Shown: piece by piece, positions 1 through 64,000 of the stretch
How positions within the stretch are numbered: position 1 is the stretch's first letter
Layout: every line of letters starts with the position of its first letter
From: an uncultured Rhodopila sp.
GTDB taxonomy: Bacteria; Pseudomonadota; Alphaproteobacteria; Acetobacterales; Acetobacteraceae
Reading direction: 5' to 3'
Assembly (NCBI RefSeq): GCF_903915725.1
Contig: NZ_CAIWTY010000026.1
Coordinates: 1 to 64,000, forward strand
DNA: 64,000 nt
Notes under the pieces: generated by a model
Database searches by the model: none
Told to the model about the DNA's origin: nothing
The model's input: only the letters and a program-made list of their open reading frames with translations
Position numbers and translations under genes: made by a program

Positions 1-18
1 CGAGCGTCCTTCTCTCCC

Positions 19-97
19 CGTCATGGCCCGGCTTGTCCGGGCCACCTATACCAGCAGCCCGCCGCGATAGGTGGCCCGGACAAGCCGGGCCATGACG
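19..97. repeat. Long palindromic intergenic repeat
   Basis: Two 31-base arms (19-49 and 67-97) are exact reverse complements around a 17-base spacer. The arms are built on the words CATGGCCCGG and CCGGGCCATG. No T-run follows, so it does not look like an ordinary terminator. A shorter palindrome of similar wording lies at 41476-41508, which suggests a dispersed hairpin family. Function unknown. Confidence 0.75.
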
Positions 98-129
98 GAC
101 CAAAGTCAGCCACCCGATTCGCTTATTCT

Positions 130-711
130 TGGGCGCCCCCTTACGAGGCGCGCTGAGCAGCCACGCGGCGTCCGTGTCGTTGCACAGGCTGTCCCACGCG
201 CCGCGAATGATGGCCACCGGTGCCCGGACCATGGCCGGATCGTAGGCGAGATTGCCGGCGAACGCATCGAAAATATCCTGGAACGGTTCGCTTGGCGTCC
301 TGACCGCCGCCGGGTCCCGCCCGGCGGTCCGGACCGCTATCCAGATAGTCCTGTCCCCGGGCCTCGAAGTGACGGCGCCACGGCACCGGCGGTTCCCCGT
401 CCGGCACATTGGCGGTAAAGCGGTCCCACTGGTCTTGCAACGATATCGGACGCCACGCCGGCAGTTGCGGCGCCGGCGAAGTCCAGTGCCCGGACATGGA
501 ACCCGGCATCGCACAGTTCGTCGCGCCAGGAACGGCCATCGAAGCGATAGGCCACCGGCAGGGCCGACGGAAATGTTCCGCCGTGGACGTAAAGAACGAC
601 CTGTCCGGTGCCGCTTTCCGGCGGCAGGTGGCGCAGGAAGAGAGTGCGGCCCGGCTGGTTGTCCGGAATGCGCAGATGCGTTTCTCGCGGGTCCAGCCTG
701 GTTGGTGGCAT
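130..711 (-). pseudogene. Alpha/beta hydrolase, frameshifted remnant
   Basis: The likely start is the ATG at 709-711, with GGGAG eleven bases upstream. The first frame encodes a typical hydrolase N-terminus with the oxyanion-loop sequence VVLYVHGGTFPSAL and RFDGRSWRDELCDAGFHV. Similarity then jumps to a second frame near position 480 (LQDQWDRFTANVPDGEPP) and to a third near 310 (FQDIFDAFAGNLAYDPAMV, then RGAWDSLCNDTDAAWLLS). The nucleophile-elbow region and the C-terminal histidine part are missing or out of frame. At least two frameshifts plus deletions make a functional enzyme unlikely. The family assignment rests on motif recognition and the substrate is unknown. Confidence 0.7.
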
Positions 712-902
712 GTGGTGTTTCTCCCGGCAGACTGTGTTGCGAGCCGGAAGGTGGGTAGGCCGGTTTGATTTGCCGGCGCCGATCGGTTCGGCCGAGGCCG
801 AACCGTGTCGTGGCCCGGTCACGCCACTAACATCGGGTTGTCATCCACGCGTCACATGCCTGGATTATGGCCGTGTCAAACACCACAGCAGGAGCCCGCA
901 GC

Positions 903-2558
903 ATGCCCGACACTTTCATGCCGACTCGCCGTGACGTTCTGGCCGGGGCGGTGGCCGCTGCGGTTGCTGTTCCGCCGCTACGTCCGGCTTTGGCGCAGAC
1001 CGCCGCCCGGGGCACGGTCTTCGAAGCCGGCAGCAACCCGCGCAAGGGCGTGCCGGGCGTCATGGTGTCCAACGGGCTGGACGTGGTGAAGACGGATGAA
1101 GACGGACGCTGGTCCCTGCCGGTGCGCGACGGCGACTCGGTGTTCGTGATCAAGCCCGCCGGATGGGCGTTGCCGGTCGATGCCGCGACCAACCTGCCGC
1201 ATTTCGCTTACATCCATGCACCGGACGGTTCGCCCGATCTCGGCTTTCGTTTCGAGGGCGTGGCGCCAACGGGGCCGTTGCCCGCCAGCATCGATTTTCC
1301 GTTGCGCCGGCAGGCCGAGGCGACGCGCTTCGATGCCGTGCTGTTCACCGATCCGCAGCCGGAAAGCCTGAACGAGGTGGGCTATATCCGCGACGATGTG
1401 GTCTCGGTGGTGGACGGGTCGCAGGCGGCGTTCGGCATCACGCACGGCGACATCATGTTCGACGACCTGTCGTACTATCCGCGTTACAACCGCATCGTCG
1501 GCAGCATCGGGCTGCCCTGGTTCAACTGCCGCGGCAATCACGACATGAACCTGGAGGCGCCGGACAACACCCACGCCGCCGAAACGTTCAAGCGGGTGTT
1601 CGGCGCGCGCTGGCTGGCGTTCCAGTATGGCGCGGCGACATTCATTGTGCTGGACAACGTCGATTACCTCGGCACCGACCCGGCCAAGCCCAACGGCTTC
1701 GGCAAGTATCGCGGCTATTTCGGTGATCGCCAGCTTGGTTTCGTGCGCAACGTGCTGGCCAACGTGCCGCGCGACAGCCTGGTGGTGATCAGCTTCCATA
1801 TCCCGCTGAAGACGCTGGCGGCCACCGACGACGCCAACAACACTGTCGATGCGAAAGCGTTTCTGGAGGCTATCGGCACGCATCCGAACACGGTCAGCTT
1901 CTGCGGCCATACCCACACCAACGAGCACTGGTATTTCACCGCCGCCGATGGTTACGCCGCCGGCACGCATCATCACCACATCCTGGCCGCGGTCTCGGGA
2001 AGCTGGTGGTCCGGCCCGTTCGATGCGCGCGGCATTCCGATGGCGCTGCAGTGGGATGGCACGCCGAACGGCTTCCATGTGCTGTCGGTCGATGGTGCCG
2101 GCTACACAACGACCCTGGTGCCGGCGCATGATCCGGCGCGCGGGCAGATGCGTCTGATGCTGGACAGCCAGGTGCATGGCTCGGACAAGGACGTCTTCGG
2201 CGAATATCCGCCCGGCGCCCTGCTCACCGGCCCCATCTCCGCCGATCGGCTGGGGTCTTCGCGATTGGTGGTGAATGTCTTCGATGGCGGGCCGCGATCA
2301 AAGGTGGAGGTTTCCATCGCCGGCAGCCCGTGGCAGCCACTATCGAAGGCGGAACGGTTGGACCCGTTCGTGGTGGAAGTCTATGAGCGGCACCGCGCTG
2401 CGAAGAAATACTGGGTCGAGGCGGGCAGGTCCACGCATATCTGGCAGACCAGGCTGCCGGCGGCACTGGAGCCCGGGACCCACCGGGTTTCGGTGCGGGC
2501 GACCGACGAGTATGGCCGGACCCATAGCGGTTCGATTGTGCTGGAGGTGACCGGCTGA
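903..2558 (+). CDS. Tat-exported calcineurin-like metallophosphoesterase
   Basis: The product has 551 residues and is a probable periplasmic metallophosphoesterase of unknown substrate. The ATG at 903 is preferred over one 36 bases upstream because AGGAG sits eight bases before it. The N-terminus is a twin-arginine signal (TRRDVLAG, then a hydrophobic Ala/Val stretch ending PALAQ). The calcineurin-type metal motifs appear in order: DPQPES, GDIMFDDL, GNHDMN, SFHIPL and CGHTHTNEHW. A short N-terminal region after the signal resembles a carboxypeptidase-regulatory-like beta domain, and the C-terminal ~130 residues look like a beta-sandwich. This architecture matches the calcineurin-like phosphoesterase proteins with N- and C-terminal accessory domains. 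It is flanked by a broken hydrolase and a convergent gene, so context gives no substrate. Confidence 0.85.
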   Translation: MPDTFMPTRRDVLAGAVAAAVAVPPLRPALAQTAARGTVFEAGSNPRKGVPGVMVSNGLDVVKTDEDGRWSLPVRDGDSVFVIKPAGWALPVDAATNLPHFAYIHAPDGSPDLGFRFEGVAPTGPLPASIDFPLRRQAEATRFDAVLFTDPQPESLNEVGYIRDDVVSVVDGSQAAFGITHGDIMFDDLSYYPRYNRIVGSIGLPWFNCRGNHDMNLEAPDNTHAAETFKRVFGARWLAFQYGAATFIVLDNVDYLGTDPAKPNGFGKYRGYFGDRQLGFVRNVLANVPRDSLVVISFHIPLKTLAATDDANNTVDAKAFLEAIGTHPNTVSFCGHTHTNEHWYFTAADGYAAGTHHHHILAAVSGSWWSGPFDARGIPMALQWDGTPNGFHVLSVDGAGYTTTLVPAHDPARGQMRLMLDSQVHGSDKDVFGEYPPGALLTGPISADRLGSSRLVVNVFDGGPRSKVEVSIAGSPWQPLSKAERLDPFVVEVYERHRAAKKYWVEAGRSTHIWQTRLPAALEPGTHRVSVRATDEYGRTHSGSIVLEVTG

Positions 2559-2570
2559 ACCCGAGCGGCT

Positions 2571-3059
2571 TCAGCCGGCGTCGCCGCAGCCCTCGGCCAG
2601 CGCGGCGACCACCGGCCAGCCGACAAGACCGGCCGGGTCCAGTTGCTTCAGCGCATCGAGTTTCCGCTGTGCCGCGGCACGGCGATCCTGCCGGAGGTGG
2701 ATGAAAGCAAGCGCCTTCAAGGTATACAGGGCGAACCGCGCCGCCCCGTGCGGCTCCGCCGCCGGTTTCGTCCAGGTCTGCCAGTCAGCCGCCCATCCGG
2801 CCTGGCGCGCGGCTTCGGCAAGGCCCGCTTCGGCGGCGTCCTGAGCCTGGTCCAGATTCCCAAGATATGTGTGGATCTTGTAGAGACAGAAATACACCGG
2901 AAGCTGTCCCGGCGCCGTCTCCAGCGCCTGGCGGAACAACTCACCGGCCCCGGCAGAGTCGGTGCGGTACGCGACGACGCCCTGTTGCAGCAGCGCGTTG
3001 ATCTGTTGCGGAACGTCGCCGAAATTGATGACGTCCGAATCTGGCCAAGCATCCTTCAT
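2571..3059 (-). CDS. TPR-like hypothetical protein
   Basis: The 162-residue protein starts at an internal ATG (MKDAWPDSDVINFGD); the longer reading frame upstream looks non-coding. It has helix-turn-helix repeats of tetratricopeptide type: AGELFRQALETAPGQLPVYF, a second repeat around GNLDQAQDAAEAGLAEA, and a third around RFALYTLKALAFIHLRQDR. It has no signal peptide or membrane segment. It lies divergently, 152 bases from a [2Fe-2S] ferredoxin gene, so the two may share a control region. As far as I recall, this pairing is also found near nitrogen-fixation genes in related bacteria, but no nif gene is visible here. Function unknown; a scaffold or maturation role is inference. Confidence 0.7.
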   Translation of the reverse strand: MKDAWPDSDVINFGDVPQQINALLQQGVVAYRTDSAGAGELFRQALETAPGQLPVYFCLYKIHTYLGNLDQAQDAAEAGLAEAARQAGWAADWQTWTKPAAEPHGAARFALYTLKALAFIHLRQDRRAAAQRKLDALKQLDPAGLVGWPVVAALAEGCGDAG

Positions 3060-3211
3060 GACGAAGCGCGTAGCAAACGCCGCGCCAGGACGGTTCCCGG
3101 CAGAAGTCCTGCGGTTTGTCGGATTCCGTGTCGCAAAGCCGACAGTTGCCGGCCGATCGGCGTGGTCCCGGGATTGCATGGACCCGGCGACCTCATCAGG
3201 GACGGCACACT

Positions 3212-3550
3212 ATGGACTCCGGCTACGACATTCCCCAGCTCTACAAGCGTCATGTCTTCGCCTGCTACACGCAGCGCCCGCCCGCCCATCCGCGCGGCAG
3301 TTGCGGCGCCATCGGCGCGCTGCCCTTGTGGGAACGTCTCGGCAAACGTCTCGAAGCCGAGCACATGCCGGAGATCGGGTATACCGCTTCGGGCTGCCTG
3401 GGGTTTTGCAGCGCCGGGCCGGTGATGGTGATTTATCCGGAGGGGATCTGGTACCGGCCAACAACCGCGGATGACATCGATGAAATTATCGAGCAGCACA
3501 TCAAGCAGGGGAAACTGGTGGAGCGGCTGGTGATGGTGTTCGCGAAATGA
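3212..3550 (+). CDS. Thioredoxin-like [2Fe-2S] ferredoxin
   Basis: The 112-residue protein belongs to the thioredoxin-fold [2Fe-2S] ferredoxins. The cluster-binding pattern is visible: a first Cys in HVFACYTQRPP, a second in HPRGSCGAIG, and a pair in the loop SGCLGFCSAGPVMVIYPEG. The following YPEGIWYR and the C-terminal IIEQHIKQGKLVERLV are family hallmarks. The start at 3212 is chosen because homology begins there and AGGGA lies about ten bases upstream; upstream in-frame codons are low-complexity. It probably carries single electrons in the cytoplasm to an unknown partner. It is divergent from the TPR-like gene. Confidence 0.85.
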   Translation: MDSGYDIPQLYKRHVFACYTQRPPAHPRGSCGAIGALPLWERLGKRLEAEHMPEIGYTASGCLGFCSAGPVMVIYPEGIWYRPTTADDIDEIIEQHIKQGKLVERLVMVFAK

Positions 3551-3911
3551 TCGCGCACGACAGTCGATAATCGTTTCTCAGGCACCGGGCGCTGCGGTAA
3601 CGGTCCGGGGAAGCGCCTCGGTCCGTGTGGCCTCGGCATAAAGCCAGTTGTGACACGGATTAAAGGGATCAAGCCACGGATTGCAGGGACGTGGTCGCGG
3701 CGCATGAAGCGCCCGATCAGCCGAAGGTGCGGTCCTACCCCGGGCATTCGACGCTGCGGTCTCGCGCCAATATTTGTCATCGCCCGGGCAGATCGTCCGG
3801 TCTCAGGCAAAGCCCGACCCACCGCCGAGTCACCGCAACACCCGGAGTGCGCGCCAGCCCCCGATGTGCCATTCCAGGCGGCCGTAAGCGCGCCACGCCC
3901 GGAGACCCCGC
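3551..3911. other. Intergenic stretch, nothing certain
   Basis: These 361 bases separate the ferredoxin from the oxygenase gene. Neither strand has a frame with a start, a ribosome-binding site and family similarity. A minus-strand frame around 3580-3790 reads through without stops but lacks a start codon and GC-biased third positions. No terminator or repeat stands out. Confidence 0.5.
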
Positions 3912-4625
3912 ATGAACGACCTCGCCCCGCAACGCGTCGCCGATCAGGACTGGATTCGTATCGAAGCCGATCTGGATGCCGATGGCTACGCGGTGATCGG
4001 GCCGCTGCTGACGCAAGCCGAGTGCGCAACCCTCAGCGCCGGCTTCGATACCGAGCCCACATTCCGCAACCGCGTCGTCATGGCCCGCCACGGATACGGC
4101 GCCGGGGAATACCGCTATTATGCCTACCCGCTGCCGGGGCTGATCGAAACCCTGCGCACCGCGCTCTATGCCCGCCTCGCACCGATCGCCAACCGCTGGC
4201 AGTCCGCGCTCGGCCGCCCGGCGGTGTTCCCGGCCAGCCACGCCGCCTACCTCGACCAATGCCACGCCGCCGGACAGACCCGCCCGACGCCGCTGCTGCT
4301 GCGCTACGGAGCAGGCGACTATAACCGCTTGCACCAGGACCTTTACGGCGAGCTGTGCTTCCCGCTCCAGGCGGCGTTCCTGCTCGACCGTCCGGGGGAC
4401 GACTTCGAGGGCGGCGAATTCCTGCTGACCGAACAGCGGCCACGGATGCAGACCCGGGCGGAGGTAGTGCCGCTGCGGCAGGGGCAGGGCGTGATCTTCG
4501 CCGTCAGCCAGCGTCCTGCGCCCGGCCCGCGCGGGTTCTCGCGGGTGACGATGCGGCATGGCGTCAGCCGGGTGCGGTCGGGCCACAGGCATACGCTGGG
4601 GGTAATTTTCCACGACGCGAAATGA
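3912..4625 (+). CDS. 2-oxoglutarate/Fe(II)-dependent oxygenase
   Basis: The 237-residue protein matches the small 2OG-Fe(II) oxygenases with a prolyl-hydroxylase-like double-stranded beta-helix. The metal triad is visible: H141 and D143 in RLHQDLYGE, and the distal His most likely H216 in MRHGVSRVRSG. A basic residue for 2-oxoglutarate lies in the RSGHRHTLG segment. Middle motifs LLRYGAGDYNRLHQD and GGEFLLTEQRPR are typical of the subfamily sometimes found next to ada-type DNA-alkylation repair genes. No such gene is next to it here. Substrate unknown. The start follows homology; a Shine-Dalgarno sequence is weak. Confidence 0.85.
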   Translation: MNDLAPQRVADQDWIRIEADLDADGYAVIGPLLTQAECATLSAGFDTEPTFRNRVVMARHGYGAGEYRYYAYPLPGLIETLRTALYARLAPIANRWQSALGRPAVFPASHAAYLDQCHAAGQTRPTPLLLRYGAGDYNRLHQDLYGELCFPLQAAFLLDRPGDDFEGGEFLLTEQRPRMQTRAEVVPLRQGQGVIFAVSQRPAPGPRGFSRVTMRHGVSRVRSGHRHTLGVIFHDAK

Positions 4626-4699
4626 CACCGGCAGCGGTCACGCCTGCCTCCCGGCGAGGGAAGCAGCTTCTGGCATTCAGGTTCCACCCGGCCTGGCGC

Positions 4700-5755
4700 T
4701 CAGTGATCCGCCGCCGCCGCCCGCGGGTCCGCGCCGCGCGCCCACTCGTTGACCAGGGTAAAGCCAATCCCCAGCAGCACCGGCCCGAGAAAGATACCCA
4801 GCAAGCCGAACGCCAGCGCACCGCCAAGCACCCCCAATATCGTCAGCAGGAACGGCAGTTGCGCGCCGCGAGAGATGAACCAGGGACGGATCAGGCTGTC
4901 CGAGCCGGAAATCGCCCCGGCGCCGTAGATCGCCAGGAAAATGCCCCAGCCCATATGGCCGCTGCTCATCAGCCAGAGCGAGGCGGGTATCCAGACCACC
5001 GGCGCGCCGATGGGCAGCACCGACAGAAATCCGGCGATGCCGGCCAGCAGCACCGGCCGCGGCACGCCCGAAATCCACAGGCCGAACGCGGTCAGCAGGC
5101 CCTGGACGATGGCCGTGCCAAGGATGCCATAAACCACGCCGCGGACCGTCGCGCCGGTGACCGTGATCAGCCGCTCGGCCTGCATCCCGGCGATGCGGTG
5201 CAGAATCAGCCGGAGCCTCGCGGCAATCGGCTCACCATAGACATAGAAGAAGAAGGCGATGAACAGCGCCAGCAGGAACATCACCACGCCGTTGGCGATG
5301 CCAAGCAGAAGGCTGAGGCCGTTTTCCAGGACAATGCCGAAATACGGATGCAGCGCGTCCAGCATCACGCTGATATCGGCGGCCCAGCGGTCCCACAGAT
5401 CGCCGACGGTCGGACCGACCAGCGGGATGTCGAACACCCAGGACGGCGCATTCGGCAGGCCGGCGCGCAAACCGTCCATCACGATATGGCGCAGATTCGT
5501 CACGTCATCGGCACTGCCGGGAGCGGCGACGCCGATGGGCAGCACCAGGATGACGGCGGTCAGGGCGACCATCAGCAGCGCTGCTCCGACCGGGTGCAGC
5601 CCCAGGCGCTCGCGGAACGTCTCGAACACCGGCCAGGTCGTATAGACCAGAATGCCCGCCCATAGCAGGGCGGACATGAACGGATACAGCACCAGGATGC
5701 AGCCGACAGCCACTCCGCCCAGCAGCAGTCCCATCAGGATCCGTTCGGCGACCAT
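4700..5755 (-). CDS. AI-2E family transporter
   Basis: The 351-residue polytopic inner-membrane protein has about seven to eight hydrophobic segments in the AI-2E exporter/PerM layout. An N-terminal pair of helices (LMGLLLGGVAVGCILVLYPF and a following one) is followed by a soluble helical stretch, then LFIAFFFYVYGE and the conserved pore region GFLSVLPIGAPVVWIPA. The last helices are LGVLGGALAFGLLGIFLGPV. The ATG at 5753-5755 has a strong AAGGAG four bases upstream; the open frame further upstream runs through a tandem repeat and is not coding. These proteins export small molecules or cations; the substrate cannot be told. The gene is divergent from hyi. Confidence 0.88.
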   Translation of the reverse strand: MVAERILMGLLLGGVAVGCILVLYPFMSALLWAGILVYTTWPVFETFRERLGLHPVGAALLMVALTAVILVLPIGVAAPGSADDVTNLRHIVMDGLRAGLPNAPSWVFDIPLVGPTVGDLWDRWAADISVMLDALHPYFGIVLENGLSLLLGIANGVVMFLLALFIAFFFYVYGEPIAARLRLILHRIAGMQAERLITVTGATVRGVVYGILGTAIVQGLLTAFGLWISGVPRPVLLAGIAGFLSVLPIGAPVVWIPASLWLMSSGHMGWGIFLAIYGAGAISGSDSLIRPWFISRGAQLPFLLTILGVLGGALAFGLLGIFLGPVLLGIGFTLVNEWARGADPRAAAADH

Positions 5756-5787
5756 GGTTCTCCTTCCGCGGGTGATCCGGTTCGGCC

Positions 5788-5876
5788 ACTGGCCCGCACA
5801 CTGGCCCATTCCACTGGCCCAGCCGACTGGCCCAGCCGACTGGCCCAGCCCACTGGCCCAACCCACTGGCCAAGCC
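5788..5876. repeat. 13-bp tandem repeat in divergent promoter region
   Basis: About seven consecutive copies of a 13-base unit, ACTGGCCCAGCC plus one variable base, occur between the divergently transcribed transporter (start 5755) and hyi (start 6032). The first unit is 12 bases and the last is degenerate. The period is not a multiple of three, which argues against coding. It may be a slippage-prone array or a cluster of protein-binding sites. Confidence 0.85.
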
Positions 5877-6031
5877 GCGTGACCGATTGTAGCGTCCGCC
5901 CCGGTCGATACCCGCGCTTCGACGGGGGCAAAGACCAGTCGTTGCGTGTTTCGGACAAGCAGACAAGGGGCATGCCCTTGCAGCCCGGGCGACCGGTGGT
6001 TCAGTCCGGGCGGAAACACAGGAGGTCGATC

Positions 6032-6811
6032 ATGCCAAGGTTCGCCGCCAATTTGTCGATGATGTTCAACGAGCTGCCGTTCCTGGAGCGCTTTGCCGCG
6101 GCCCGGCAGGCCGGATTCGAAGGCGTGGAGTTCCTGTTTCCGTATGATTTCCCGGCGCCGGAACTGCGGTCGCGCCTGACCGGGGAAGGGCTGTCGCAGG
6201 TCCTGTTCAACATGCCGCCGGGGGACTGGGCGAAAGGCGAGCGCGGCATAGCCAGCATCCCGGGCCGTCAGGCGGAGTTCCGCGAATCGGTGAAGAAGGC
6301 ATTGGATTACGCCGCCGCGCTGGATTGCCGCCAGGTTCACTGCATGGCGGGAATCGTGCCCGAGGGCGTTTCGATGACGACGGCTACCACCGTCTATGCG
6401 GCCAACCTCGCCTGGGCGGTGGAGCAGACGCATGCCTCCGGCGTGAAGCTGGTGATTGAGCCGATCAATCACCGGGACATGCCCGGGTACTTCCTCAATA
6501 CCCAGGCGCAGGGTGCGGCCATTGTCGAGGCCATCGGCCGCGATCGGCTCGGCCTCCAGTTCGACGTCTATCATGTGCAGGTGACCGAAGGCGATATCAC
6601 CCGGCGCATGGAGCAGTTCATGCCGGTGATCGCGCACATGCAGATCGCTGACGTGCCGGCGCGGAATGAACCCGGAACCGGGGAAATCGGATGGCCTTTC
6701 GTATTCCGGCGGATCGACGAACTCGGCTATCAGGGCTGGGTCGGCTGCGAATACCGCCCGCGCGGCGAGACGGTTGAGGGCCTGGGATGGCGTCAAGCGT
6801 TCGGGGTTTGA
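6032..6811 (+). CDS. hyi: Hydroxypyruvate isomerase
   Basis: The 259-residue TIM-barrel protein interconverts hydroxypyruvate and tartronate semialdehyde in glyoxylate assimilation. Family features include the N-terminus MPRFAANLSMMFNELPFLER, the metal/acid residues in VIEPINHRDMPGYFLN, FDVYHVQVTEGD, HMQIADVPARNEPGTGEI and the terminal GCEYRPRG. The start at 6032 is set by GGAGG eight bases upstream. The next gene, glxR, begins 35 bases after the stop and uses the product, so the two form an operon. The closest alternative is the OtnI 2-oxo-tetronate isomerase, which shares this fold, but the glxR neighbour and the sequence favour Hyi. Confidence 0.88.
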   Translation: MPRFAANLSMMFNELPFLERFAAARQAGFEGVEFLFPYDFPAPELRSRLTGEGLSQVLFNMPPGDWAKGERGIASIPGRQAEFRESVKKALDYAAALDCRQVHCMAGIVPEGVSMTTATTVYAANLAWAVEQTHASGVKLVIEPINHRDMPGYFLNTQAQGAAIVEAIGRDRLGLQFDVYHVQVTEGDITRRMEQFMPVIAHMQIADVPARNEPGTGEIGWPFVFRRIDELGYQGWVGCEYRPRGETVEGLGWRQAFGV

Positions 6812-6846
6812 GGGGTGCGGGCCACCACCAACAAGGAGCAAACGAC

Positions 6847-7737
6847 ATGAAAATCGGATTCATCGGCCTCGGGATCATGGGCCGGCCAATGGCGCTGAAC
6901 CTGAAGAACGCCGGCCACGAGTTGATTGTGCCGGACCGTGCGAGCCTGCCGGATGACATTCGCGCCGTTGCCAAGGTTGCCGCGACGTCCAAGGCTGTGG
7001 CCGCCGAGTCGGATGTCCTGATCCTGATGGTCCCCGACACCCCCGATGTCGGCGCGGTGCTGTTCGGCCCGGATGGCGCCGCCGAGGGACTGCGGGAAGG
7101 CAGTCTGGTGATCGACATGTCCTCGATCAGCCCGATAGAAACGAAGGAATACGCCGCCAAAATCAGTGCCAAGGGCTGCGACTATCTCGATGCCCCGGTT
7201 TCGGGCGGCGAAGTTGGCGCCAAGCAGGCCACCCTGACCATCATGGTCGGCGGCCCGGACGCCGCCTTCGCCCGCGCCAGGCCGCTGTTCGACCTGCTCG
7301 GCAAGAACATCACCCATGTCGGGTCGGAGAACGGTGCCGGCCAGGTGTGCAAGGTCGCCAACCAGATCATCGTCGCGCTCAATATCCAGGCGGTGTCGGA
7401 AGCCCTGGTGTTCGCCTCGAAGGCCGGCGCCGATCCGGCCAAGGTGCGGGCGGCGCTAACGGGTGGATTCGCATCGTCGCGCATCCTGGAGGTGCATGCC
7501 GAGCGGATGATCAACGGAACGTTCAATCCCGGCTTCAAGATCAAGTTGCATGAGAAGGATCTGAACCTGGCGCTGTCCTCGGCCAAGGCGCTGAGCCTGT
7601 CTCTTCCCAATACAGCAATCGCGCAGCAGCTATTCGCTTCTTGCATTGCTCATGGGGGAGGAGAGCTCGATCACTCGGCATTGATCCTCGCGACCGAAGG
7701 TCTGGCCAACCATTCTATTAGAAAATCAAAACAATAA
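6847..7737 (+). CDS. glxR: 2-hydroxy-3-oxopropionate (tartronate semialdehyde) reductase
   Basis: The 296-residue protein belongs to the beta-hydroxyacid dehydrogenase family and reduces tartronate semialdehyde to D-glycerate with NAD(P)H. It starts with the Rossmann motif IGFIGLGIMGRPMALNL. It also carries the substrate-binding DAPVSGGEVGA and the catalytic-lysine segment GAGQVCKVANQ, followed by KLHEKDLNLAL near the C-terminus. AAGGAG lies eight bases before the ATG. It follows hyi by 35 bases and completes the hydroxypyruvate/glyoxylate-to-glycerate route. The last ~50 codons are less GC-rich than the rest and the C-terminus ends in a Lys-rich tail (SIRKSKQ), unlike most relatives, but the enzyme core is intact. 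Confidence 0.9.
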   Translation: MKIGFIGLGIMGRPMALNLKNAGHELIVPDRASLPDDIRAVAKVAATSKAVAAESDVLILMVPDTPDVGAVLFGPDGAAEGLREGSLVIDMSSISPIETKEYAAKISAKGCDYLDAPVSGGEVGAKQATLTIMVGGPDAAFARARPLFDLLGKNITHVGSENGAGQVCKVANQIIVALNIQAVSEALVFASKAGADPAKVRAALTGGFASSRILEVHAERMINGTFNPGFKIKLHEKDLNLALSSAKALSLSLPNTAIAQQLFASCIAHGGGELDHSALILATEGLANHSIRKSKQ

Positions 7738-7938
7738 CATAGATACGTTCTGAAATGAGTCGCAGGACGTGAAAGGGGTTGCATTTTAGAGTCACTTGTC
7801 CACAGACTGTAGCTCATGGACGATTATGAGACGGATGAGACGTTGCCTATCTTGACGCGACTCGGTGCCGGTCTCACGATGGTCGAAGTGGCAACCAATC
7901 AGTCAAAACTCGCATAAGTTGCGTGAGGGCATGTCTCG

Positions 7939-8829
7939 ATGTCGATGCGATTCACCGAAATCGGCCAGCAGCTCAGGGCTTACCGCCTGGAGTCAGGATT
8001 GCGTGCCGAGGAGATCGCCGCCCGGCTGGGCGTCTCCCGCGCTGCTCTCTATCGCTATGAAAAGGGCGAGGTTATCAAGCTCGACACCATCAAGCGGCTG
8101 GCGGAGCTGTTGAAGATATCCCCCTTGTCGCTGTTGGGCATCGGGGTCGAGTACTACAACCGCCCTATCGGCTATTTCGAACGCATCCGGCAGATCGAGG
8201 AGACGGCGGATCAGATCCTGCAGTTGGCCGGGCCGCTGTGTTATCTGACCACGTCGGATGCCTACGACTCGGCGCTGGCCGAGGCTTTCGACGAAACCGC
8301 GGATCAGAGCGGATCAGAGCGGATGGCGATGCGCAGCATGGCCGAGCAGGTCATGGGCATCCTGGCCGCACGCAAGCGGATGTATGCGATGCGGCGCCCG
8401 ACGATTATTGCGATGATCTCTCTGCCTGCGGTGCAGCGGCTGATCGATGTCGGCATCGTCACCGGGATGCATGTCTCCGAACGGGTCCGCCGCATTTGCC
8501 ATGACGTCGCCCTGGCGGAGGTGGAGAACATTGCAACTCTGATGGAAGCCGAGCCGATGGGCCTGCAGTTCGGGCTGATGGCCGGATCGCCGCCGAGTTC
8601 GTTCTTCAAGATCCTGCGGGCGCGCGACCGGGTCAGCCTGGCGATCAACCCGTTCCGCACCGACACCCACCCCGGGGGTCAGACCGGCGTCGCGATGATT
8701 ACCGGCGCCGATGAAGCCATCGCCGCGCATCAGCGGGTGGCCGAGTCGAGCTGGCGCGAAGCCATCAAGGGCCCGGCGGGCGCGGCGCGTTTGCGCCAAA
8801 TGATGAACATGGCAACCGCTGTGGCTTAG
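7939..8829 (+). CDS. XRE-family transcriptional regulator
   Basis: The 296-residue cytoplasmic regulator has an N-terminal Cro/CI-type helix-turn-helix at about residues 8-62 (IGQQLRAYRLESGLRAEEI, ARLGVSRAALYRYEKGE). The rest is a ~220-residue effector-like domain that I do not recognise at family level. Two ATG codons six bases apart (7939, 7945) could start it. A ten-base tandem duplication at about 8301-8325 encodes the in-frame segment ADQSGSER. It follows hyi-glxR by 201 bases on the same strand, so control of glyoxylate metabolism is possible but unproven. A leader with weak promoter-like AT-rich sequence separates it from glxR. Confidence 0.8.
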   Translation: MSMRFTEIGQQLRAYRLESGLRAEEIAARLGVSRAALYRYEKGEVIKLDTIKRLAELLKISPLSLLGIGVEYYNRPIGYFERIRQIEETADQILQLAGPLCYLTTSDAYDSALAEAFDETADQSGSERMAMRSMAEQVMGILAARKRMYAMRRPTIIAMISLPAVQRLIDVGIVTGMHVSERVRRICHDVALAEVENIATLMEAEPMGLQFGLMAGSPPSSFFKILRARDRVSLAINPFRTDTHPGGQTGVAMITGADEAIAAHQRVAESSWREAIKGPAGAARLRQMMNMATAVA

Positions 8830-8970
8830 GTTGGTCGAGGGGGGGCAGTTGCGGCTGAGGATGGCTTGGCCGCTACGCGCCAGGCGCGGGAGCCGATGCG
8901 TGCATCAAGCTTTGCTTCGCCGTGATGCTTGGCTATACGAACTCGTCTCAGATGCCGCGGGTTCTTGAAA

Positions 8971-11589
8971 ATGCGTGACGGGCACTGGATCGCCGGGCTC
9001 TGGCGACCTGTCGGGGTTGCGGTCCGGCTGGTTCGGGATTCCAGGGGCGGAGCGGCCGTTCCCCTTAACGGGACGCTGATTGGCGATTCCGGTCAGCGCG
9101 ATTCGTCCCGCGACCAGGCGCAGAAGATGGAGTCGCTGGGCCGGTTGACCGGCGGCGTCGCACATGATTTCAACAATCTGCTGACCGTCGTGCTGGGCAA
9201 CGCCACGGCGCTGAGGATCAACGCGGAAGCTCGCGGCGATGCCGAGGGCATTCGGCGCGCCGAGATGATCGAGCGCGCGGCGGAGCGCGGCGGACGGTTG
9301 GCCGGCCAGTTGCTGGCGTTCTCCCGCAACCAGATGCTGAGGCCGGAAACTACATCGGTCTATCAGGTGATCTCGGCGATGCACGAGTTGCTGAGCCAGG
9401 CGGCGGGCGAATCGGTGCAGGTACTATTGTTGGCCGAACCCGATCTGTGGACCTGCCACGTCGACCCGCGGCAGTTGGAATCAGCGATCCTGAACCTGGT
9501 GCTGAACGCGCGGGATGCGATGCCGGGGGGTGGCAGCGTCGAGATCTCCTGCCATAACCAGCCGGCCAAGGCCCGCCGCGGGCGCGCGGCACCCCAACAT
9601 GTGGGCGACACGGTTCGGATCGATGTCACCGACGTCGGCAGCGGCATCGCACCGGAATTGATCGACAAAGTCTTCGAACCGTTTTTCACCACCAAGCCGA
9701 TCGGCAAGGGAAGCGGGCTGGGTTTGGCTCAGGTGCATGGCTTTGCGGGTCAGTCGGGCGGCTGGGTCGAGTTGCGCAGCATCGCCGGCACCGGCACGAC
9801 GGTTTCGCTGTTCCTGCCTCGCGCGACGGGACGCCAGGCGCAACTGTTTGCGCCGGTGGCGGCGCTCGATCACGCCGGCAACAATCAGACCGTTCTGATC
9901 GTCGAGCCCAACCCGGATTTGCGAGCAACGATTTGCGACATCCTGACGCAGTCCGGCTACCGCGGGCTGCCGGCGGCGGACGCCGCCGGAGCGTTGGCGT
10001 ATCTCGTGTCGGATGAACGCATCCAGGTCCTGCTGACGGAATCGCACTTGCCGGGCGGCGTGCGCGGCGCCGATCTGGCGCGCAGCGCCCGCCAGATGCT
10101 GCCGGACATTCGCGCCCTGGTCACATCGAGCGCCCCGGACGAGGCCATCCGTTCCGCCCAGACGAACGATGCAGTCTACGAATTCCTCAGAAAGCCCTTC
10201 CGGGCGGCGGACCTCGTGCGCGTCATCGGCGGGATGCTGAAAACCGGAACGTTTTCGGTGGAAACGGAACGGATACTGGCGGATGTGCGCGACACGGAGT
10301 TCGTGGCGGCGGCGGATGCGGATGCCTCCGGCGAGGACAGCCCACCTGCCAGCCGATCGGCCGGAGCGGCGCGATGTGAGGCGGGCGCCTTAAGCGGCAA
10401 CGCGATTCGCATCGGGATCATGCCGTTCAAGACCACGCGATCGGCCAGCGAAAGCGCGTTCTCGCTCGGGTTGGCGGAAGAGATTACCAAGGCGTTCGCG
10501 AGGTTTCGCGGCATCACCTGTGTTACGTCGGCATCGATCGCAGCCCTGGCCGGCGAGTCCCCGGGAAAGACCGAACGCTGGCGGCAGCTCGATCTCGACT
10601 TCCTGCTCGACGGCAGCCTGCGCCGCAAAGGCGGCGAGATCGGCGTCCTGGTGCGCCTGGTCAACATGCGCGGTTCCGGCGAGATCACCTGGCGGCGGCG
10701 CTTCGGCGGGACCATCTCCGATGTGCTGAACCTGCAGGACCAGATCGCGGCGGAAACCGCCGCCCAGGTCGTGCCGCAGGCGCTGGTCTGGGAAGGGCGG
10801 GAGGCTGCGTCCCGGCCGCAGGTCGATCCGACGGCGTACGATCTGATGCTGCGGGCCATTCCGGCGGTCTATTGCCTGGAACAGGCCGGATTTCAGGAGG
10901 CTGCCCGCATGCTGGAGCGGTCGCTGGAACTGGACCCGAGCAGCGCTGCGTGCCGCTCGTGGCTGGCGCACTGGTATCATCATTCCGTCGGTCAGGGCTG
11001 GGAAGCAGATCCGGCCAGAGCCATCGAGCGCGCCGATCGGCTGGCGCAAGAGGCGGTTCTGCTCGACCCCGAGGATGCCCGGGCGTTTGCCGTGGCCGGT
11101 CACGTCCGGGCGTTTCTGCACAAGGATTCGCAGGCCGCGCTTTGGTTGCACAAGCGGGCAATCGAGCTGAACCCCAGCCTCGCGCTCGCCTGGTGCTATT
11201 GCGGACTTGCCCACACCTATCTGGGCCAGCATGCCGAGGCGATCCGTCATATCGAACACGCCCGGCATTTGTCCCCGTATGACCCGCACGGGTTCTTTTT
11301 CGAGATGGCGCTGATGTTGCCGTTTTTGCTGACCGGCCAATACGAAGTCGCCGCCCGGCTCGGACGGCATGCGCGGGAAGCGCATCCCGGCTTTTCTTCG
11401 ACTTACAAGGCGTTGCTGTCCGCCCTGGGGCATCTGCATGCCGGCCGGGAGGCCGCGGTCACACTCAAGGAACTGTTGAAGCTGGAACCGAAATTTTCAT
11501 TGCGGGAAGCGCGGAGCCGCTCCCCGCTGCTGCTGCCGGCGGACCTCGATCGTTACATTGAAGGACTGAGGCGCGCCGGCGTTACCTGA
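8971..11589 (+). CDS. Hybrid histidine kinase/receiver fused to TolB-like and TPR domains
   Basis: The protein has about 872 residues if the ATG at 8971 is used; a TTG at 8929 is an alternative. Almost no sensor region precedes the kinase. HisKA has H65 in GGVAHDFNNLL. The N-box contains N179 (LNLVLNARDAMPGG) and the G2 box is GKGSGLGLAQVHG. A receiver follows, but it is degenerate: the expected phospho-Asp is Glu (E357 in LLTESHLPGG) and the acidic pair reads VEPNPD; the conserved Lys (K408, LRKPF) is kept. From about residue 477 comes a TolB-like segment (IRIGIMPF) of the kind found in adenylate-cyclase-associated proteins. C-terminal TPR repeats follow (AIELNPSLALAWCYCGLAHT). No cyclase domain is visible. 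Confidence 0.82.
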   Translation: MRDGHWIAGLWRPVGVAVRLVRDSRGGAAVPLNGTLIGDSGQRDSSRDQAQKMESLGRLTGGVAHDFNNLLTVVLGNATALRINAEARGDAEGIRRAEMIERAAERGGRLAGQLLAFSRNQMLRPETTSVYQVISAMHELLSQAAGESVQVLLLAEPDLWTCHVDPRQLESAILNLVLNARDAMPGGGSVEISCHNQPAKARRGRAAPQHVGDTVRIDVTDVGSGIAPELIDKVFEPFFTTKPIGKGSGLGLAQVHGFAGQSGGWVELRSIAGTGTTVSLFLPRATGRQAQLFAPVAALDHAGNNQTVLIVEPNPDLRATICDILTQSGYRGLPAADAAGALAYLVSDERIQVLLTESHLPGGVRGADLARSARQMLPDIRALVTSSAPDEAIRSAQTNDAVYEFLRKPFRAADLVRVIGGMLKTGTFSVETERILADVRDTEFVAAADADASGEDSPPASRSAGAARCEAGALSGNAIRIGIMPFKTTRSASESAFSLGLAEEITKAFARFRGITCVTSASIAALAGESPGKTERWRQLDLDFLLDGSLRRKGGEIGVLVRLVNMRGSGEITWRRRFGGTISDVLNLQDQIAAETAAQVVPQALVWEGREAASRPQVDPTAYDLMLRAIPAVYCLEQAGFQEAARMLERSLELDPSSAACRSWLAHWYHHSVGQGWEADPARAIERADRLAQEAVLLDPEDARAFAVAGHVRAFLHKDSQAALWLHKRAIELNPSLALAWCYCGLAHTYLGQHAEAIRHIEHARHLSPYDPHGFFFEMALMLPFLLTGQYEVAARLGRHAREAHPGFSSTYKALLSALGHLHAGREAAVTLKELLKLEPKFSLREARSRSPLLLPADLDRYIEGLRRAGVT

Positions 11590-11604
11590 ACTTTCAGCGC
11601 CCGG

Positions 11605-12405
11605 CTATGATGTCTCCATCAGCTGCGCCTCCGCGCTTGCGGTGTGGGCGGGGCAGCCGCCGAGGCGGCGCTTGCGCACGGCGACCGCATAGGCGCCGAA
11701 CGGCCGATCGGGATCTTCGCTGGGGATGGCGATGGTGCGTTCGTAGGCGCGCCATTCCGTTTCCGTCATCGAGGCCATGTCGGGCGTGAATGCGGTCGCG
11801 TTGAGCGTCTGTTCGGCATAGGCGATGCGCGGTATCGGCTGCACCTGGATGATCGGGAAGTCGCTGTTGAAGTGGACCGGCCGGTTCATCTGGGTCAGGC
11901 GGAAGTTGGTGATCAGCGGGCCGAACCAGCGGTCGGTTTCGACCAGTCCGTCGAAGATCGAATATCCGCCGGGCAGCGGCAGATTTGCCGGTGCGCGCAC
12001 CAGGGCGCTCCAGTTCTCCGCGGTGCGCACCATCAGTCCGGTCCACATCTGCACGAGGCCGGGTTCAGGCATGACGGTCAGGAACGGCGGTGCGCAGCCG
12101 GCCAGATAGTCCGGCGCCGCGGCATCGAAGGTTTTTGAGAAGCCGGGAAACTGGGCTGCCGGTGCGAGCAGCATCCAGTCCTCGGCGCCGTCGTAGTACC
12201 AGTAGACATCGGTGCCGTCCCAGAGCAACTGGAGGTCCATCGGCGGAAATACCCACCAGCCGAATCCGGTCGCGCTCGTTGCTGCTTCACAGTAACGATA
12301 TGCCCTGGTCGGAAGCGTACCTGCAGCAGATCGATCTGCCCGCTGGGGTGGACGGGCGCGTTCGATCAGGCGATTGATTTCCAGCACGGCGCCGTTATGC
12401 GTCAT
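11605..12405 (-). CDS. DUF6065-like protein of unknown function
   Basis: The 266-residue protein has no signal peptide or membrane segment. Aromatic-rich motifs match what I recall of the DUF6065 family: GFGWWVFPPMDLQLLWDGTD near residue 47, and DGLVETDRWFGPLITNFRLT followed by FNSDFPIIQVQPIP near the middle. The C-terminus carries EWRAYERT and a late Cys (GGCPAH). The ATG has GGAG eight to nine bases upstream. It lies 75 bases downstream of a small repeat-peptide gene on the same strand and ends convergently with the kinase gene, so these two genes form an isolated unit. Function is not known; action on the peptide is inference from context only. Confidence 0.75.
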   Translation of the reverse strand: MTHNGAVLEINRLIERARPPQRADRSAAGTLPTRAYRYCEAATSATGFGWWVFPPMDLQLLWDGTDVYWYYDGAEDWMLLAPAAQFPGFSKTFDAAAPDYLAGCAPPFLTVMPEPGLVQMWTGLMVRTAENWSALVRAPANLPLPGGYSIFDGLVETDRWFGPLITNFRLTQMNRPVHFNSDFPIIQVQPIPRIAYAEQTLNATAFTPDMASMTETEWRAYERTIAIPSEDPDRPFGAYAVAVRKRRLGGCPAHTASAEAQLMETS

Positions 12406-12480
12406 GTTGCATTACTCCACGTCGACAATTCGCATTAACGCCGGGCAAGGAACCCGAATTAGAACTTTCAGTTCGAACAG

Positions 12481-12702
12481 TCAGCGTCTGTGCGTAGCCG
12501 GGATACGGCAACCGGACCCGAAACGAATGCGGCCGGTGTCGGCGGTGTCGGCGAGTGCCGCGGGCCGCGGCAGGCGGCAGCCGGAGCCGAAACGAATGCG
12601 GCCGGTGTCGGCGTTGTTTGAAGAAACCGGGCGCGGAAGAGAGTTAACTGTTCCTGTGGTTGAGAGCAACGAAGCGTTAGCGGCGGAAATGGAAGTGGTC
12701 AT
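12481..12702 (-). CDS. Small peptide with duplicated 15-residue segment (possible precursor peptide)
   Basis: The 73-residue frame starts with ATG at 12700-12702, with the purine-rich GAAAGGG about eight bases upstream. The first ~30 residues are Ser/Thr/Ala-rich with no repeat. After that ADTGRIRFGSGCR occurs twice, 23 residues apart, followed by LP in the first copy and IP in the second. Each copy has one Cys. The two DNA copies differ in this frame only at synonymous third positions plus one Leu/Ile exchange. In the opposite-strand frame the same changes alter Asp/Glu and Ile/Arg. This pattern supports translation of the minus strand. The gene precedes the DUF6065-like gene by 75 bases. 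Leader-plus-repeated-core organisation suggests a modified peptide precursor; this is not proven. Confidence 0.6.
   Translation of the reverse strand: MTTSISAANASLLSTTGTVNSLPRPVSSNNADTGRIRFGSGCRLPRPAALADTADTGRIRFGSGCRIPATHRR
12506..12613. repeat. Direct repeat, 39 bp, period 69
   Basis: Copies at 12506-12544 and 12575-12613 differ at two positions. The 69-base period equals 23 codons and encodes the duplicated segment of the minus-strand peptide gene. Confidence 0.9.
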
Positions 12703-13126
12703 CAGGAGGCCCTTTCAAGTTCGACCTGTTTTTCTTAGCGGGGCAAAACAGCGATTGCAACAACTTTTCACACGAGTTTGTGATCACTCTATGTTTCGGC
12801 CGGTATTGCAAGGGAAGACCGTGATTATGTCGGCGGGTTTAATTTTATTGTAAACGTAATACTTCACGAGGAAACAAGGCGCAATTTCACCATTATTTAG
12901 TCGATACAACACATTTGTTACGAATTGCTGGTGCCCGGCCAATCGTGGCTGTCACACCGTATCGCCGCAGGCTGTCCGTGCCGGGGTCAGTTACTGAAAA
13001 ATACTGACCTTGACTCCTCACAACTCCGTCATCCTCCCGGCTGGCAGGCCGCTGCTTGGGGAAAGCTGCTTCGCTGCGGCAAGTCCGCCGCGGCCGCCCG
13101 GGCGACCGGCGGGCGGCGGGATCGGG
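12703..13126. other. AT-rich leader and intergenic stretch
   Basis: The first ~230 bases (12703-12930) are clearly AT-richer than the surroundings. They contain runs such as TTTAATTTTATTGTAAACG and form the upstream region of the minus-strand peptide gene, so a promoter is likely there. A small dyad (GGTCAGT at 12985-12991 with ACTGACC at 13003-13009) lies in the second half. No gene is convincing on either strand. Confidence 0.5.
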
Positions 13127-14383
13127 CTAGGTCGCCTGGCTTGCGGCCCGCAGGCGCGGGCGGCGAACCACCATCAGCGGGACCAGAACCAGGACCAGGG
13201 CCGTCGCGGCCGCGGATAAGACGATCAGCGGGGCAATCTGCCGATTGAATACGTGCTCGTAGAGCACCGACCCGGTCGTGTCCGCCAGTGGCGTCGCCAG
13301 GTTGATGATCGACATCAGGCCGGCAAAGGCAAACCCCTCGGCGCCCTGCGGGCAGGCTTCGGCCGCCAGCGACAGCGTGGCAATCATCGCGATCATCCCG
13401 GCCACGCCGCTGAGCAGCCAGATCGTTACCGCGGAGGCCGGTCCGTCCAGCAGCAGGTAGGATAGCGTCGTCATCACGCCGCCGATGATGCTCAGGCGCA
13501 GCAGCGCCGGCTGGCTCAGGCGGTGCAGTTGCCATTTGTAGAGCACACCGCCGAGGATCCAGCCGCCCGCGCTGATCGACGACAGCACGCCGATGAAGCC
13601 TTGCGAGAAGCCAAGCCGATCGGTCATTTCGAAGTAGAGCGGCGTGCCGAAGCCGGGGGAGAAGTAGTACAGGAACAGGAAACCGGCGGCCAGCCACAGG
13701 TTGCGGCTGCGGAACGCCGACAATAGCGCGGCGAGGCGGGCGCGCAACGCGGGCAGGTCGATGCGGGCGCGGTCCTCATGGATCAGCCAGACGCTGCAGA
13801 CGACCGAGAGCGGGGCGGCGGCCGCGATCCAGGCGGCGGCGTGCAGGGCGGCCGCGGGGGGCAGGATCTCGATCAGGTAGCCGGCCAGCAGCACCGCCGC
13901 CATTTGCGCGATGTTGTAAAACAGCCATTGCTGATTCACCAGGCCGGGGCTGGCGTCGTGCCTCTGGCCCGTCTCCACCAGCAGCGCGCCGCACAGCGTG
14001 CTGGAGACCGCCATGGCGAACGAGGTTGCGGTGATCGCCGGGATCAACGCCGCCGGGGTGTCCAGCGTCGCCACGCGGGCGAAGGCCAGCACGGCGGCGA
14101 TGTTCGCGAGCACCAGATACGGGCGGCGGCGGAAGCCGAACAGCGGCACGAAGTCGGAGATCGCGCCCCAGAGTGGCTTGATCACCCAGGGCAGATCGAA
14201 GATCGCGAGCGAGACGCTGATCTTGACGGCGTCCCAGCCCTGGGTCTCTTTCAGGAAGTAGGTCAGCGGCTGCCAGACGATGCCGGATTTGGCCTGGCCG
14301 ATGCCCTCCACGGCATAGACGATGGCGAAGAACCACATCACGCGGCTGACGGTCCGGCTCTGCGGGGGCTGGGCTGGGGGCAT
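13127..14383 (-). CDS. MFS transporter, folate-biopterin transporter-like
   Basis: The ~418-residue inner-membrane protein has about twelve hydrophobic helices. The early conserved motif FAIVYAVEGIGQ, the loop KSGIVWQPLTYFLKE and the first-half cytoplasmic signature PLWGAISDFVPLFGFRRRPY match the BT1/folate-biopterin branch of the major facilitator superfamily. A mid-protein motif, SPGFGTPLYFEMTDRLGFS, is also typical of that branch. The start is uncertain: an in-frame codon 36 bases upstream exists and no strong ribosome-binding site is seen. The substrate is unknown; family members carry pterins, folates or other organic anions. It stands alone, divergent from the nitroreductase gene 138 bases away. 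Confidence 0.8.
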   Translation of the reverse strand: MPPAQPPQSRTVSRVMWFFAIVYAVEGIGQAKSGIVWQPLTYFLKETQGWDAVKISVSLAIFDLPWVIKPLWGAISDFVPLFGFRRRPYLVLANIAAVLAFARVATLDTPAALIPAITATSFAMAVSSTLCGALLVETGQRHDASPGLVNQQWLFYNIAQMAAVLLAGYLIEILPPAAALHAAAWIAAAAPLSVVCSVWLIHEDRARIDLPALRARLAALLSAFRSRNLWLAAGFLFLYYFSPGFGTPLYFEMTDRLGFSQGFIGVLSSISAGGWILGGVLYKWQLHRLSQPALLRLSIIGGVMTTLSYLLLDGPASAVTIWLLSGVAGMIAMIATLSLAAEACPQGAEGFAFAGLMSIINLATPLADTTGSVLYEHVFNRQIAPLIVLSAAATALVLVLVPLMVVRRPRLRAASQAT

Positions 14384-14521
14384 CTGGCATCCAGTGGGGG
14401 CTGCGTCGGGTGCCCGCAAGCCATGGCGGGTCGAGCCTTCCAGAAGTTGAGCGATGCTGCAACGCGGCGATTGGCGAAGTGACCCGGCGTGCCTACCTTT
14501 AGCGGTGACAGGAGAGTCGTG

Positions 14522-15082
14522 ATGGATGCGCTGGAATTATTGCTGAACCGCGAATCGGCCTTGAAGATGGATGCGCCGGGTCCCTCGGCGGCGGAGTTGC
14601 GGACGATGTTCGACGCCGCGGTGCGGGCGCCGGATCACGGGCGGCTGCGGCCCTGGCAGTTCGTCGTCATCGGCGCGGACCAGCGCGCGCGGTTCGGCCA
14701 GGTGATGGCGGAGTCACTGTCGCGGCGCGATCCGTCGGCCTCGGAGGTGAGCCTGGAGAAAGAGCGGGCCAAGGCGTTTCGCGCGCCGGTGATCGTCGTG
14801 GTGGCGGCCAAGTTGCGGCGCGGGCACAAGATCCCGGAGATCGAGCAGATCGCATCCGCGTCGGCCGCCGCGCAGGCGATCATGCTGGCGGCCCCGGCAC
14901 TGGGGTATGGCGCGGTGTGGAAGACCGGGGCGCCGGCCTATGATCCGGAGGTCAGGCTGGCGCTGGGGCTTGCGGCTGATGACGAAATAATTGGATTTCT
15001 ATATATAGGTACTAATGTGGGCGGGACGTCCGCCTTTCCGCGCCCCGACGCGGCAGATTTCGTGATCGATTGGGCCGGATGA
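14522..15082 (+). CDS. Nitroreductase family protein (YdjA-like)
   Basis: The 186-residue FMN-dependent oxidoreductase resembles the short YdjA-type nitroreductases. N-terminal APDHGRLRPWQFVVIG is the FMN-binding signature. EIEQIASASAAAQAIMLAAPALGYGAVWKTG is the conserved central region, so split here: the helix ASASAAAQAIMLAAPALGYG precedes AVWKTG. The C-terminus has the family pattern FLYIGT. The start at 14522 is chosen because AGGAG lies eight bases before it; a GTG at 14519 and one at 14489 are alternatives. Physiological substrate unknown. The stop codon abuts the end of the convergent tcuB gene. Confidence 0.85.
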   Translation: MDALELLLNRESALKMDAPGPSAAELRTMFDAAVRAPDHGRLRPWQFVVIGADQRARFGQVMAESLSRRDPSASEVSLEKERAKAFRAPVIVVVAAKLRRGHKIPEIEQIASASAAAQAIMLAAPALGYGAVWKTGAPAYDPEVRLALGLAADDEIIGFLYIGTNVGGTSAFPRPDAADFVIDWAG

Positions 15083-16183
15083 TTAGTCTCCGCCCAATGG
15101 CTTGATGTTGCGCTCCATCGCCCGCCGCAGCAAGGCGGCGGAACGATAGGTTGCGTGCACCATTTTCGAGTATGGCAGCACCAGGAAGAACGCCAGGATG
15201 CAGCCGAGATGGACCGCCATTGCCAGGCCCATCGCCCCGGTGGCGCGCACGGCCAGCAGCACGAGGCCGCTGACCGCGATCAGCGCCAGCAGCATCAGCA
15301 GCGCGACGTCGCCGCCCAGCAGGCGGCGGACATTCGGCACCGGGTCGTCCGTGAACTTCATCGCCAGCAGGCCGATGGTGCCGGCGATCATCAGGATGCC
15401 GCCCACGGTGCCGAGCAGGACCGGGGCGCTGAGCAGCGGATAGGGTGCCGGCCAGTCCAGGAACGCGTGATAGACGAACCCGGTCGCGGTCGCCGCGAAG
15501 CACAGCAGGAAGCCGTAGAACATGGCGTGGTGGAGCCAACGGCGGCGCATCGAGAACGCCTCGGAGTTGTCGTTGCAGCCGTTGCCGCCGCCGCCGAGGT
15601 TCTTCAGGCTCAGCACGTCCCACAGCGCGATGGCGACGGCGCTCGGGCCAATGCGCCCGTGCTTCGGACCGGCGTCGCGCCAGAAGTTGCGGACGCCCAT
15701 CGCCATTGCCAGCAGGGAGAAGCCGAAGGTGGCGGTGCCGGTGACCTGCATCGCCCATAGCGGAATGATGTCGTAGAACGACGCCTGCGCGGTGGAAAAG
15801 CTGGCCGACCTGTTGGTCAGGATGCTGAGTGCCAGCACCAGGGCGATGCCGAGCGCGGCGGCCAGCGACAGCAGGGTGCCGTTGCGGGCGAAGGCTTTGG
15901 CCAGCGGCCTCGGCCAGGCGTATGCCGCGTAGCTTTCCGCGCGCACCTCCGCCAGCGCGGCGGGGACGTTCACGCCCCATTCGTGCGGCGGGGCGTATTG
16001 GCAGGCGTAGTAGCAGCCGCGGCAGTTGTGGCACAGATTTGCGAGATAGCTGATGTCGCCGGCGGCGAATTCGCGGCGCAGTTCGACGGCCGGGAAGACG
16101 GCGCAGAAGCCCTCGCAGTAGCGGCAGGCGTTGCAGATCTCGATGTCCCGCCGCGCCCGGGCGACCGCCTCAGTTTCCTGCAC
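15083..16183 (-). CDS. tcuB: TcuB, tricarballylate/citrate utilization iron-sulfur membrane protein
   Basis: The 366-residue protein transfers electrons from reduced TcuA to the membrane. Two ferredoxin-like cysteine clusters at the N-terminus (CNACRYCEGFCAVFPAVE and CHNCRGCYYACQYAPPHEW) suggest two [4Fe-4S] centres. About six membrane helices follow. The conserved patch LKNLGGGGNGCND and a histidine-bearing helix (RRWLHHAMFYGFLLC) may hold haem. The GTG at 16183 lies inside the end of tcuA, a 14-base overlap, with AGGAGG nine bases upstream, so the two genes are translationally coupled. No TcuC carrier or TcuR regulator gene is next to it. Confidence 0.9.
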   Translation of the reverse strand: MQETEAVARARRDIEICNACRYCEGFCAVFPAVELRREFAAGDISYLANLCHNCRGCYYACQYAPPHEWGVNVPAALAEVRAESYAAYAWPRPLAKAFARNGTLLSLAAALGIALVLALSILTNRSASFSTAQASFYDIIPLWAMQVTGTATFGFSLLAMAMGVRNFWRDAGPKHGRIGPSAVAIALWDVLSLKNLGGGGNGCNDNSEAFSMRRRWLHHAMFYGFLLCFAATATGFVYHAFLDWPAPYPLLSAPVLLGTVGGILMIAGTIGLLAMKFTDDPVPNVRRLLGGDVALLMLLALIAVSGLVLLAVRATGAMGLAMAVHLGCILAFFLVLPYSKMVHATYRSAALLRRAMERNIKPLGGD

Positions 16184-17570
16184 GGCGGGCTGCCTCCTGG
16201 CCGGCGATGCGGCCGAAGACCGTGCCGATGGTCATGCCGAAACCGGCGAGGTAACCTTTGCCGAGGATGTTGCCGGCCATGATCTCACCCGAGGCGAACA
16301 GGTTGCCGGCGGCCTGGCCGTTCTCCATCAGCACCTGCGCCTTGTCGTTCACGCGAACTCCCAGATAGGTGAAGGTGATGCCGGGGCGCAGCGGGTAGCC
16401 GTAGAACGGCGGCTTGTCCACGGCCCGCGCCCAGTTGGTCTTGTCGGGCGTCAGGCCCTGCGTGCGGTTGCCGTCGAGCTTGAGGTTGTCGAAGCTTTGC
16501 CCGGGTTTCACCGCGTTATTGAAGCTGTCGATGGTGGCGCGGATTTTTGCCGGGTCCAGCTTTAGTTTCGCGGCCAGTTCCTCCAGCGTGTCCGCCTTGA
16601 TCGCCGGGAACACCGAGGGCATGAACAGCGGGAAGGCTTTTGCGTCGCAGATCGAGTAGGCGATCTGCCCCGGCTGCTGCGCGATCAGGCGGCCCCAGAT
16701 CGCGTAGCGCTTCGGCCAGACATCCTCGCCTTCGTCGTAGAAACGATCGCCGTTGCGATTGACCACCACGCTGTAGGGCACGCTGTCCAGCCGCGTGGTG
16801 ATCCCGCCGTCGAATTTCGGCGCGCGGGCGTCGAGCGCCACGGCGTGGCATTGCGTGGGATCGCCGATGGCGGCGACTCCCTGATCGAGCAGGTTCTTCA
16901 GCACGCGGCCGCGGTTGTAGGGCGTGCCGCGAATGACGAAGTTGTCCACCGCGTCGCCCCAGTATTCGCGCATCCAGTCGAGATTGGCCTGGAAGCCGCC
17001 GGACGATGCTACCACGCAGCGGGCGTATATAGTCTCCGGGAAGCCCCGGTAGGTGATGTCGATGGAGCGCACCGTTCCGTCGTCCAGGTTCAGCGAGATG
17101 ACCTCGGAATCGTAGAGGATCTCCACGCCCAGTCGTTCGGCGGTGAGATAGTAGGCGTTCACCAGCGCCTTGCCGCCGCCGAGGAAGAAAGCGTTGGTCC
17201 GGCCGAGGTTCAGCGTGCCGGTCAGTGACGGCTGAAACCGCACCCCGGCCTGCTGCATCCAGCCGAACACGCCGGAGGAGGCGCGGATCGTCATGCGCGC
17301 CAGCGCTTCATCGGTGTTGCCGCCGGTGACGCGCAGCAGGTCGTCCCAGTATTCGTCCTCGGTATAGGCGTCTGTCAGCACCGCGTTCGGCTGCGCGTGC
17401 ATGGCGCGCAGGTTGCGGGTGTGGCGGCTGTTGCCGCCGCGGAACGCCTTCGGGGCGCTTTCCACCAGCAGCACGGAGGCACCGGCCTGACGGGCGGTGA
17501 TCGCGGCGCACAGGGCCGCATTGCCGCCGCCGGCGACCAGCACGTCGTATGTCTGTTGCCGGCCGGGCAT
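16170..17570 (-). CDS. tcuA: TcuA, FAD-dependent tricarballylate dehydrogenase
   Basis: The ~466-residue flavoprotein of the fumarate-reductase/succinate-dehydrogenase flavoprotein family oxidises tricarballylate to cis-aconitate. The FAD-binding Rossmann motif is DVLVAGGGNAALCAAITARQ, followed by RGGNSRHTRN. The C-terminal half has the substrate-domain segments YSVVVNRNGDRFYDEGED and YLGVRVN, and the FAD-closing GEIMAGNILGKGYLAGFGM. The ATG at 17570 (MPGRQQ) has GGAG nine bases upstream; a GTG five codons earlier is an alternative. It overlaps tcuB. A two-subunit ThDP decarboxylase starts 73 bases away in the opposite direction and may use a related acid. Confidence 0.9.
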   Translation of the reverse strand: MPGRQQTYDVLVAGGGNAALCAAITARQAGASVLLVESAPKAFRGGNSRHTRNLRAMHAQPNAVLTDAYTEDEYWDDLLRVTGGNTDEALARMTIRASSGVFGWMQQAGVRFQPSLTGTLNLGRTNAFFLGGGKALVNAYYLTAERLGVEILYDSEVISLNLDDGTVRSIDITYRGFPETIYARCVVASSGGFQANLDWMREYWGDAVDNFVIRGTPYNRGRVLKNLLDQGVAAIGDPTQCHAVALDARAPKFDGGITTRLDSVPYSVVVNRNGDRFYDEGEDVWPKRYAIWGRLIAQQPGQIAYSICDAKAFPLFMPSVFPAIKADTLEELAAKLKLDPAKIRATIDSFNNAVKPGQSFDNLKLDGNRTQGLTPDKTNWARAVDKPPFYGYPLRPGITFTYLGVRVNDKAQVLMENGQAAGNLFASGEIMAGNILGKGYLAGFGMTIGTVFGRIAGQEAARRAGN

Positions 17571-17643
17571 GCGTTGGGTCTCCACACTTCCTACCTACGA
17601 AGCGTTGCCGCATGCTGCAAGCGGAGCAGGGCGGAGGGGTCGA

Positions 17644-18156
17644 ATGGCCTGGCATGAGATCGTGCGGGACGTGCTGAAACGCCACACTGTCAACCTGGTC
17701 ACCTATGTCCCGGACAATGTGCTGCGCCCGCTGATCGATGGCGTCGAAGCCGATGCGTTCTTTACCGCGTTCGCCTGCACCCGGGAGGAAGAGGCGCTGG
17801 GCATCGTCGCCGGCGCCTGGATGGGCGGGAGGCGGGGCATCCTGCTGATGCAGACCTCCGGCTTCGCGACATTGCCGAATGCGATCGCCTCGCTGGCGGT
17901 GCCGTTCCAGATCCCGGTGGTGATGATGGTTTCGGAACGCGGTACCTTGGGGGAATTCAATATCGGCCAGTCGCTGGTGGCGCGGACGATGCGCCCGGTG
18001 CTGGATGCGCTGGCGGTCGAGCATCACACCATGACTCGGCTGGATGAGGCGGAGTTCATCCTCGATCGGTCTTTGGTGCAGGCCTACGCGACGATGGCGC
18101 CGGTGTGTTTCATTCTTTCGCCGCTGCTGACCGGCGGCAAAGTTTTTGCGAAATAG
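17644..18156 (+). CDS. ThDP-dependent decarboxylase, N-terminal (alpha) subunit
   Basis: The 170-residue protein matches the PYR half of thiamine-diphosphate enzymes and is closest in layout to the alpha subunit of sulfopyruvate/phosphonopyruvate decarboxylases. The cofactor-activating glutamate lies in CTREEEALGIVAGAWMGG. LMQTSGFATLPNAIASL and IPVVMMVSERG follow. GGAGG about ten bases before the ATG sets the start. The beta subunit begins 12 bases after the stop. The pair is divergent from tcuA with only 73 bases between start codons, so a shared control region is likely. Its real substrate is not known; sulfopyruvate itself is not indicated by any neighbour. Confidence 0.82.
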   Translation: MAWHEIVRDVLKRHTVNLVTYVPDNVLRPLIDGVEADAFFTAFACTREEEALGIVAGAWMGGRRGILLMQTSGFATLPNAIASLAVPFQIPVVMMVSERGTLGEFNIGQSLVARTMRPVLDALAVEHHTMTRLDEAEFILDRSLVQAYATMAPVCFILSPLLTGGKVFAK

Positions 18157-18168
18157 GAGGGGCCGGGC

Positions 18169-18798
18169 ATGTCGGCGTTGTCGAACCACCCGGTGAGCCG
18201 GGACCAGGCCAAAGTCATGAACCGTTTCGAGGTCACCCGCCGCCTGATCGGCTTGCTGCGGCATGACGAGGCTGTCGTTGGCGGCATCGGTTATACGAAT
18301 TTCGACCTGTGGGCGGCCTCGGCGCTGCCGGGCGGGGGGCGGCGGGGGCCGAATTTCTACATGCTCGGCAGCATGGGGCTGGCGGTGCCGATTGCGCTGG
18401 GGGTGGCGCTGGCACAACCGGGACGGCGGGTCTTCGCGCTGGAGGGGGACGGGTCGATTTTGATGCAGCTTGGCTCGCTGGCGACGGTGGCGGCGCGGGG
18501 GGTGCGGAACCTGTGCATCGTGATCATGGACAACGGGGCGTACCAGATCACCGGCGGTCAGGAGACGGCTGCGGGGCAGGGGGCGGATATCGCCGGGATC
18601 GCCCGCGCCTCGGGGCTGCGGCAGAGCGCCTGGGCGGCGGATGAGGATGCGTTCGCGGAACTGGCCGGGCGGGCGTTGACCGAGGACGGGCCGTGGCTCA
18701 TCGGCTGCCGGATCGATGGCGGCAAGCCGGTGGATACCACGGAGCGGGACCCGGCGCGGATACGGGACCAGTTCATGCGGGGGTTGGGGGTGCGGTAA
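18169..18798 (+). CDS. ThDP-dependent decarboxylase, C-terminal (beta) subunit
   Basis: The 209-residue partner of the preceding gene carries the PP domain. The ThDP/Mg motif GDG-(x)n-N is visible as LEGDGSILMQLGSLATVAAR through VIMDNGAYQITGGQ. MLGSMGLAVPIALGVALAQP precedes it. Phosphonopyruvate/sulfopyruvate decarboxylase beta chains have the same length and order. The start has GGAGGGG eight to ten bases upstream. The two chains should assemble in the cytoplasm into a 2-oxoacid decarboxylase; the link to tricarballylate or aconitate use is only positional. Confidence 0.82.
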   Translation: MSALSNHPVSRDQAKVMNRFEVTRRLIGLLRHDEAVVGGIGYTNFDLWAASALPGGGRRGPNFYMLGSMGLAVPIALGVALAQPGRRVFALEGDGSILMQLGSLATVAARGVRNLCIVIMDNGAYQITGGQETAAGQGADIAGIARASGLRQSAWAADEDAFAELAGRALTEDGPWLIGCRIDGGKPVDTTERDPARIRDQFMRGLGVR

Positions 18799-19050
18799 GG
18801 GCGGGTAAAAGGCCTCCCTTCCGAAGTCAATTCGGACTGGCATTACATTGGCCGAATCCTGTATTTGACCAACGTTGTTTGGTCAGGACCGTAGCCGTGG
18901 TTGAGATGAACCTTGCCGGCGCGAAGTCTATTACGCTCGATCGGCGTCGTGCGGAGGGGCCGGTTGCGCTTGAGATGGGGCACGGGGAGCGCTGCGCTGA
19001 TAGAACCGGGCTTCCAGGTGGCGCATGCAGTGGAGGCGCGCGAAGGAATT

Positions 19051-19093
19051 TTAACGCAGATGAACGCGGATGAACGCAGATGAACGCGGATAA
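19051..19093. repeat. Left inverted repeat flanking the GxxExxY gene
   Basis: Four near-tandem units of GAACGCRGAT occupy 19051-19093 and end in AA. The reverse complement recurs at 19483-19515 after the gene. The GxxExxY start codon lies inside this repeat, so the repeat supplies the first codons. Confidence 0.85.
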
Positions 19094-19463
19094 GAGAAAT
19101 TGCAACGACCTTTCCGAAGTGATTATCGGCCGGGCGTTCGTTGTTTCGAACACGCTTGGTGTGGGGTTTCTTGAAAAGGTGTACGAGAATGCTCTTGCGC
19201 ATGAGCTTCGCAAGATGGGTTTCTCGGTCCGTCAGCAGTACAGTATTCAGGTGTGGTATGACGATGTTGTTGTCGGTGTTTACACTGCGGATCTGTTGGT
19301 TGAGGACGCGGTGGTGATCGAGCTTAAAGCAACAAAGGCGCTGGACCCGGTCCACAGCGCGCAATGCCTGAATTATCTGAAAGCGACAGGACTCTCGCTT
19401 TGTCTGCTACTGAACTTCGGCAATCCTCGCCTCGAGATCAGGCGCGTGGCCAATCGTCTCTGA
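19080..19463 (+). CDS. GxxExxY family protein
   Basis: The 127-residue protein carries the name-giving motif as GVGFLEKVYENAL near residue 27, then a PD-(D/E)xK-like core: YTADLLVEDAVVIELKATKA and LNYLKATGLSLCLLLNFG. The family is widespread and of unknown function; a nuclease-like fold is inferred from the D...E-x-K pattern. The ATG at 19080 lies inside a GAACGCRGAT-type repeat, and the matching inverted copy follows the stop by 20 bases. Codon use is less GC-biased than in neighbours, consistent with a mobile cassette. No ribosome-binding site is obvious, so the exact start is uncertain. Confidence 0.85.
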   Translation: MNADKRNCNDLSEVIIGRAFVVSNTLGVGFLEKVYENALAHELRKMGFSVRQQYSIQVWYDDVVVGVYTADLLVEDAVVIELKATKALDPVHSAQCLNYLKATGLSLCLLLNFGNPRLEIRRVANRL

Positions 19464-19482
19464 CAGCAAAGCAACGATCCCC

Positions 19483-19515
19483 TTTATCTGCGTTCATCTG
19501 CGTTCATCCGCGTTT
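19483..19515. repeat. Right inverted repeat flanking the GxxExxY gene
   Basis: The words TTTATCTGCG, TTCATCTGCG and TTCATCCGCG form the reverse complement of the repeat at 19051-19093. Together they bracket the GxxExxY gene as a ~465-base unit. Confidence 0.85.
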
Positions 19516-19662
19516 CATTGCGGTGCCAAAAACCACATTGTCCCGCGCCAGGGAGAAACTGGCAGTAAAACCCCCCAGAAAGCAACAGGGCAGGCAGGCA
19601 TCCGCATTGGCGCGAGAACTCCGGGGGCGGCTACCGCCAGACCCGCCCCCCGCACGTCCTAT

Positions 19663-20835
19663 TCAAGCCGATCGGCGGGGCGCCGCGGCAGCGGGGGCGC
19701 CATTGCCGGCGGGCTTGACAGCACCGGCGGCCATCACCGTAGCGCCGGCCTTCTCAATCTGTTCGGTGACCGAGGCGATCAGCTCCTCCCAGCTTTTCTC
19801 AAAGGATTCGACGCCCTGCTGTTCCAGCACGTCCGCCACGTCGGCGATGTCCACCCCGGCGCCGCGCAGATCCTCGATCACCTTGCGCGCCGCCGTGTAG
19901 CTGTTGCGGATCGTGTCGCCTCTCACCACACCGTGATCTGCTACCGCCCGCAGCGTAGCCTCCGGCATCGTGTTGACGGTGTCCTTGGCCACCAGATCGA
20001 CGACGTATTTGGTATCCGGGAAGGACTTGTCCTTCACCCCGGTGGAGGCCCAGAGCAGCCGCTGCGGCATCGCGCCGGCCGCGGCCAAAGCCTGCCAGCG
20101 CGGGGTTTCCAGCATGTGCTCATACACCTCATACGCCAGCCGGCTGTTCGCCACCGCCGCCTGACCGCGAAGCTGCGGCGCATTGGAGCCGAGCCGCTTA
20201 TCAACCTCGGTATCGACGCGGCTGACGAAGAAGGAGGCGACGCTTTCGATGCCGTGCAGGCTGCCGCCCGCGGCCAGCCGCTGTTCCAGCCCGCTCAGGA
20301 AGGCTTCCAGCACCGCCTTGTAGCGATCCACGGAAAAAATCAGCGTGACGTTGACGCTGATCCCGGCCGCCAGGGTTTCCGTAATCGCCGGCAGGCCGGC
20401 CAGGGTGGCGGGGATCTTGATGAACAGGTTGGGCCGGTCCACCAGCCACCACAGTCCGCGCGCCTCGGCGGCGGTGCGGGCGGCGTCCTCGGCGATGCGG
20501 GGGTCCACCTCGATCGACACGCGGCCATCGCGGCCGCCGGATTTCTCGAACACCGGCCGCAATATGTCGCAGGCGGCGCGGACGTCCCAGGCGGTCAACA
20601 GCCGCAAGGTCTCGCCGATGGCGGTGCCGCGCACGGCGAGGTCGCGCAACTGCTCCTCATAGCCCGAGCCGCTGCCGATGGCCTTGGAGAAGATCGTCGG
20701 ATTGGTGGTGATGCCGACGATCTCGCCGGCTTCCACCGAGTGCGCCAGGCTGCCGGAGCTGATCCGGGTCCGGCTCAAGTCGTCCAGCCATACGGCCACC
20801 CCGGCGGCGGCGAGATCTTTCAGTGCTGTGCCCAT
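19663..20835 (-). CDS. tal: Transaldolase
   Basis: The 390-residue cytoplasmic enzyme transfers a dihydroxyacetone unit between pentose-phosphate-pathway sugars. Recognised features are [51 protein letters not shown] with the Schiff-base lysine, [18 protein letters not shown] and [20 protein letters not shown]. This is the long transaldolase subtype. The C-terminus has an added Ala/Pro-rich tail of about 25 residues. The ATG at 20833-20835 has AGGAG six bases upstream; a TTG two codons earlier is less likely. It stands alone between the GxxExxY cassette and an MFS gene on the same strand. Confidence 0.92.
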
Positions 20836-20952
20836 GATCAACTCCTGTGGCGCCCATCATCGAGTTGGGCACGGGCGCCGCGTCATGCACCCGCAAAAGC
20901 CAACCCGACGCGATCGTGAACGCCTTCTCGCGAAAGTTGGCAAGACTCGGAT

Positions 20953-22272
20953 TTAGTCCGCCGTGGCGCCGAATGCTGGACGCGCGCTGTTCACCTCGGC
21001 CACGCGGTCCTCGTCCGGCCGGTGGAACAGCAGGACGACCAGCACGGAGGACAGCGCCAGCCCGGCCATCAGCAGGAAGGCGTACTGGAAGGATCCGGAC
21101 GCGCTGACAACCCAGCCGGTGATGGCCGGCGCCAGGAAGCCGGAGAGCGCGAAGCCGGTGTCCATGATGCCGAGCGCGGTCGCCGCGCGTTTCGGCACGA
21201 TATCGACGTTGATGGCATAGTAGGAGGCGTTGGCGCCCATGCTGAAAGCTACGGCCACGGTGATACAGGCGATTGCCAGCGGCAGGCTGGCGATGAAGCC
21301 GATGGGGATCACCGCGAGCGCCGCGATCAGCTGGCTCACGCCAATCAGCAGGGTGCGGGACTTCCTGAGGCTGCCGGTGTGCTTCAGCAGGTAATCCGAC
21401 AGGTAGCCGAGTGCGACGAGCAGCACCGCTGCGGAGGCCCAGGGCAGGATGGCGAACAGGCCGACCTCGCGGACATTGAGGTGGTAGGTTTGCGAGAGGT
21501 AGTTGGGCAGCCAGGTCATGAAGAAGAACAGGAAGTAGCCGAACACGAAAAACGCCCAGTAGTTGGCCAGCAATGTGCGGTTGGTCAGCAGCAGACGCCA
21601 GTCGGTGACGCCGTGCACCACGTGGCCGGCGGTGCGGTCGCGTTGCGCTTCGACTCCGCCGCGGATGTGCTTCAACTCGGCGTCACTGACGAAGCTGGAC
21701 TGTGCCGGGTCGTTGCGGAAGAAGATAAGCCACAGCGGCACCCAGATGCCGCTGATGACGGTCAGCGCGAAGAACATGCCGCGCCAGCCGAACGCATGAA
21801 TCAACTGCGTCGATATCGGCGCGCCAACCGCAAGCGCGATCGGCACGGCGACCAGTGTGTTGCCGAGGGCGATGGCGCGCTCATGCGGCGCGAGCCAGCG
21901 GCTGACCGCACCGGTGAGGGCCGGGAAGTTGGGACCCTCGGCCACGCCGAGCACCGTGCGGGCGACATAGAGCGTCAGGAAACCGCCGGCGAACCCGGTG
22001 ACGCCGATGGATGCGGTCCAGAGCAGGGCGGCGACCAGGAGGACGGCTCGGGCGCCCCAGCGGTCCACTGCGATGCCGCCGAGGAAGGTGGTGACGGCGT
22101 AGCCCAGCCCGAAGGCGCCGAGGATGAGGCCGATTTCGGACGGGCCGAGGCCAAGCTCGGTCTTGATGTCGCCTAGGGCGAAGGCGATGGCGGAGCGGTC
22201 GATGTAGTTCGCGACGGTGATGTAGAATAGGAGGACGATGACGATCCAGCGGAAACTGCCTTTGCTAGCCAT
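20953..22272 (-). CDS. MFS transporter, anion:cation symporter type
   Basis: The 439-residue twelve-helix protein begins with the helix LFYITVANYIDRSAIAFALGD, typical of the ACS branch of the major facilitator superfamily that carries sugar acids and other organic anions. The GYAVTTFLGGIAVDRWGARAV motif follows helix 2. A second-half FFMTWLPNYLSQTYHL also fits. The ATG at 22270-22272 has AGGGGG five to six bases upstream; the open frame beyond has no homology. Transaldolase lies downstream on the same strand after 117 bases. Substrate unknown; a carboxylate or hexonate is the best guess. Confidence 0.87.
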   Translation of the reverse strand: MASKGSFRWIVIVLLFYITVANYIDRSAIAFALGDIKTELGLGPSEIGLILGAFGLGYAVTTFLGGIAVDRWGARAVLLVAALLWTASIGVTGFAGGFLTLYVARTVLGVAEGPNFPALTGAVSRWLAPHERAIALGNTLVAVPIALAVGAPISTQLIHAFGWRGMFFALTVISGIWVPLWLIFFRNDPAQSSFVSDAELKHIRGGVEAQRDRTAGHVVHGVTDWRLLLTNRTLLANYWAFFVFGYFLFFFMTWLPNYLSQTYHLNVREVGLFAILPWASAAVLLVALGYLSDYLLKHTGSLRKSRTLLIGVSQLIAALAVIPIGFIASLPLAIACITVAVAFSMGANASYYAINVDIVPKRAATALGIMDTGFALSGFLAPAITGWVVSASGSFQYAFLLMAGLALSSVLVVLLFHRPDEDRVAEVNSARPAFGATAD

Positions 22273-22606
22273 GGATCCCCCTGTCGCGAGTGGTTCGCGT
22301 TTGGTTTGGTTGGCTTCGTGGAGGCGAGGCTGTGGGGCGCGGTTGGTTCGATCGCGCGATGTCGTGGGCGAGACCATAGTCCCGGGCGCGGATACCGCAA
22401 GGGTGGGGCTGCGGGAAGGTGCGGGTCGCGCGCTGTTCCCTGAAAATGGCCGGGTTCTTTTATGCGTTTTCAGAACAGAATGTGAGCGGAGTTCGACATC
22501 CGGGATGACCATCGGTCGATACCGATAGACGTTGATTTTCGCGGTTGTCGAACAGAATTGTCAAAAACTGATAAGGCGGCTATCGTGGTCCCAGGAGGTG
22601 GATGCC
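22273..22606. other. Divergent promoter region between MFS gene and parD
   Basis: These 334 bases hold the control regions of the leftward MFS gene and rightward parDE. A weak promoter-like pair, TTGTCG at 22545-22550 and TGATAA at 22569-22574 (18-base spacing), points toward parD. No gene is seen. Confidence 0.35.
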
Positions 22607-22897
22607 GTGGCTAATGCCGGAAGGAACTTCAGCCTGACGGAAGAGTTGGGCTTTTTCGTCGACGATCAGGTGAAATCCGGGCGCCACGTGAGCAGCAGCG
22701 AGGTTGTGCGCGAGGCGCTGCGGCGCTACCAGGACGACATCAGGCGTGAGCAGGGACATCTCGAGTATCTCCGCAAGCTAGCGGAGAGGGGCGAGACCGA
22801 CATCGCCGTGGGGCGCTACGTTGAACTCACTACGCCGGGCGACGTCCGCGCCCACATCCTCGGCCGTGCCGCCCGCCGTTCTCGCGCAACGGAGTAA
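22607..22897 (+). CDS. parD: ParD-family antitoxin
   Basis: The 96-residue protein is a CopG/ribbon-helix-helix antitoxin of type II parDE systems. RHVSSSEVVREALRRYQDD is the ParD signature, and the C-terminal half (EYLRKLAERGETDIAVG) is the toxin-binding tail. A GTG start at 22607 is chosen because AGGAGG lies eight bases upstream; frames reaching further left have no homology. The stop is two bases before the toxin start, so the two are coupled. The protein would neutralise ParE and repress its own operon. Confidence 0.85.
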   Translation: MANAGRNFSLTEELGFFVDDQVKSGRHVSSSEVVREALRRYQDDIRREQGHLEYLRKLAERGETDIAVGRYVELTTPGDVRAHILGRAARRSRATE

Positions 22898-22899
22898 TT

Positions 22900-23268
22900 G
22901 TGCTCCGCGTCCTGTTTACCGATTCCGCGACGCGGCAAGCGGACGAGATCGGTGTATGGGGCAAGAAACGATTTGGCGAATCGGTGCGATACCGTTATAG
23001 CCTTCTATTGACCCAAGCCATTATCGACCTGGCGGAGGCGCCCCGGCGGCGCGGTGTCGAGATCGTAGACGGTCGCATCCACTGCCATATCCGGCACAGC
23101 CTCCCGTCCGTTCGGAAAGCCGACCGTGTTGGCTCGGCGCGGCACCTTGTTATTGCCCGCGTTGTCGGCGACGCGCTGTGGGTGCTGGCCTTTGCTCACG
23201 ACAGCATGGTCGATGAACGCGACGACCATATTAGCCAGGGTGAAGGCGAGGTGGAGGAGGGTCTTTAG
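22900..23268 (+). CDS. parE: ParE/RelE-superfamily toxin
   Basis: The 122-residue protein matches ParE toxins: LRVLFTDSATRQADEIGVWG at the start, AIIDLAEAPRRRGVEIVDGR, and RHLVIARVVGDALWVLAFAHDSM near the end. Family members usually poison DNA gyrase. It starts with GTG two bases after the parD stop. An acidic tail (SQGEGEVEEGL) extends beyond the usual end. gyrB, encoding a subunit of the presumed family target, lies 260 bases further on in the opposite direction; this is probably coincidence. Confidence 0.82.
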   Translation: MLRVLFTDSATRQADEIGVWGKKRFGESVRYRYSLLLTQAIIDLAEAPRRRGVEIVDGRIHCHIRHSLPSVRKADRVGSARHLVIARVVGDALWVLAFAHDSMVDERDDHISQGEGEVEEGL

Positions 23269-23506
23269 CCGCTCCGGCTGCATCGGACGGTCGTTTCGAT
23301 ACGTATTCGACTGAGTTTGATATTCACCTACAGGCTGTTAGTTTGGATTTTCTTGACATCTGACAAGTCACGTTGGAACTCGCTCAACTTACTACCACGT
23401 GATGCGCGTTCCATCGTAACCTCTGCCATGTCGTTCATCCAGTATAGGAAATTTATCGAGTTTTCATCGCGGCGGACGTCAGCATCAGAAAAGGCACGAA
23501 AATTTA

Positions 23507-23520
23507 GGAGGAAATCCTCC
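23507..23520 (-). terminator. Possible rho-independent terminator of gyrB
   Basis: Seven bases past the gyrB stop, the palindrome GGAGGATTTCCTCC is followed on the minus strand by TAAATTTT. The stem is short (about six pairs), so this is a modest candidate. Confidence 0.45.
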
Positions 23521-23527
23521 ACGTGGT

Positions 23528-25990
<2,463 letters not shown>

Positions 25991-26013
25991 TCAGTACTCT
26001 AGATAGATAGCAT

Positions 26014-27195
26014 CTATGGAGCGCCCGATACAGGGGCAACGATCGACTCAGACCGAAGAAATCGGCCATCCGGGTGCAATTGGCCACCGCCGGTCTCGAA
26101 TGCCTCGGCCCGATCCGCCAAAGGCAGGAAGATGTCGCTGTCGGTGCCGGTGACGAATGTCTGCGCCTTCAGGCGATCCAGCGCGTCCCATAGCGCGGCG
26201 CGGCGTTGCAAGTCCAGATGAACCGCCGGTTCGTCGAGCAAAAGCAGAGGCGCGAAGCCGCGCGCAGTGGCGATCAGCCCGGCATGCGCCAGGATCACGC
26301 CAATCAGCAACGCCTTCTGCTGCCCCGTGCTGGCCAGCGCGGCGGGCGTTCCTGTTGCCACGTCGGTCAGCTTCATGTCGGTGCGATGCGCCCCCAGCGC
26401 CGCGCTGCCGGCCGAAGCGTCGCGTACCCGGTTCGTCTCCAGCCCGGCGCGCAGCCAGTCCTCCACCGCCAGCGCCGACTCGGTTTGCAGCTTCTCGGCG
26501 ATCGGGCAGGCCAGGCCGATGCGGGCGGGGGGGAAGTGGCCGATGATGCCCGCTTCGGTTTGAGCGTTCAGCCGGGTCACCAGCGCCAGCCGCGCGGCCG
26601 AGGCGGCAACGGCATGGCGCGCGATGGCGTCCTCCAGGCCAGCCAGCCAGGCGCGGTCGTGGCGCCCTTCCGCCAGCAACCGGTTGCGGCTGCCGACGGC
26701 AGTGTCGTGCGCCGCCATCTCGCGCGCATGGCCCGGCTCCAGCGCCCAGACCAGGCGGTCGAGGAAGCGGCGGCGGCCGGACAGCCCCTCCATGAACAGG
26801 CGGTCCATCTGCGGCGTCAGCCAGACCGCGGTGACAATTCGGGAAATATCCGCCTGGCTGCGCGGTGCCGCCCCATCCAGCCGGAACACCCGCCCATCGG
26901 CGCGGCCGTCGGGGCGAGAGCCGGTGCCGATATCGGTTTCGCCCTCCGCGGTGCGGAAGCGGCCCGCCACCGCCCAGGCGCCGGAACCGCCCTGGCGGGG
27001 CAGATCGCCCGTGCGGGCGCCGCGCAGGCCGCGGCCGGGCATCAGCAGTGACAGCGCCTCCAGCAGGTTTGTCTTGCCGCTGCCATTGGGTCCGTACAAC
27101 ACGGTGACGCGCGGCGCCGGGCGCCAGACCAGCGCCGTATAGTTGCGAAAATCAGTCAAAAAGAGGCGATTGAGGCGGAGCACGATACCGAACAT
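26014..27195 (-). CDS. recF: DNA replication/repair protein RecF
   Basis: The 393-residue SMC-like ATPase loads RecA at single-strand gaps with RecO and RecR. Walker A is GPNGSGKT (residues 35-42) after LTDFRNY. The ABC signature is in LASTGQQKALLIG and Walker B is LLLLDEPAVHLD. The ATG at 27193-27195 is the first start near the conserved N-terminus; the longer open frame overlaps the divergent monooxygenase gene. gyrB follows, but dnaN does not precede it as it often does; a monooxygenase gene is divergent only 36 bases away. Confidence 0.95.
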   Translation of the reverse strand: MFGIVLRLNRLFLTDFRNYTALVWRPAPRVTVLYGPNGSGKTNLLEALSLLMPGRGLRGARTGDLPRQGGSGAWAVAGRFRTAEGETDIGTGSRPDGRADGRVFRLDGAAPRSQADISRIVTAVWLTPQMDRLFMEGLSGRRRFLDRLVWALEPGHAREMAAHDTAVGSRNRLLAEGRHDRAWLAGLEDAIARHAVAASAARLALVTRLNAQTEAGIIGHFPPARIGLACPIAEKLQTESALAVEDWLRAGLETNRVRDASAGSAALGAHRTDMKLTDVATGTPAALASTGQQKALLIGVILAHAGLIATARGFAPLLLLDEPAVHLDLQRRAALWDALDRLKAQTFVTGTDSDIFLPLADRAEAFETGGGQLHPDGRFLRSESIVAPVSGAP

Positions 27196-27231
27196 GGCCT
27201 CAACGCAGCACGCGGGGAAGGGAGGATTGCC

Positions 27232-28401
27232 ATGTCGCTGCCATCCGAGACGGAGGTCCTGATCGTCGGCGCCGGCCCGGCCGGTCTGGCCGCTGCGGTC
27301 ACCCTCGCGGGGCAGGGCGTTCCCTTCGTCCTGATCGACCGTCTCAAGGCGCCGGAGACCACGTCCCGCGCCGCGGCGGTGCACGCCAGGACGTTGGAAG
27401 TGCTGGAAAAGCTCGGAGTGGCTGAGGCGATGGTCGCGGCCGGCCGGAAGGTTCCGGCGGTCGTGCTGCGCGACCGCGACACGCCGCTGCTGCGCATCGA
27501 TTTCAGCGGCATCGGCTCGCGCTACCGGTTCATCCTCACGTTGCCCCAGAACGAAACCGAGGCGATCCTGACCGCCCGGCTGGCGGCATTGGGAGGCCGA
27601 ATCGAGCGCGGGCAGGAGGCTGTGGCGCTGACCCCGCAGGACGGCGCGGTCAGCGCGACCGTGCGTGACGCGGCGGGTGCGGAAGCCGCCGTGCGGGCGC
27701 GCTATGTCGTCGGCGCGGACGGCTATCACAGCCTGGTGCGAGAGGCGTCGGGCATCGGCTTCGCACCCGGGACCTACGCGCAGACCTTCGTCCTGGCCGA
27801 TGTTCGTATGGACTGGCCGCTGTCGCCGGACGAGATGCAGGGCCTCCTGGCGCGCGAGGGCGTCGCGTTGGTGGTGCCGTTTTCCGCCGAGCGTTTCCGC
27901 ATCGTCGCGACGGTAGCCGATGCGCCGGAGACACCGAGACTACAGGACGTGCAGACGCTGCTGAACCAGCGGGGACCGTCGGCACCGGCGCGGGTGCGCG
28001 ATATCATCTGGTCCTCGCGCTTCCGCATCCACCATGGCGTTGCCGCGCATTATCGCGCCGGACGGGCGTTTCTCGCCGGCGACGCGGCGCATGTGCACAG
28101 CCCGGCGGGCGGGCAGGGCATGAATATCGGCATTCAGGACGCGGTCGCGCTGGGCGACCGCCTTGCCGAGGTCCTCGCCGGGCGGCAGCCGGACGCCTGG
28201 CTGGATGGCTACGAGACGGAACGCCGGCCGGTGGCGGAACAGGTCATCTCGCTGACCGACCGCATGACCCGGGTGGGAACGATGACCAGCCCGGCCGGGC
28301 AGTTCGTACGCAACCTGATGCTGCGCGCTGTCGATCATGTGCCTGCCGCACGGGTGAGGATTGCCGCGCGGATGGCGGAACTGGGGCCGGTGACGGGGTG
28401 A
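27232..28401 (+). CDS. FAD-dependent monooxygenase (PHBH/UbiH type)
   Basis: The 389-residue class A flavoprotein hydroxylase has the three family motifs: GAGPAGLAAAVTLA near the N-terminus, the DG motif in VVGADGYHSLVREASG, and the FAD-ribityl GD motif in FLAGDAAHVHSPAGGQGMNIG. Members use NAD(P)H and O2 to hydroxylate aromatic or phenolic rings. AAGGGAGG lies about eleven bases before the ATG. It is divergent from recF and followed by an inverted-repeat element, so context gives no substrate. The C-terminal thioredoxin-like domain of longer relatives is absent. Confidence 0.87.
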   Translation: MSLPSETEVLIVGAGPAGLAAAVTLAGQGVPFVLIDRLKAPETTSRAAAVHARTLEVLEKLGVAEAMVAAGRKVPAVVLRDRDTPLLRIDFSGIGSRYRFILTLPQNETEAILTARLAALGGRIERGQEAVALTPQDGAVSATVRDAAGAEAAVRARYVVGADGYHSLVREASGIGFAPGTYAQTFVLADVRMDWPLSPDEMQGLLAREGVALVVPFSAERFRIVATVADAPETPRLQDVQTLLNQRGPSAPARVRDIIWSSRFRIHHGVAAHYRAGRAFLAGDAAHVHSPAGGQGMNIGIQDAVALGDRLAEVLAGRQPDAWLDGYETERRPVAEQVISLTDRMTRVGTMTSPAGQFVRNLMLRAVDHVPAARVRIAARMAELGPVTG

Positions 28402-28452
28402 TCGGCCGCGCCTCAGGCAGCCGGCGGTGACTTCGGGAGGTCAAAGCATTTT

Positions 28453-28557
28453 GGAAACACAAATGAACACGAATGAACACAAATAAAAATTACCCTGGCA
28501 CGGAGTCCGAAATTCAGATCGGTTCATTCGTGTTCATTTGTGTTCATTTGCGTTTCC
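28453..28557. repeat. Inverted-repeat element without gene
   Basis: Arms 28453-28487 and 28522-28557 are imperfect reverse complements made of GAACACRAAT units, with a 34-base loop. Unit length and layout match the repeats flanking the GxxExxY gene at 19051-19515. Base composition is far more AT-rich than the surroundings. The remaining bases up to 28690 hold nothing I recognise. Confidence 0.75.
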
Positions 28558-28690
28558 ATACTTTCTTGCTTCCTGCGCCCTCGGCCCATTGGGGCTTTAT
28601 CGCCCCGGCCGATCCGGCTGGCGTTGGTGTTGCCCGAACCAAGCGGGTCAATCAACACATCCGGGCCGGCCCTTTGCAGGGACCAGCAGA

Positions 28691-28831
28691 TCAAGCCTTC
28701 GGCTTCGGGATTGTTATCCACCCCACGACAACCAGCGAAACGCCGAGTTCAACCACCGGCTCGGCCGACTTCGCAAAGCCGATCACCGTGATGACGGCCC
28801 CGGCGAAGACAAACCAGGCGCCCTGGCTCAC
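28691..28831 (-). CDS. Small two-helix membrane protein, hypothetical
   Basis: The 46-residue frame starts with GTG at 28829-28831, with GGGAGGG seven bases upstream. It encodes WFVFAGAVITVIGFAKS, then VVELGVSLVVVGWITI and a short basic end (PKPKA). Two hydrophobic helices joined by a short acidic loop suggest a small inner-membrane protein. It lies 43 bases after the binding-protein gene on the same strand and could be its last operon member. I know no family for it; the evidence is the ribosome-binding site and the hydrophobic pattern only. Confidence 0.4.
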   Translation of the reverse strand: MSQGAWFVFAGAVITVIGFAKSAEPVVELGVSLVVVGWITIPKPKA

Positions 28832-28874
28832 AGCACCCTCCCGCAGCAGCGCACAAGCGACCCCATGGCGTCTC

Positions 28875-30074
28875 CTACTTCCGTATCAACGGGCATTCGC
28901 TCTCCGCGAGCGGCCGGAACGCCTGCTCGCCCGCCGTGCTCGCGAGGATCGTGTAGACGTCGTCCGGTGATCGCGACGCCGCGGGCGTCTTGACTTCCAT
29001 CAGATACATTTTCGACAGCACTCGGCCATCCTCCCGCACCCGCACGTCCTGGTTGAACATGTCGTTGACCGGCAGCGCGCGCATCGCCGCCGCCGCTGTT
29101 TTGGCGTCCCGCCCGCCCGTCTGCACCGCGCGCACGTAGTGGCGCACCGCGGCATAGGCACCGGCCTGGTTCATGCTCGGCAAACGGTTCTTCTGCGCTC
29201 GGAACCGCTTCGTCCAGGCGCGCGTCGCGTCGTTCAGGTCCCAGTAGAAGGTGTTGGATACGACAAGCCCCTGCGCGCTCGGCAATCCGATGGCCAGCAC
29301 ATCGGTCACGAACAGCAGCAACGCGGTCAGGCGCTGGCCACCGCGCCCGAGGCCGAACTCCGCGGCCTGCTTGATGGCGTTCTGCGCATCGGCGCCGGCA
29401 TTGCAGAACGCGATCACTTTCGCGCCCGATGACTGCGCCGCCAGCAGATAGCTGGAGAAATCCGCGGTTCCCAGCGGGTGGGTGGCGCTGCCCAGCACCC
29501 TGCCACCGCTTTCGGTTACGAACCGGCTGGCGTCGCGCTCCAGCGCGTGGCCGAAGGCGTAATCGACGGTGATGAAGAACCAGCTATCGCCGCCCGTCCG
29601 GGTCAGTGCCTGTCCGGCGGTATGCGCCAATGCATAAGTGTCGCAATTGAAATTGAAGCCGAAGGGAGAGCAGAACTTACCCGTGATGTCGGAACTGCCG
29701 GCTACGGTGATCATCAGGATGCGCTCCTTCTCCCGCATCAGCGCCTGAAGCGCGAGGGCGGAGCCGGACGTCGAGCACTCCACCACGGCATCGACGCCCT
29801 GCGTGTCGATCCAGCCGCGGGCTATCGAAACCGCGATGTCCGGCTTGTTCTGATGGTCCGCCGACAGGATTTCCACCGGCGTGCCGCCGCCGAATTCCTC
29901 CGCGGCGAGCCGTCCGGCGATCACCGCCCCCTGGCCGGAAAAATCCGCGTACGGACCGTTCATATCCGCCAGCACGCCGATGCGTATCGGCTTTCCGCCC
30001 TGGGCCCTGGCGAGCCTGGGTGCGAGGGCCGAGCCCGCCGCGCCGCCGAGCAGGTTTCTCCGCGAGACTGTCAC
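28875..30074 (-). CDS. ABC transporter substrate-binding protein, branched-chain amino acid type
   Basis: The 399-residue periplasmic binding protein is of the LivK/Peripla_BP_6 class. A twin-arginine leader (SRRNLLGGAAGSALAPRLARAQ, read as SRRNLLGG then a hydrophobic stretch ending ARAQ) precedes IRIGVLADMNGPYADFSG. Mid-protein KVIAFCNAGADAQNAIKQA and the C-terminal FNQDVRVREDGRVLSKMYLM are typical. The GTG at 30074 is chosen because GGAGG lies seven bases before it. No permease or ATPase genes adjoin, so it is an orphan receptor. The ligand may be an amide, urea-like compound or aromatic acid; not determinable. Confidence 0.87.
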   Translation of the reverse strand: MTVSRRNLLGGAAGSALAPRLARAQGGKPIRIGVLADMNGPYADFSGQGAVIAGRLAAEEFGGGTPVEILSADHQNKPDIAVSIARGWIDTQGVDAVVECSTSGSALALQALMREKERILMITVAGSSDITGKFCSPFGFNFNCDTYALAHTAGQALTRTGGDSWFFITVDYAFGHALERDASRFVTESGGRVLGSATHPLGTADFSSYLLAAQSSGAKVIAFCNAGADAQNAIKQAAEFGLGRGGQRLTALLLFVTDVLAIGLPSAQGLVVSNTFYWDLNDATRAWTKRFRAQKNRLPSMNQAGAYAAVRHYVRAVQTGGRDAKTAAAAMRALPVNDMFNQDVRVREDGRVLSKMYLMEVKTPAASRSPDDVYTILASTAGEQAFRPLAESECPLIRK

Positions 30075-30277
30075 CGCTGAACCTCCGATTATCAGGCGAA
30101 CGATGTCAGCATTTCGCGAGTCCAGGCAAGCGATCACGCCGATCCAGCGCAAATCGCCATCGGCCTCCTTCTGCCGTGACTTGCTGTCACGTGCATTTTT
30201 ATTCCTAAAGTCTACTTAATGCTACAATAGCACTATACCGGATGATCGGAACCACCACCTGACCGAGGGCGATAACC

Positions 30278-30580
30278 ATGCAGTTGATGTCGCAAGAAAA
30301 GACCTTCCCGCGGCGACTCTCGCGGGACGTCATTGGCACGACCGTTGTCGTGCGCCGCGTCTGGCGGGGCGCGACACCGTTCAGATGGGAGATTTTCAAG
30401 GCCGAGATGGCCGAGCCCGTGCATGTCTCGGCGACCGGTTTCCGCAGCATGGAAGCGGCCTACACCGCCGGCCATGCGATGATGACACAAATGCTGCTGT
30501 CGCAACGGTCCGCGCCGCGGGCGCCGGAGCCGGATGACTGGCACGGCTGCCAGATCGACGGCGTCGCGACGGTTTTGTAA
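30278..30580 (+). CDS. Conserved small hypothetical protein
   Basis: The 100-residue protein has no signal or membrane segment. It starts with a basic stretch (KTFPRRLSRDVIG), then VVVRRVWRGATPFRWEIFK and a helix around SMEAAYTAGHAMMTQML. The spacing of FRWEI and the Ala-rich helix suggests a small alpha/beta fold. A terminator-like hairpin follows, so it is probably a one-gene transcript. An AT-rich promoter region with a GTGAC/GTCAC dyad precedes it. Family unknown to me. Confidence 0.65.
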   Translation: MQLMSQEKTFPRRLSRDVIGTTVVVRRVWRGATPFRWEIFKAEMAEPVHVSATGFRSMEAAYTAGHAMMTQMLLSQRSAPRAPEPDDWHGCQIDGVATVL

Positions 30581-30608
30581 CTACCGGGCCTTGCGGCCCG
30601 CTGAAACG

Positions 30609-30641
30609 GAAAGCGCCCGGACGGAGGGTCCGGGCGCTTTC
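30609..30641. terminator. Bidirectional terminator-like hairpin
   Basis: GAAAGCGCCCGGAC pairs with GTCCGGGCGCTTTC around a five-base loop. It sits between two convergent genes, and its A/T ends could serve both strands. Confidence 0.8.
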
Positions 30642-30709
30642 GTCATACGATCCGCGCCACACAGAGCTGGGGAGGCATCTCCGGGCTGCTGGATCGCACG
30701 AATGGCGGA

Positions 30710-31063
30710 TCAGGCTGCCTTGGAGAGGCTTTCGACCGCAACGGCCAAACGGGCGGTCAGCGGCGCCATCGCCTGTTCGGTCAGCTTCACCGACGCGTCG
30801 GTCAGGCTCTTGGACGCGGCAACAGCATTGGCGAAAGCGGCCTTGCTGTAGGAACCCTGGATGTCGATCGCTTCCTTGACCGACTTCACCCCGGTGAGAG
30901 CCTTGAAGGTGGCGACGGAGTGCTCAAAGGAGGACTTGGCCGAACCGGCAACCTGATGGGTCAGGTCGGTCACGCCCGCGGCCCAGATCTTGCCCGACGC
31001 GGTCGCTGCTTCGAGGTTGGCGCTACCGAACGCGGCGAAATCACTGATATACTTGTTGTTCAT
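30710..31063 (-). CDS. Phasin family protein
   Basis: The 117-residue amphipathic helical protein is of the phasin_2 type that coats polyhydroxyalkanoate granules. N-terminal FAAFGSANLEAATASGKIWA and SVKEAIDIQGSYSKAAFANAV are family hallmarks, and the rest is Ala/Ser/Lys-rich helix. AGGAG lies eight bases before the ATG at 31063. TGC-rich sequences upstream (31136-31153, 31196-31209) resemble sites of PhaR-type phasin repressors. No PHA synthase gene is in the window. Confidence 0.88.
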   Translation of the reverse strand: MNNKYISDFAAFGSANLEAATASGKIWAAGVTDLTHQVAGSAKSSFEHSVATFKALTGVKSVKEAIDIQGSYSKAAFANAVAASKSLTDASVKLTEQAMAPLTARLAVAVESLSKAA

Positions 31064-31419
31064 GGTCTTTCTCCTGTCAGAGGCGACGGCCCGCTTGCGG
31101 CACCGCGGCCTTGCTTTGGAAGTCTCAGCCAGCCCGATTGCTGCACTGCACAAGAAGGAAGATAGGCCGGAGCCCCCGAAGGTTCAAGCAAAAAATGCTG
31201 CGGTGCACAATTTTAATCCGGTGGACCGTATATTAAATAAAACAACATCCTACCGACCTGATCTACGATGCCGCGCGAACATTCGACCGCATTGTGCATC
31301 AAGGCGCGGGCGCCGGACCATGAATCCCCGGCGTGCCGCCCTGGCCCATAGGCGATCCCTGTGGCAGCGTTCCCGGCAACGGCAATCAAAACCGCAGACT
31401 CTTCGTTCAAGGAGGCGCC
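31064..31419. promoter_or_regulatory. Divergent control region of phasin and CoA-transferase genes
   Basis: These 356 bases lie between two start codons. TGC-rich dyads (TTGCTGCACTGCACAA around 31138; ATGCTGCGGTGCACAA around 31195) resemble PhaR-type operators. An AT-rich block with TATATTAAATAAAAC lies near 31230. The exact promoter is not assigned. Confidence 0.35.
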
Positions 31420-32649
31420 ATGACCGGTCCCGTCGCCAGCGTCCATTTCCTGTCCGGCGTGAAGATCGTCGACCTGACTCAGTTCGAAGCCGGTCCCTCC
31501 TGCACCGAGGCGCTGGCCTGGCTCGGCGCCGACGTGGTCAAGATCGAGAACCCGAAGCTGGGCGATCCCGGGCGCCGTCTGCGGCCAGGGCAGCCGGACG
31601 ACGATCCGTACTATTTCCACATGTTCAACGCCAACAAGCGCTCGGTTGCGATAGACCTGAAAGCCCCGGCCGGACTGGCGCTGGTCAAGGACCTGCTGCG
31701 TCAGGCTGATGTCTGCGTCGAAAATTTTGCCCCCGGCGCGATCGAGCGGCTCGGCCTCGGCTACAACACGGTGCGCGCCCTGAATCCCGGCATCATCTAC
31801 GCCCAGATCAAAGGCTTCGGCGAGGGCAGCCCGTACGAGAAAAACCTCGCCTTCGACATGATCGCGCAGGCCTGCGGCGGCACGTTCAGCGTGACCGGCG
31901 AGCCGGACGGGCCGCCGAAGCGGCCGGGGATCTCGCTCGGCGATACCGGCACCGGGATGACGATGGCGATCACCATCCTCGGCGCGCTGTACAAGCGGCG
32001 GGAAACCGGGCAGGGCTGCCGGCTGCAGGTGGCGATGCAGGACGCGATGCTGCACTACATGCGCATCAATTTCGCGACACAGGGCCGCACCGGCCGCGCG
32101 GCGGAACGCGGCGGTAGCAAGGTGCCGGGGATCCGCAACGCGCCGATGGGACTGTATCCCTGCGCCCCCGGCGGACCCAACGACTACGTCTACATCATGA
32201 CCAGCCGCGCCAACCCCGATCACTGGGTCCGCCTGCTGACGCTGATGGGGCGGGCCGATCTCACCGCCGACGACCGCTATGCGACGCCAGCCGATCGGCT
32301 GGAGCGCGAGTCGGAGGTGGACGCGATCATCACCGCCTGGACTCGGTGCCACACCAAGCACGAGGCGATGCGGGCGGTGGGCGAGGCCGGCATTCCGGCG
32401 GGCGCGGTGCTGGACACGGCGGAGCTGCAGAACGATTCGACCTTCGAGGACCGCGGGATCATGCAGGTGATGCGGCATCCGGCGCACGCGCCGTTCAAAA
32501 TGCCGGGCTGGCCGGTGCGGATCGATGGCAAGCCACCCGCGTTGACGGCGTCCCCCGTGCTCGGGGAGCATACCGAGGCGGTGCTGGGTGAGTGGCTGGG
32601 GCTGAACGCCCAAGCCGTGGCAGCGCTGCGGGAGCACAGTGCGATTTAA
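31420..32649 (+). CDS. CaiB/BaiF (family III) CoA-transferase
   Basis: The 409-residue enzyme transfers CoA between carboxylic acids through an aspartyl-CoA intermediate. The catalytic Asp is D146 in NLAFDMIAQACGG. Other motifs are GVKIVDLTQFEAGPSCTEAL, WLGADVVKIENP, NKRSVAIDLK and the C-terminal RGIMQVMRHP. AGGAGG lies seven bases before the ATG. The formyl-CoA/oxalate, succinyl-CoA and racemase-like members cannot be separated by eye. It is a single gene; convergent phoR follows by 21 bases. Confidence 0.88.
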   Translation: MTGPVASVHFLSGVKIVDLTQFEAGPSCTEALAWLGADVVKIENPKLGDPGRRLRPGQPDDDPYYFHMFNANKRSVAIDLKAPAGLALVKDLLRQADVCVENFAPGAIERLGLGYNTVRALNPGIIYAQIKGFGEGSPYEKNLAFDMIAQACGGTFSVTGEPDGPPKRPGISLGDTGTGMTMAITILGALYKRRETGQGCRLQVAMQDAMLHYMRINFATQGRTGRAAERGGSKVPGIRNAPMGLYPCAPGGPNDYVYIMTSRANPDHWVRLLTLMGRADLTADDRYATPADRLERESEVDAIITAWTRCHTKHEAMRAVGEAGIPAGAVLDTAELQNDSTFEDRGIMQVMRHPAHAPFKMPGWPVRIDGKPPALTASPVLGEHTEAVLGEWLGLNAQAVAALREHSAI

Positions 32650-32670
32650 CCGGTATGGCCCGGCGAAAGC

Positions 32671-34035
32671 TCAATCCGCATCCGCCGGACGCGGCGCGCC
32701 CTGCGGCACCGGCAGCCAGATGCTGACCGTGGTGCCCTGGCCGACTTCACTCTCGATCAGCATCTGCCCGCGATGGCGGTTGACGATGTGCTTGACGATC
32801 GCCAACCCCAGGCCGGTGCCGCCGACAGCGCGGGAGCGGCCCTTGTCCACGCGGTAGAACCGTTCCGTCAGCCGCGGCAGGTGCTCACGCGGAATCCCCG
32901 CGCCCTGGTCGGTTACCGCGATCACCACACCCCGCCGTGCCGGCCAGCGGTCGCCCGGCGGCGCGATCCCGGTCTCTACCGTCAGCACCCCGCCGTCCCG
33001 GCCGTACTTCACCGCGTTATCCAGCAAATTCTGCAGTACCTGCGCCATCTGGTCGCTGTCCCCGGCGACCGCCGGCAGATCGGCCTCGATGCGCAACGCC
33101 AGTTGCAGGTTCCGTTCGGTCAGCCGTGGTTCGAAACCGGCCACCATCCGCGACACCAGCTTTGCCACGTCCAGCGGCTGCGCCGGGGTCTGATGCTCGG
33201 TCAGCTCGATCCGCGACAGGCTGAGCAGGTCGTCGATCAGGCGGTTCATCCGTGCGCCCTGTTCGGCCATGATCTCGAGGAATCGCTGCTGCGCCGGCGG
33301 GTCGTCCGCCGCGGGTCCGCGCAGCGTCTCGATAAAGCCGATCAGGGAGGCGAGGGGGGTGCGCAGCTCGTGGCTGACATTGGCGACGAAGTCGGCGCGC
33401 ATCCGCTCGACCACGCGTTCGCGCGTCCGGTCCGACAGTACCAGCAGCGCCAGGCCGCCATCCGCCAGCGGCGGATCCATCGGCACCACGGTAGCGTAGA
33501 CGTCCCGCGGCATCGGCACACGCAGGCCAATCTCGGCGGTTTGCGCGGTATTGGTGGACAAGGCGCGCTCCGTGGCGAGGCGCAGGCCGGGATGGCGCAG
33601 CACCGCGGCGATGTCGTCGCCGAAGGCGACCCTGGCGGCGGGGTTGCTGCGCTGCACGGAGCGGTCGCGACCGAGCACGATGACCGGGTCGGGCAGACGC
33701 TCCAGGATCAGCGTGTCGGCGCGGCGCTGCTGCTCCACCCGTGCGGTCCGAGCAATGAGATGGCGGGACAGCCGCTCGATCTCGCGGCCCAGCGCGTCCA
33801 TCAGCACAGCGGTCCCTGCCTCGGGCACGGCTTCGTCCGAGGCCACGCGGCGGACCGAGCCGGTCAGACGATCGAGATCGCGGGTCCAGACCAGGGCGAA
33901 GGCAAACGCCGCGGCGATGCTGATAACGATGCCGGCCAGCGCCGGTCCAACGTAGGACCAGCCGGTGATTGCCAGAACAACGAACGCGACAGTGGGTGCC
34001 GCCGCCAACCACAAGGCGATAGCGAACAGCCTCAT
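32671..34035 (-). CDS. phoR: Sensor histidine kinase, PhoR-like
   Basis: The 454-residue membrane kinase has two N-terminal helices (residues ~5-50), a linker, a PAS-like region (~108-200), HisKA with H222 in NVSHELRTPLASLIGF, and an HATPase with LLDNAVKYGRDGG, DQGAGIP and GGTGLGLAIVKHIVNRH. The overall layout matches the phosphate-sensing PhoR of alphaproteobacteria. No phoB, pst or phoU gene is next to it in the window, so the phosphate role rests on sequence alone. It would phosphorylate PhoB when phosphate is low. Confidence 0.8.
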   Translation of the reverse strand: MRLFAIALWLAAAPTVAFVVLAITGWSYVGPALAGIVISIAAAFAFALVWTRDLDRLTGSVRRVASDEAVPEAGTAVLMDALGREIERLSRHLIARTARVEQQRRADTLILERLPDPVIVLGRDRSVQRSNPAARVAFGDDIAAVLRHPGLRLATERALSTNTAQTAEIGLRVPMPRDVYATVVPMDPPLADGGLALLVLSDRTRERVVERMRADFVANVSHELRTPLASLIGFIETLRGPAADDPPAQQRFLEIMAEQGARMNRLIDDLLSLSRIELTEHQTPAQPLDVAKLVSRMVAGFEPRLTERNLQLALRIEADLPAVAGDSDQMAQVLQNLLDNAVKYGRDGGVLTVETGIAPPGDRWPARRGVVIAVTDQGAGIPREHLPRLTERFYRVDKGRSRAVGGTGLGLAIVKHIVNRHRGQMLIESEVGQGTTVSIWLPVPQGAPRPADAD

Positions 34036-34277
34036 CGGGGTCTCTTCTCACTGGCTATCCCGCGGGGCCGAAAGAGTCCGGCGCGCAAGCGGTTCCGGCG
34101 GCGATGATCGGGAGTGGTGGTCGCGTTCATGGCTCCAGCGGGGTTGCGTGCCGCGGGCGATGACGTTGGACACCCACTCCTGCAAGCACTTATCCCGATC
34201 CCTCGATCCGGGCCATACGTCACGGATTGATTCGGTGTTGTGCTATTGTTACGGCGGGCCGCGCCGGATGGCCCGGC

Positions 34278-35777
34278 CTAGGGCTTGCGCCTTCGCGACT
34301 TCCCGGCGGCTTTGCCGCTCCCCGGTTTCTTCAGACCAGCGGTTCGCCTGCGCCTGCGCTTCGTCGCATCGCGTTGCTCAAGATCATGCAGCAACCGGGT
34401 CGCCTTCGCGCGCGGATGCGGTCCGATATCGCTGCACGACAAGGCACGATCCAGCCAGCGCATGGCGCGGTCGTTCATCTCCGGTGCGGCGCGGGAACCG
34501 GAAAGCTTCAAGGCGGCGCGGGCGAGTGCATAGTTGAGTTCCCCGGCGCAGGGCACGTCCGGCACGCGTTCGACATAGCGGGCGAGCCTGCGCAAGGCGA
34601 TGTGTTCGCCGTGATCCTCCCGATGGAACAGCAGCCGGCCGATCCCGGGTTCGCTCAGAGTCGATCGGAGTTCGCGATCCAGTGCGCCGAGGCCGACCTC
34701 GGGTCGCACGTCAACGACGACGTCGTTGGAGATGAGGCGGACATCGCCGAGATCGAGTTCCGCCCGGACCACATGACGGCCGGCGCGGCGAAATGTGTAG
34801 CCGCCGGCCTGCCCGAAAATCGGGAAGTCCCGGCGGTATGGCGAATCCTGCGCGATCGTCAGCGTGCCGGAGCCGCCGCAGACCCGGTAGGGCGACCGGT
34901 AGAGCGCCCGCTCGCCGCGGTCGTTCTCGATCATCAGCCGAAACCGGTCCTGGCTTGGGTCGAGCAGGGCGGGAACGCTTATCGGCTGTCCCGCGCTGCC
35001 CCCGAGGGACAGCCCGATCTCGATCTGCACCGGCTCGAACCGCCAGAACGATGTCCGGGCGATGGAAAGCTCCAGCTTCAGAGCATCCGAAACCGGCCGC
35101 GGCGGGCCGGTGTCGAGATTATAGGCTCCGTCGGAATCGAAGATGCTGGAGCCCGGCATGACATTCGGATCCGAACTGCAAACGTCGAGTCGGTCTTGCT
35201 GGTGCGGGGTAAAGAGATAGGCGGGCGGGCCGTAGGCCTGGTGCGGATCGCTGATCTGCATGAAGTTCAGGCAGGTTTCGTCGTGCTGGAGGTTGAATAC
35301 ATGGCCGAGTTCATGAACCGCCGTGAAGCTCACCTCTTCTGAAAATTGAGCCGCCGTCCGCGCGACGGCGATCTGGCCAAGAAACACCGCGCAGCCCTGG
35401 CGCGGCCGGGCGAGATACATCTCCGCGCTGTTGGGATCGTCCTGCGTGACGAAGCCGCGGTCGAACATGATTCCGAACGCCCCCGGCAGCCCGGCATAGC
35501 TGTCGGCCAGGAGAAGGCAGATGCTGTGCAGCGGCCCATTCAACGGGTTCTGGTTGATGGCCAGAAGCTGGTTATGGAGTTGCAGCGCCGAAACCGGCGC
35601 GCCGGCCTCGCCCGAATCCGGCACCACGACCGGACTTCTAACGTCGAGGTTGATGTCGCCGTGGGAGAAAAACAGCAGCTTGTCGTGAATGAACCCCGGT
35701 AGACCCGATAGTTGCTTCAACCGGTCATCAAGCCCCTGGCTGACAACGCCGAGGCGGCAGGTGAGGTTAGTTGCCAT
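34278..35777 (-). CDS. Metzincin-like zinc metalloprotease, hypothetical
   Basis: The 499-residue protein carries HELGHVFNLQHD: H155, E156, H159 and H165 give the extended zinc site HExxHxxNxxH, and NFMQIS soon after could form the Met-turn. The N-terminus has no clear signal peptide. The part after residue ~260 looks like beta-rich repeats and then a helical region. The C-terminus is a strongly basic Arg/Lys tail. It overlaps the upstream lipoprotein gene by 11 bases and forms a three-gene operon with two paralogous lipoproteins. Target and location are unknown; export by another route is possible. Confidence 0.7.
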   Translation of the reverse strand: MATNLTCRLGVVSQGLDDRLKQLSGLPGFIHDKLLFFSHGDINLDVRSPVVVPDSGEAGAPVSALQLHNQLLAINQNPLNGPLHSICLLLADSYAGLPGAFGIMFDRGFVTQDDPNSAEMYLARPRQGCAVFLGQIAVARTAAQFSEEVSFTAVHELGHVFNLQHDETCLNFMQISDPHQAYGPPAYLFTPHQQDRLDVCSSDPNVMPGSSIFDSDGAYNLDTGPPRPVSDALKLELSIARTSFWRFEPVQIEIGLSLGGSAGQPISVPALLDPSQDRFRLMIENDRGERALYRSPYRVCGGSGTLTIAQDSPYRRDFPIFGQAGGYTFRRAGRHVVRAELDLGDVRLISNDVVVDVRPEVGLGALDRELRSTLSEPGIGRLLFHREDHGEHIALRRLARYVERVPDVPCAGELNYALARAALKLSGSRAAPEMNDRAMRWLDRALSCSDIGPHPRAKATRLLHDLEQRDATKRRRRRTAGLKKPGSGKAAGKSRRRKP

Positions 35778-36825
35778 CGACCGTGAACGCGACCTGATGC
35801 TTGCTCACCGCCTGCTGTCCCGCCTGCAAGACGACCGCCGGGGACAGGTTGTACGATCCCTTCGGCAAACCGTTTGGAAACGTGACGGTGAGGGTCTTCT
35901 TGTCGCCGCTGAGCGTCAGTGCCGGTCGAACGGTCACCGTGCTTCCATCCGATCGTTCCACGAATGATGTCTTCGCATCGGCCGAGACGATGGCCGGAGT
36001 GATCGCGATCGAAAGCACCAGCGGCTTCGGGGCGCTCGGCAGCGGGGGCTGAGTTTGCAGCTTCAGGGTATAGTCCGAAGCAACAGCAGCCGAGCCGGTG
36101 GCTGCGGTTACCGTGTCGAACCTGTCCTGCGTGTTGACGGCCACCAGGCTGACGCCGCCGGCGGTGTCTTGCTGCACCCGGAACAGGATTGGTCCCCATT
36201 GCTGTGGCGCGGCGGGAAGATCCGCCGCCCCGGCACCGAGAATCTGACCCAGCGTCTGCTGCGCCGCTTGAAATGCTGCTTGCGCGTCGATCAGCTTGAG
36301 CTGCGCGGCCTGCTTCTGGGCGTCGGAAAAGCCGGAGTTCGGCGCGTTGATCGCGTCACTCTCCTGCTGGGCCTGGCTTAGCGCGAGCCGGGCGCTGTTT
36401 ACCGCCGTCCTTGCGGTGGCAAGCGTCGCGGCGTCGGCCTTGCTTTGTGCTCCGCTCGCTTGTTGCTTGGCCGCATAGACCGACTGCGCGGCGCCGAGGA
36501 GTTTGGCTGCAATGGCCGTGTCATCGCTTTGCGCATTGACCTTGCCGAGCAAACCGTTGACCAGCGTGACGTCCAGGGTGAATTTTGCCAGGAAGGCGTG
36601 CTGTTGAATGGCGTAGGTGGCGTCGCTGTCCGGCAGATAGATCCAGGTGTAGGACGCCGATCCATCCGCCTGCGGCTGGACGAGCAGGAAAGGGGCCGGC
36701 AGGGAATAGCGGATTCCCGGAGCATCCGAGCCGGGCGTTACTTTCGTGACATCCACCCAGGTGGTGCAGCCGGACAGACTGATCGCGAGGCCCAGCATTG
36801 TGGCGGTGGCGCGGATGGGGTTCAT
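35767..36825 (-). CDS. Lipoprotein of unknown function, larger paralogue
   Basis: The 352-residue protein has a lipoprotein signal (LAISLSGC, Cys at residue 20). After it comes a domain with LPAPFLLVQPQADG and WIYLPDSDATYAI, matched by the shorter lipoprotein encoded just upstream. The middle (about residues 105-200) is Ala/Gln-rich and probably coiled coil. The C-terminal ~100 residues look like an immunoglobulin-like beta domain. The start is two bases after the upstream gene's stop, and its end overlaps the metzincin gene, so the three are co-translated. Function unknown. Confidence 0.7.
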   Translation of the reverse strand: MNPIRATATMLGLAISLSGCTTWVDVTKVTPGSDAPGIRYSLPAPFLLVQPQADGSASYTWIYLPDSDATYAIQQHAFLAKFTLDVTLVNGLLGKVNAQSDDTAIAAKLLGAAQSVYAAKQQASGAQSKADAATLATARTAVNSARLALSQAQQESDAINAPNSGFSDAQKQAAQLKLIDAQAAFQAAQQTLGQILGAGAADLPAAPQQWGPILFRVQQDTAGGVSLVAVNTQDRFDTVTAATGSAAVASDYTLKLQTQPPLPSAPKPLVLSIAITPAIVSADAKTSFVERSDGSTVTVRPALTLSGDKKTLTVTFPNGLPKGSYNLSPAVVLQAGQQAVSKHQVAFTVDGN

Positions 36826-36826
36826 G

Positions 36827-37348
36827 CTACTTCCCACCCGGCGGCGTAATCGCCACGTTAATGGTCGCTCTGCTTGTTCCGTTCGGGCCGAACGCCGGGC
36901 CGCCTTTGAGCTCGATCGAGCCCGCATGGACAGTGATCTTGAACAGATACGGTACCGGTGCGGTTGCTTGCGGAGTTTGCGGCAGGTCCGCGGCGATCGC
37001 GGCACTTGCCCCCTTGCTCAGCGCATCCAGAAAGGCCGCCGGAACCACCGTCTCATCGACCACTGCGCTGGCTTCGGTCAGCATGCCGTTCGAGAACGAC
37101 AAGGTTGCGTTGTTCGATGCGAGTACCGCGAACGGCCGCGCTGACATCTTCTGCGTGGTGTCCGGCAGGTAGATGATCTCGCTGGTCAGGCCGCCTTTTC
37201 CGTCGGATCGGACAAACAGAAACGGGGCGGGCTGGTAGAAGCGGTAACCGCTGGCCTGATTGTCATCCTTGACCGGGCCGACTGTCAGCCCGGCGCACCC
37301 TGATACGAGCAGAGCGGATAAGCTTGCGCAAAGTCCCCACGATCTCAT
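36827..37348 (-). CDS. Lipoprotein of unknown function, smaller paralogue
   Basis: The 173-residue protein has a lipoprotein signal (ALLVSGC) and then a domain with YQPAPFLFVRSDGKGG and EIIYLPDTTQKMSA, aligning with the first domain of the next gene product. It ends in a Pro/Gly-rich stretch without the coiled coil of its paralogue. The ATG at 37346-37348 is the first start near the signal sequence. It is the first gene of the operon leading to the metzincin-like gene. Family unknown. Confidence 0.7.
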   Translation of the reverse strand: MRSWGLCASLSALLVSGCAGLTVGPVKDDNQASGYRFYQPAPFLFVRSDGKGGLTSEIIYLPDTTQKMSARPFAVLASNNATLSFSNGMLTEASAVVDETVVPAAFLDALSKGASAAIAADLPQTPQATAPVPYLFKITVHAGSIELKGGPAFGPNGTSRATINVAITPPGGK

Positions 37349-37761
37349 GACGGATGCCAATCAATTTTGCCTGATAATGAAGCCTTTCTACCGTGTGTGC
37401 AACCAACGTATCCTCGCGGCGAGGCGAATGATACCGGTCCGCCGTGACCGCGACTCTCCGGCCGCGTCCCCTCGTCATGCCGACGGAGGTCGGGGTGTGG
37501 CTCGATCCGGTTCAAGGATGCGGTCTCGCTGGCGTACTATAAAGCTCTCCGGATTCCGTTATTGCATAGCGGGAGGTCCGGCAGCGGGGTATCAGGCGCG
37601 GCGGCAGCAGGCTTGCGGTCATTTTGATCGCATCTGCGCCGCCAGCCGAGGGGAGTGCGTCCAGGAAACCACCGGCCAGAGCACGGGTTCGGCGGCGCTG
37701 GCAGCCATCCCCACACTTGCCGATACCTCAGACGATCAGACTGTTGAAGGTCGATCCCGAA
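37349..37761. other. Divergent intergenic region
   Basis: These 413 bases separate the leftward lipoprotein operon from the rightward nucleotidase gene. I see no gene, strong hairpin or repeat. Promoters for both directions should lie here but are not recognisable. Confidence 0.5.
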
Positions 37762-39720
37762 ATGAATCTTCCGCACCAATCATCTCCCGCGACCGCGGCC
37801 GTTGCGCGCTCGCCGCGCGAGACACTGTCGCGCAGAGACGTATTGGCCGCCTCGGTGGCGGCCGGCAGCGTCGCTTTGCTGCAAGGACACCCGGCCTCGG
37901 CGGCGGAGGGCAGGCAGACCTTCACCATTCTGCACACCAACGACCTGCATTCGAACTTCATCGGGCTGGCCCCGGCGCTGGACTATACACCCTCCACGCC
38001 GAACAACGACGCCACCCGCGGCGGGTTCGAACGTCTCGCCACGCTGATCGCACAGCGCCAGGCGGCGCGGCAGGACCAAGGCCCGGTCCTGGTGCTCGAC
38101 GGCGGCGACTACAGCATGGGCACCGCCTTCGCTGCCGCCACCCGGGAAACCGGCGGCGAGCTGTTGCTGATGTCCCGCCTGGGTTACGACGCTACCACCC
38201 CCGGCAACCACGATTTCGATCTCGGACCGGACGGAGCAGCCGAGTCCATTGCCATGGCCGCCGCCGCCGGCCGCGTTCCGGCGGTGCTCGCGTCGAATTC
38301 CGACTTCTCCGCGGATGACCCGGCCCTGGCCGGTCTCCAGCGCCTGTCCAGGGACGGCGTGATCCGCCGCTATACCATCATTGAGCGCGGCGGCATTCGC
38401 TTCGGCCTCTTCGGGGTGCTCGGCAAGGAAGCCCAATTCTACACCGGCGGCGCCGGCGCGGTGAAGTTCGCCGATCCGGTCGAAACCGCGCGGGAGGTGG
38501 TGAAGCTGCTGCGGGAGACGGAGAAGGCGGACGTGATCATCGCGCTCAGCCATGGCGGCCTGGAGAAGGACAAGGACGGACGTTACACGCATGGCGAGGA
38601 TGTCAGCCTGCCGGCGGCCGTTCCCGGCATCGACGTGGTCGTCGGCGGCCACAGCCATACCGAACTGCGGGAGCCGATCATCGTCAACGGCCGCACGCCG
38701 GTGGTGCAGAGCGGGAAGTACGGAGAAAACCTCGGCGAACTGGTGATTTCGCTGGATGGCGGCAAACTGACCGTGGACTCCTACCGGCTGTTTCCCATCA
38801 ACGACACCATCCCCGGCAATCCCCCCATCGGCGAAGCGATCGGCAAGCTCAAGACAAAGGCCACTGAGGTGGTGTTCGCGCCGCGCGGCTACGCCATCGA
38901 TCAGAAGCTGGCGGTGGTGTCCCGGGACATCCCCAACACGTTCACCGACATCGCGGCAGGCACGGTGCTCGCCAACCTCTGCACGGATGCGTTCCGAAAC
39001 GCCACGCAAGCGGATATTGGATTCACCGCCAACGGCATGATGCGGGCCGGCTTCACCCGCGGCAAGTCGGGGGTGCAGACCGTTTACGACGTGTTCGCGC
39101 TGGCGCCGCTCGGTGCCGGTGTCGTGGACCGGACGGCGGGCAGCGCGCTGGTGACGGGCTACTTCACCGGGCAGGAACTGAAGCACATGCTGGAGTTCTT
39201 CCTCGTCGATAGCCCGGCGCATCCCGGCGAGTATTTCCCGCGCGCATCCGGCCTGCGGTTCCGCTACGACCTGTCACGCCCGAAGTTCGATGTCATCACC
39301 GGCATCGATGTCGGGGACCTCGACCGAGGCTACCGCGAGATCGACACCAGCGGGAACGATTCGCACCTGTACAGCCTGACCTGCCCGCTGTACCTGGGCC
39401 TGATACTCGTGGCGATACCCAAATACACCAAAGGCACGCTGCCGCTTCAGGCCAAGAACAAGGACGGCCAACCACTGAAATCAAAGGTTGAGGCGTTGGA
39501 TGATCCTCGCGATGACACGCCTTACCTGCTACCCCCCGACGGCACGCTGGATTCGGCGAGTCTCGACACCGAGACGAAGAAAGGCGCGGTCCGGGAAATC
39601 AAGGAATGGCAGGCGATCATGGATCACCTGCGCAGCCTCCCGGCCACCGGGCCGGGCGAACTGCCGGTGATACCGGTGGATGAGCGCGCCGCGGAAGTCC
39701 GCGCGATCAGGCTCGGCTAA
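37762..39720 (+). CDS. Tat-exported 5'-nucleotidase/2',3'-cyclic phosphodiesterase family enzyme
   Basis: The 652-residue periplasmic enzyme has a twin-arginine leader (LSRRDVLAASVAAG). The metallophosphatase motifs are HTNDLHSNF, DGGDYSMGTAF, GNHDFDLG, ALSHGGLE and GGHSHTE. A C-terminal 5'-nucleotidase domain follows, with the substrate-binding Asn in ADIGFTANGMMRAG and a VYDVFALAPLG segment. Such enzymes release phosphate from nucleotides. The start at 37762 precedes the leader directly; the upstream open frame has no homology. A sulfatase gene follows on the same strand after 82 bases. Confidence 0.87.
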   Translation: MNLPHQSSPATAAVARSPRETLSRRDVLAASVAAGSVALLQGHPASAAEGRQTFTILHTNDLHSNFIGLAPALDYTPSTPNNDATRGGFERLATLIAQRQAARQDQGPVLVLDGGDYSMGTAFAAATRETGGELLLMSRLGYDATTPGNHDFDLGPDGAAESIAMAAAAGRVPAVLASNSDFSADDPALAGLQRLSRDGVIRRYTIIERGGIRFGLFGVLGKEAQFYTGGAGAVKFADPVETAREVVKLLRETEKADVIIALSHGGLEKDKDGRYTHGEDVSLPAAVPGIDVVVGGHSHTELREPIIVNGRTPVVQSGKYGENLGELVISLDGGKLTVDSYRLFPINDTIPGNPPIGEAIGKLKTKATEVVFAPRGYAIDQKLAVVSRDIPNTFTDIAAGTVLANLCTDAFRNATQADIGFTANGMMRAGFTRGKSGVQTVYDVFALAPLGAGVVDRTAGSALVTGYFTGQELKHMLEFFLVDSPAHPGEYFPRASGLRFRYDLSRPKFDVITGIDVGDLDRGYREIDTSGNDSHLYSLTCPLYLGLILVAIPKYTKGTLPLQAKNKDGQPLKSKVEALDDPRDDTPYLLPPDGTLDSASLDTETKKGAVREIKEWQAIMDHLRSLPATGPGELPVIPVDERAAEVRAIRLG

Positions 39721-39802
39721 CGAATGCCACGGCCGGCGGCCGTGGTGCGACCTCGCGACAGCGAGCCCTGAAACGACCTCGTTTACGGAGCACGGTCAAC
39801 AC

Positions 39803-41428
39803 ATGACAAACCGACGATCCCGAAATGCGACCCGCTTCCTGCTGCTCGGCCTGCTCCTGGCCGCAGGCGTACTATTCGGCCGGACTGCAATGGCCCAGGG
39901 GGCATCCGGCAGCAAGCCCAACATCGTCATCATCTGGGGCGATGACATCGGCATCGAAGACATCAGCGCCTACTCGCACGGGCTGATGGGCTTCCAAACC
40001 CCGAATATCGACCGGGTCGCCAAAGAGGGCGTGCTGTTCACTGACTATTACGGCGAGCAGAGCTGCACCGCCGGACGCGCCGCCTTCCTCACCGGCCAAA
40101 GCGTCTTCCGCACCGGCAATTCCAAGGTCGGCCTGCCGGGCGCCGATATCGGGCTGCAAAAGGAAGACCCGACCATCGCCGAATTGCTGAAGCCGCTCGG
40201 CTACGCCACCGGGCAGTTCGGCAAGAACCACCTCGGCGATATGAACAAGTATCTGCCGACGGTGCACGGGTTCGACGAGTTCTACGGCAACCTGTACCAC
40301 CTCAACGCGGAGGAGGAGCCGGAACTGCGCGACTATCCCAAGGATCCCAACTTCCGGGCCAAATTCGGGCCGCGCGGCGTCATGCACAGCTTCGCCAGCG
40401 ACGTAGACGACCCGACCGTGGACCCGCGCTTCGGCCGCGTCGGCAAGCAGCGGATCGAGGATACCGGACCGCTGACGAAGAAGCGGATGGAGACGGTCGA
40501 CGACGACATCGCCGCTCGTGGCGCCGCGTTCATCGACCAGCAGGTCAAGGCGGGCAAGCCGGTGTTTGCCTGGATTAACTTCACCCACATGCACTTCCGC
40601 ACCCATGCCAAGCCCGAGAGTGTGGGCCAGTCCGGGCGCTGGCAGAGCGAGTACCACGACGTCATGATCGACCACGACAAGAACGTGGGCACGATTCTGG
40701 CAAAGTTGGATGAGCTTGGCATCGCCGGCAATACGATCGTCATGTACAGCACCGACAACGGGCCGCACATGAACTCCTGGCCGGATGCGGCGATGACGCC
40801 ATTCCGGAATGAAAAGAACTCCAACTGGGAAGGCGCCTACCGCGTCCCGGCGCTGGTTCGCTGGCCCGGCAAGATCAAGCCCGGCAGCGTTTCGACGGAG
40901 ATCATGTCGCATCTCGACTGGCTGCCGACTTTGCTGGCCGCGGCCGGCGCGCCGGATGTCCCGCAGAAGCTGCTGACCGGCTATACTGTTGGCGACATGA
41001 CCTACAAGGTGCATCCCGACGGCTACAACTTCGTTCCTTACCTGACCGGGCAGGTGCCGAAGGGCCCTCGCGAGAGCTTCTTCTACTTCTCCGACGAGGG
41101 CGACCTGGTGGGGTTGCGCTACGACAACTGGAAGCTGGCCTTCGCGGTGCAGCCGGCGGAAGGCACCATGCGGGTGTGGCAGCAGGAGTTCGAGCACCCG
41201 CGGGTTCCGTATATCTTCAACCTGCGCACCGATCCGTTCGAGCGGGCGCCGATAACGTCGAATACATACTACGACTGGCTGCTCGACCACGCCTATCTGC
41301 TGGTGCCGGCGCAGGCCTATGTCGGCCAGTTCCTGGCGACGTTCCAGGAGTACCCGCCGCGCCAGAAGGCGGCGAGCTTCTCGATCAGGCAGGTGCTGGA
41401 TAAGCTGGCCGAACCGGCGCAAGAGTAA
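39803..41428 (+). CDS. Arylsulfatase (type I sulfatase)
   Basis: The 541-residue exported enzyme has a Sec-type signal peptide (LLLGLLLAAGVLFG ending AMAQ). The formylglycine motif reads CTAGR: C88 and R92 in EQSCTAGRAAFLTGQ, with Ala-Gly in place of the commoner Pro-Ser. Metal ligands are in IIWGDDIGIED and YSTDNGPHMNSWPD. GKNHLGD provides the conserved Lys/His. The C-terminal quarter is the usual small sulfatase domain. Its activity needs a formylglycine-generating enzyme, which is not in the window. It lies 82 bases after the nucleotidase gene; both could release inorganic anions from organic esters. Confidence 0.88.
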   Translation: MTNRRSRNATRFLLLGLLLAAGVLFGRTAMAQGASGSKPNIVIIWGDDIGIEDISAYSHGLMGFQTPNIDRVAKEGVLFTDYYGEQSCTAGRAAFLTGQSVFRTGNSKVGLPGADIGLQKEDPTIAELLKPLGYATGQFGKNHLGDMNKYLPTVHGFDEFYGNLYHLNAEEEPELRDYPKDPNFRAKFGPRGVMHSFASDVDDPTVDPRFGRVGKQRIEDTGPLTKKRMETVDDDIAARGAAFIDQQVKAGKPVFAWINFTHMHFRTHAKPESVGQSGRWQSEYHDVMIDHDKNVGTILAKLDELGIAGNTIVMYSTDNGPHMNSWPDAAMTPFRNEKNSNWEGAYRVPALVRWPGKIKPGSVSTEIMSHLDWLPTLLAAAGAPDVPQKLLTGYTVGDMTYKVHPDGYNFVPYLTGQVPKGPRESFFYFSDEGDLVGLRYDNWKLAFAVQPAEGTMRVWQQEFEHPRVPYIFNLRTDPFERAPITSNTYYDWLLDHAYLLVPAQAYVGQFLATFQEYPPRQKAASFSIRQVLDKLAEPAQE

Positions 41429-41475
41429 CGGCTTGCCGGTGGCGCCCGGCCCTGAGTTAATCGGTCGCTCCGTTT

Positions 41476-41508
41476 GTGTCATGGCCGGACCAAGTCCGGC
41501 CATGACAC
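41476..41508. repeat. Palindromic intergenic repeat
   Basis: GTGTCATGGCCGGAC and GTCCGGCCATGACAC form a near-continuous 33-base palindrome with a three-base centre. It lies 48 bases after the sulfatase stop without a T-run. Wording is close to the long palindrome at 19-97. Confidence 0.8.
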
Positions 41509-41661
41509 GGGTGGCACCAACCTTGCGCATTGTCGCTTAGGTTAGCGCGTAGGGTGACACTCCCGGCCATGACGTCGCCTTGGCCCTCATCGCCGCTCAT
41601 GCTTCCTGTTGCTGTCGGGCGGTTTCCGATATCATCCCCCGGCGCTGTTCAGGATAATCCC

Positions 41662-43020
41662 GTGCCCCAGCCAACCGACCAGGACGACCCGATCAATCAG
41701 GCAACCGATCTTGCGCGGGACATTGCGCCTGACCTCGATGTGGTCCTCATCACCCATTACCCCGATGCCGAGACGCTCGACACGTTTCGTCCGGGTGACA
41801 CCGACCTGCGGACCACTCTTGCCGTGAACCGGGCGGTCGCCCGTGAGATGCTGGACGCCGGGGTGGAGATTTTGGTTCAGCGAGCCGACCGGGCCGCCTT
41901 TCGGCGTTGGTTGGCCGACCGTGATGATACGCCGGAGCACCGCCGCGCCTGGATCGATCGTACCCGCCTGCTCCGCGGATCGGCGGCGTTGGAGGTCCTC
42001 GGCCTCAAGGGATCGAACACACCCCGCCCGGAAACTTTCGGCAAGGCCCCGGGACCGATCGCCGATCGGCTGCTGGATGCGTTCGTGGAGGAGGATAGCG
42101 GAGAATTCGATGGTCTGGTTCAGGACCTCCTGGCTGCCGGGCGGACCGACGTCCTGGATCTGGCGGGCCGCAAACTCCGCGAGCGCGAGGGTGATGAGGC
42201 CGGCGATGAGCTGAACTGGGTGTTGCTGGTCGCGGCCGAAGGGGCGCCAATCGGTCCTTCAGGGTGGGCGGAGTTGGTGGCTCTGGCCGTCGCGCTCCCC
42301 GCCGGCGACTTGCCGGATGGAGAAGCGCTCGGACAGAGCCTGATCGCGTCCGGCGCCCTGGCGGACAGCGAGGAGCTCCGTCTGCTGCCCGGCTGGCGGT
42401 CGCCCGACGCCCTGGACGAGTTATCGTTCGGGGCTGTTCGCCGCGTGCTGCTCGACCTGGTCGATGGCAAGCCGCCGCGTGACCTGCCCCCCGGTGACAC
42501 GGATGAATTGGCCCGGCGCGGGTTCGGGGTGTTGCTCGGGCTGCGCATCGACTGGGCCATCCCGATCTGGGAGGAGATCGCCGCCGCCGGCGGCCTGCCG
42601 GACGATGCTGACGAAGATGCCGCGGAGACGCCGGAGGAGAAACGCCGCGCCGCTCAGTTCGACCGTTGGCGAGGCCGCGTCTTCAAGGAGAGCCAGGGCT
42701 GCGTGCCGCTCGCTGTCGTGGCGTTCTCGCAGGTCGCGAACGAAATCGCGGACTTCCTTGCAGAGGCTGGCGAACAGATGGGCGGCCTCGATGAGATCCG
42801 GGACTTTGTCGCGGCCTGTCGTCGCGAAGCGGGCGGCGATGAGGTCGTGTGCCATCTGCAAATCGAGCCTGATGCTCTGGAACTTTCCGTTTACACGGAG
42901 GGCGGGCGATGGCTGGACAGCCTGACCGTGCCAGCCGGCCGCCTTCCCCTGCCGGCCGAGGAAATGCCCGCGTTGATCAGCCCGTTCGTGCGCCTGGTGC
43001 AGGACCGTCCGGGCGGCTGA
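41662..43020 (+). CDS. Hypothetical protein, acidic and repeat-poor
   Basis: The protein has about 452 residues if the GTG at 41662 is used (AGGA lies eight to eleven bases upstream); an upstream extension to 41530 is open but low in plausibility. It is rich in Asp, Glu, Ala and Leu, predicted mostly helical, with no signal peptide or membrane segment. LDVVLITHYPDAETLDTF near the N-terminus looks like a beta strand and loop of an alpha/beta fold. I do not recognise a family. A hairpin repeat precedes it and an array of hairpin repeats follows, so it appears to be a single-gene unit. Confidence 0.6.
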   Translation: MPQPTDQDDPINQATDLARDIAPDLDVVLITHYPDAETLDTFRPGDTDLRTTLAVNRAVAREMLDAGVEILVQRADRAAFRRWLADRDDTPEHRRAWIDRTRLLRGSAALEVLGLKGSNTPRPETFGKAPGPIADRLLDAFVEEDSGEFDGLVQDLLAAGRTDVLDLAGRKLREREGDEAGDELNWVLLVAAEGAPIGPSGWAELVALAVALPAGDLPDGEALGQSLIASGALADSEELRLLPGWRSPDALDELSFGAVRRVLLDLVDGKPPRDLPPGDTDELARRGFGVLLGLRIDWAIPIWEEIAAAGGLPDDADEDAAETPEEKRRAAQFDRWRGRVFKESQGCVPLAVVAFSQVANEIADFLAEAGEQMGGLDEIRDFVAACRREAGGDEVVCHLQIEPDALELSVYTEGGRWLDSLTVPAGRLPLPAEEMPALISPFVRLVQDRPGG

Positions 43021-43068
43021 TGCGCAACGGGCGCTGAGACTTTGACCCATGGGCACGGTCGCCTCCGG

Positions 43069-43336
43069 CGTCATGGCGGGCGCAGGCCCCATGGGCGTTA
43101 AATTAGCGGTCCGGCGGCTGTGCTTTTCCCCGTCATGGTGCGCGGAGGCGCACCATCCACGCCGTGCGGTGCCGATTGCGGCAAAGGCGTGGATGCCGAC
43201 CTTCGTCGGCATGACGAGGGACAATGCGATCGCCGCGGCACTATTTTAACGCCAATGGGGCGCAGGCCCGCCATCCACGCCCTCACCTCAACCGGCACCG
43301 CAAGGCGTAGATGGTGCGCCTGCGCGCACCATGACG
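43069..43336. repeat. Array of three two-hairpin intergenic repeats
   Basis: The best copy is 43131-43216. It has outer CGTCATGG/CATGACG ends, a first hairpin (ATGGTGCGC with GCGCACCAT), an inner pair CCACGCC/GGCGTGG, and a second hairpin (ATGCCGAC with GTCGGCAT). A partial copy lies at 43069-43089 and a degenerate one at 43254-43336. A full copy of the same design is at 54743-54830. The array fills most of the 368-base gap 43021-43388; no gene is seen there. Confidence 0.8.
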
Positions 43337-43388
43337 ATCAGGCGCCAGTCGCCGCGCGCGGAAGGGTCGATGCCGACGCTGACCCGGA

Positions 43389-43820
43389 TCAATCCCCCAG
43401 ATCAACCGGCTGATACCGAGCGCGCACGCCGCGTTCGATCGCGGCGGAGATCAGCGGGTCCAGCCCCAGCTCCCCGCGCACGAAATCCAGCATCTCCAGC
43501 GTTTCCCGCCGCGCATCCCGGCCGCCCGCGACGACTTCGCAGCCCAGCGCATAGGCGGTTTCCTTCAGCTTGCTGGTCAGCGCCGAGCGGATCAGCCGCG
43601 CGGCATGCGCCAGCCCGTCATCCTCCCGCAGCAGACGAACCGCCCGGTCGGTTACATCCTCCAGGCCCTCACTGGTGAAATCCTGGAAGGCCGGCAGGGT
43701 CTGCACCAGGCCGGACATGATGCCGATCTCCCGGTCGGTCATGCCGCCGTCGGCGGCGGAGACGAGGACCATGGTCAGGACCAGGGCCTCCGGTGCGGTC
43801 AGGGCGTCGCGGTTGCGCAT
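43389..43820 (-). CDS. TerB-family (tellurite-resistance-like) protein
   Basis: The 143-residue all-helical cytoplasmic protein matches the TerB/DjlA N-terminal domain: ALTAPEALVLTMVLVSAADG, then MTDREIGIMSGLVQTLPAF and a repeated helical pattern ending IERGVRARYQPVDLGD. The conserved acidic residues (SAADGGMTDRE) that bind metal in this fold are present. TGGAGA lies six bases before the ATG at 43820. It follows the helicase gene by 29 bases on the same strand and is probably co-transcribed. Role unknown; members are linked to metal or membrane stress. Confidence 0.82.
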   Translation of the reverse strand: MRNRDALTAPEALVLTMVLVSAADGGMTDREIGIMSGLVQTLPAFQDFTSEGLEDVTDRAVRLLREDDGLAHAARLIRSALTSKLKETAYALGCEVVAGGRDARRETLEMLDFVRGELGLDPLISAAIERGVRARYQPVDLGD

Positions 43821-43849
43821 GTTTTCTCCAGTCCCGTTCGGGAAAGTCT

Positions 43850-46684
<2,835 letters not shown>

Positions 46685-46724
46685 GGTCGGATTGTAGCCG
46701 GGATTGCGGGCGGTGTCATGGCGA

Positions 46725-47115
46725 TCAGTCGATCAGCGCGCCCGTGATGACCTCACGCATCGCGGCGTAGTCGCCGCAACGGAAGCTGGCAATGGACGCG
46801 CTGATCCACGGCTGAGGGCTGATCCGCTCAAGCGCAATCGGGTGGCCGGCTGTTTCACCGAGGCGTTGCAGCCAGGCACGCACCGTGCGGCCGTTGCCTT
46901 CGCGGAAGGGGTGGATCGCGTTGAGTTCTGAGACATGCTCCGCGGCGCGGGCCACAAAGTCTTCTCGCGTCATTCCGATCAGTATGTTCTCCGCCCGGAT
47001 GGTGGCAAACCGCTGATCCAACTGGCTGGCGATGTAAGGCACCAAGCAGAACATGTGCCACCTTTGGCAATGTTCACCGTCCGATCCTTGCCCGCCCAGG
47101 TCTCGATGCTGAACG
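46725..47115 (-). pseudogene. Fic-domain protein, truncated and frameshifted
   Basis: The C-terminal half encodes the Fic AMP-transferase motif intact (LNAIHPFREGNGRTVRAWLQ) after MTREDFVARAAEHVSE. The preceding part, IETWAGKDRTVNIAKGG, lies in another frame. The two join near 47055-47063, where the frame is off by one base. The first ~50 residues of a normal Fic protein are missing because the remnant starts inside the antitoxin reading frame. It is therefore a decayed toxin next to its antitoxin gene. Sequencing error at the frameshift cannot be excluded, but the missing N-terminus would remain. Confidence 0.72.
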
Positions 47116-47310
47116 GCGGGCCCGGCTCCAGGCAATCAGCCGGGCTTCACGCTCTTGCATGGTGAGACCCTCACGGTCGAACTGCTCAAACAGTGCTTCT
47201 TCGTCGGCGGTCAGGCGCATGTTTTCGCACGCGAGCGATGCTCGCACCCCGGGGCGGCGGCGGCGCAACTCGTCGATCGCTTTTTCGTCCAGCCGGCGCC
47301 GTGTGTTCAT
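47074..47310 (-). CDS. VbhA-like antitoxin of a Fic module
   Basis: The 78-residue helical protein resembles VbhA/antidote proteins that inhibit Fic enzymes: RASLACENMRLTADEEALFEQ and EGLTMQEREARLIAWSRAR. The expected inhibitory motif (S/T)xxxE(G/N) is not obvious, though ASLACENM fits S-x-x-x-E-N. The ATG at 47308-47310 has AAAGGG six bases upstream. Its 3' end overlaps the Fic remnant, and its last ~12 residues (SASRPGRARIGR) may be read through the deletion junction. Its partner is broken, so it may now be a relic. Confidence 0.62.
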   Translation of the reverse strand: MNTRRRLDEKAIDELRRRRPGVRASLACENMRLTADEEALFEQFDREGLTMQEREARLIAWSRARRSASRPGRARIGR

Positions 47311-47388
47311 CAGCAACCCTTTTCCAAAGCAACTTTACCAGAAAACCGCCTTTGACTTCTATGTCCCTGCATGGACCGGGGCTTCGGT

Positions 47389-48057
47389 CTAAAACACCTC
47401 CTCCCACGCCGCCCGCAGCGCCACGTCGGCATCCTGCATCGTCGCGGGGATGCCCAACGCGGCGAGGCTGGTGACGCCGTATTGCGACAACCCGCACGGC
47501 ACGATGCCGCCGAAATGTGCCAGGTTCGGCTCTACGTTCAATGCGATGCCGTGCCAGCTCACCCAGCGGGTGATCCGCACCCCGATGGCGCCGATCTTGG
47601 ACTCGATTCCGGTCGGGGTGTCGGCGACCCAGATGCCGATCCGGCCGTCGCGGCGCTCGCCCTTGACGTTAAAGCGGTCGAGGGCGCGGATCAGCCATTC
47701 CTCCAGCCCATGGACGAAGCCGCGCACGTCCTGCGGCGGGACACGGCCGTGCGGGCGGTTCAGGTCGAGCATGACGTAGGCGGTGCGTTGCCCGGGGCCG
47801 TGATAGGTCCACTGCCCGCCGCGGCCGGCGTTGAAGGTGGGAAAGCGGTCGGGATCGGTCAGTTCGTCCGGCTTGGCCGAGGTGCCGGCGGTGTACAGCG
47901 GCGGATGCTCGACCAGCCAGACCAGTTCGGGGGCGGTTCCGGCGCGGATGGCGGCGACGCGGGCCTGCATGGCGGCCAGCGCGTCGGGATATTCGGTCAG
48001 GGCGTCATCGATACGCCACTCGGGTGCAATTGAGGTCATTGAACCCGGTTCATACAT
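47389..48057 (-). CDS. lipB: Lipoyl(octanoyl) transferase
   Basis: The 222-residue enzyme moves octanoate from acyl carrier protein to lipoyl domains of 2-oxoacid dehydrogenases and glycine cleavage H protein. Recognised motifs: [56 protein letters not shown] with the catalytic Lys, and [18 protein letters not shown] with the catalytic Cys. A second ATG at 48039 (MTSIAPEW) is an equally possible start. It is a single gene; tRNA-Leu begins 32 bases away on the other strand. Confidence 0.94.
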
Positions 48058-48089
48058 CCGCTATACCCCGCCGCCTACCTGATCACGGT

Positions 48090-48175
48090 GCGGTCGTGGC
48101 GGAATGGTAGACGCGCAAGCTTGAGGTGCTTGTGGGGGTAACCTCGTGGAAGTTCGAGTCTTCTCGACCGCACCA
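48090..48175 (+). tRNA. tRNA-Leu (anticodon GAG)
   Basis: The 86-base gene folds as a class II tRNA. Acceptor GCGGTCG pairs with CGACCGC, and the discriminator A is followed by an encoded CCA (48173-48175). The anticodon arm CAAGC-TTGAGGT-GCTTG gives GAG, reading CUC/CUU. The variable arm is long, as expected for Leu, and the T arm has GTTCGAGTC. Broken vapBC sequence lies directly downstream. Confidence 0.95.
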
Positions 48176-48212
48176 ACCCAAGCCATTGCGGTCGCCGCCC
48201 CGCGATCCCGGG

Positions 48213-48421
48213 TCAGAGCCAGTTTTCCATCTTAAGAGCCCGAACGCGCCGAAACTCACCGGCATTGGCGGTGACGATAACGGCACCCAGCGAACGGGCG
48301 TGGGCTGCGATCAGCAAATCGTTCGGGGCGATAAGCCGATCGGCCGCTTCCAGCCCGGCAGTGCAAACTCCTCCGGGATGCGGATGGCCTGATTCCGGTC
48401 GTTGCGGAATAGCCGCACGTG
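48213..48421 (-). pseudogene. Collapsed vapBC toxin-antitoxin module
   Basis: Two fragments sit in different frames. At 48348-48421 the minus strand reads VRLFRNDRNQAIRIPEEFAL, the start of an AbrB/VapB-type antitoxin. From about 48352 to 48213 another frame reads AADRLIAPNDLLIAAHARSL followed by GAVIVTANAGEFRRVRALKM, the last third of a VapC PIN-domain toxin with its final acidic site. The middle of both genes is gone. A single internal deletion of roughly 400-500 bases would explain the structure. It lies just after the tRNA-Leu gene. Confidence 0.75.
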
Positions 48422-48669
48422 GCGGGACGCGGGAGTGGGCGGGGGCAGTTTTGGCCTCGATGGCATATGCCACTACGATGGGGCGACGCAGGACCCGCCG
48501 GTTTGACCCCGCCACACGTCCCGGGAACAATGCCCCCCAACGACCCCGGGAAGGGACGTCCATCATGCCGACCGCGTCATCGCCGATGCGATCCACACAC
48601 CCATTGGGCGCGGGCCGGCGGCATGGCGAACGCCACCATCATCGAACGCCTGTAGGAGGAACCGCCGTC

Positions 48670-49437
48670 ATGGAACTCAACAACACTGTCGCCATCGTCA
48701 CCGGCGGCGCCTCGGGCCTGGGCCTCGCCAGCGCGAAGCGGCTGATCGCCGGCGGCGCGCTTGTGCTGATCGTCGATCTGGAACGCTCCAACGGCACCGC
48801 CGTCGCCGCGGAACTGGGCCACGGAACGCAGTTCGCCGCCGCCGACGTAACGGACGAAGCGGCCATGAGCGCCGCCGTCGCGCAAGCCGAAACGATCGGT
48901 CCCCCGGTCCGCATCCTTGTGCACTGCGCCGGCAAGGGCGGCGCCAAGCGAGTGGTGGAGAAGGACGGCAACCCGATGCCGCTGTTGCACTTCGCCGACA
49001 TCATCAACACCAACCTGATCGGCACCTTCAACGCCCTGCGCCTCGCCGCCGCCGCGATGGCGAAGACCGAGCCGGTGTTCGGCGAGCGCGGCGTCTGCAT
49101 CCTGACCGCCTCCGTCGCCGGCTACGAGGGGCAGGTCGGCCAGGCGCCCTATGCCGCCAGCAAGGCCGGCGTCATCGGGCTGACGATCTGCACCGCCCGC
49201 GACCTCGCCAGCCGCAATATCCGGGTCTGCACCATCGCGCCGGGCATCATGGACACGCCGATGCTCGGCCGCCTGCCGGACAACATCCGCGCCGGCCTCG
49301 CCGCGAGCGTGCCCAACCCGGCACGGCTGGGCGAACCCGACGAGTATGCGCTGCTGGCCCGGCAGATCATCGAGAATCCCTACCTGAACGGCGAAACCAT
49401 CCGCCTGGACGGTGCACTGCGGATGGGCTTCCGCTAG
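48670..49437 (+). CDS. SDR-family 3-hydroxyacyl-CoA dehydrogenase-like oxidoreductase
   Basis: The 255-residue short-chain dehydrogenase has the cofactor motif VTGGASGLGLASAKRL, the catalytic S...YxxxK as LTASVAGYEGQ followed by YAASKAGVIGLT, and a C-terminal GETIRLDGALRM. Overall it is closest to the type II 3-hydroxyacyl-CoA dehydrogenases (HSD17B10-like; APGIMDTPMLGRLP). It would oxidise a 3-hydroxyacyl-CoA with NAD in the cytoplasm. AGGAGG lies about eleven bases before the ATG. It is a single gene, convergent with the cytochrome gene 12 bases on. Confidence 0.87.
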   Translation: MELNNTVAIVTGGASGLGLASAKRLIAGGALVLIVDLERSNGTAVAAELGHGTQFAAADVTDEAAMSAAVAQAETIGPPVRILVHCAGKGGAKRVVEKDGNPMPLLHFADIINTNLIGTFNALRLAAAAMAKTEPVFGERGVCILTASVAGYEGQVGQAPYAASKAGVIGLTICTARDLASRNIRVCTIAPGIMDTPMLGRLPDNIRAGLAASVPNPARLGEPDEYALLARQIIENPYLNGETIRLDGALRMGFR

Positions 49438-49449
49438 CAACGGCCTGGT

Positions 49450-51096
49450 CTATTCCCGTCCGCCGCTGCGCAACTCCGAGTAAACCCGCTCACTGAAATG
49501 ATCCAGCGCTGCCACTTTCATGTCTGCCGGGATTTTTCCGTCCGCCTCAACAATCGGGCAGTAGGCGATCGTCAGGCTGTTGACGATATCTGCCTGATTC
49601 GCTTGCGGCACCGCGGCCTTCACAGTGGCAACGACTTTTTCCGCCGTCTGCAACACGGTGTCCACCGTCATCGCTTGCAGCGCATCGGTGACGCCGCTCC
49701 TCGGATCATTGATTACCGTCGCCAGGTCCGGCTGCACGACTTTGGGACATTGCCCGTTCGGTCCGATGCTCATCGCGGTGAACGATTTCGGCCGCAGAAT
49801 ACCGACATCCCCGGGACCGGCGTTCGGCGGCGCCTCGTTGCCCCAGGATTGGCGAAGGTAGTTCGTTACATCCGCGATCTGCTGGTCGGTCATGCCGGCG
49901 CCGACGGCGGGCATCGGCGCGTAACTGCCCTGCGCCTCGATCCCGCCGAGAATGACGCGAATGACGTCGTCCGGCCCGTCCGCCAGCACCGCGCCGTTGT
50001 CCGCCAGCGACGGCACCGAGCCCTTGATGCCCGCGCCGTTAAGCTGATGACATGACGCGCAATTGTTCAGGTACACCTGCCGCCCGAGCGGTCGGCGTCC
50101 GATGAAGGCAGTTCTCTCGGCGCTGACATAGCTCGGCTCCGCCGGCGTGGATTTTAGATAGGCAACGATCGCATGCAGGTCCGCGTCGGTCAGCTTGCGC
50201 AAGCTTTCGTGAATCGTTTCGGCCATCGGCCCTGTCGCCACACCCATCCCGGGCGAAACGCCCGTCTTAAGGAACGCAAAGACCTGGTCATCCGTATACT
50301 TCCCGATCCCGTCCCGTATATCCGACGTTATATTCGGCGCATACCAGTGCTCGATCGGCCCGCCACGCAGCGCTTCCGCCCACGGCGTATCGCCGAGCAG
50401 GTTGCGGCCGTTATGGCACTCACCGCAATGCCCGAGGCCCTCGACGATATAGGCGCCGCGGTTGATCTCCGCCGATTTCGACGGATCGGGCTGGAAGGTG
50501 CCCTGGCGCAGGAACAGATCGTCCCACACGGTCAAACCAGCGCGAATATTGAACGGGAACGCCAGCTTGCTGGGCTTTCGCGGCGCATGCACCGGCTGCA
50601 ACGAGAACAAATACGCCTTGATGGCGAGAACATCGTCGCGCGTAACCTTGGTATACCACGGATACGGCATCACCGGGTAAAGGTGCTCCCCGTTCGGACC
50701 GATGCCCGCGTGCAGCACGCGATAGAACTGATCGTCTGTCAGGTTGCCGATGCCGGTTTCCTTGTCAGGGGTAATATTCGGCGTGGAGATCGGGCCAAAC
50801 GGCGTCGGCATGTAGCGGCCGCCGGCGAATTTCGCTCCGTCATGCGCCGTGTGGCACGACGCGCAATCGCCCAGATCGGCCAGATACTCGCCGCGCGAGA
50901 CCGAATCTTGACCGGACTGATCCGGAGCCGCATGGATCGGCGCTGCCAGGACCGGCAGCAGCAGGACCGGCAGCAACAGCACCGGCAGCAACAGCACCGG
51001 CAGCAACAGCACCGGCAGCAACAGCACCGGCAAAAAACTCGCGATCCGCAACGACGATCGGGCACGCCCCGCCTTCTCAGCCTCCCGATCAGCCAT
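49450..51096 (-). CDS. Three-haem cytochrome c, dehydrogenase subunit type
   Basis: The 548-residue exported protein carries three c-type haem sites: C78-H82 (CASCH), C224-H228 (CGECH) and C346-H350 (CASCH). This is the layout of the cytochrome subunit of membrane alcohol, gluconate or sorbitol dehydrogenases of acetic acid bacteria (LADLGDCASCHTAHDG, GLGHCGECHNGRNLLG, LNNCASCHQLNGAGI). About 100 residues at the C-terminus extend past the usual end. The signal peptide core is five tandem copies of LPVLL. The ATG at 51094-51096 has GGGAGA five bases upstream. No dehydrogenase catalytic subunit adjoins, so its electron donor is unknown. Confidence 0.9.
   Translation of the reverse strand: MADREAEKAGRARSSLRIASFLPVLLLPVLLLPVLLLPVLLLPVLLLPVLAAPIHAAPDQSGQDSVSRGEYLADLGDCASCHTAHDGAKFAGGRYMPTPFGPISTPNITPDKETGIGNLTDDQFYRVLHAGIGPNGEHLYPVMPYPWYTKVTRDDVLAIKAYLFSLQPVHAPRKPSKLAFPFNIRAGLTVWDDLFLRQGTFQPDPSKSAEINRGAYIVEGLGHCGECHNGRNLLGDTPWAEALRGGPIEHWYAPNITSDIRDGIGKYTDDQVFAFLKTGVSPGMGVATGPMAETIHESLRKLTDADLHAIVAYLKSTPAEPSYVSAERTAFIGRRPLGRQVYLNNCASCHQLNGAGIKGSVPSLADNGAVLADGPDDVIRVILGGIEAQGSYAPMPAVGAGMTDQQIADVTNYLRQSWGNEAPPNAGPGDVGILRPKSFTAMSIGPNGQCPKVVQPDLATVINDPRSGVTDALQAMTVDTVLQTAEKVVATVKAAVPQANQADIVNSLTIAYCPIVEADGKIPADMKVAALDHFSERVYSELRSGGRE
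50950..51033. repeat. 15-bp tandem repeat inside cytochrome signal peptide
   Basis: About five copies of a unit like CAGCAACAGCACCGG encode LPVLL repeats on the minus strand. The three central copies are identical. Copy-number change would keep the frame and alter signal length. Confidence 0.9.
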
Positions 51097-51306
51097 ACGA
51101 TCTCCCGTGTTCCGGCGACACCTGGCGGAACGGCAGCGCGCCGCTTCGGTTGCCCCGGCCGATCGGCCTTCACGAAGCTGTTGCTCAACGGCAAGGCGGC
51201 CGGCGGTGACATGATCGTAATCGTCATCACGTCTCGCCGAACCCGGCGACGCACCTCCTTCGGCGAATGTTTCCGGCGGCAGCAGGTGCGAGGCAGGAGG
51301 TTCAAC

Positions 51307-51855
51307 ATGGGCTGGACAAGGCGAAGGGTCGATCACGCGGGCCGGGATCGCGTGCGTTATTCCTGGCTCTACGGCGCAGCGGTGGCCATCGCCGGCGGGG
51401 GCCTGTTCGCGCTCATGACGATGCCGGCGCATCCGGACGGAGCCTCCCAAAGATCCGAACCGGCGATAAAGCCTATCGGCGACAGTCCGGTGGCGCTGGC
51501 GGCCGGTAACGCGGTCGGCACGGCGGAGAAGGCCGCGCTGAAGCTCGGCACCAACCGGGTCTACCGCTTCCGCCTGCGCCACCCGTTCCTCTACGGCCTG
51601 GCCGCATTCATCGCCGGCGCGGGCGTTGTCGCGGCGTTCATTCTGCTGAGCGTCCTGAAAACGACCTATGAAAGCCCGGACCTGAAAGCCGCTCTGTACG
51701 ACCTCATCATCGGCGGCGCCGGCGGCGGGATCGCGGCGGTCGTGCTGGCGTTCGCCTATACAGGCGCCATTCGCCAGACCCTGAAGCCGATGCAGGCGGC
51801 CGGCCTCACCGGGTCCGCAGAACCAGCCACCGCGCGGCTTCACCCAGCAGAGTGA
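51307..51855 (+). CDS. Hypothetical membrane protein with two or three helices
   Basis: The 182-residue protein has hydrophobic stretches at about residues 18-38 (WLYGAAVAIAGGGLFALMTM), 94-116 (FLYGLAAFIAGAGVVAAFIL) and 133-153 (YDLIIGGAGGGIAAVVLAFA). The linker after the first helix is polar. AGGAGG lies seven bases before the ATG. The 3' end overlaps the convergent HPP-family gene by 50 bases. I recognise no family. Confidence 0.65.
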   Translation: MGWTRRRVDHAGRDRVRYSWLYGAAVAIAGGGLFALMTMPAHPDGASQRSEPAIKPIGDSPVALAAGNAVGTAEKAALKLGTNRVYRFRLRHPFLYGLAAFIAGAGVVAAFILLSVLKTTYESPDLKAALYDLIIGGAGGGIAAVVLAFAYTGAIRQTLKPMQAAGLTGSAEPATARLHPAE

Positions 51856-52372
51856 CCAGCAGAATGCCCGCCACCAGCCGGGCGGCGCCGTCCGCGGTCG
51901 CCGTTTCGGCGCCCAGCGCAACGACCAGCGCGGTGGCTCCACCCGCCGCGCTGGTCGCCCGCAGGATGCGCTGGAGCACGGACGTTGCGATCACGGCTGC
52001 CACGGCGGCGGCAATGCGGGGGATCGTCAGCGGGTTGTTGCCCATGAATTGAGGCGTCCACGCCGCCGACAGCAGGAAGACGGCGGCGAATCCGGCGGCC
52101 GCCCCGATCAACTGGCCCATGCCGGTGTTCCAGCCGCGGGCGCTCGGTGCCTCGGGCGTCATGGTTTGCAGGAAGATGGCGGACCCGAGGCTCGGGACCA
52201 GCAAAGGCTGCTGCACATGGATGCTGAGCGCGCCGATGGCGGTGAGGACCGTGGCGATGAGCAGCGGCGGCAGGATCTCCTTGCACAGCGTTCTTGTCAG
52301 CGATCGGCGCCGGGACGGAGCGCTGGACGGAGAGTCAATGCCGCTTGCCGCCGGTGGGCCGGGTGCATCCAT
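51806..52372 (-). CDS. HPP family membrane protein
   Basis: The 188-residue protein has four to five membrane helices and matches the HPP family (some members transport nitrite in chloroplasts). PLLVPSLGSAIFLQTMTPEA and ARGWNTGMGQLIGAAAGF are the conserved loops, with the PSLG segment in place of the usual PxLGAS pattern. The N-terminal ~30 residues are polar and cytoplasmic. The tail overlaps a convergent gene by 50 bases. Its substrate is not known. Confidence 0.8.
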   Translation of the reverse strand: MDAPGPPAASGIDSPSSAPSRRRSLTRTLCKEILPPLLIATVLTAIGALSIHVQQPLLVPSLGSAIFLQTMTPEAPSARGWNTGMGQLIGAAAGFAAVFLLSAAWTPQFMGNNPLTIPRIAAAVAAVIATSVLQRILRATSAAGGATALVVALGAETATADGAARLVAGILLVTLLGEAARWLVLRTR

Positions 52373-52528
52373 GCGGGCCTAATTGCGGAACCGCGGGCCG
52401 CGTTCATTGGCGTCGCTTACTCGCGAACAGTTGGCCGCGGCGATTTGGTGGAAAGACTGTGACCTGCGGCACAGCCTTCACTCCGGCGGGCTGGTCTTAT
52501 GCGCCTGTCAAACCAGGGGACCAGATCC

Positions 52529-52693
52529 ATGACCGAACTCCACAAGCCCGGCCATCTGCGTGAAATCGCCCGCGTGCTCGATCAGCCGGTCGAGCAGGAT
52601 CGCCGTTTGGTTCCCGTGCTGCAATGGTCCGTGAGCCCGGAAACCGGGCGTCCCGTCGGCCGCTGGACGGTCAATGCAGAAGGCCCCGGGTAG
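52529..52693 (+). CDS. Small hypothetical protein
   Basis: The 54-residue frame (MTELHKPGHLREIARVLDQP, then a Val/Trp-containing strand and SPETGRPVGRWTV) has AGGGGA eight to nine bases before the ATG. No signal or membrane segment. I know no family; the call rests on the ribosome-binding site and protein-like composition. Confidence 0.45.
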   Translation: MTELHKPGHLREIARVLDQPVEQDRRLVPVLQWSVSPETGRPVGRWTVNAEGPG

Positions 52694-52708
52694 GCGGAGA
52701 AAGAACCT

Positions 52709-53020
52709 TTACGCTGCCAGCGCCGCTCCGGCCCACGCCGTCAGCGTCCACAACACTAGCAAAACGACTTGCGCCCCTACCGTCAGCGCCGGAGCGGGTG
52801 CGTCCTCGGTGATCGCCCGGCCGCCGTTCAAAGTCAGCGCCGTCACCGGCAAATAAACGACGAAGCTCGCCAGCGTCGCCAGCAGCAGGCCGGTCACGCA
52901 GGCCTGGGCGCCGAATACGAAATACGTCGCCAAGGCCGCTGCGACATGCGGCAAGCCCGGCAGCCAATGCTGCCCGGCGGCGGGGCGGGAAAAGCCGGAC
53001 AGGGCACGGACAGCGCGCAT
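52709..53020 (-). CDS. Small three-helix membrane protein coupled to cysI
   Basis: The 103-residue protein has three hydrophobic helices: VAAALATYFVFGAQ, VTGLLLATLASFVVYLPVTAL and VGAQVVLLVLWTLTAWAG. Its start (ATG at 53018-53020, or GTG three bases earlier) directly abuts the cysI stop, so translation is probably coupled to the sulfite reductase gene. The family is unknown to me. The context suggests a role with sulfite or sulfide at the membrane, which is inference. Confidence 0.65.
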   Translation of the reverse strand: MRAVRALSGFSRPAAGQHWLPGLPHVAAALATYFVFGAQACVTGLLLATLASFVVYLPVTALTLNGGRAITEDAPAPALTVGAQVVLLVLWTLTAWAGAALAA

Positions 53021-53023
53021 CAC

Positions 53024-54724
53024 TCAGTTTCCTACATCGGGGGACAGGTTTTCATGAAAGTTCGCCCCGGCGGTGGTTTCGGCCACAACGCCGGTGCGGA
53101 TGACGAAGTCGCCGAAGCGTTCGTTGCTTTTGCGCTGTTTTGCGTAAGCCTCGAACAGAGGCGACAACGCAGCAACGATCGCGTCGCCGTTGACGTCCCG
53201 CCGGTGCAGCTTGTTCAGCCGCACGCCTTCATGCGCGCCCCCGAGATACAGATTGTAAACCCCCGGGCCCCGGCCGACCAACCCGATTTCCGAGATGTAG
53301 GGGCGGGCGCAGCCGTTCGGGCAGCCGGTCATGCGGATGGTGATCTCGTCCTCACGCAGGCCGAACCGCTCCAGTTCGAACTCCAGCCGGGTCACCAGAT
53401 CCGGCAAGTAACGTTCGCTCTCAGCCAGCGCCAGCCCGCATGTCGGCAGCGCCACGCAGGCCATGGCGCTGCCGCGCAGGCCGCTGAACGTCCCGTCAAG
53501 GCCATGCGCCGTCAGCAGCTTCTGCACCGCTTTCCGCTTGGCCTTCGGTATATCGGCCAGCACGAGGTTCTGGTTAGCCGTCATGATGAACCGGCCAATG
53601 CCCAACCCGGCAATCTCGTGCAGCCCCGCCAGCATGCCGCCCTTCATGCGGCCGTTCTCGACGAACAGCGTGAAGTGAGAGGTGCCATCCTCCTCCTGCG
53701 CCCAGCCCAGACGATCGCCGGTCGAGTGGAACGAGAACGGCTTGGCGGCGGTCAGCTTCACCGCCAGACGCTCCTGCACCAGCGCCACGAACCGGTCGAG
53801 GCCGATGGTGTCAATGGTGTATTTCAGCCGCGCATGCTTGCGGTTGGACCGGTCGCCGAAATCGCGCTGCACCGTCAGGACCTTCTCGGCGACGTCGATC
53901 GCATCCTGCGGCTTGCAGAAGCCGATGACATCCGCGGTGCGCGGATAGGTTTCGGGCTCGCCATGGGTCATCCCCATGCCGCCGCCGATGGTCACGTTGT
54001 AACCGACGATTCGGCCGCGCTGGACGATCGCGATGAAGCCCAGATCGTGCGCGAAGACATCGACATCGTTATGCGGCGGCAACGCCACCGCGATCTTGAA
54101 TTTCCGCGGCAGATAGGTCCGCCCGTAAATGGGTTCTTCCTCGACAACGCCGCCGGAAATGCGCTCCTCGCCCAGCCAGATCTCGTGCCAGGCGCGGGTT
54201 TTCGGCAGCAGGTGCTCGGAAAACCCGCGTGCCAGCGCGCTGATGGCCGCGTAGTGATCGCGCTGCCACGGTGCGACCGTCGCGATGACGTTGCGGTTGA
54301 CGTCGCCGCACGCCGCGATCGTATCCAGCGTCACCGCATTCAGTCCCTGCATCAGCGGACGCAGGTTGCCTTTCAGGATGCCGTGGAACTGCACCGTCTC
54401 CCGCGTCGTCAGACGGATCGTTCCGTTGGCCCGCTCCTTCGCCAGCTTTTCGATGGTCAGCCATTGCGCCGGAGTCACGATGCCGCCCGGAATGCGCATC
54501 CGGACCATGAAGCTGAACGCTTTCTCCATCCGCTGCTTGCCGCGCTCGGCCCGCAGATCGCGGTCGTCCTGCTGGTAGAAGCCGTGGAATTTCGTCAGTT
54601 GCCCGTCGTCTTCCGACAGCGCACCGGTTTCGGCGTGGGTCAGCCCCTCGGCAATTCCGCCGCGGAGGAAGTTGCTGGCTTGCTTGATACGCTCGTTCGC
54701 CGAGAGCGGCCGTTCGATGTCCAT
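53024..54724 (-). CDS. cysI: Assimilatory sulfite reductase, hemoprotein subunit
   Basis: The 566-residue siroheme/[4Fe-4S] protein reduces sulfite to sulfide. The four cluster cysteines are C423, C429 (ACVALPTCGLA) and C468, C472 (MTGCPNGCARPY), with spacing equal to E. coli CysI. Other conserved parts are LTTRETVQFHGILKGNLR and GGGMGMTHG. Length is normal. Electrons would come from CysJ, encoded 166 bases upstream on the same strand. The gap between the two genes holds a hairpin repeat. Confidence 0.95.
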   Translation of the reverse strand: MDIERPLSANERIKQASNFLRGGIAEGLTHAETGALSEDDGQLTKFHGFYQQDDRDLRAERGKQRMEKAFSFMVRMRIPGGIVTPAQWLTIEKLAKERANGTIRLTTRETVQFHGILKGNLRPLMQGLNAVTLDTIAACGDVNRNVIATVAPWQRDHYAAISALARGFSEHLLPKTRAWHEIWLGEERISGGVVEEEPIYGRTYLPRKFKIAVALPPHNDVDVFAHDLGFIAIVQRGRIVGYNVTIGGGMGMTHGEPETYPRTADVIGFCKPQDAIDVAEKVLTVQRDFGDRSNRKHARLKYTIDTIGLDRFVALVQERLAVKLTAAKPFSFHSTGDRLGWAQEEDGTSHFTLFVENGRMKGGMLAGLHEIAGLGIGRFIMTANQNLVLADIPKAKRKAVQKLLTAHGLDGTFSGLRGSAMACVALPTCGLALAESERYLPDLVTRLEFELERFGLREDEITIRMTGCPNGCARPYISEIGLVGRGPGVYNLYLGGAHEGVRLNKLHRRDVNGDAIVAALSPLFEAYAKQRKSNERFGDFVIRTGVVAETTAGANFHENLSPDVGN

Positions 54725-54742
54725 GTCCCGCTGTTCCTACCA

Positions 54743-54830
54743 CGTCATGGCGGGCGCAAGCCCGCCATCCACGCCTTCGTTTGCCCGGCGACCGCAAGGC
54801 GTTGATGGTGGCCCTGCGGCCACCATGACG
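54743..54830. repeat. Two-hairpin intergenic repeat
   Basis: Outer ends CGTCATGG/CCATGACG enclose a first hairpin (ATGGCGGGC with GCCCGCCAT), an inner pair (CCACGCCTT with AAGGCGTTG) and a second hairpin (ATGGTGGCC with GGCCACCAT). It is the same design as the array at 43069-43336 and lies between cysJ and cysI. Confidence 0.85.
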
Positions 54831-54890
54831 CTGAGGGCCCGGTGCGCCCTGGCCCTCAAACGAAGCGATCTTCCGTTCATCCGCCGCTCC

Positions 54891-56636
54891 CTAATACACA
54901 TCGCGCAAGTAACGGCCGTCGCGGCGGATCGCATCCAGCTCCGCCTTCGCCCCGGCTTTATCCTGCTTGCCCTGATCCGCTAAAATCCGCAGCAGCGCTT
55001 CATGCACATCCTTCGCCATCGCATTGGCATCGCCGCACACGTAAAGCGCCGCACCGTCGCGCAACCAGCCGTACAGATCGCCGCGTACGTCCCACAACGT
55101 ATCCTGCACGTAACGCTTCTCCGGCTGGTCGCGGGAAAAGGCCACGTCCAGCCGGGTCAGTAGCTTGCTCTTCAGCCAATCCTGCAGTTCCAACTGATAC
55201 AGGAAGTCGTGGGTATAGTTACGATGCCCGAACACCAGCCAGTTGCGGCCGCCCGCGCCAATCGCCTCGCGCTCTTGCAGGAACGCACGGAACGGCGCCA
55301 CGCCGGTGCCCGGCCCGATCATGATCACCGGCCGCTCGGGATCTGCCGGCAAACGGAAATGCGGATTGGAGCGCAGAAACACCTTCAGCCGATCACCCGC
55401 CCGGTGCCGCGCGGTGATGTCGATCGACGCGACACCGGCGCGCTCCCGCCCATGCGACGTGTAGCGCAGCCCGGCGATCAGCAGATGCGCCTCGTCAGGC
55501 ACGGCCTTGCGGCTGGAGGCGATCGAGTAATACCGCGGGGGCAGGGGACGCAGCAGCGCCGTCAACTGCTCCGCCGACAGCTTGCCGGGCGCCGTTTCCA
55601 GCAGATCGATGATCTGCCGCCCAACCGCCCACTCGGCCGGTAGCGCCGCGGTGCCGGTCTCCCGCGCAAAATCCTCCACCTGCTTTGCCGTCAGCGTGGT
55701 GATGTCCAGCCGATCGAGCAACGCCCCGCGCAACGTGTCGTCAGCGGCCACTCCCGCCGCCTTCAGCACCGCATCGGCCAGCGCCGGATCGTTCGATGGC
55801 ACCACGCCCAGCGAATCGCCGGGCTCATACGCAATCCCCGCCCCCTCCAGCGACACCGCCACATGCCATGTGTCCGACGATGATCGGCTGCCGGACAGCC
55901 GCACATGCTCGGTGATCTCGGCCTCGAACGGCCGCGCGCGCGTCGGCGAGTCGCCGCCCGGACGGGCGAAATCGACATGGATGACGGAGGCGCCGGCCTC
56001 CTTGATGCCGACCTCGGCGTTCAGACGTTCCAGCGTGGAGTCGATCCAGCCGTTGGCGGGCGTCTCGAAATCGAGGTCGCATTCGATGCGATCAGTTATC
56101 CGCGCGCCGCCCAGGGCCGCCAGACGCTCATCGATGCGGCGCCCGGTCTCGCAGAACTGCGCATAGGCGCGGTCCCCCAACGCCAGCACGGCGAAGCGGG
56201 TCTTCTCGAACCGCGGTGCGTCGTCCGCCATCAGCGCTTCGTAGAAATCGACGGCGCGTTGCGGCGGGTCGCCCTCGCCCCAGGTGGCGGCGATGACCAG
56301 CAGGTTCTCCGTTGCCGCGGCCTGCGCCGGGGTGAAATCCGCCATGTCCACGACCTTCGGCGCGAACCCCAGCTTGGCCGCGACCTTGCGCGCCTGTCCG
56401 GCCAGCGCCTCGGAGTTGCCCGACTCGGTGCCGAACAGGATGGTTAGCGGCGCCCGCTTGGCCGGCGGCGCGGCCGGGGTCGCAGCCTGTCCGCCCGAGG
56501 CCGCCTGCAGCCCCGCCAGATAGCCCGACAGCCAGGCGCGCTGCTCCGGCGTGGTGACGGAGATCACGCGGTTCAGCGCGGCGATCTGCTCCTCGGCGAA
56601 CGGAGCGGTGCTGGGCAGCAAGAAAGCGGGCGGCAT
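54891..56636 (-). CDS. cysJ: Assimilatory sulfite reductase, flavoprotein subunit
   Basis: The 581-residue NADPH-dependent diflavin reductase has an N-terminal flavodoxin domain (LTILFGTESGNSEALAGQA, IAATWGEGDPPQ), a connecting FAD domain (PRYYSIASSRKAVPDEAHL) and a C-terminal NADPH domain (MIGPGTGVAPFRAFLQER, YVCGDANAMAKDVHEAL, and the terminal YLRDVY). It passes electrons to the CysI siroheme. The ATG at 56634-56636 has AAGGA eight bases upstream. cysI follows on the same strand. Confidence 0.95.
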   Translation of the reverse strand: MPPAFLLPSTAPFAEEQIAALNRVISVTTPEQRAWLSGYLAGLQAASGGQAATPAAPPAKRAPLTILFGTESGNSEALAGQARKVAAKLGFAPKVVDMADFTPAQAAATENLLVIAATWGEGDPPQRAVDFYEALMADDAPRFEKTRFAVLALGDRAYAQFCETGRRIDERLAALGGARITDRIECDLDFETPANGWIDSTLERLNAEVGIKEAGASVIHVDFARPGGDSPTRARPFEAEITEHVRLSGSRSSSDTWHVAVSLEGAGIAYEPGDSLGVVPSNDPALADAVLKAAGVAADDTLRGALLDRLDITTLTAKQVEDFARETGTAALPAEWAVGRQIIDLLETAPGKLSAEQLTALLRPLPPRYYSIASSRKAVPDEAHLLIAGLRYTSHGRERAGVASIDITARHRAGDRLKVFLRSNPHFRLPADPERPVIMIGPGTGVAPFRAFLQEREAIGAGGRNWLVFGHRNYTHDFLYQLELQDWLKSKLLTRLDVAFSRDQPEKRYVQDTLWDVRGDLYGWLRDGAALYVCGDANAMAKDVHEALLRILADQGKQDKAGAKAELDAIRRDGRYLRDVY

Positions 56637-57155
56637 GGGTTTTCCTTCAGCCTCGAACCCGGGCAGGTGGTGCGACGAGCGGGCTTTCATTAGACGCACG
56701 CCCGGGGGTCGTCACCCCGATGGGATCAAGGTGGAGGCGAACAAAATCGGGAAAGTCCATCGATGAAGGGTGCCTGTCAGCGCGCTGTATGGGAAAGGCC
56801 GTAAAGAGGATATTTTTCCGACAATCGCAAGGGGAACCCAGAAGTTTGGATACAATTTTTACCTATCCCATATCTAACAGTAAGAACTCCTCCAATTTGC
56901 GCAAAAAATGGGAAAATTCATCTGCACTGTCGGCGGGACGTTCTTTCCCTTCGCGACAAACCGGCTTGGCCCGAGGCTCCCGGCCCACCGAGCCGAGGCT
57001 GTGCCGCCGGAAGCTAGCGCATCGCTCAAGCCTGACCGGTCAACGCCCAAGTTAACGAGTCTGACGGGCGCGCACTTTATCCGGCTGACACCCGATGCCA
57101 GAGGCCCTATCTTGAAGGCCGTGCATCTCCGCGGCCTGCAGAAGGCGACATCGCT
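56637..57155. other. AT-richer divergent intergenic region
   Basis: These 519 bases lie between cysJ (leftward) and the PIN-type pair (rightward). The part 56800-56930 is AT-richer than the rest and may hold promoters. Open frames here lack ribosome-binding sites and similarity. No repeat or RNA is recognised. Confidence 0.45.
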
Positions 57156-57377
57156 ATGTTAGTGTCCGACCTGAAAAGAGCTTCGCCGCATGACATCCTC
57201 CAGGCCTGGCAGGATGGTGCTATTAGCTATCGGGAGGCGATGACGCTGACCGGTTGCGAAAACCTGTTCGAGCTCTACCAGGCTTGCAGGTCGAGCCGCG
57301 TAGCCCTTCGCAGTGTTCTGACCGACCGGGAGTTGCAAGGGGTGGAAGCCACGGTGTCCGACCTCATCGGGCCGTAG
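57156..57377 (+). CDS. Small protein upstream of PIN-like gene, possible antitoxin
   Basis: The 73-residue protein looks like a compact helix-turn-helix-type protein: SPHDILQAWQDGAISYREAM then LTGCENLFELYQACRSSRVA. It ends eight bases before a PIN-domain gene on the same strand. That arrangement and its size are typical of an antitoxin, but I cannot place it in a known family. The ribosome-binding site is weak (GAAGG about 14 bases upstream). Confidence 0.6.
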   Translation: MLVSDLKRASPHDILQAWQDGAISYREAMTLTGCENLFELYQACRSSRVALRSVLTDRELQGVEATVSDLIGP

Positions 57378-57385
57378 GCCGGCGC

Positions 57386-58060
57386 ATGAACACCTGGAAG
57401 AAAAAGCCGGTCACTCTGATCGTCGCCGATTCAGGGCCGCTGATCAGTCTCGCTTGTGCCGACGAACTGCGCTTACTCCAATCGTTTGGTCGCCCGGTCC
57501 TCGTCGCTGACGTTGTTCGAAAGGAGTGGACCCGGAAGCTCGGCGCGCCCGGCGAGGAGCGGTTGACGCACTGGTTTGACACCGCCGGTGGAAACCAGTT
57601 TAGGGAGCTGCGCACGCCGTTCCTAGCCGTTTTTATTGATGCCATCGCTCAGGAGGCGTCGGGCGAGAACCCGGACGCCACTATCGGTCTCGGTGACGCC
57701 GCGATCTCGTGGATCCTCAAGAACCTGCCACGACTGAAAAGTGTGGACGGAGAATCGCTGCCGGTTGGCCCCGAAGAAATCGCTCTCGTGCTGACCGAAG
57801 ACGGTCCCTATGGCGATGGGTCGGTGCTCATGCAGCGGCGGGCTCATGTGCTGTCGACACGCCAATGGCTGAAAACCTTGGAGCGTTTGGGACTTATCCC
57901 GTCATCCCGGGCAATAATCGACGAAATCCAGGCGGGCGGCCGCCGAGTCGCGCGCTACATGGCCGATCGGCCGGCGGAGGTGGACGGCGGCACCCGCAGC
58001 GACTGGAAAGACGGGACCGAAGCGGTCGTCGCGGGCCGCGGCGAAGATCAGACGCCATAG
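57386..58060 (+). CDS. PIN-domain-like protein, possible toxin
   Basis: The 224-residue protein begins IVADSGPLISLACADELRLL with the first PIN-type acidic residue (D15). GLGDAAISWILKNLPRL may supply further acids at the expected position, and IALVLTEDGPYGDGSVLM a last one. PIN-fold ribonucleases need three or four such acids. It is longer than typical VapC proteins (~130 residues); the last ~50 residues form an Arg/Gly/Asp-rich tail. It follows a small gene by eight bases. Toxin function is inferred from fold and pairing. Confidence 0.65.
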   Translation: MNTWKKKPVTLIVADSGPLISLACADELRLLQSFGRPVLVADVVRKEWTRKLGAPGEERLTHWFDTAGGNQFRELRTPFLAVFIDAIAQEASGENPDATIGLGDAAISWILKNLPRLKSVDGESLPVGPEEIALVLTEDGPYGDGSVLMQRRAHVLSTRQWLKTLERLGLIPSSRAIIDEIQAGGRRVARYMADRPAEVDGGTRSDWKDGTEAVVAGRGEDQTP

Positions 58061-58176
58061 CCCGGGGACGAACAGTTTGACGGCTGGTGCAGCGGCCTGA
58101 TCGTCCCCGCCGCCCGCATTGCCAGCGCCCGAGTCCACGATCATTCTCCCGCGGCTCAACCACAGGACCAACGTCG

Positions 58177-60468
<2,292 letters not shown>

Positions 60469-60472
60469 CTCC

Positions 60473-60928
60473 ATGCTGTGGCTGATCCTCGGAGCGGCGG
60501 TTCTGTTCGTTCTGATGGGCGGGGCGCGCGCGTTCGAGCGCGCCTCGGTGACGACGATCAAGTCTTTCCTGACCTGGGTGGCGGCGCTGGGCGGCATTAC
60601 TTTGGCGCTGCTGCTGATCCTGTCCGGCCGCGGCGGCATCGCACTGGGGCCGCTGGTCATGTTCGGGCCTCTGCTCTACCGAAAATGGCAGGAATCCCGC
60701 GCCAAAGCTATTGGCGGTGGCGGCGGTGGCGCTCGGCCGCCGCCGAACCGGCCCGGCGCGATGACTCGCAAGGAGGCGTACGAGGTCCTCGGCCTCCACC
60801 CCGGCGCGTCGGAGACGGAAATTCGCGACGCTCACCGCCGGCTGATGCGCGGCGCCCACCCGGATGCCGGCGGTTCGGATTGGCTGGCCAGCCGGGTGAA
60901 TCAGGCGCGCGACATTTTACTGGGGTAA
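60473..60928 (+). CDS. Membrane-anchored J-domain protein
   Basis: The 151-residue protein has two N-terminal helices (WLILGAAVLFVLMGGARAF, WVAALGGITLALLLILSG), a Gly-rich linker and a C-terminal J domain. KEAYEVLGLHPGASETEIRD is followed by the HPD tripeptide in RGAHPDAGGSDWLA. The layout resembles mitochondrial Pam18/TIM14 and its alphaproteobacterial relatives. It would stimulate DnaK at the membrane. It begins four bases after maeB and may be co-transcribed. Confidence 0.87.
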   Translation: MLWLILGAAVLFVLMGGARAFERASVTTIKSFLTWVAALGGITLALLLILSGRGGIALGPLVMFGPLLYRKWQESRAKAIGGGGGGARPPPNRPGAMTRKEAYEVLGLHPGASETEIRDAHRRLMRGAHPDAGGSDWLASRVNQARDILLG

Positions 60929-61071
60929 CCCGTTCAGCAATCCCATGTGCCTGTCGCTATTTCGTGTCCGGGTGTCATCTGATTGTGGCAGCGTTTTTTT
61001 TCGCACTCCGCCACATTTCCGCCCGTTCAGCATGGTGCATTGAGTAAATTTCATACCGGAGTCGACTCGTG

Positions 61072-61938
61072 ATGAAGAAACTGCGCAAAGCCGTCCTTCC
61101 CGTTGCCGGTCTTGGGACCCGATTCCTGCCGGCCACCAAGGCGACGGCCAAGGAGATGCTGCCGGTCGTTGACAAGCCGCTGATCCAATACGCGGTCGAG
61201 GAAGCCCGCGCCGCCGGCATCGAGCAGTTCTGCATGGTCACCGGCCGCGGCAAGACCGCGCTGGTGGAGCACTTCGACGTCGCGTTCGAGCTGGAAGCCA
61301 CCCTGCGGGACCGCGCCAAGTCCGAGGCGCTCGCCGCGCTGCACGGCGCGCAAAGCGAACCGGGGTCGATCGTGACGGTGCGCCAGCAGGTGCCGCTCGG
61401 CCTGGGGCACGCGATCTGGTGCGCGCGCGCCTTTATCGGCGACGACCCGTTCGCCATTCTGCTGCCGGATGACCTCGTGCTGGCGGACAAGCCCTGCCTG
61501 GCCCAGCTTGCCGAAGCCTACTACGAAACCGGCGGCAACGTCGTTGCGGTGACGGAAGTCCCGCACGAGCAAACCAATCGCTACGGTATCCTCAAAGTCG
61601 GCTCCGACGACGGGCGGCTGGTCGAAGTCACCGGCCTGGTGGAAAAGCCCGACCCGAAGGATGCACCGTCCAATCTGTCGATCATCGGCCGCTATATCCT
61701 GCTACCGAAGGTGATTGACTACCTCTCGCGGATGGAGCGCGGTGCCGGCAATGAGGTGCAGCTTACCGACGCCATGGCTCGCCTGATTGGCGAACAGCCG
61801 TTCCACGGTCTGCGCTACGAGGGCCGCCGCTTCGATTGCGGGGACAAGGTTGGTTTCCTCGAAGCGCAGATCGCGTTCGCGCTGAAACGCCCGGACCTGG
61901 CCGATGCCGTGCATGCGTTCCTGAAGAACTACGTCTGA
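61072..61938 (+). CDS. galU: UTP--glucose-1-phosphate uridylyltransferase
   Basis: The 288-residue enzyme makes UDP-glucose from UTP and glucose-1-phosphate. The nucleotide-binding GLGTRFLPATKATAKEMLPV motif, VDKPLIQYAVEEA, ILLPDDLVL and GLVEKPDP are all conserved. A GTG directly before the ATG is an alternative start; GGAG lies 11 bases before the ATG. The phosphosugar mutase gene follows by 18 bases, which would supply the substrate, so the two form a nucleotide-sugar operon for polysaccharide synthesis. Confidence 0.94.
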   Translation: MKKLRKAVLPVAGLGTRFLPATKATAKEMLPVVDKPLIQYAVEEARAAGIEQFCMVTGRGKTALVEHFDVAFELEATLRDRAKSEALAALHGAQSEPGSIVTVRQQVPLGLGHAIWCARAFIGDDPFAILLPDDLVLADKPCLAQLAEAYYETGGNVVAVTEVPHEQTNRYGILKVGSDDGRLVEVTGLVEKPDPKDAPSNLSIIGRYILLPKVIDYLSRMERGAGNEVQLTDAMARLIGEQPFHGLRYEGRRFDCGDKVGFLEAQIAFALKRPDLADAVHAFLKNYV

Positions 61939-61956
61939 GCGAGAGCGAACCGAGCG

Positions 61957-63366
61957 ATGGCTTTCTCCCACCACTTCGACCCGACGGTTCTGCGCGAATA
62001 CGATATCCGCGGGATCGTCGGACGCACTTTGCATGCCACCGATGCTTTCGCGATCGGCCGCGCCTTCGGCACGATCGTCTCCCGCGGCGGCGGCACCCGG
62101 GTGGCCGTCGGCTATGACGGGCGGCTGACCAGCCCGGAGCTGGAGCAGGCACTGGTGGACGGGCTGCGCGCCAGCGGGATGGAGGTGCTGCGCATCGGCC
62201 GCGGTCCGACTCCCATGCTCTACTACACGGCAACGACGCTGGAGACGGACGGAGCGGTGATGGTGACGGGCAGCCACAATCCGCCGGATTACAACGGCTT
62301 CAAGATGATGCTCGGCCGCAAGCCGTTCTTCGGCGAGCAGATTCTGGACATCGGCCGCCTCGCCGAAACCGGCGACGTGGTGCCGCAGGCCGAGGGCTCC
62401 GAGCGGGCCGTGGCCGTGGCTGACGATTACGTGGCGCGCCTGCTGTCCGACTGGGACGGCGGCGACCGGATGCTGAAAGTGGTTTGGGACAACGGCAACG
62501 GCGCGGCCGGCGATGCGCTGGAAAAGCTGGTTGCCTCCCTGCCCGGGGAGCATGTGGTGCTGAACGGGCCGATCGACGGGAATTTCCCGGCGCATCATCC
62601 CGACCCGACGGTGCCGGCCAACCTCGCGGAGCTGATTGCCGTGGTGCGCGCGCAGAAGGCGGATATCGGCATCGCCTTCGACGGCGACGCGGACCGCATC
62701 GGGCTGGTGGACGATACGGGCGAAATCCTGTTCGGCGACCAGATCCTCGTGCTGCTGGCACGCGACGTGCTGAAAAGTCACCCCGGCGCGACGATCATCG
62801 CCGACGTGAAAGCCAGCCAGGTGCTGTTCGATGAGGTCGCCAAGGCGGGCGGCGTGCCGCTGATGTGGAAGACCGGGCACTCGCTGATCAAGTCGAAAAT
62901 GGCGGAGACTGGCAGTCCGCTGGCGGGCGAGATGTCGGGGCACATCTTCTTCGCGGATCGCTGGTACGGGTTCGACGACGCGCTGTACGCGGCGGTGCGG
63001 ACGCTGGGGATACTGGCTCGGCTCGGGACTCCGCTGTCCAACGTGCGGAAGGCGTTGCCGCACGTGATCAATACGCCGGAGGTCCGGTTCGACTGCGACG
63101 ACCGCCGCAAATTCGCAGTCATCGCCGAAGTGGCGGACCGCCTGTCGGCCGAGGGTGCGAAGGTCTCGGCGACGGACGGCGTGCGGGTGCAGACGGCGGA
63201 TGGCTGGTGGCTGTTGCGCGCTTCCAATACGCAGGCCGTGCTGGTGGCGCGGTGCGAGTCGTCGACCGAGGCGGGGCTGGATCGGCTGAAGTCGGCTCTG
63301 GCGAAGCAGCTGGTGGCTTCGGGGCTGGAAACGCCGGACTTTTCGGGGGCCAACGCCGGGCATTGA
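61957..63366 (+). CDS. Phosphomannomutase/phosphoglucomutase
   Basis: The 469-residue alpha-D-phosphohexomutase interconverts hexose 1- and 6-phosphates. The phosphoserine is S106 in [13 protein letters not shown]. The magnesium loop is FDGDADRIG, the sugar-specificity loop GEMSGHIFF, and the phosphate-binding loop lies in [17 protein letters not shown]. This matches AlgC/ManB-type dual-specificity enzymes of proteobacteria. It follows galU by 18 bases and should provide glucose-1-phosphate (and mannose-1-phosphate) for sugar nucleotides. Confidence 0.92.
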
Positions 63367-63661
63367 CAGGGGCGCGGTTCGTGCCCCTGCGGAGAGGACT
63401 TTTTGAGTTCCTGTCGACGGATTTTTTGCACCGAGGAAGCCGGAGGACACAGAGATACCCAGCGATCTCTATCGGCGAAGCCGCCTCACCGACGGGTCCC
63501 GGGAGCGCTCTTTCCGTCAGGCCGCAGCGCGTGACGCACTGATTTCTTCGCCGTGCCCTCCCGCTTCCTCCTCCGGGATGGCAAGGCGGATTTCTTCAAG
63601 TATCCGTCAAGTGAAATTTCCAGTAAAAAGCCCGCTCGTCGCATGCGATTGCAGGCTGTTC

Positions 63662-64000
63662 TCAATCGAATTCCGTTGCCATCCCGGGATCGCGCCAGTG
63701 CGCGAACATGCGGCTGATGTGGTGCGCCGATGTCCGGCGGACGGACAGATCGTCCGGGATGGCGGCTTCGGCAAACCAGCCGACTTCGCTCGTCTCCAGG
63801 CTGGTGGCCGGGGCGCCACCCTCCAGCACGCAGATGAAAAACATCCGCGCCACCGAGAACGCCATCGGCGGCTGCGCCTGGCGGGCGCGATCCCAGACCG
63901 CGGCCAGCTTCACCGCCCGGACGCGGTAGCCGGACTCCTCGAATACTTCCCGCACCACCGATTGTGCCGGCGTCTGGTTTATGTCGGCCCAACCGCCGGG
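63662..64000 (-). CDS. Nudix hydrolase, partial (continues past window end)
   Basis: Only the C-terminal ~112 residues are in the window; the gene runs off the right edge. The Nudix box is visible as GGWADINQTPAQSVVREVFE followed by ESGY. The core REVFEESG is intact, but the first Glu of the canonical box is Gln. After it come DRARQAQPPMAFSVARMFFI and an acidic strand TSEVGWFAEAAIPDD. The family hydrolyses nucleoside diphosphate derivatives; ADP-ribose pyrophosphatase-like members have this spacing. The 295 bases between the mutase stop and this gene hold nothing certain. Confidence 0.85.
   Translation of the reverse strand, partial: PGGWADINQTPAQSVVREVFEESGYRVRAVKLAAVWDRARQAQPPMAFSVARMFFICVLEGGAPATSLETSEVGWFAEAAIPDDLSVRRTSAHHISRMFAHWRDPGMATEFD

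What the first reader, a model, noticed from the sequence alone, without database searches (positions are those of the whole stretch)
11605..12702. Two-gene unit: duplicated-core small peptide plus DUF6065-like protein
Seen: a 73-residue minus-strand frame has a non-repetitive N-terminal ~30 residues, then two copies of ADTGRIRFGSGCR + (L/I)P at a 23-residue period, each with one Cys. The DNA copies differ in this frame only at synonymous third positions and one Leu/Ile change, which indicates selection on the peptide; in the opposite frame the changes are not conservative. The DUF6065-like gene follows by 75 bases, and nothing else shares the unit. Known: leader plus repeated core next to an enzyme-like gene is typical of ribosomally made, modified peptides. 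Inference: the DUF6065-like protein may modify, bind or process the peptide.
Basis: partly seen in the sequence, partly recalled or inferred. Interest (0 to 1): 0.78.

Follow-up and report, generated by a model that had tools for sequence, protein, structure and literature searches.

The report
Tandem-repeat peptide paired with DUF6065
The small gene makes a peptide that repeats one short motif, and in many related bacteria such peptides sit just before a gene of unknown function, which points to an undescribed peptide-making or peptide-signalling system.

Summary
The 73-residue peptide (12481-12702, minus) carries two near-identical cores 23 residues apart and lies 75 nt before a DUF6065-like gene (11605-12405). 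It belongs to a large unnamed family. Of 114 assessable loci of this DUF6065 subfamily, 91 have a matching core on the same strand within 700 nt upstream, against 0 of 253 control genes. Of 22 assessable loci not used to build the motif, 21 have it. Copy number runs from 1 to 18, and core type follows the DUF6065 tree. Canonical DUF6065 genes lack it (0 of 18). The constant part is D-x-G-[K/R]-[V/I]-x-[L/F]-G-[G/A/S]; cysteine is incidental (10 of 91 loci). A TPR regulator, always on the opposite strand, lies near 51 of 81 loci. The DUF6065-like protein models as a dUTPase-like fold without recognisable dUTPase sequence. Best reading: a leaderless multi-core precursor plus a partner that acts on each repeat (RiPP-like). 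The pairing is shown; modification, export and signalling are inferred. I found no description in the library searched.

The parts
12481..12702 (-). 73-aa repeat peptide gene (ATG 12702, TGA 12481-12483)
   Evidence: 17 homologues; alignment A1; dN/dS 0.22-0.35
12613..12702 (-). non-repetitive N-terminal 30 residues; conserved as MTTS.S..NAS only among close homologues
   Evidence: A1; other clades have different N-termini by eye
12568..12612 (-). core copy 1, ADTGRIRFGSGCRLP
12499..12543 (-). core copy 2, ADTGRIRFGSGCRIP
12406..12480 (-). 75-nt gap between peptide and DUF6065-like gene; no terminator-like site found in 11550-13150
11605..12405 (-). DUF6065-like gene, 266 aa, peptide-linked subfamily; AlphaFold model with dUTPase-like fold
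   Evidence: PF19541 42.7 bits (cut-off 26.6), residues 116-209; model pLDDT 80.6, pTM 0.79
8929..11589 (+). TPR regulator, 886 aa: HisKA-HATPase-response regulator fused to a C-terminal TPR region; tail to tail with DUF6065. Its C-terminal family recurs near 51 of 81 loci
13127..14419 (-). MFS/BT1-family transporter upstream on the same strand; candidate exporter, in the close clade only
   Evidence: of the 81 neighbourhoods found only in the window and L133-L136

Best explanation
A two-gene cassette: a ribosomally made, effectively leaderless precursor of 1-18 tandem cores, and a DUF6065-like partner with a dUTPase-like fold that recognises the constant part of each repeat (D-x-G-[KR]-[VI]-x-[LF]-G-[GAS]) and acts on the repeat or its variable tail (such as CRLP, GFRLP, FAPTL, MSPAF), as the enzyme of a multi-core RiPP pathway would. 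The TPR regulator on the opposite strand probably controls or senses the output, and in some lineages an MFS protein exports the product. Shown: the genes, selection on the peptide, tight linkage across many genomes, core type that follows the partner's tree, copy-number variation. Inferred: physical recognition, chemistry, export, sensing.
For: Core motif upstream of 91 of 114 assessable subfamily genes against 0 of 253 control genes (class assignment); held-out 21 of 22. Internal repeats at score >= 19 in 57 of 110 loci with at least 350 nt upstream, against 0 of 258 controls; at the looser score 16, 59 of 110 against 7 of 258. Canonical DUF6065: 0 of 18. Core type follows the DUF6065 tree: 20 changes against 51.6 for shuffled labels, as low in 0 of 200. 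Cores in one peptide are on average 86% identical, between loci 49%, so copies are homogenised as in multi-copy precursors. Other families of the class, not in the training set: L240 and L241 with LGNMSPAF repeats, L242 with KLGMMAPAF repeats; Rhizobium with three D[AD]GxVHIANKSPxF copies, DUF6065 16 nt on, and in SRDI969 an annotated MFS gene overlapping DUF6065 by 4 nt. One single-member metagenome protein, P0060, carries a core (score 13.9) and DUF6065 in one chain.
Against: No known peptide-modifying domain; the fold resembles nucleotide hydrolases. I recognised no peptidase and no universal exporter among the 22 most recurrent neighbour families listed, judged mostly by eye. Conserved positions of the core include no invariant Cys, Ser or Thr. 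10 of 114 subfamily loci, including four of Elioraea, show no peptide. AlphaFold of P0060 left the core disordered (pLDDT under 50).
Confidence: 0.5

Rival explanations
1. Peptide signalling module: the repeats are a multi-copy pro-pheromone, cut into short peptides that the TPR regulator binds; DUF6065 matures or buffers the peptide. It works like RRNPP systems (recalled), with a different regulator head.
For: The TPR regulator family lies near 51 of 81 loci, always on the opposite strand; in the window's genome the two best of five regulator matches lie beside the two subfamily genes. Its head varies (BTAD in L173, histidine kinase-receiver in the window) while the C-terminal part is kept.
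Against: 12 of 45 loci with at least 2.6 kb on both sides lack it; none is annotated within 9 kb in Rhizobium WSM4643. Export and import of the peptide were not examined.
Confidence: 0.25
2. The peptide is not a substrate but a binding partner: each repeat docks on the DUF6065 protein, as an inhibitor, a trans-acting arm or a scaffold that gathers several copies.
For: dUTPase-like fold; the constant half of the repeat is what is conserved; copy number varies without loss of the motif. Single-copy forms are common (26 of 91).
Against: High copy numbers with variable tails suit a product better than a docking site; resemblance of the core to the dUTPase C-terminal motif is not above background.
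Confidence: 0.2
3. The small frame is a regulatory leader whose translation controls the DUF6065 gene, or an unrelated tandem repeat.
For: It lies upstream on the same strand, 2-383 nt from the expected gene start in the 91 loci.
Against: Selection acts on amino acids; one motif recurs with very different copy numbers and spacings; no terminator-like site and no Rfam match in the window.
Confidence: 0.05

Closest known systems
Multi-core microviridin precursor AMdnA with ATP-grasp ligase AMdnC (PMC5934393; abstract and passages seen)
   Same: One small precursor holds several similar cores next to a single processing protein; that paper calls several cores per precursor rare in RiPPs.
   Different: Microviridin has a recognised leader motif and an ATP-grasp enzyme; here no leader is shared between clades, there are up to 18 cores and a dUTPase-like partner.
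Cyanobactins, cyclotides, orbitides, ustiloxins, phomopsins (named in a passage of the same paper)
   Same: Several cores in one precursor; cyanobactin repeats carry their own recognition sequences (recalled).
   Different: Their enzymes were not seen in the gene pair; the nine library searches turned up no RiPP pathway with DUF6065.
dUTPase fold family (PF00692)
   Different: Pfam finds only DUF6065; profile comparison with dUTPases of related genomes scores no better than shuffled columns.
RRNPP peptide-receptor systems (recalled)
   Same: TPR receptor beside a small peptide gene.
   Different: The two regulators scanned have BTAD or histidine kinase-receiver heads; the peptide is tandemly repeated and tied to DUF6065.

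Membership tests
DUF6065 (PF19541) | match above the curated cut-off | tested here: met
   42.7 bits against 26.6, but over residues 116-209 only; profile comparison with canonical members E 2.2e-34
RiPP | gene-encoded precursor peptide under selection | tested here: met
RiPP | precursor linked to a dedicated partner gene | tested here: met
RiPP | leader or recognition sequence | tested here: inconclusive
   no leader shared across clades by eye; a constant half in each repeat could serve
RiPP | post-translational modification of the core | not testable with these tools
   needs mass spectrometry
RiPP | known modifying, protease or export gene nearby | tested here: inconclusive
   no peptidase recognised by eye among the 22 recurrent neighbour families listed; MFS in Rhizobium, in the window clade and upstream of L192/L211
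dUTPase | dUTPase fold | tested here: inconclusive
dUTPase | PF00692 match / dUTPase sequence profile | tested here: not met
   no PF00692 match at E <= 1; hhalign score 18.5 against a maximum of 25.5 in 60 shuffles
RRNPP | HTH-TPR receptor adjacent to its peptide | tested here: inconclusive
   TPR part present, but only two regulators were scanned; their heads are BTAD and histidine kinase-receiver

The most novel reading that the evidence does not exclude
A new class of bacterial peptide natural product or pheromone: leaderless precursors with up to 18 tandem cores, each carrying its own recognition half, matured by a repurposed dUTPase-fold protein (DUF6065) and read out by a dedicated TPR regulator. 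Paralogous cassettes in one genome carry different core types.
Probability: 0.4. Interest if true: 0.88.

Novelty: new variant of a known kind. Interest (0 to 1): 0.74.

Why it matters
It gives DUF6065, a family of unknown function, a partner and a testable role, and it exposes a peptide family for which no Pfam or NCBIfam model reached its cut-off in the members scanned. If the DUF6065-like protein modifies the repeats, it would be a new enzyme fold in RiPP chemistry with built-in multiplicity, of use for making several copies of a product from one gene. If it is a pheromone system, it would extend TPR-based peptide sensing to these Alphaproteobacteria.

Tried and rejected
Cys-based chemistry as the unifying feature: rejected, Cys occurs in a core of 10 of 91 loci.

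Canonical DUF6065 as a partner of such peptides: rejected, 0 of 18 loci by motif; repeat frames flagged there (L014/L060 and L009/L088) are low-complexity and unrelated by eye. Six remote relatives (L243-L248): 0 of 6.

dUTPase homology by sequence: not shown. A first profile of canonical DUF6065 was built from wrong-strand frames and was replaced. The resemblance of the core to the dUTPase C-terminal motif was tested and is not above background.

AlphaFold of P0060 (core and DUF6065 in one chain) to see docking: uninformative. Defence library: no hit for peptide or DUF6065-like protein; phrog_37827 touches 12 residues of the peptide at E 9e-4 and phrog_7084 the protein at E 0.008, not followed. 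Phage records: no match by tblastn, although 11 uncharacterised viral models, most of uncultured phages, match the fold at E <= 0.001, ahead of viral dUTPases. Rfam: none. Transporter as a general third gene: MFS proteins of the window clade, L211 and Rhizobium are not detectably related by BLAST.

Literature: nine answered searches, for DUF6065, Rhodopila with repeats, multi-core RiPPs, RiPP with dUTPase, TPR and pheromone terms, SARP, genome mining, beta-clip, listed no paper that I took to concern this pair; of the few papers listed I opened one.

Full report
What is there. On the minus strand, 12702-12481 encodes 73 residues with two copies of ADTGRIRFGSGCR(L/I)P 23 residues apart, followed after 75 nt by a 266-aa gene, 12405-11605, which matches Pfam DUF6065 above its cut-off over residues 116-209. 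No Pfam or NCBIfam model matches the peptide at E <= 1. The peptide frame is real: 17 homologues at E <= 1, and dN/dS of 0.30 and 0.22 for the window peptide against two other genomes and 0.35 between those two. The two other sense-strand frames give values of 1.0 or more in all three pairs; one antisense frame is also below 1 (0.33-0.51), the other two are 0.99 or more.

How general it is. All 33 genomes of the window's genus that were searched, the own genome included, have at least one DUF6065 match, among 50 of 98 relatives searched. With a profile of the peptide-linked subfamily, 97 of 299 genomes of the family match at E <= 1e-40; in the class, 4 genomes other than the window's own match strongly (three of one genus and one other) and 6 weakly, of 385. 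I collected 118 distinct subfamily loci. A 14-position motif matrix built from the loci with at least two seed matches scores 14 or more in a frame ending between -700 and +60 of the expected DUF6065 start in 91 of 118 loci, and in 0 of 253 upstream regions of other long ORFs in the same loci (maximum 11.0). Of the other 27, four are cut by contig ends (L037, L062, L095, L147), one (L155) has the motif in a frame not closed before the gene, twelve have divergent cores recognised by eye (L035, L041, L053, L080, L087, L092, L106, L107, L113, L119, L182, L205), and ten show none (L050, L121, L189, L191, L192, L196, L197, L207, L208, L211). An earlier count by internal repeats alone gave 57 of 110 against 0 of 258; in three of the 57 (L075, L080, L086) the best-scoring frame was a wrong one beside the right one.

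Held-out test. The matrix was trained on that set, so I scored 42 further loci that I picked from the lists and. Nineteen had the same DNA as training loci and were dropped; of the remaining 23 one is cut short (L274); of 22, 21 score 14 or more and the last (L292) has a divergent core by eye. One of them, L298, has 17 cores. These loci are still relatives of the training set. Canonical, full-length DUF6065 genes have no such motif within about 1.5 kb on either strand (0 of 18).

Anatomy of the repeat. Across the 91 loci, weighted by locus, position 8 Gly is 100%, Val/Ile at position 5 99%, Asp at position 1 92%, Lys/Arg at position 4 89%, Leu/Phe at position 7 86%. The seed pattern asked for some of these, so the figures are favoured by the search. 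The residues that follow vary by clade: xRLP-like types (55 loci), xAPxL-like types (28 loci), 8 others. Copy number is 1 in 26 loci, 2 in 30, and up to 18. Cores within a peptide are on average 86% identical (65 peptides with two or more), between loci 49%. N-terminal parts differ between clades by eye. Cys is found in a core of 10 of 91 loci only.

Linkage by descent. On a quick tree of 117 DUF6065-like proteins (SH-aLRT support, 36 of 114 inner branches starred) the five peptide classes need 20 changes against 51.6 for shuffled labels (0 of 200 as low). Shuffles ask only for clustering. L038 was labelled AP by a pattern but reads GGGFRPA. Both copies in the window's genome have a peptide: the second, L033, has one core in a frame ending 9 nt before the expected start of the gene.

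Distant case. Rhizobium sp. WSM4643 carries on a plasmid a DUF6065 gene (38.6% identity) 16 nt after an annotated 83-aa hypothetical protein that contains three copies of D[AD]GxVHIANKSPxF; in SRDI969, where the peptide gene is annotated longer but holds the same 83 residues, the next gene is an MFS transporter overlapping DUF6065 by 4 nt. In WSM4643 two hypothetical proteins are annotated in that place. The two loci are nearly identical (peptide 100%, DUF6065 99.6%), so they count once.

Third component. Clustering of neighbours within 10 kb in 81 loci (80 found loci and the window) showed, after DUF6065 itself, one family in 48 loci; the next (27) holds antisense frames of DUF6065, and the one after that is in 16. 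By tblastn the regulator is near 51 of 81 loci, in all 51 on the strand opposite to DUF6065, 35 upstream and 16 downstream; two lie farther off (L212 4.4 kb, L169 9.2 kb). Of 45 loci with at least 2.6 kb on both sides, 33 have it. The C-terminal half is a TPR region; the head is BTAD in L173 and histidine kinase plus receiver in the window, and the kinase motif HDFNN is seen in five of the regulators. Loci are related, so the orientation count is not 51 independent events.

Interpretation. The number of repeats, their homogenisation, their fixed half and variable half, and the close pairing with one protein fit a multi-core precursor and a partner that acts on each repeat. PMC5934393 (abstract and passages) says several cores per precursor were known in a handful of RiPP families. 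What is lacking is a leader, a known enzyme, and a constant exporter or protease. The TPR regulator allows a signalling reading, which does not exclude the first. A binding or scaffold role is the main alternative. Only mass spectrometry and binding tests can decide.

Noticed in passing
L304:8679-9711 (Rhizobium sp. WSM4643 plasmid) and L305 (SRDI969): Fully sequenced Rhizobium isolates from pea carry the repeat peptide and DUF6065 in a row, in SRDI969 followed by an MFS gene; a convenient test host.
   Followed up: partly
L306:3977-4684 (Sinorhizobium medicae ml49 plasmid pMl1): A distant DUF6065 gene (25.5% identity to the Rhizobium protein) sits among a methyltransferase, an amidohydrolase, an aldo/keto reductase-like frame (by eye), an S8 peptidase and a 105-aa small protein; no repeat peptide seen in 3000-6010. 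It may be another peptide or small-molecule cluster.
   Followed up: no
protein P0060 (345 aa): A single metagenome protein reads through from a core (ADSGRICFGA) into a DUF6065-like domain; it may be a natural fusion or a lost stop.
   Followed up: partly
L054, L057, L064, L068, L100, L104 (14-18 cores); L047, L066, L175, L293 (runs of N): AP-type peptides reach 14-18 cores, and some assemblies have runs of N inside the repeats, so true copy numbers are probably higher in places.
   Followed up: no
L193:10805-11594 and similar loci (9 of 81): A secreted protein that looks like a GDSL/SGNH hydrolase (by eye, not scanned) follows DUF6065 by 46 nt in L193 and recurs in 9 loci of one AP clade; a YeiH-like membrane protein (by eye) recurs in 16 of 81 loci.
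   Followed up: no
window 7939-8829 +: HTH-type regulator next to the TPR kinase, found in place also in four close relatives (L133-L136).
   Followed up: no
window 50947-51032: A 15-nt tandem repeat encodes LLLPV units in the signal-like region of a cytochrome-like protein; ordinary low complexity.
   Followed up: yes
window 19053-19091, 19486-19514, 28456-28484, 28522-28554: Short 10-nt tandem repeats (AACGCAGATG and similar) in four places; not examined.
   Followed up: no
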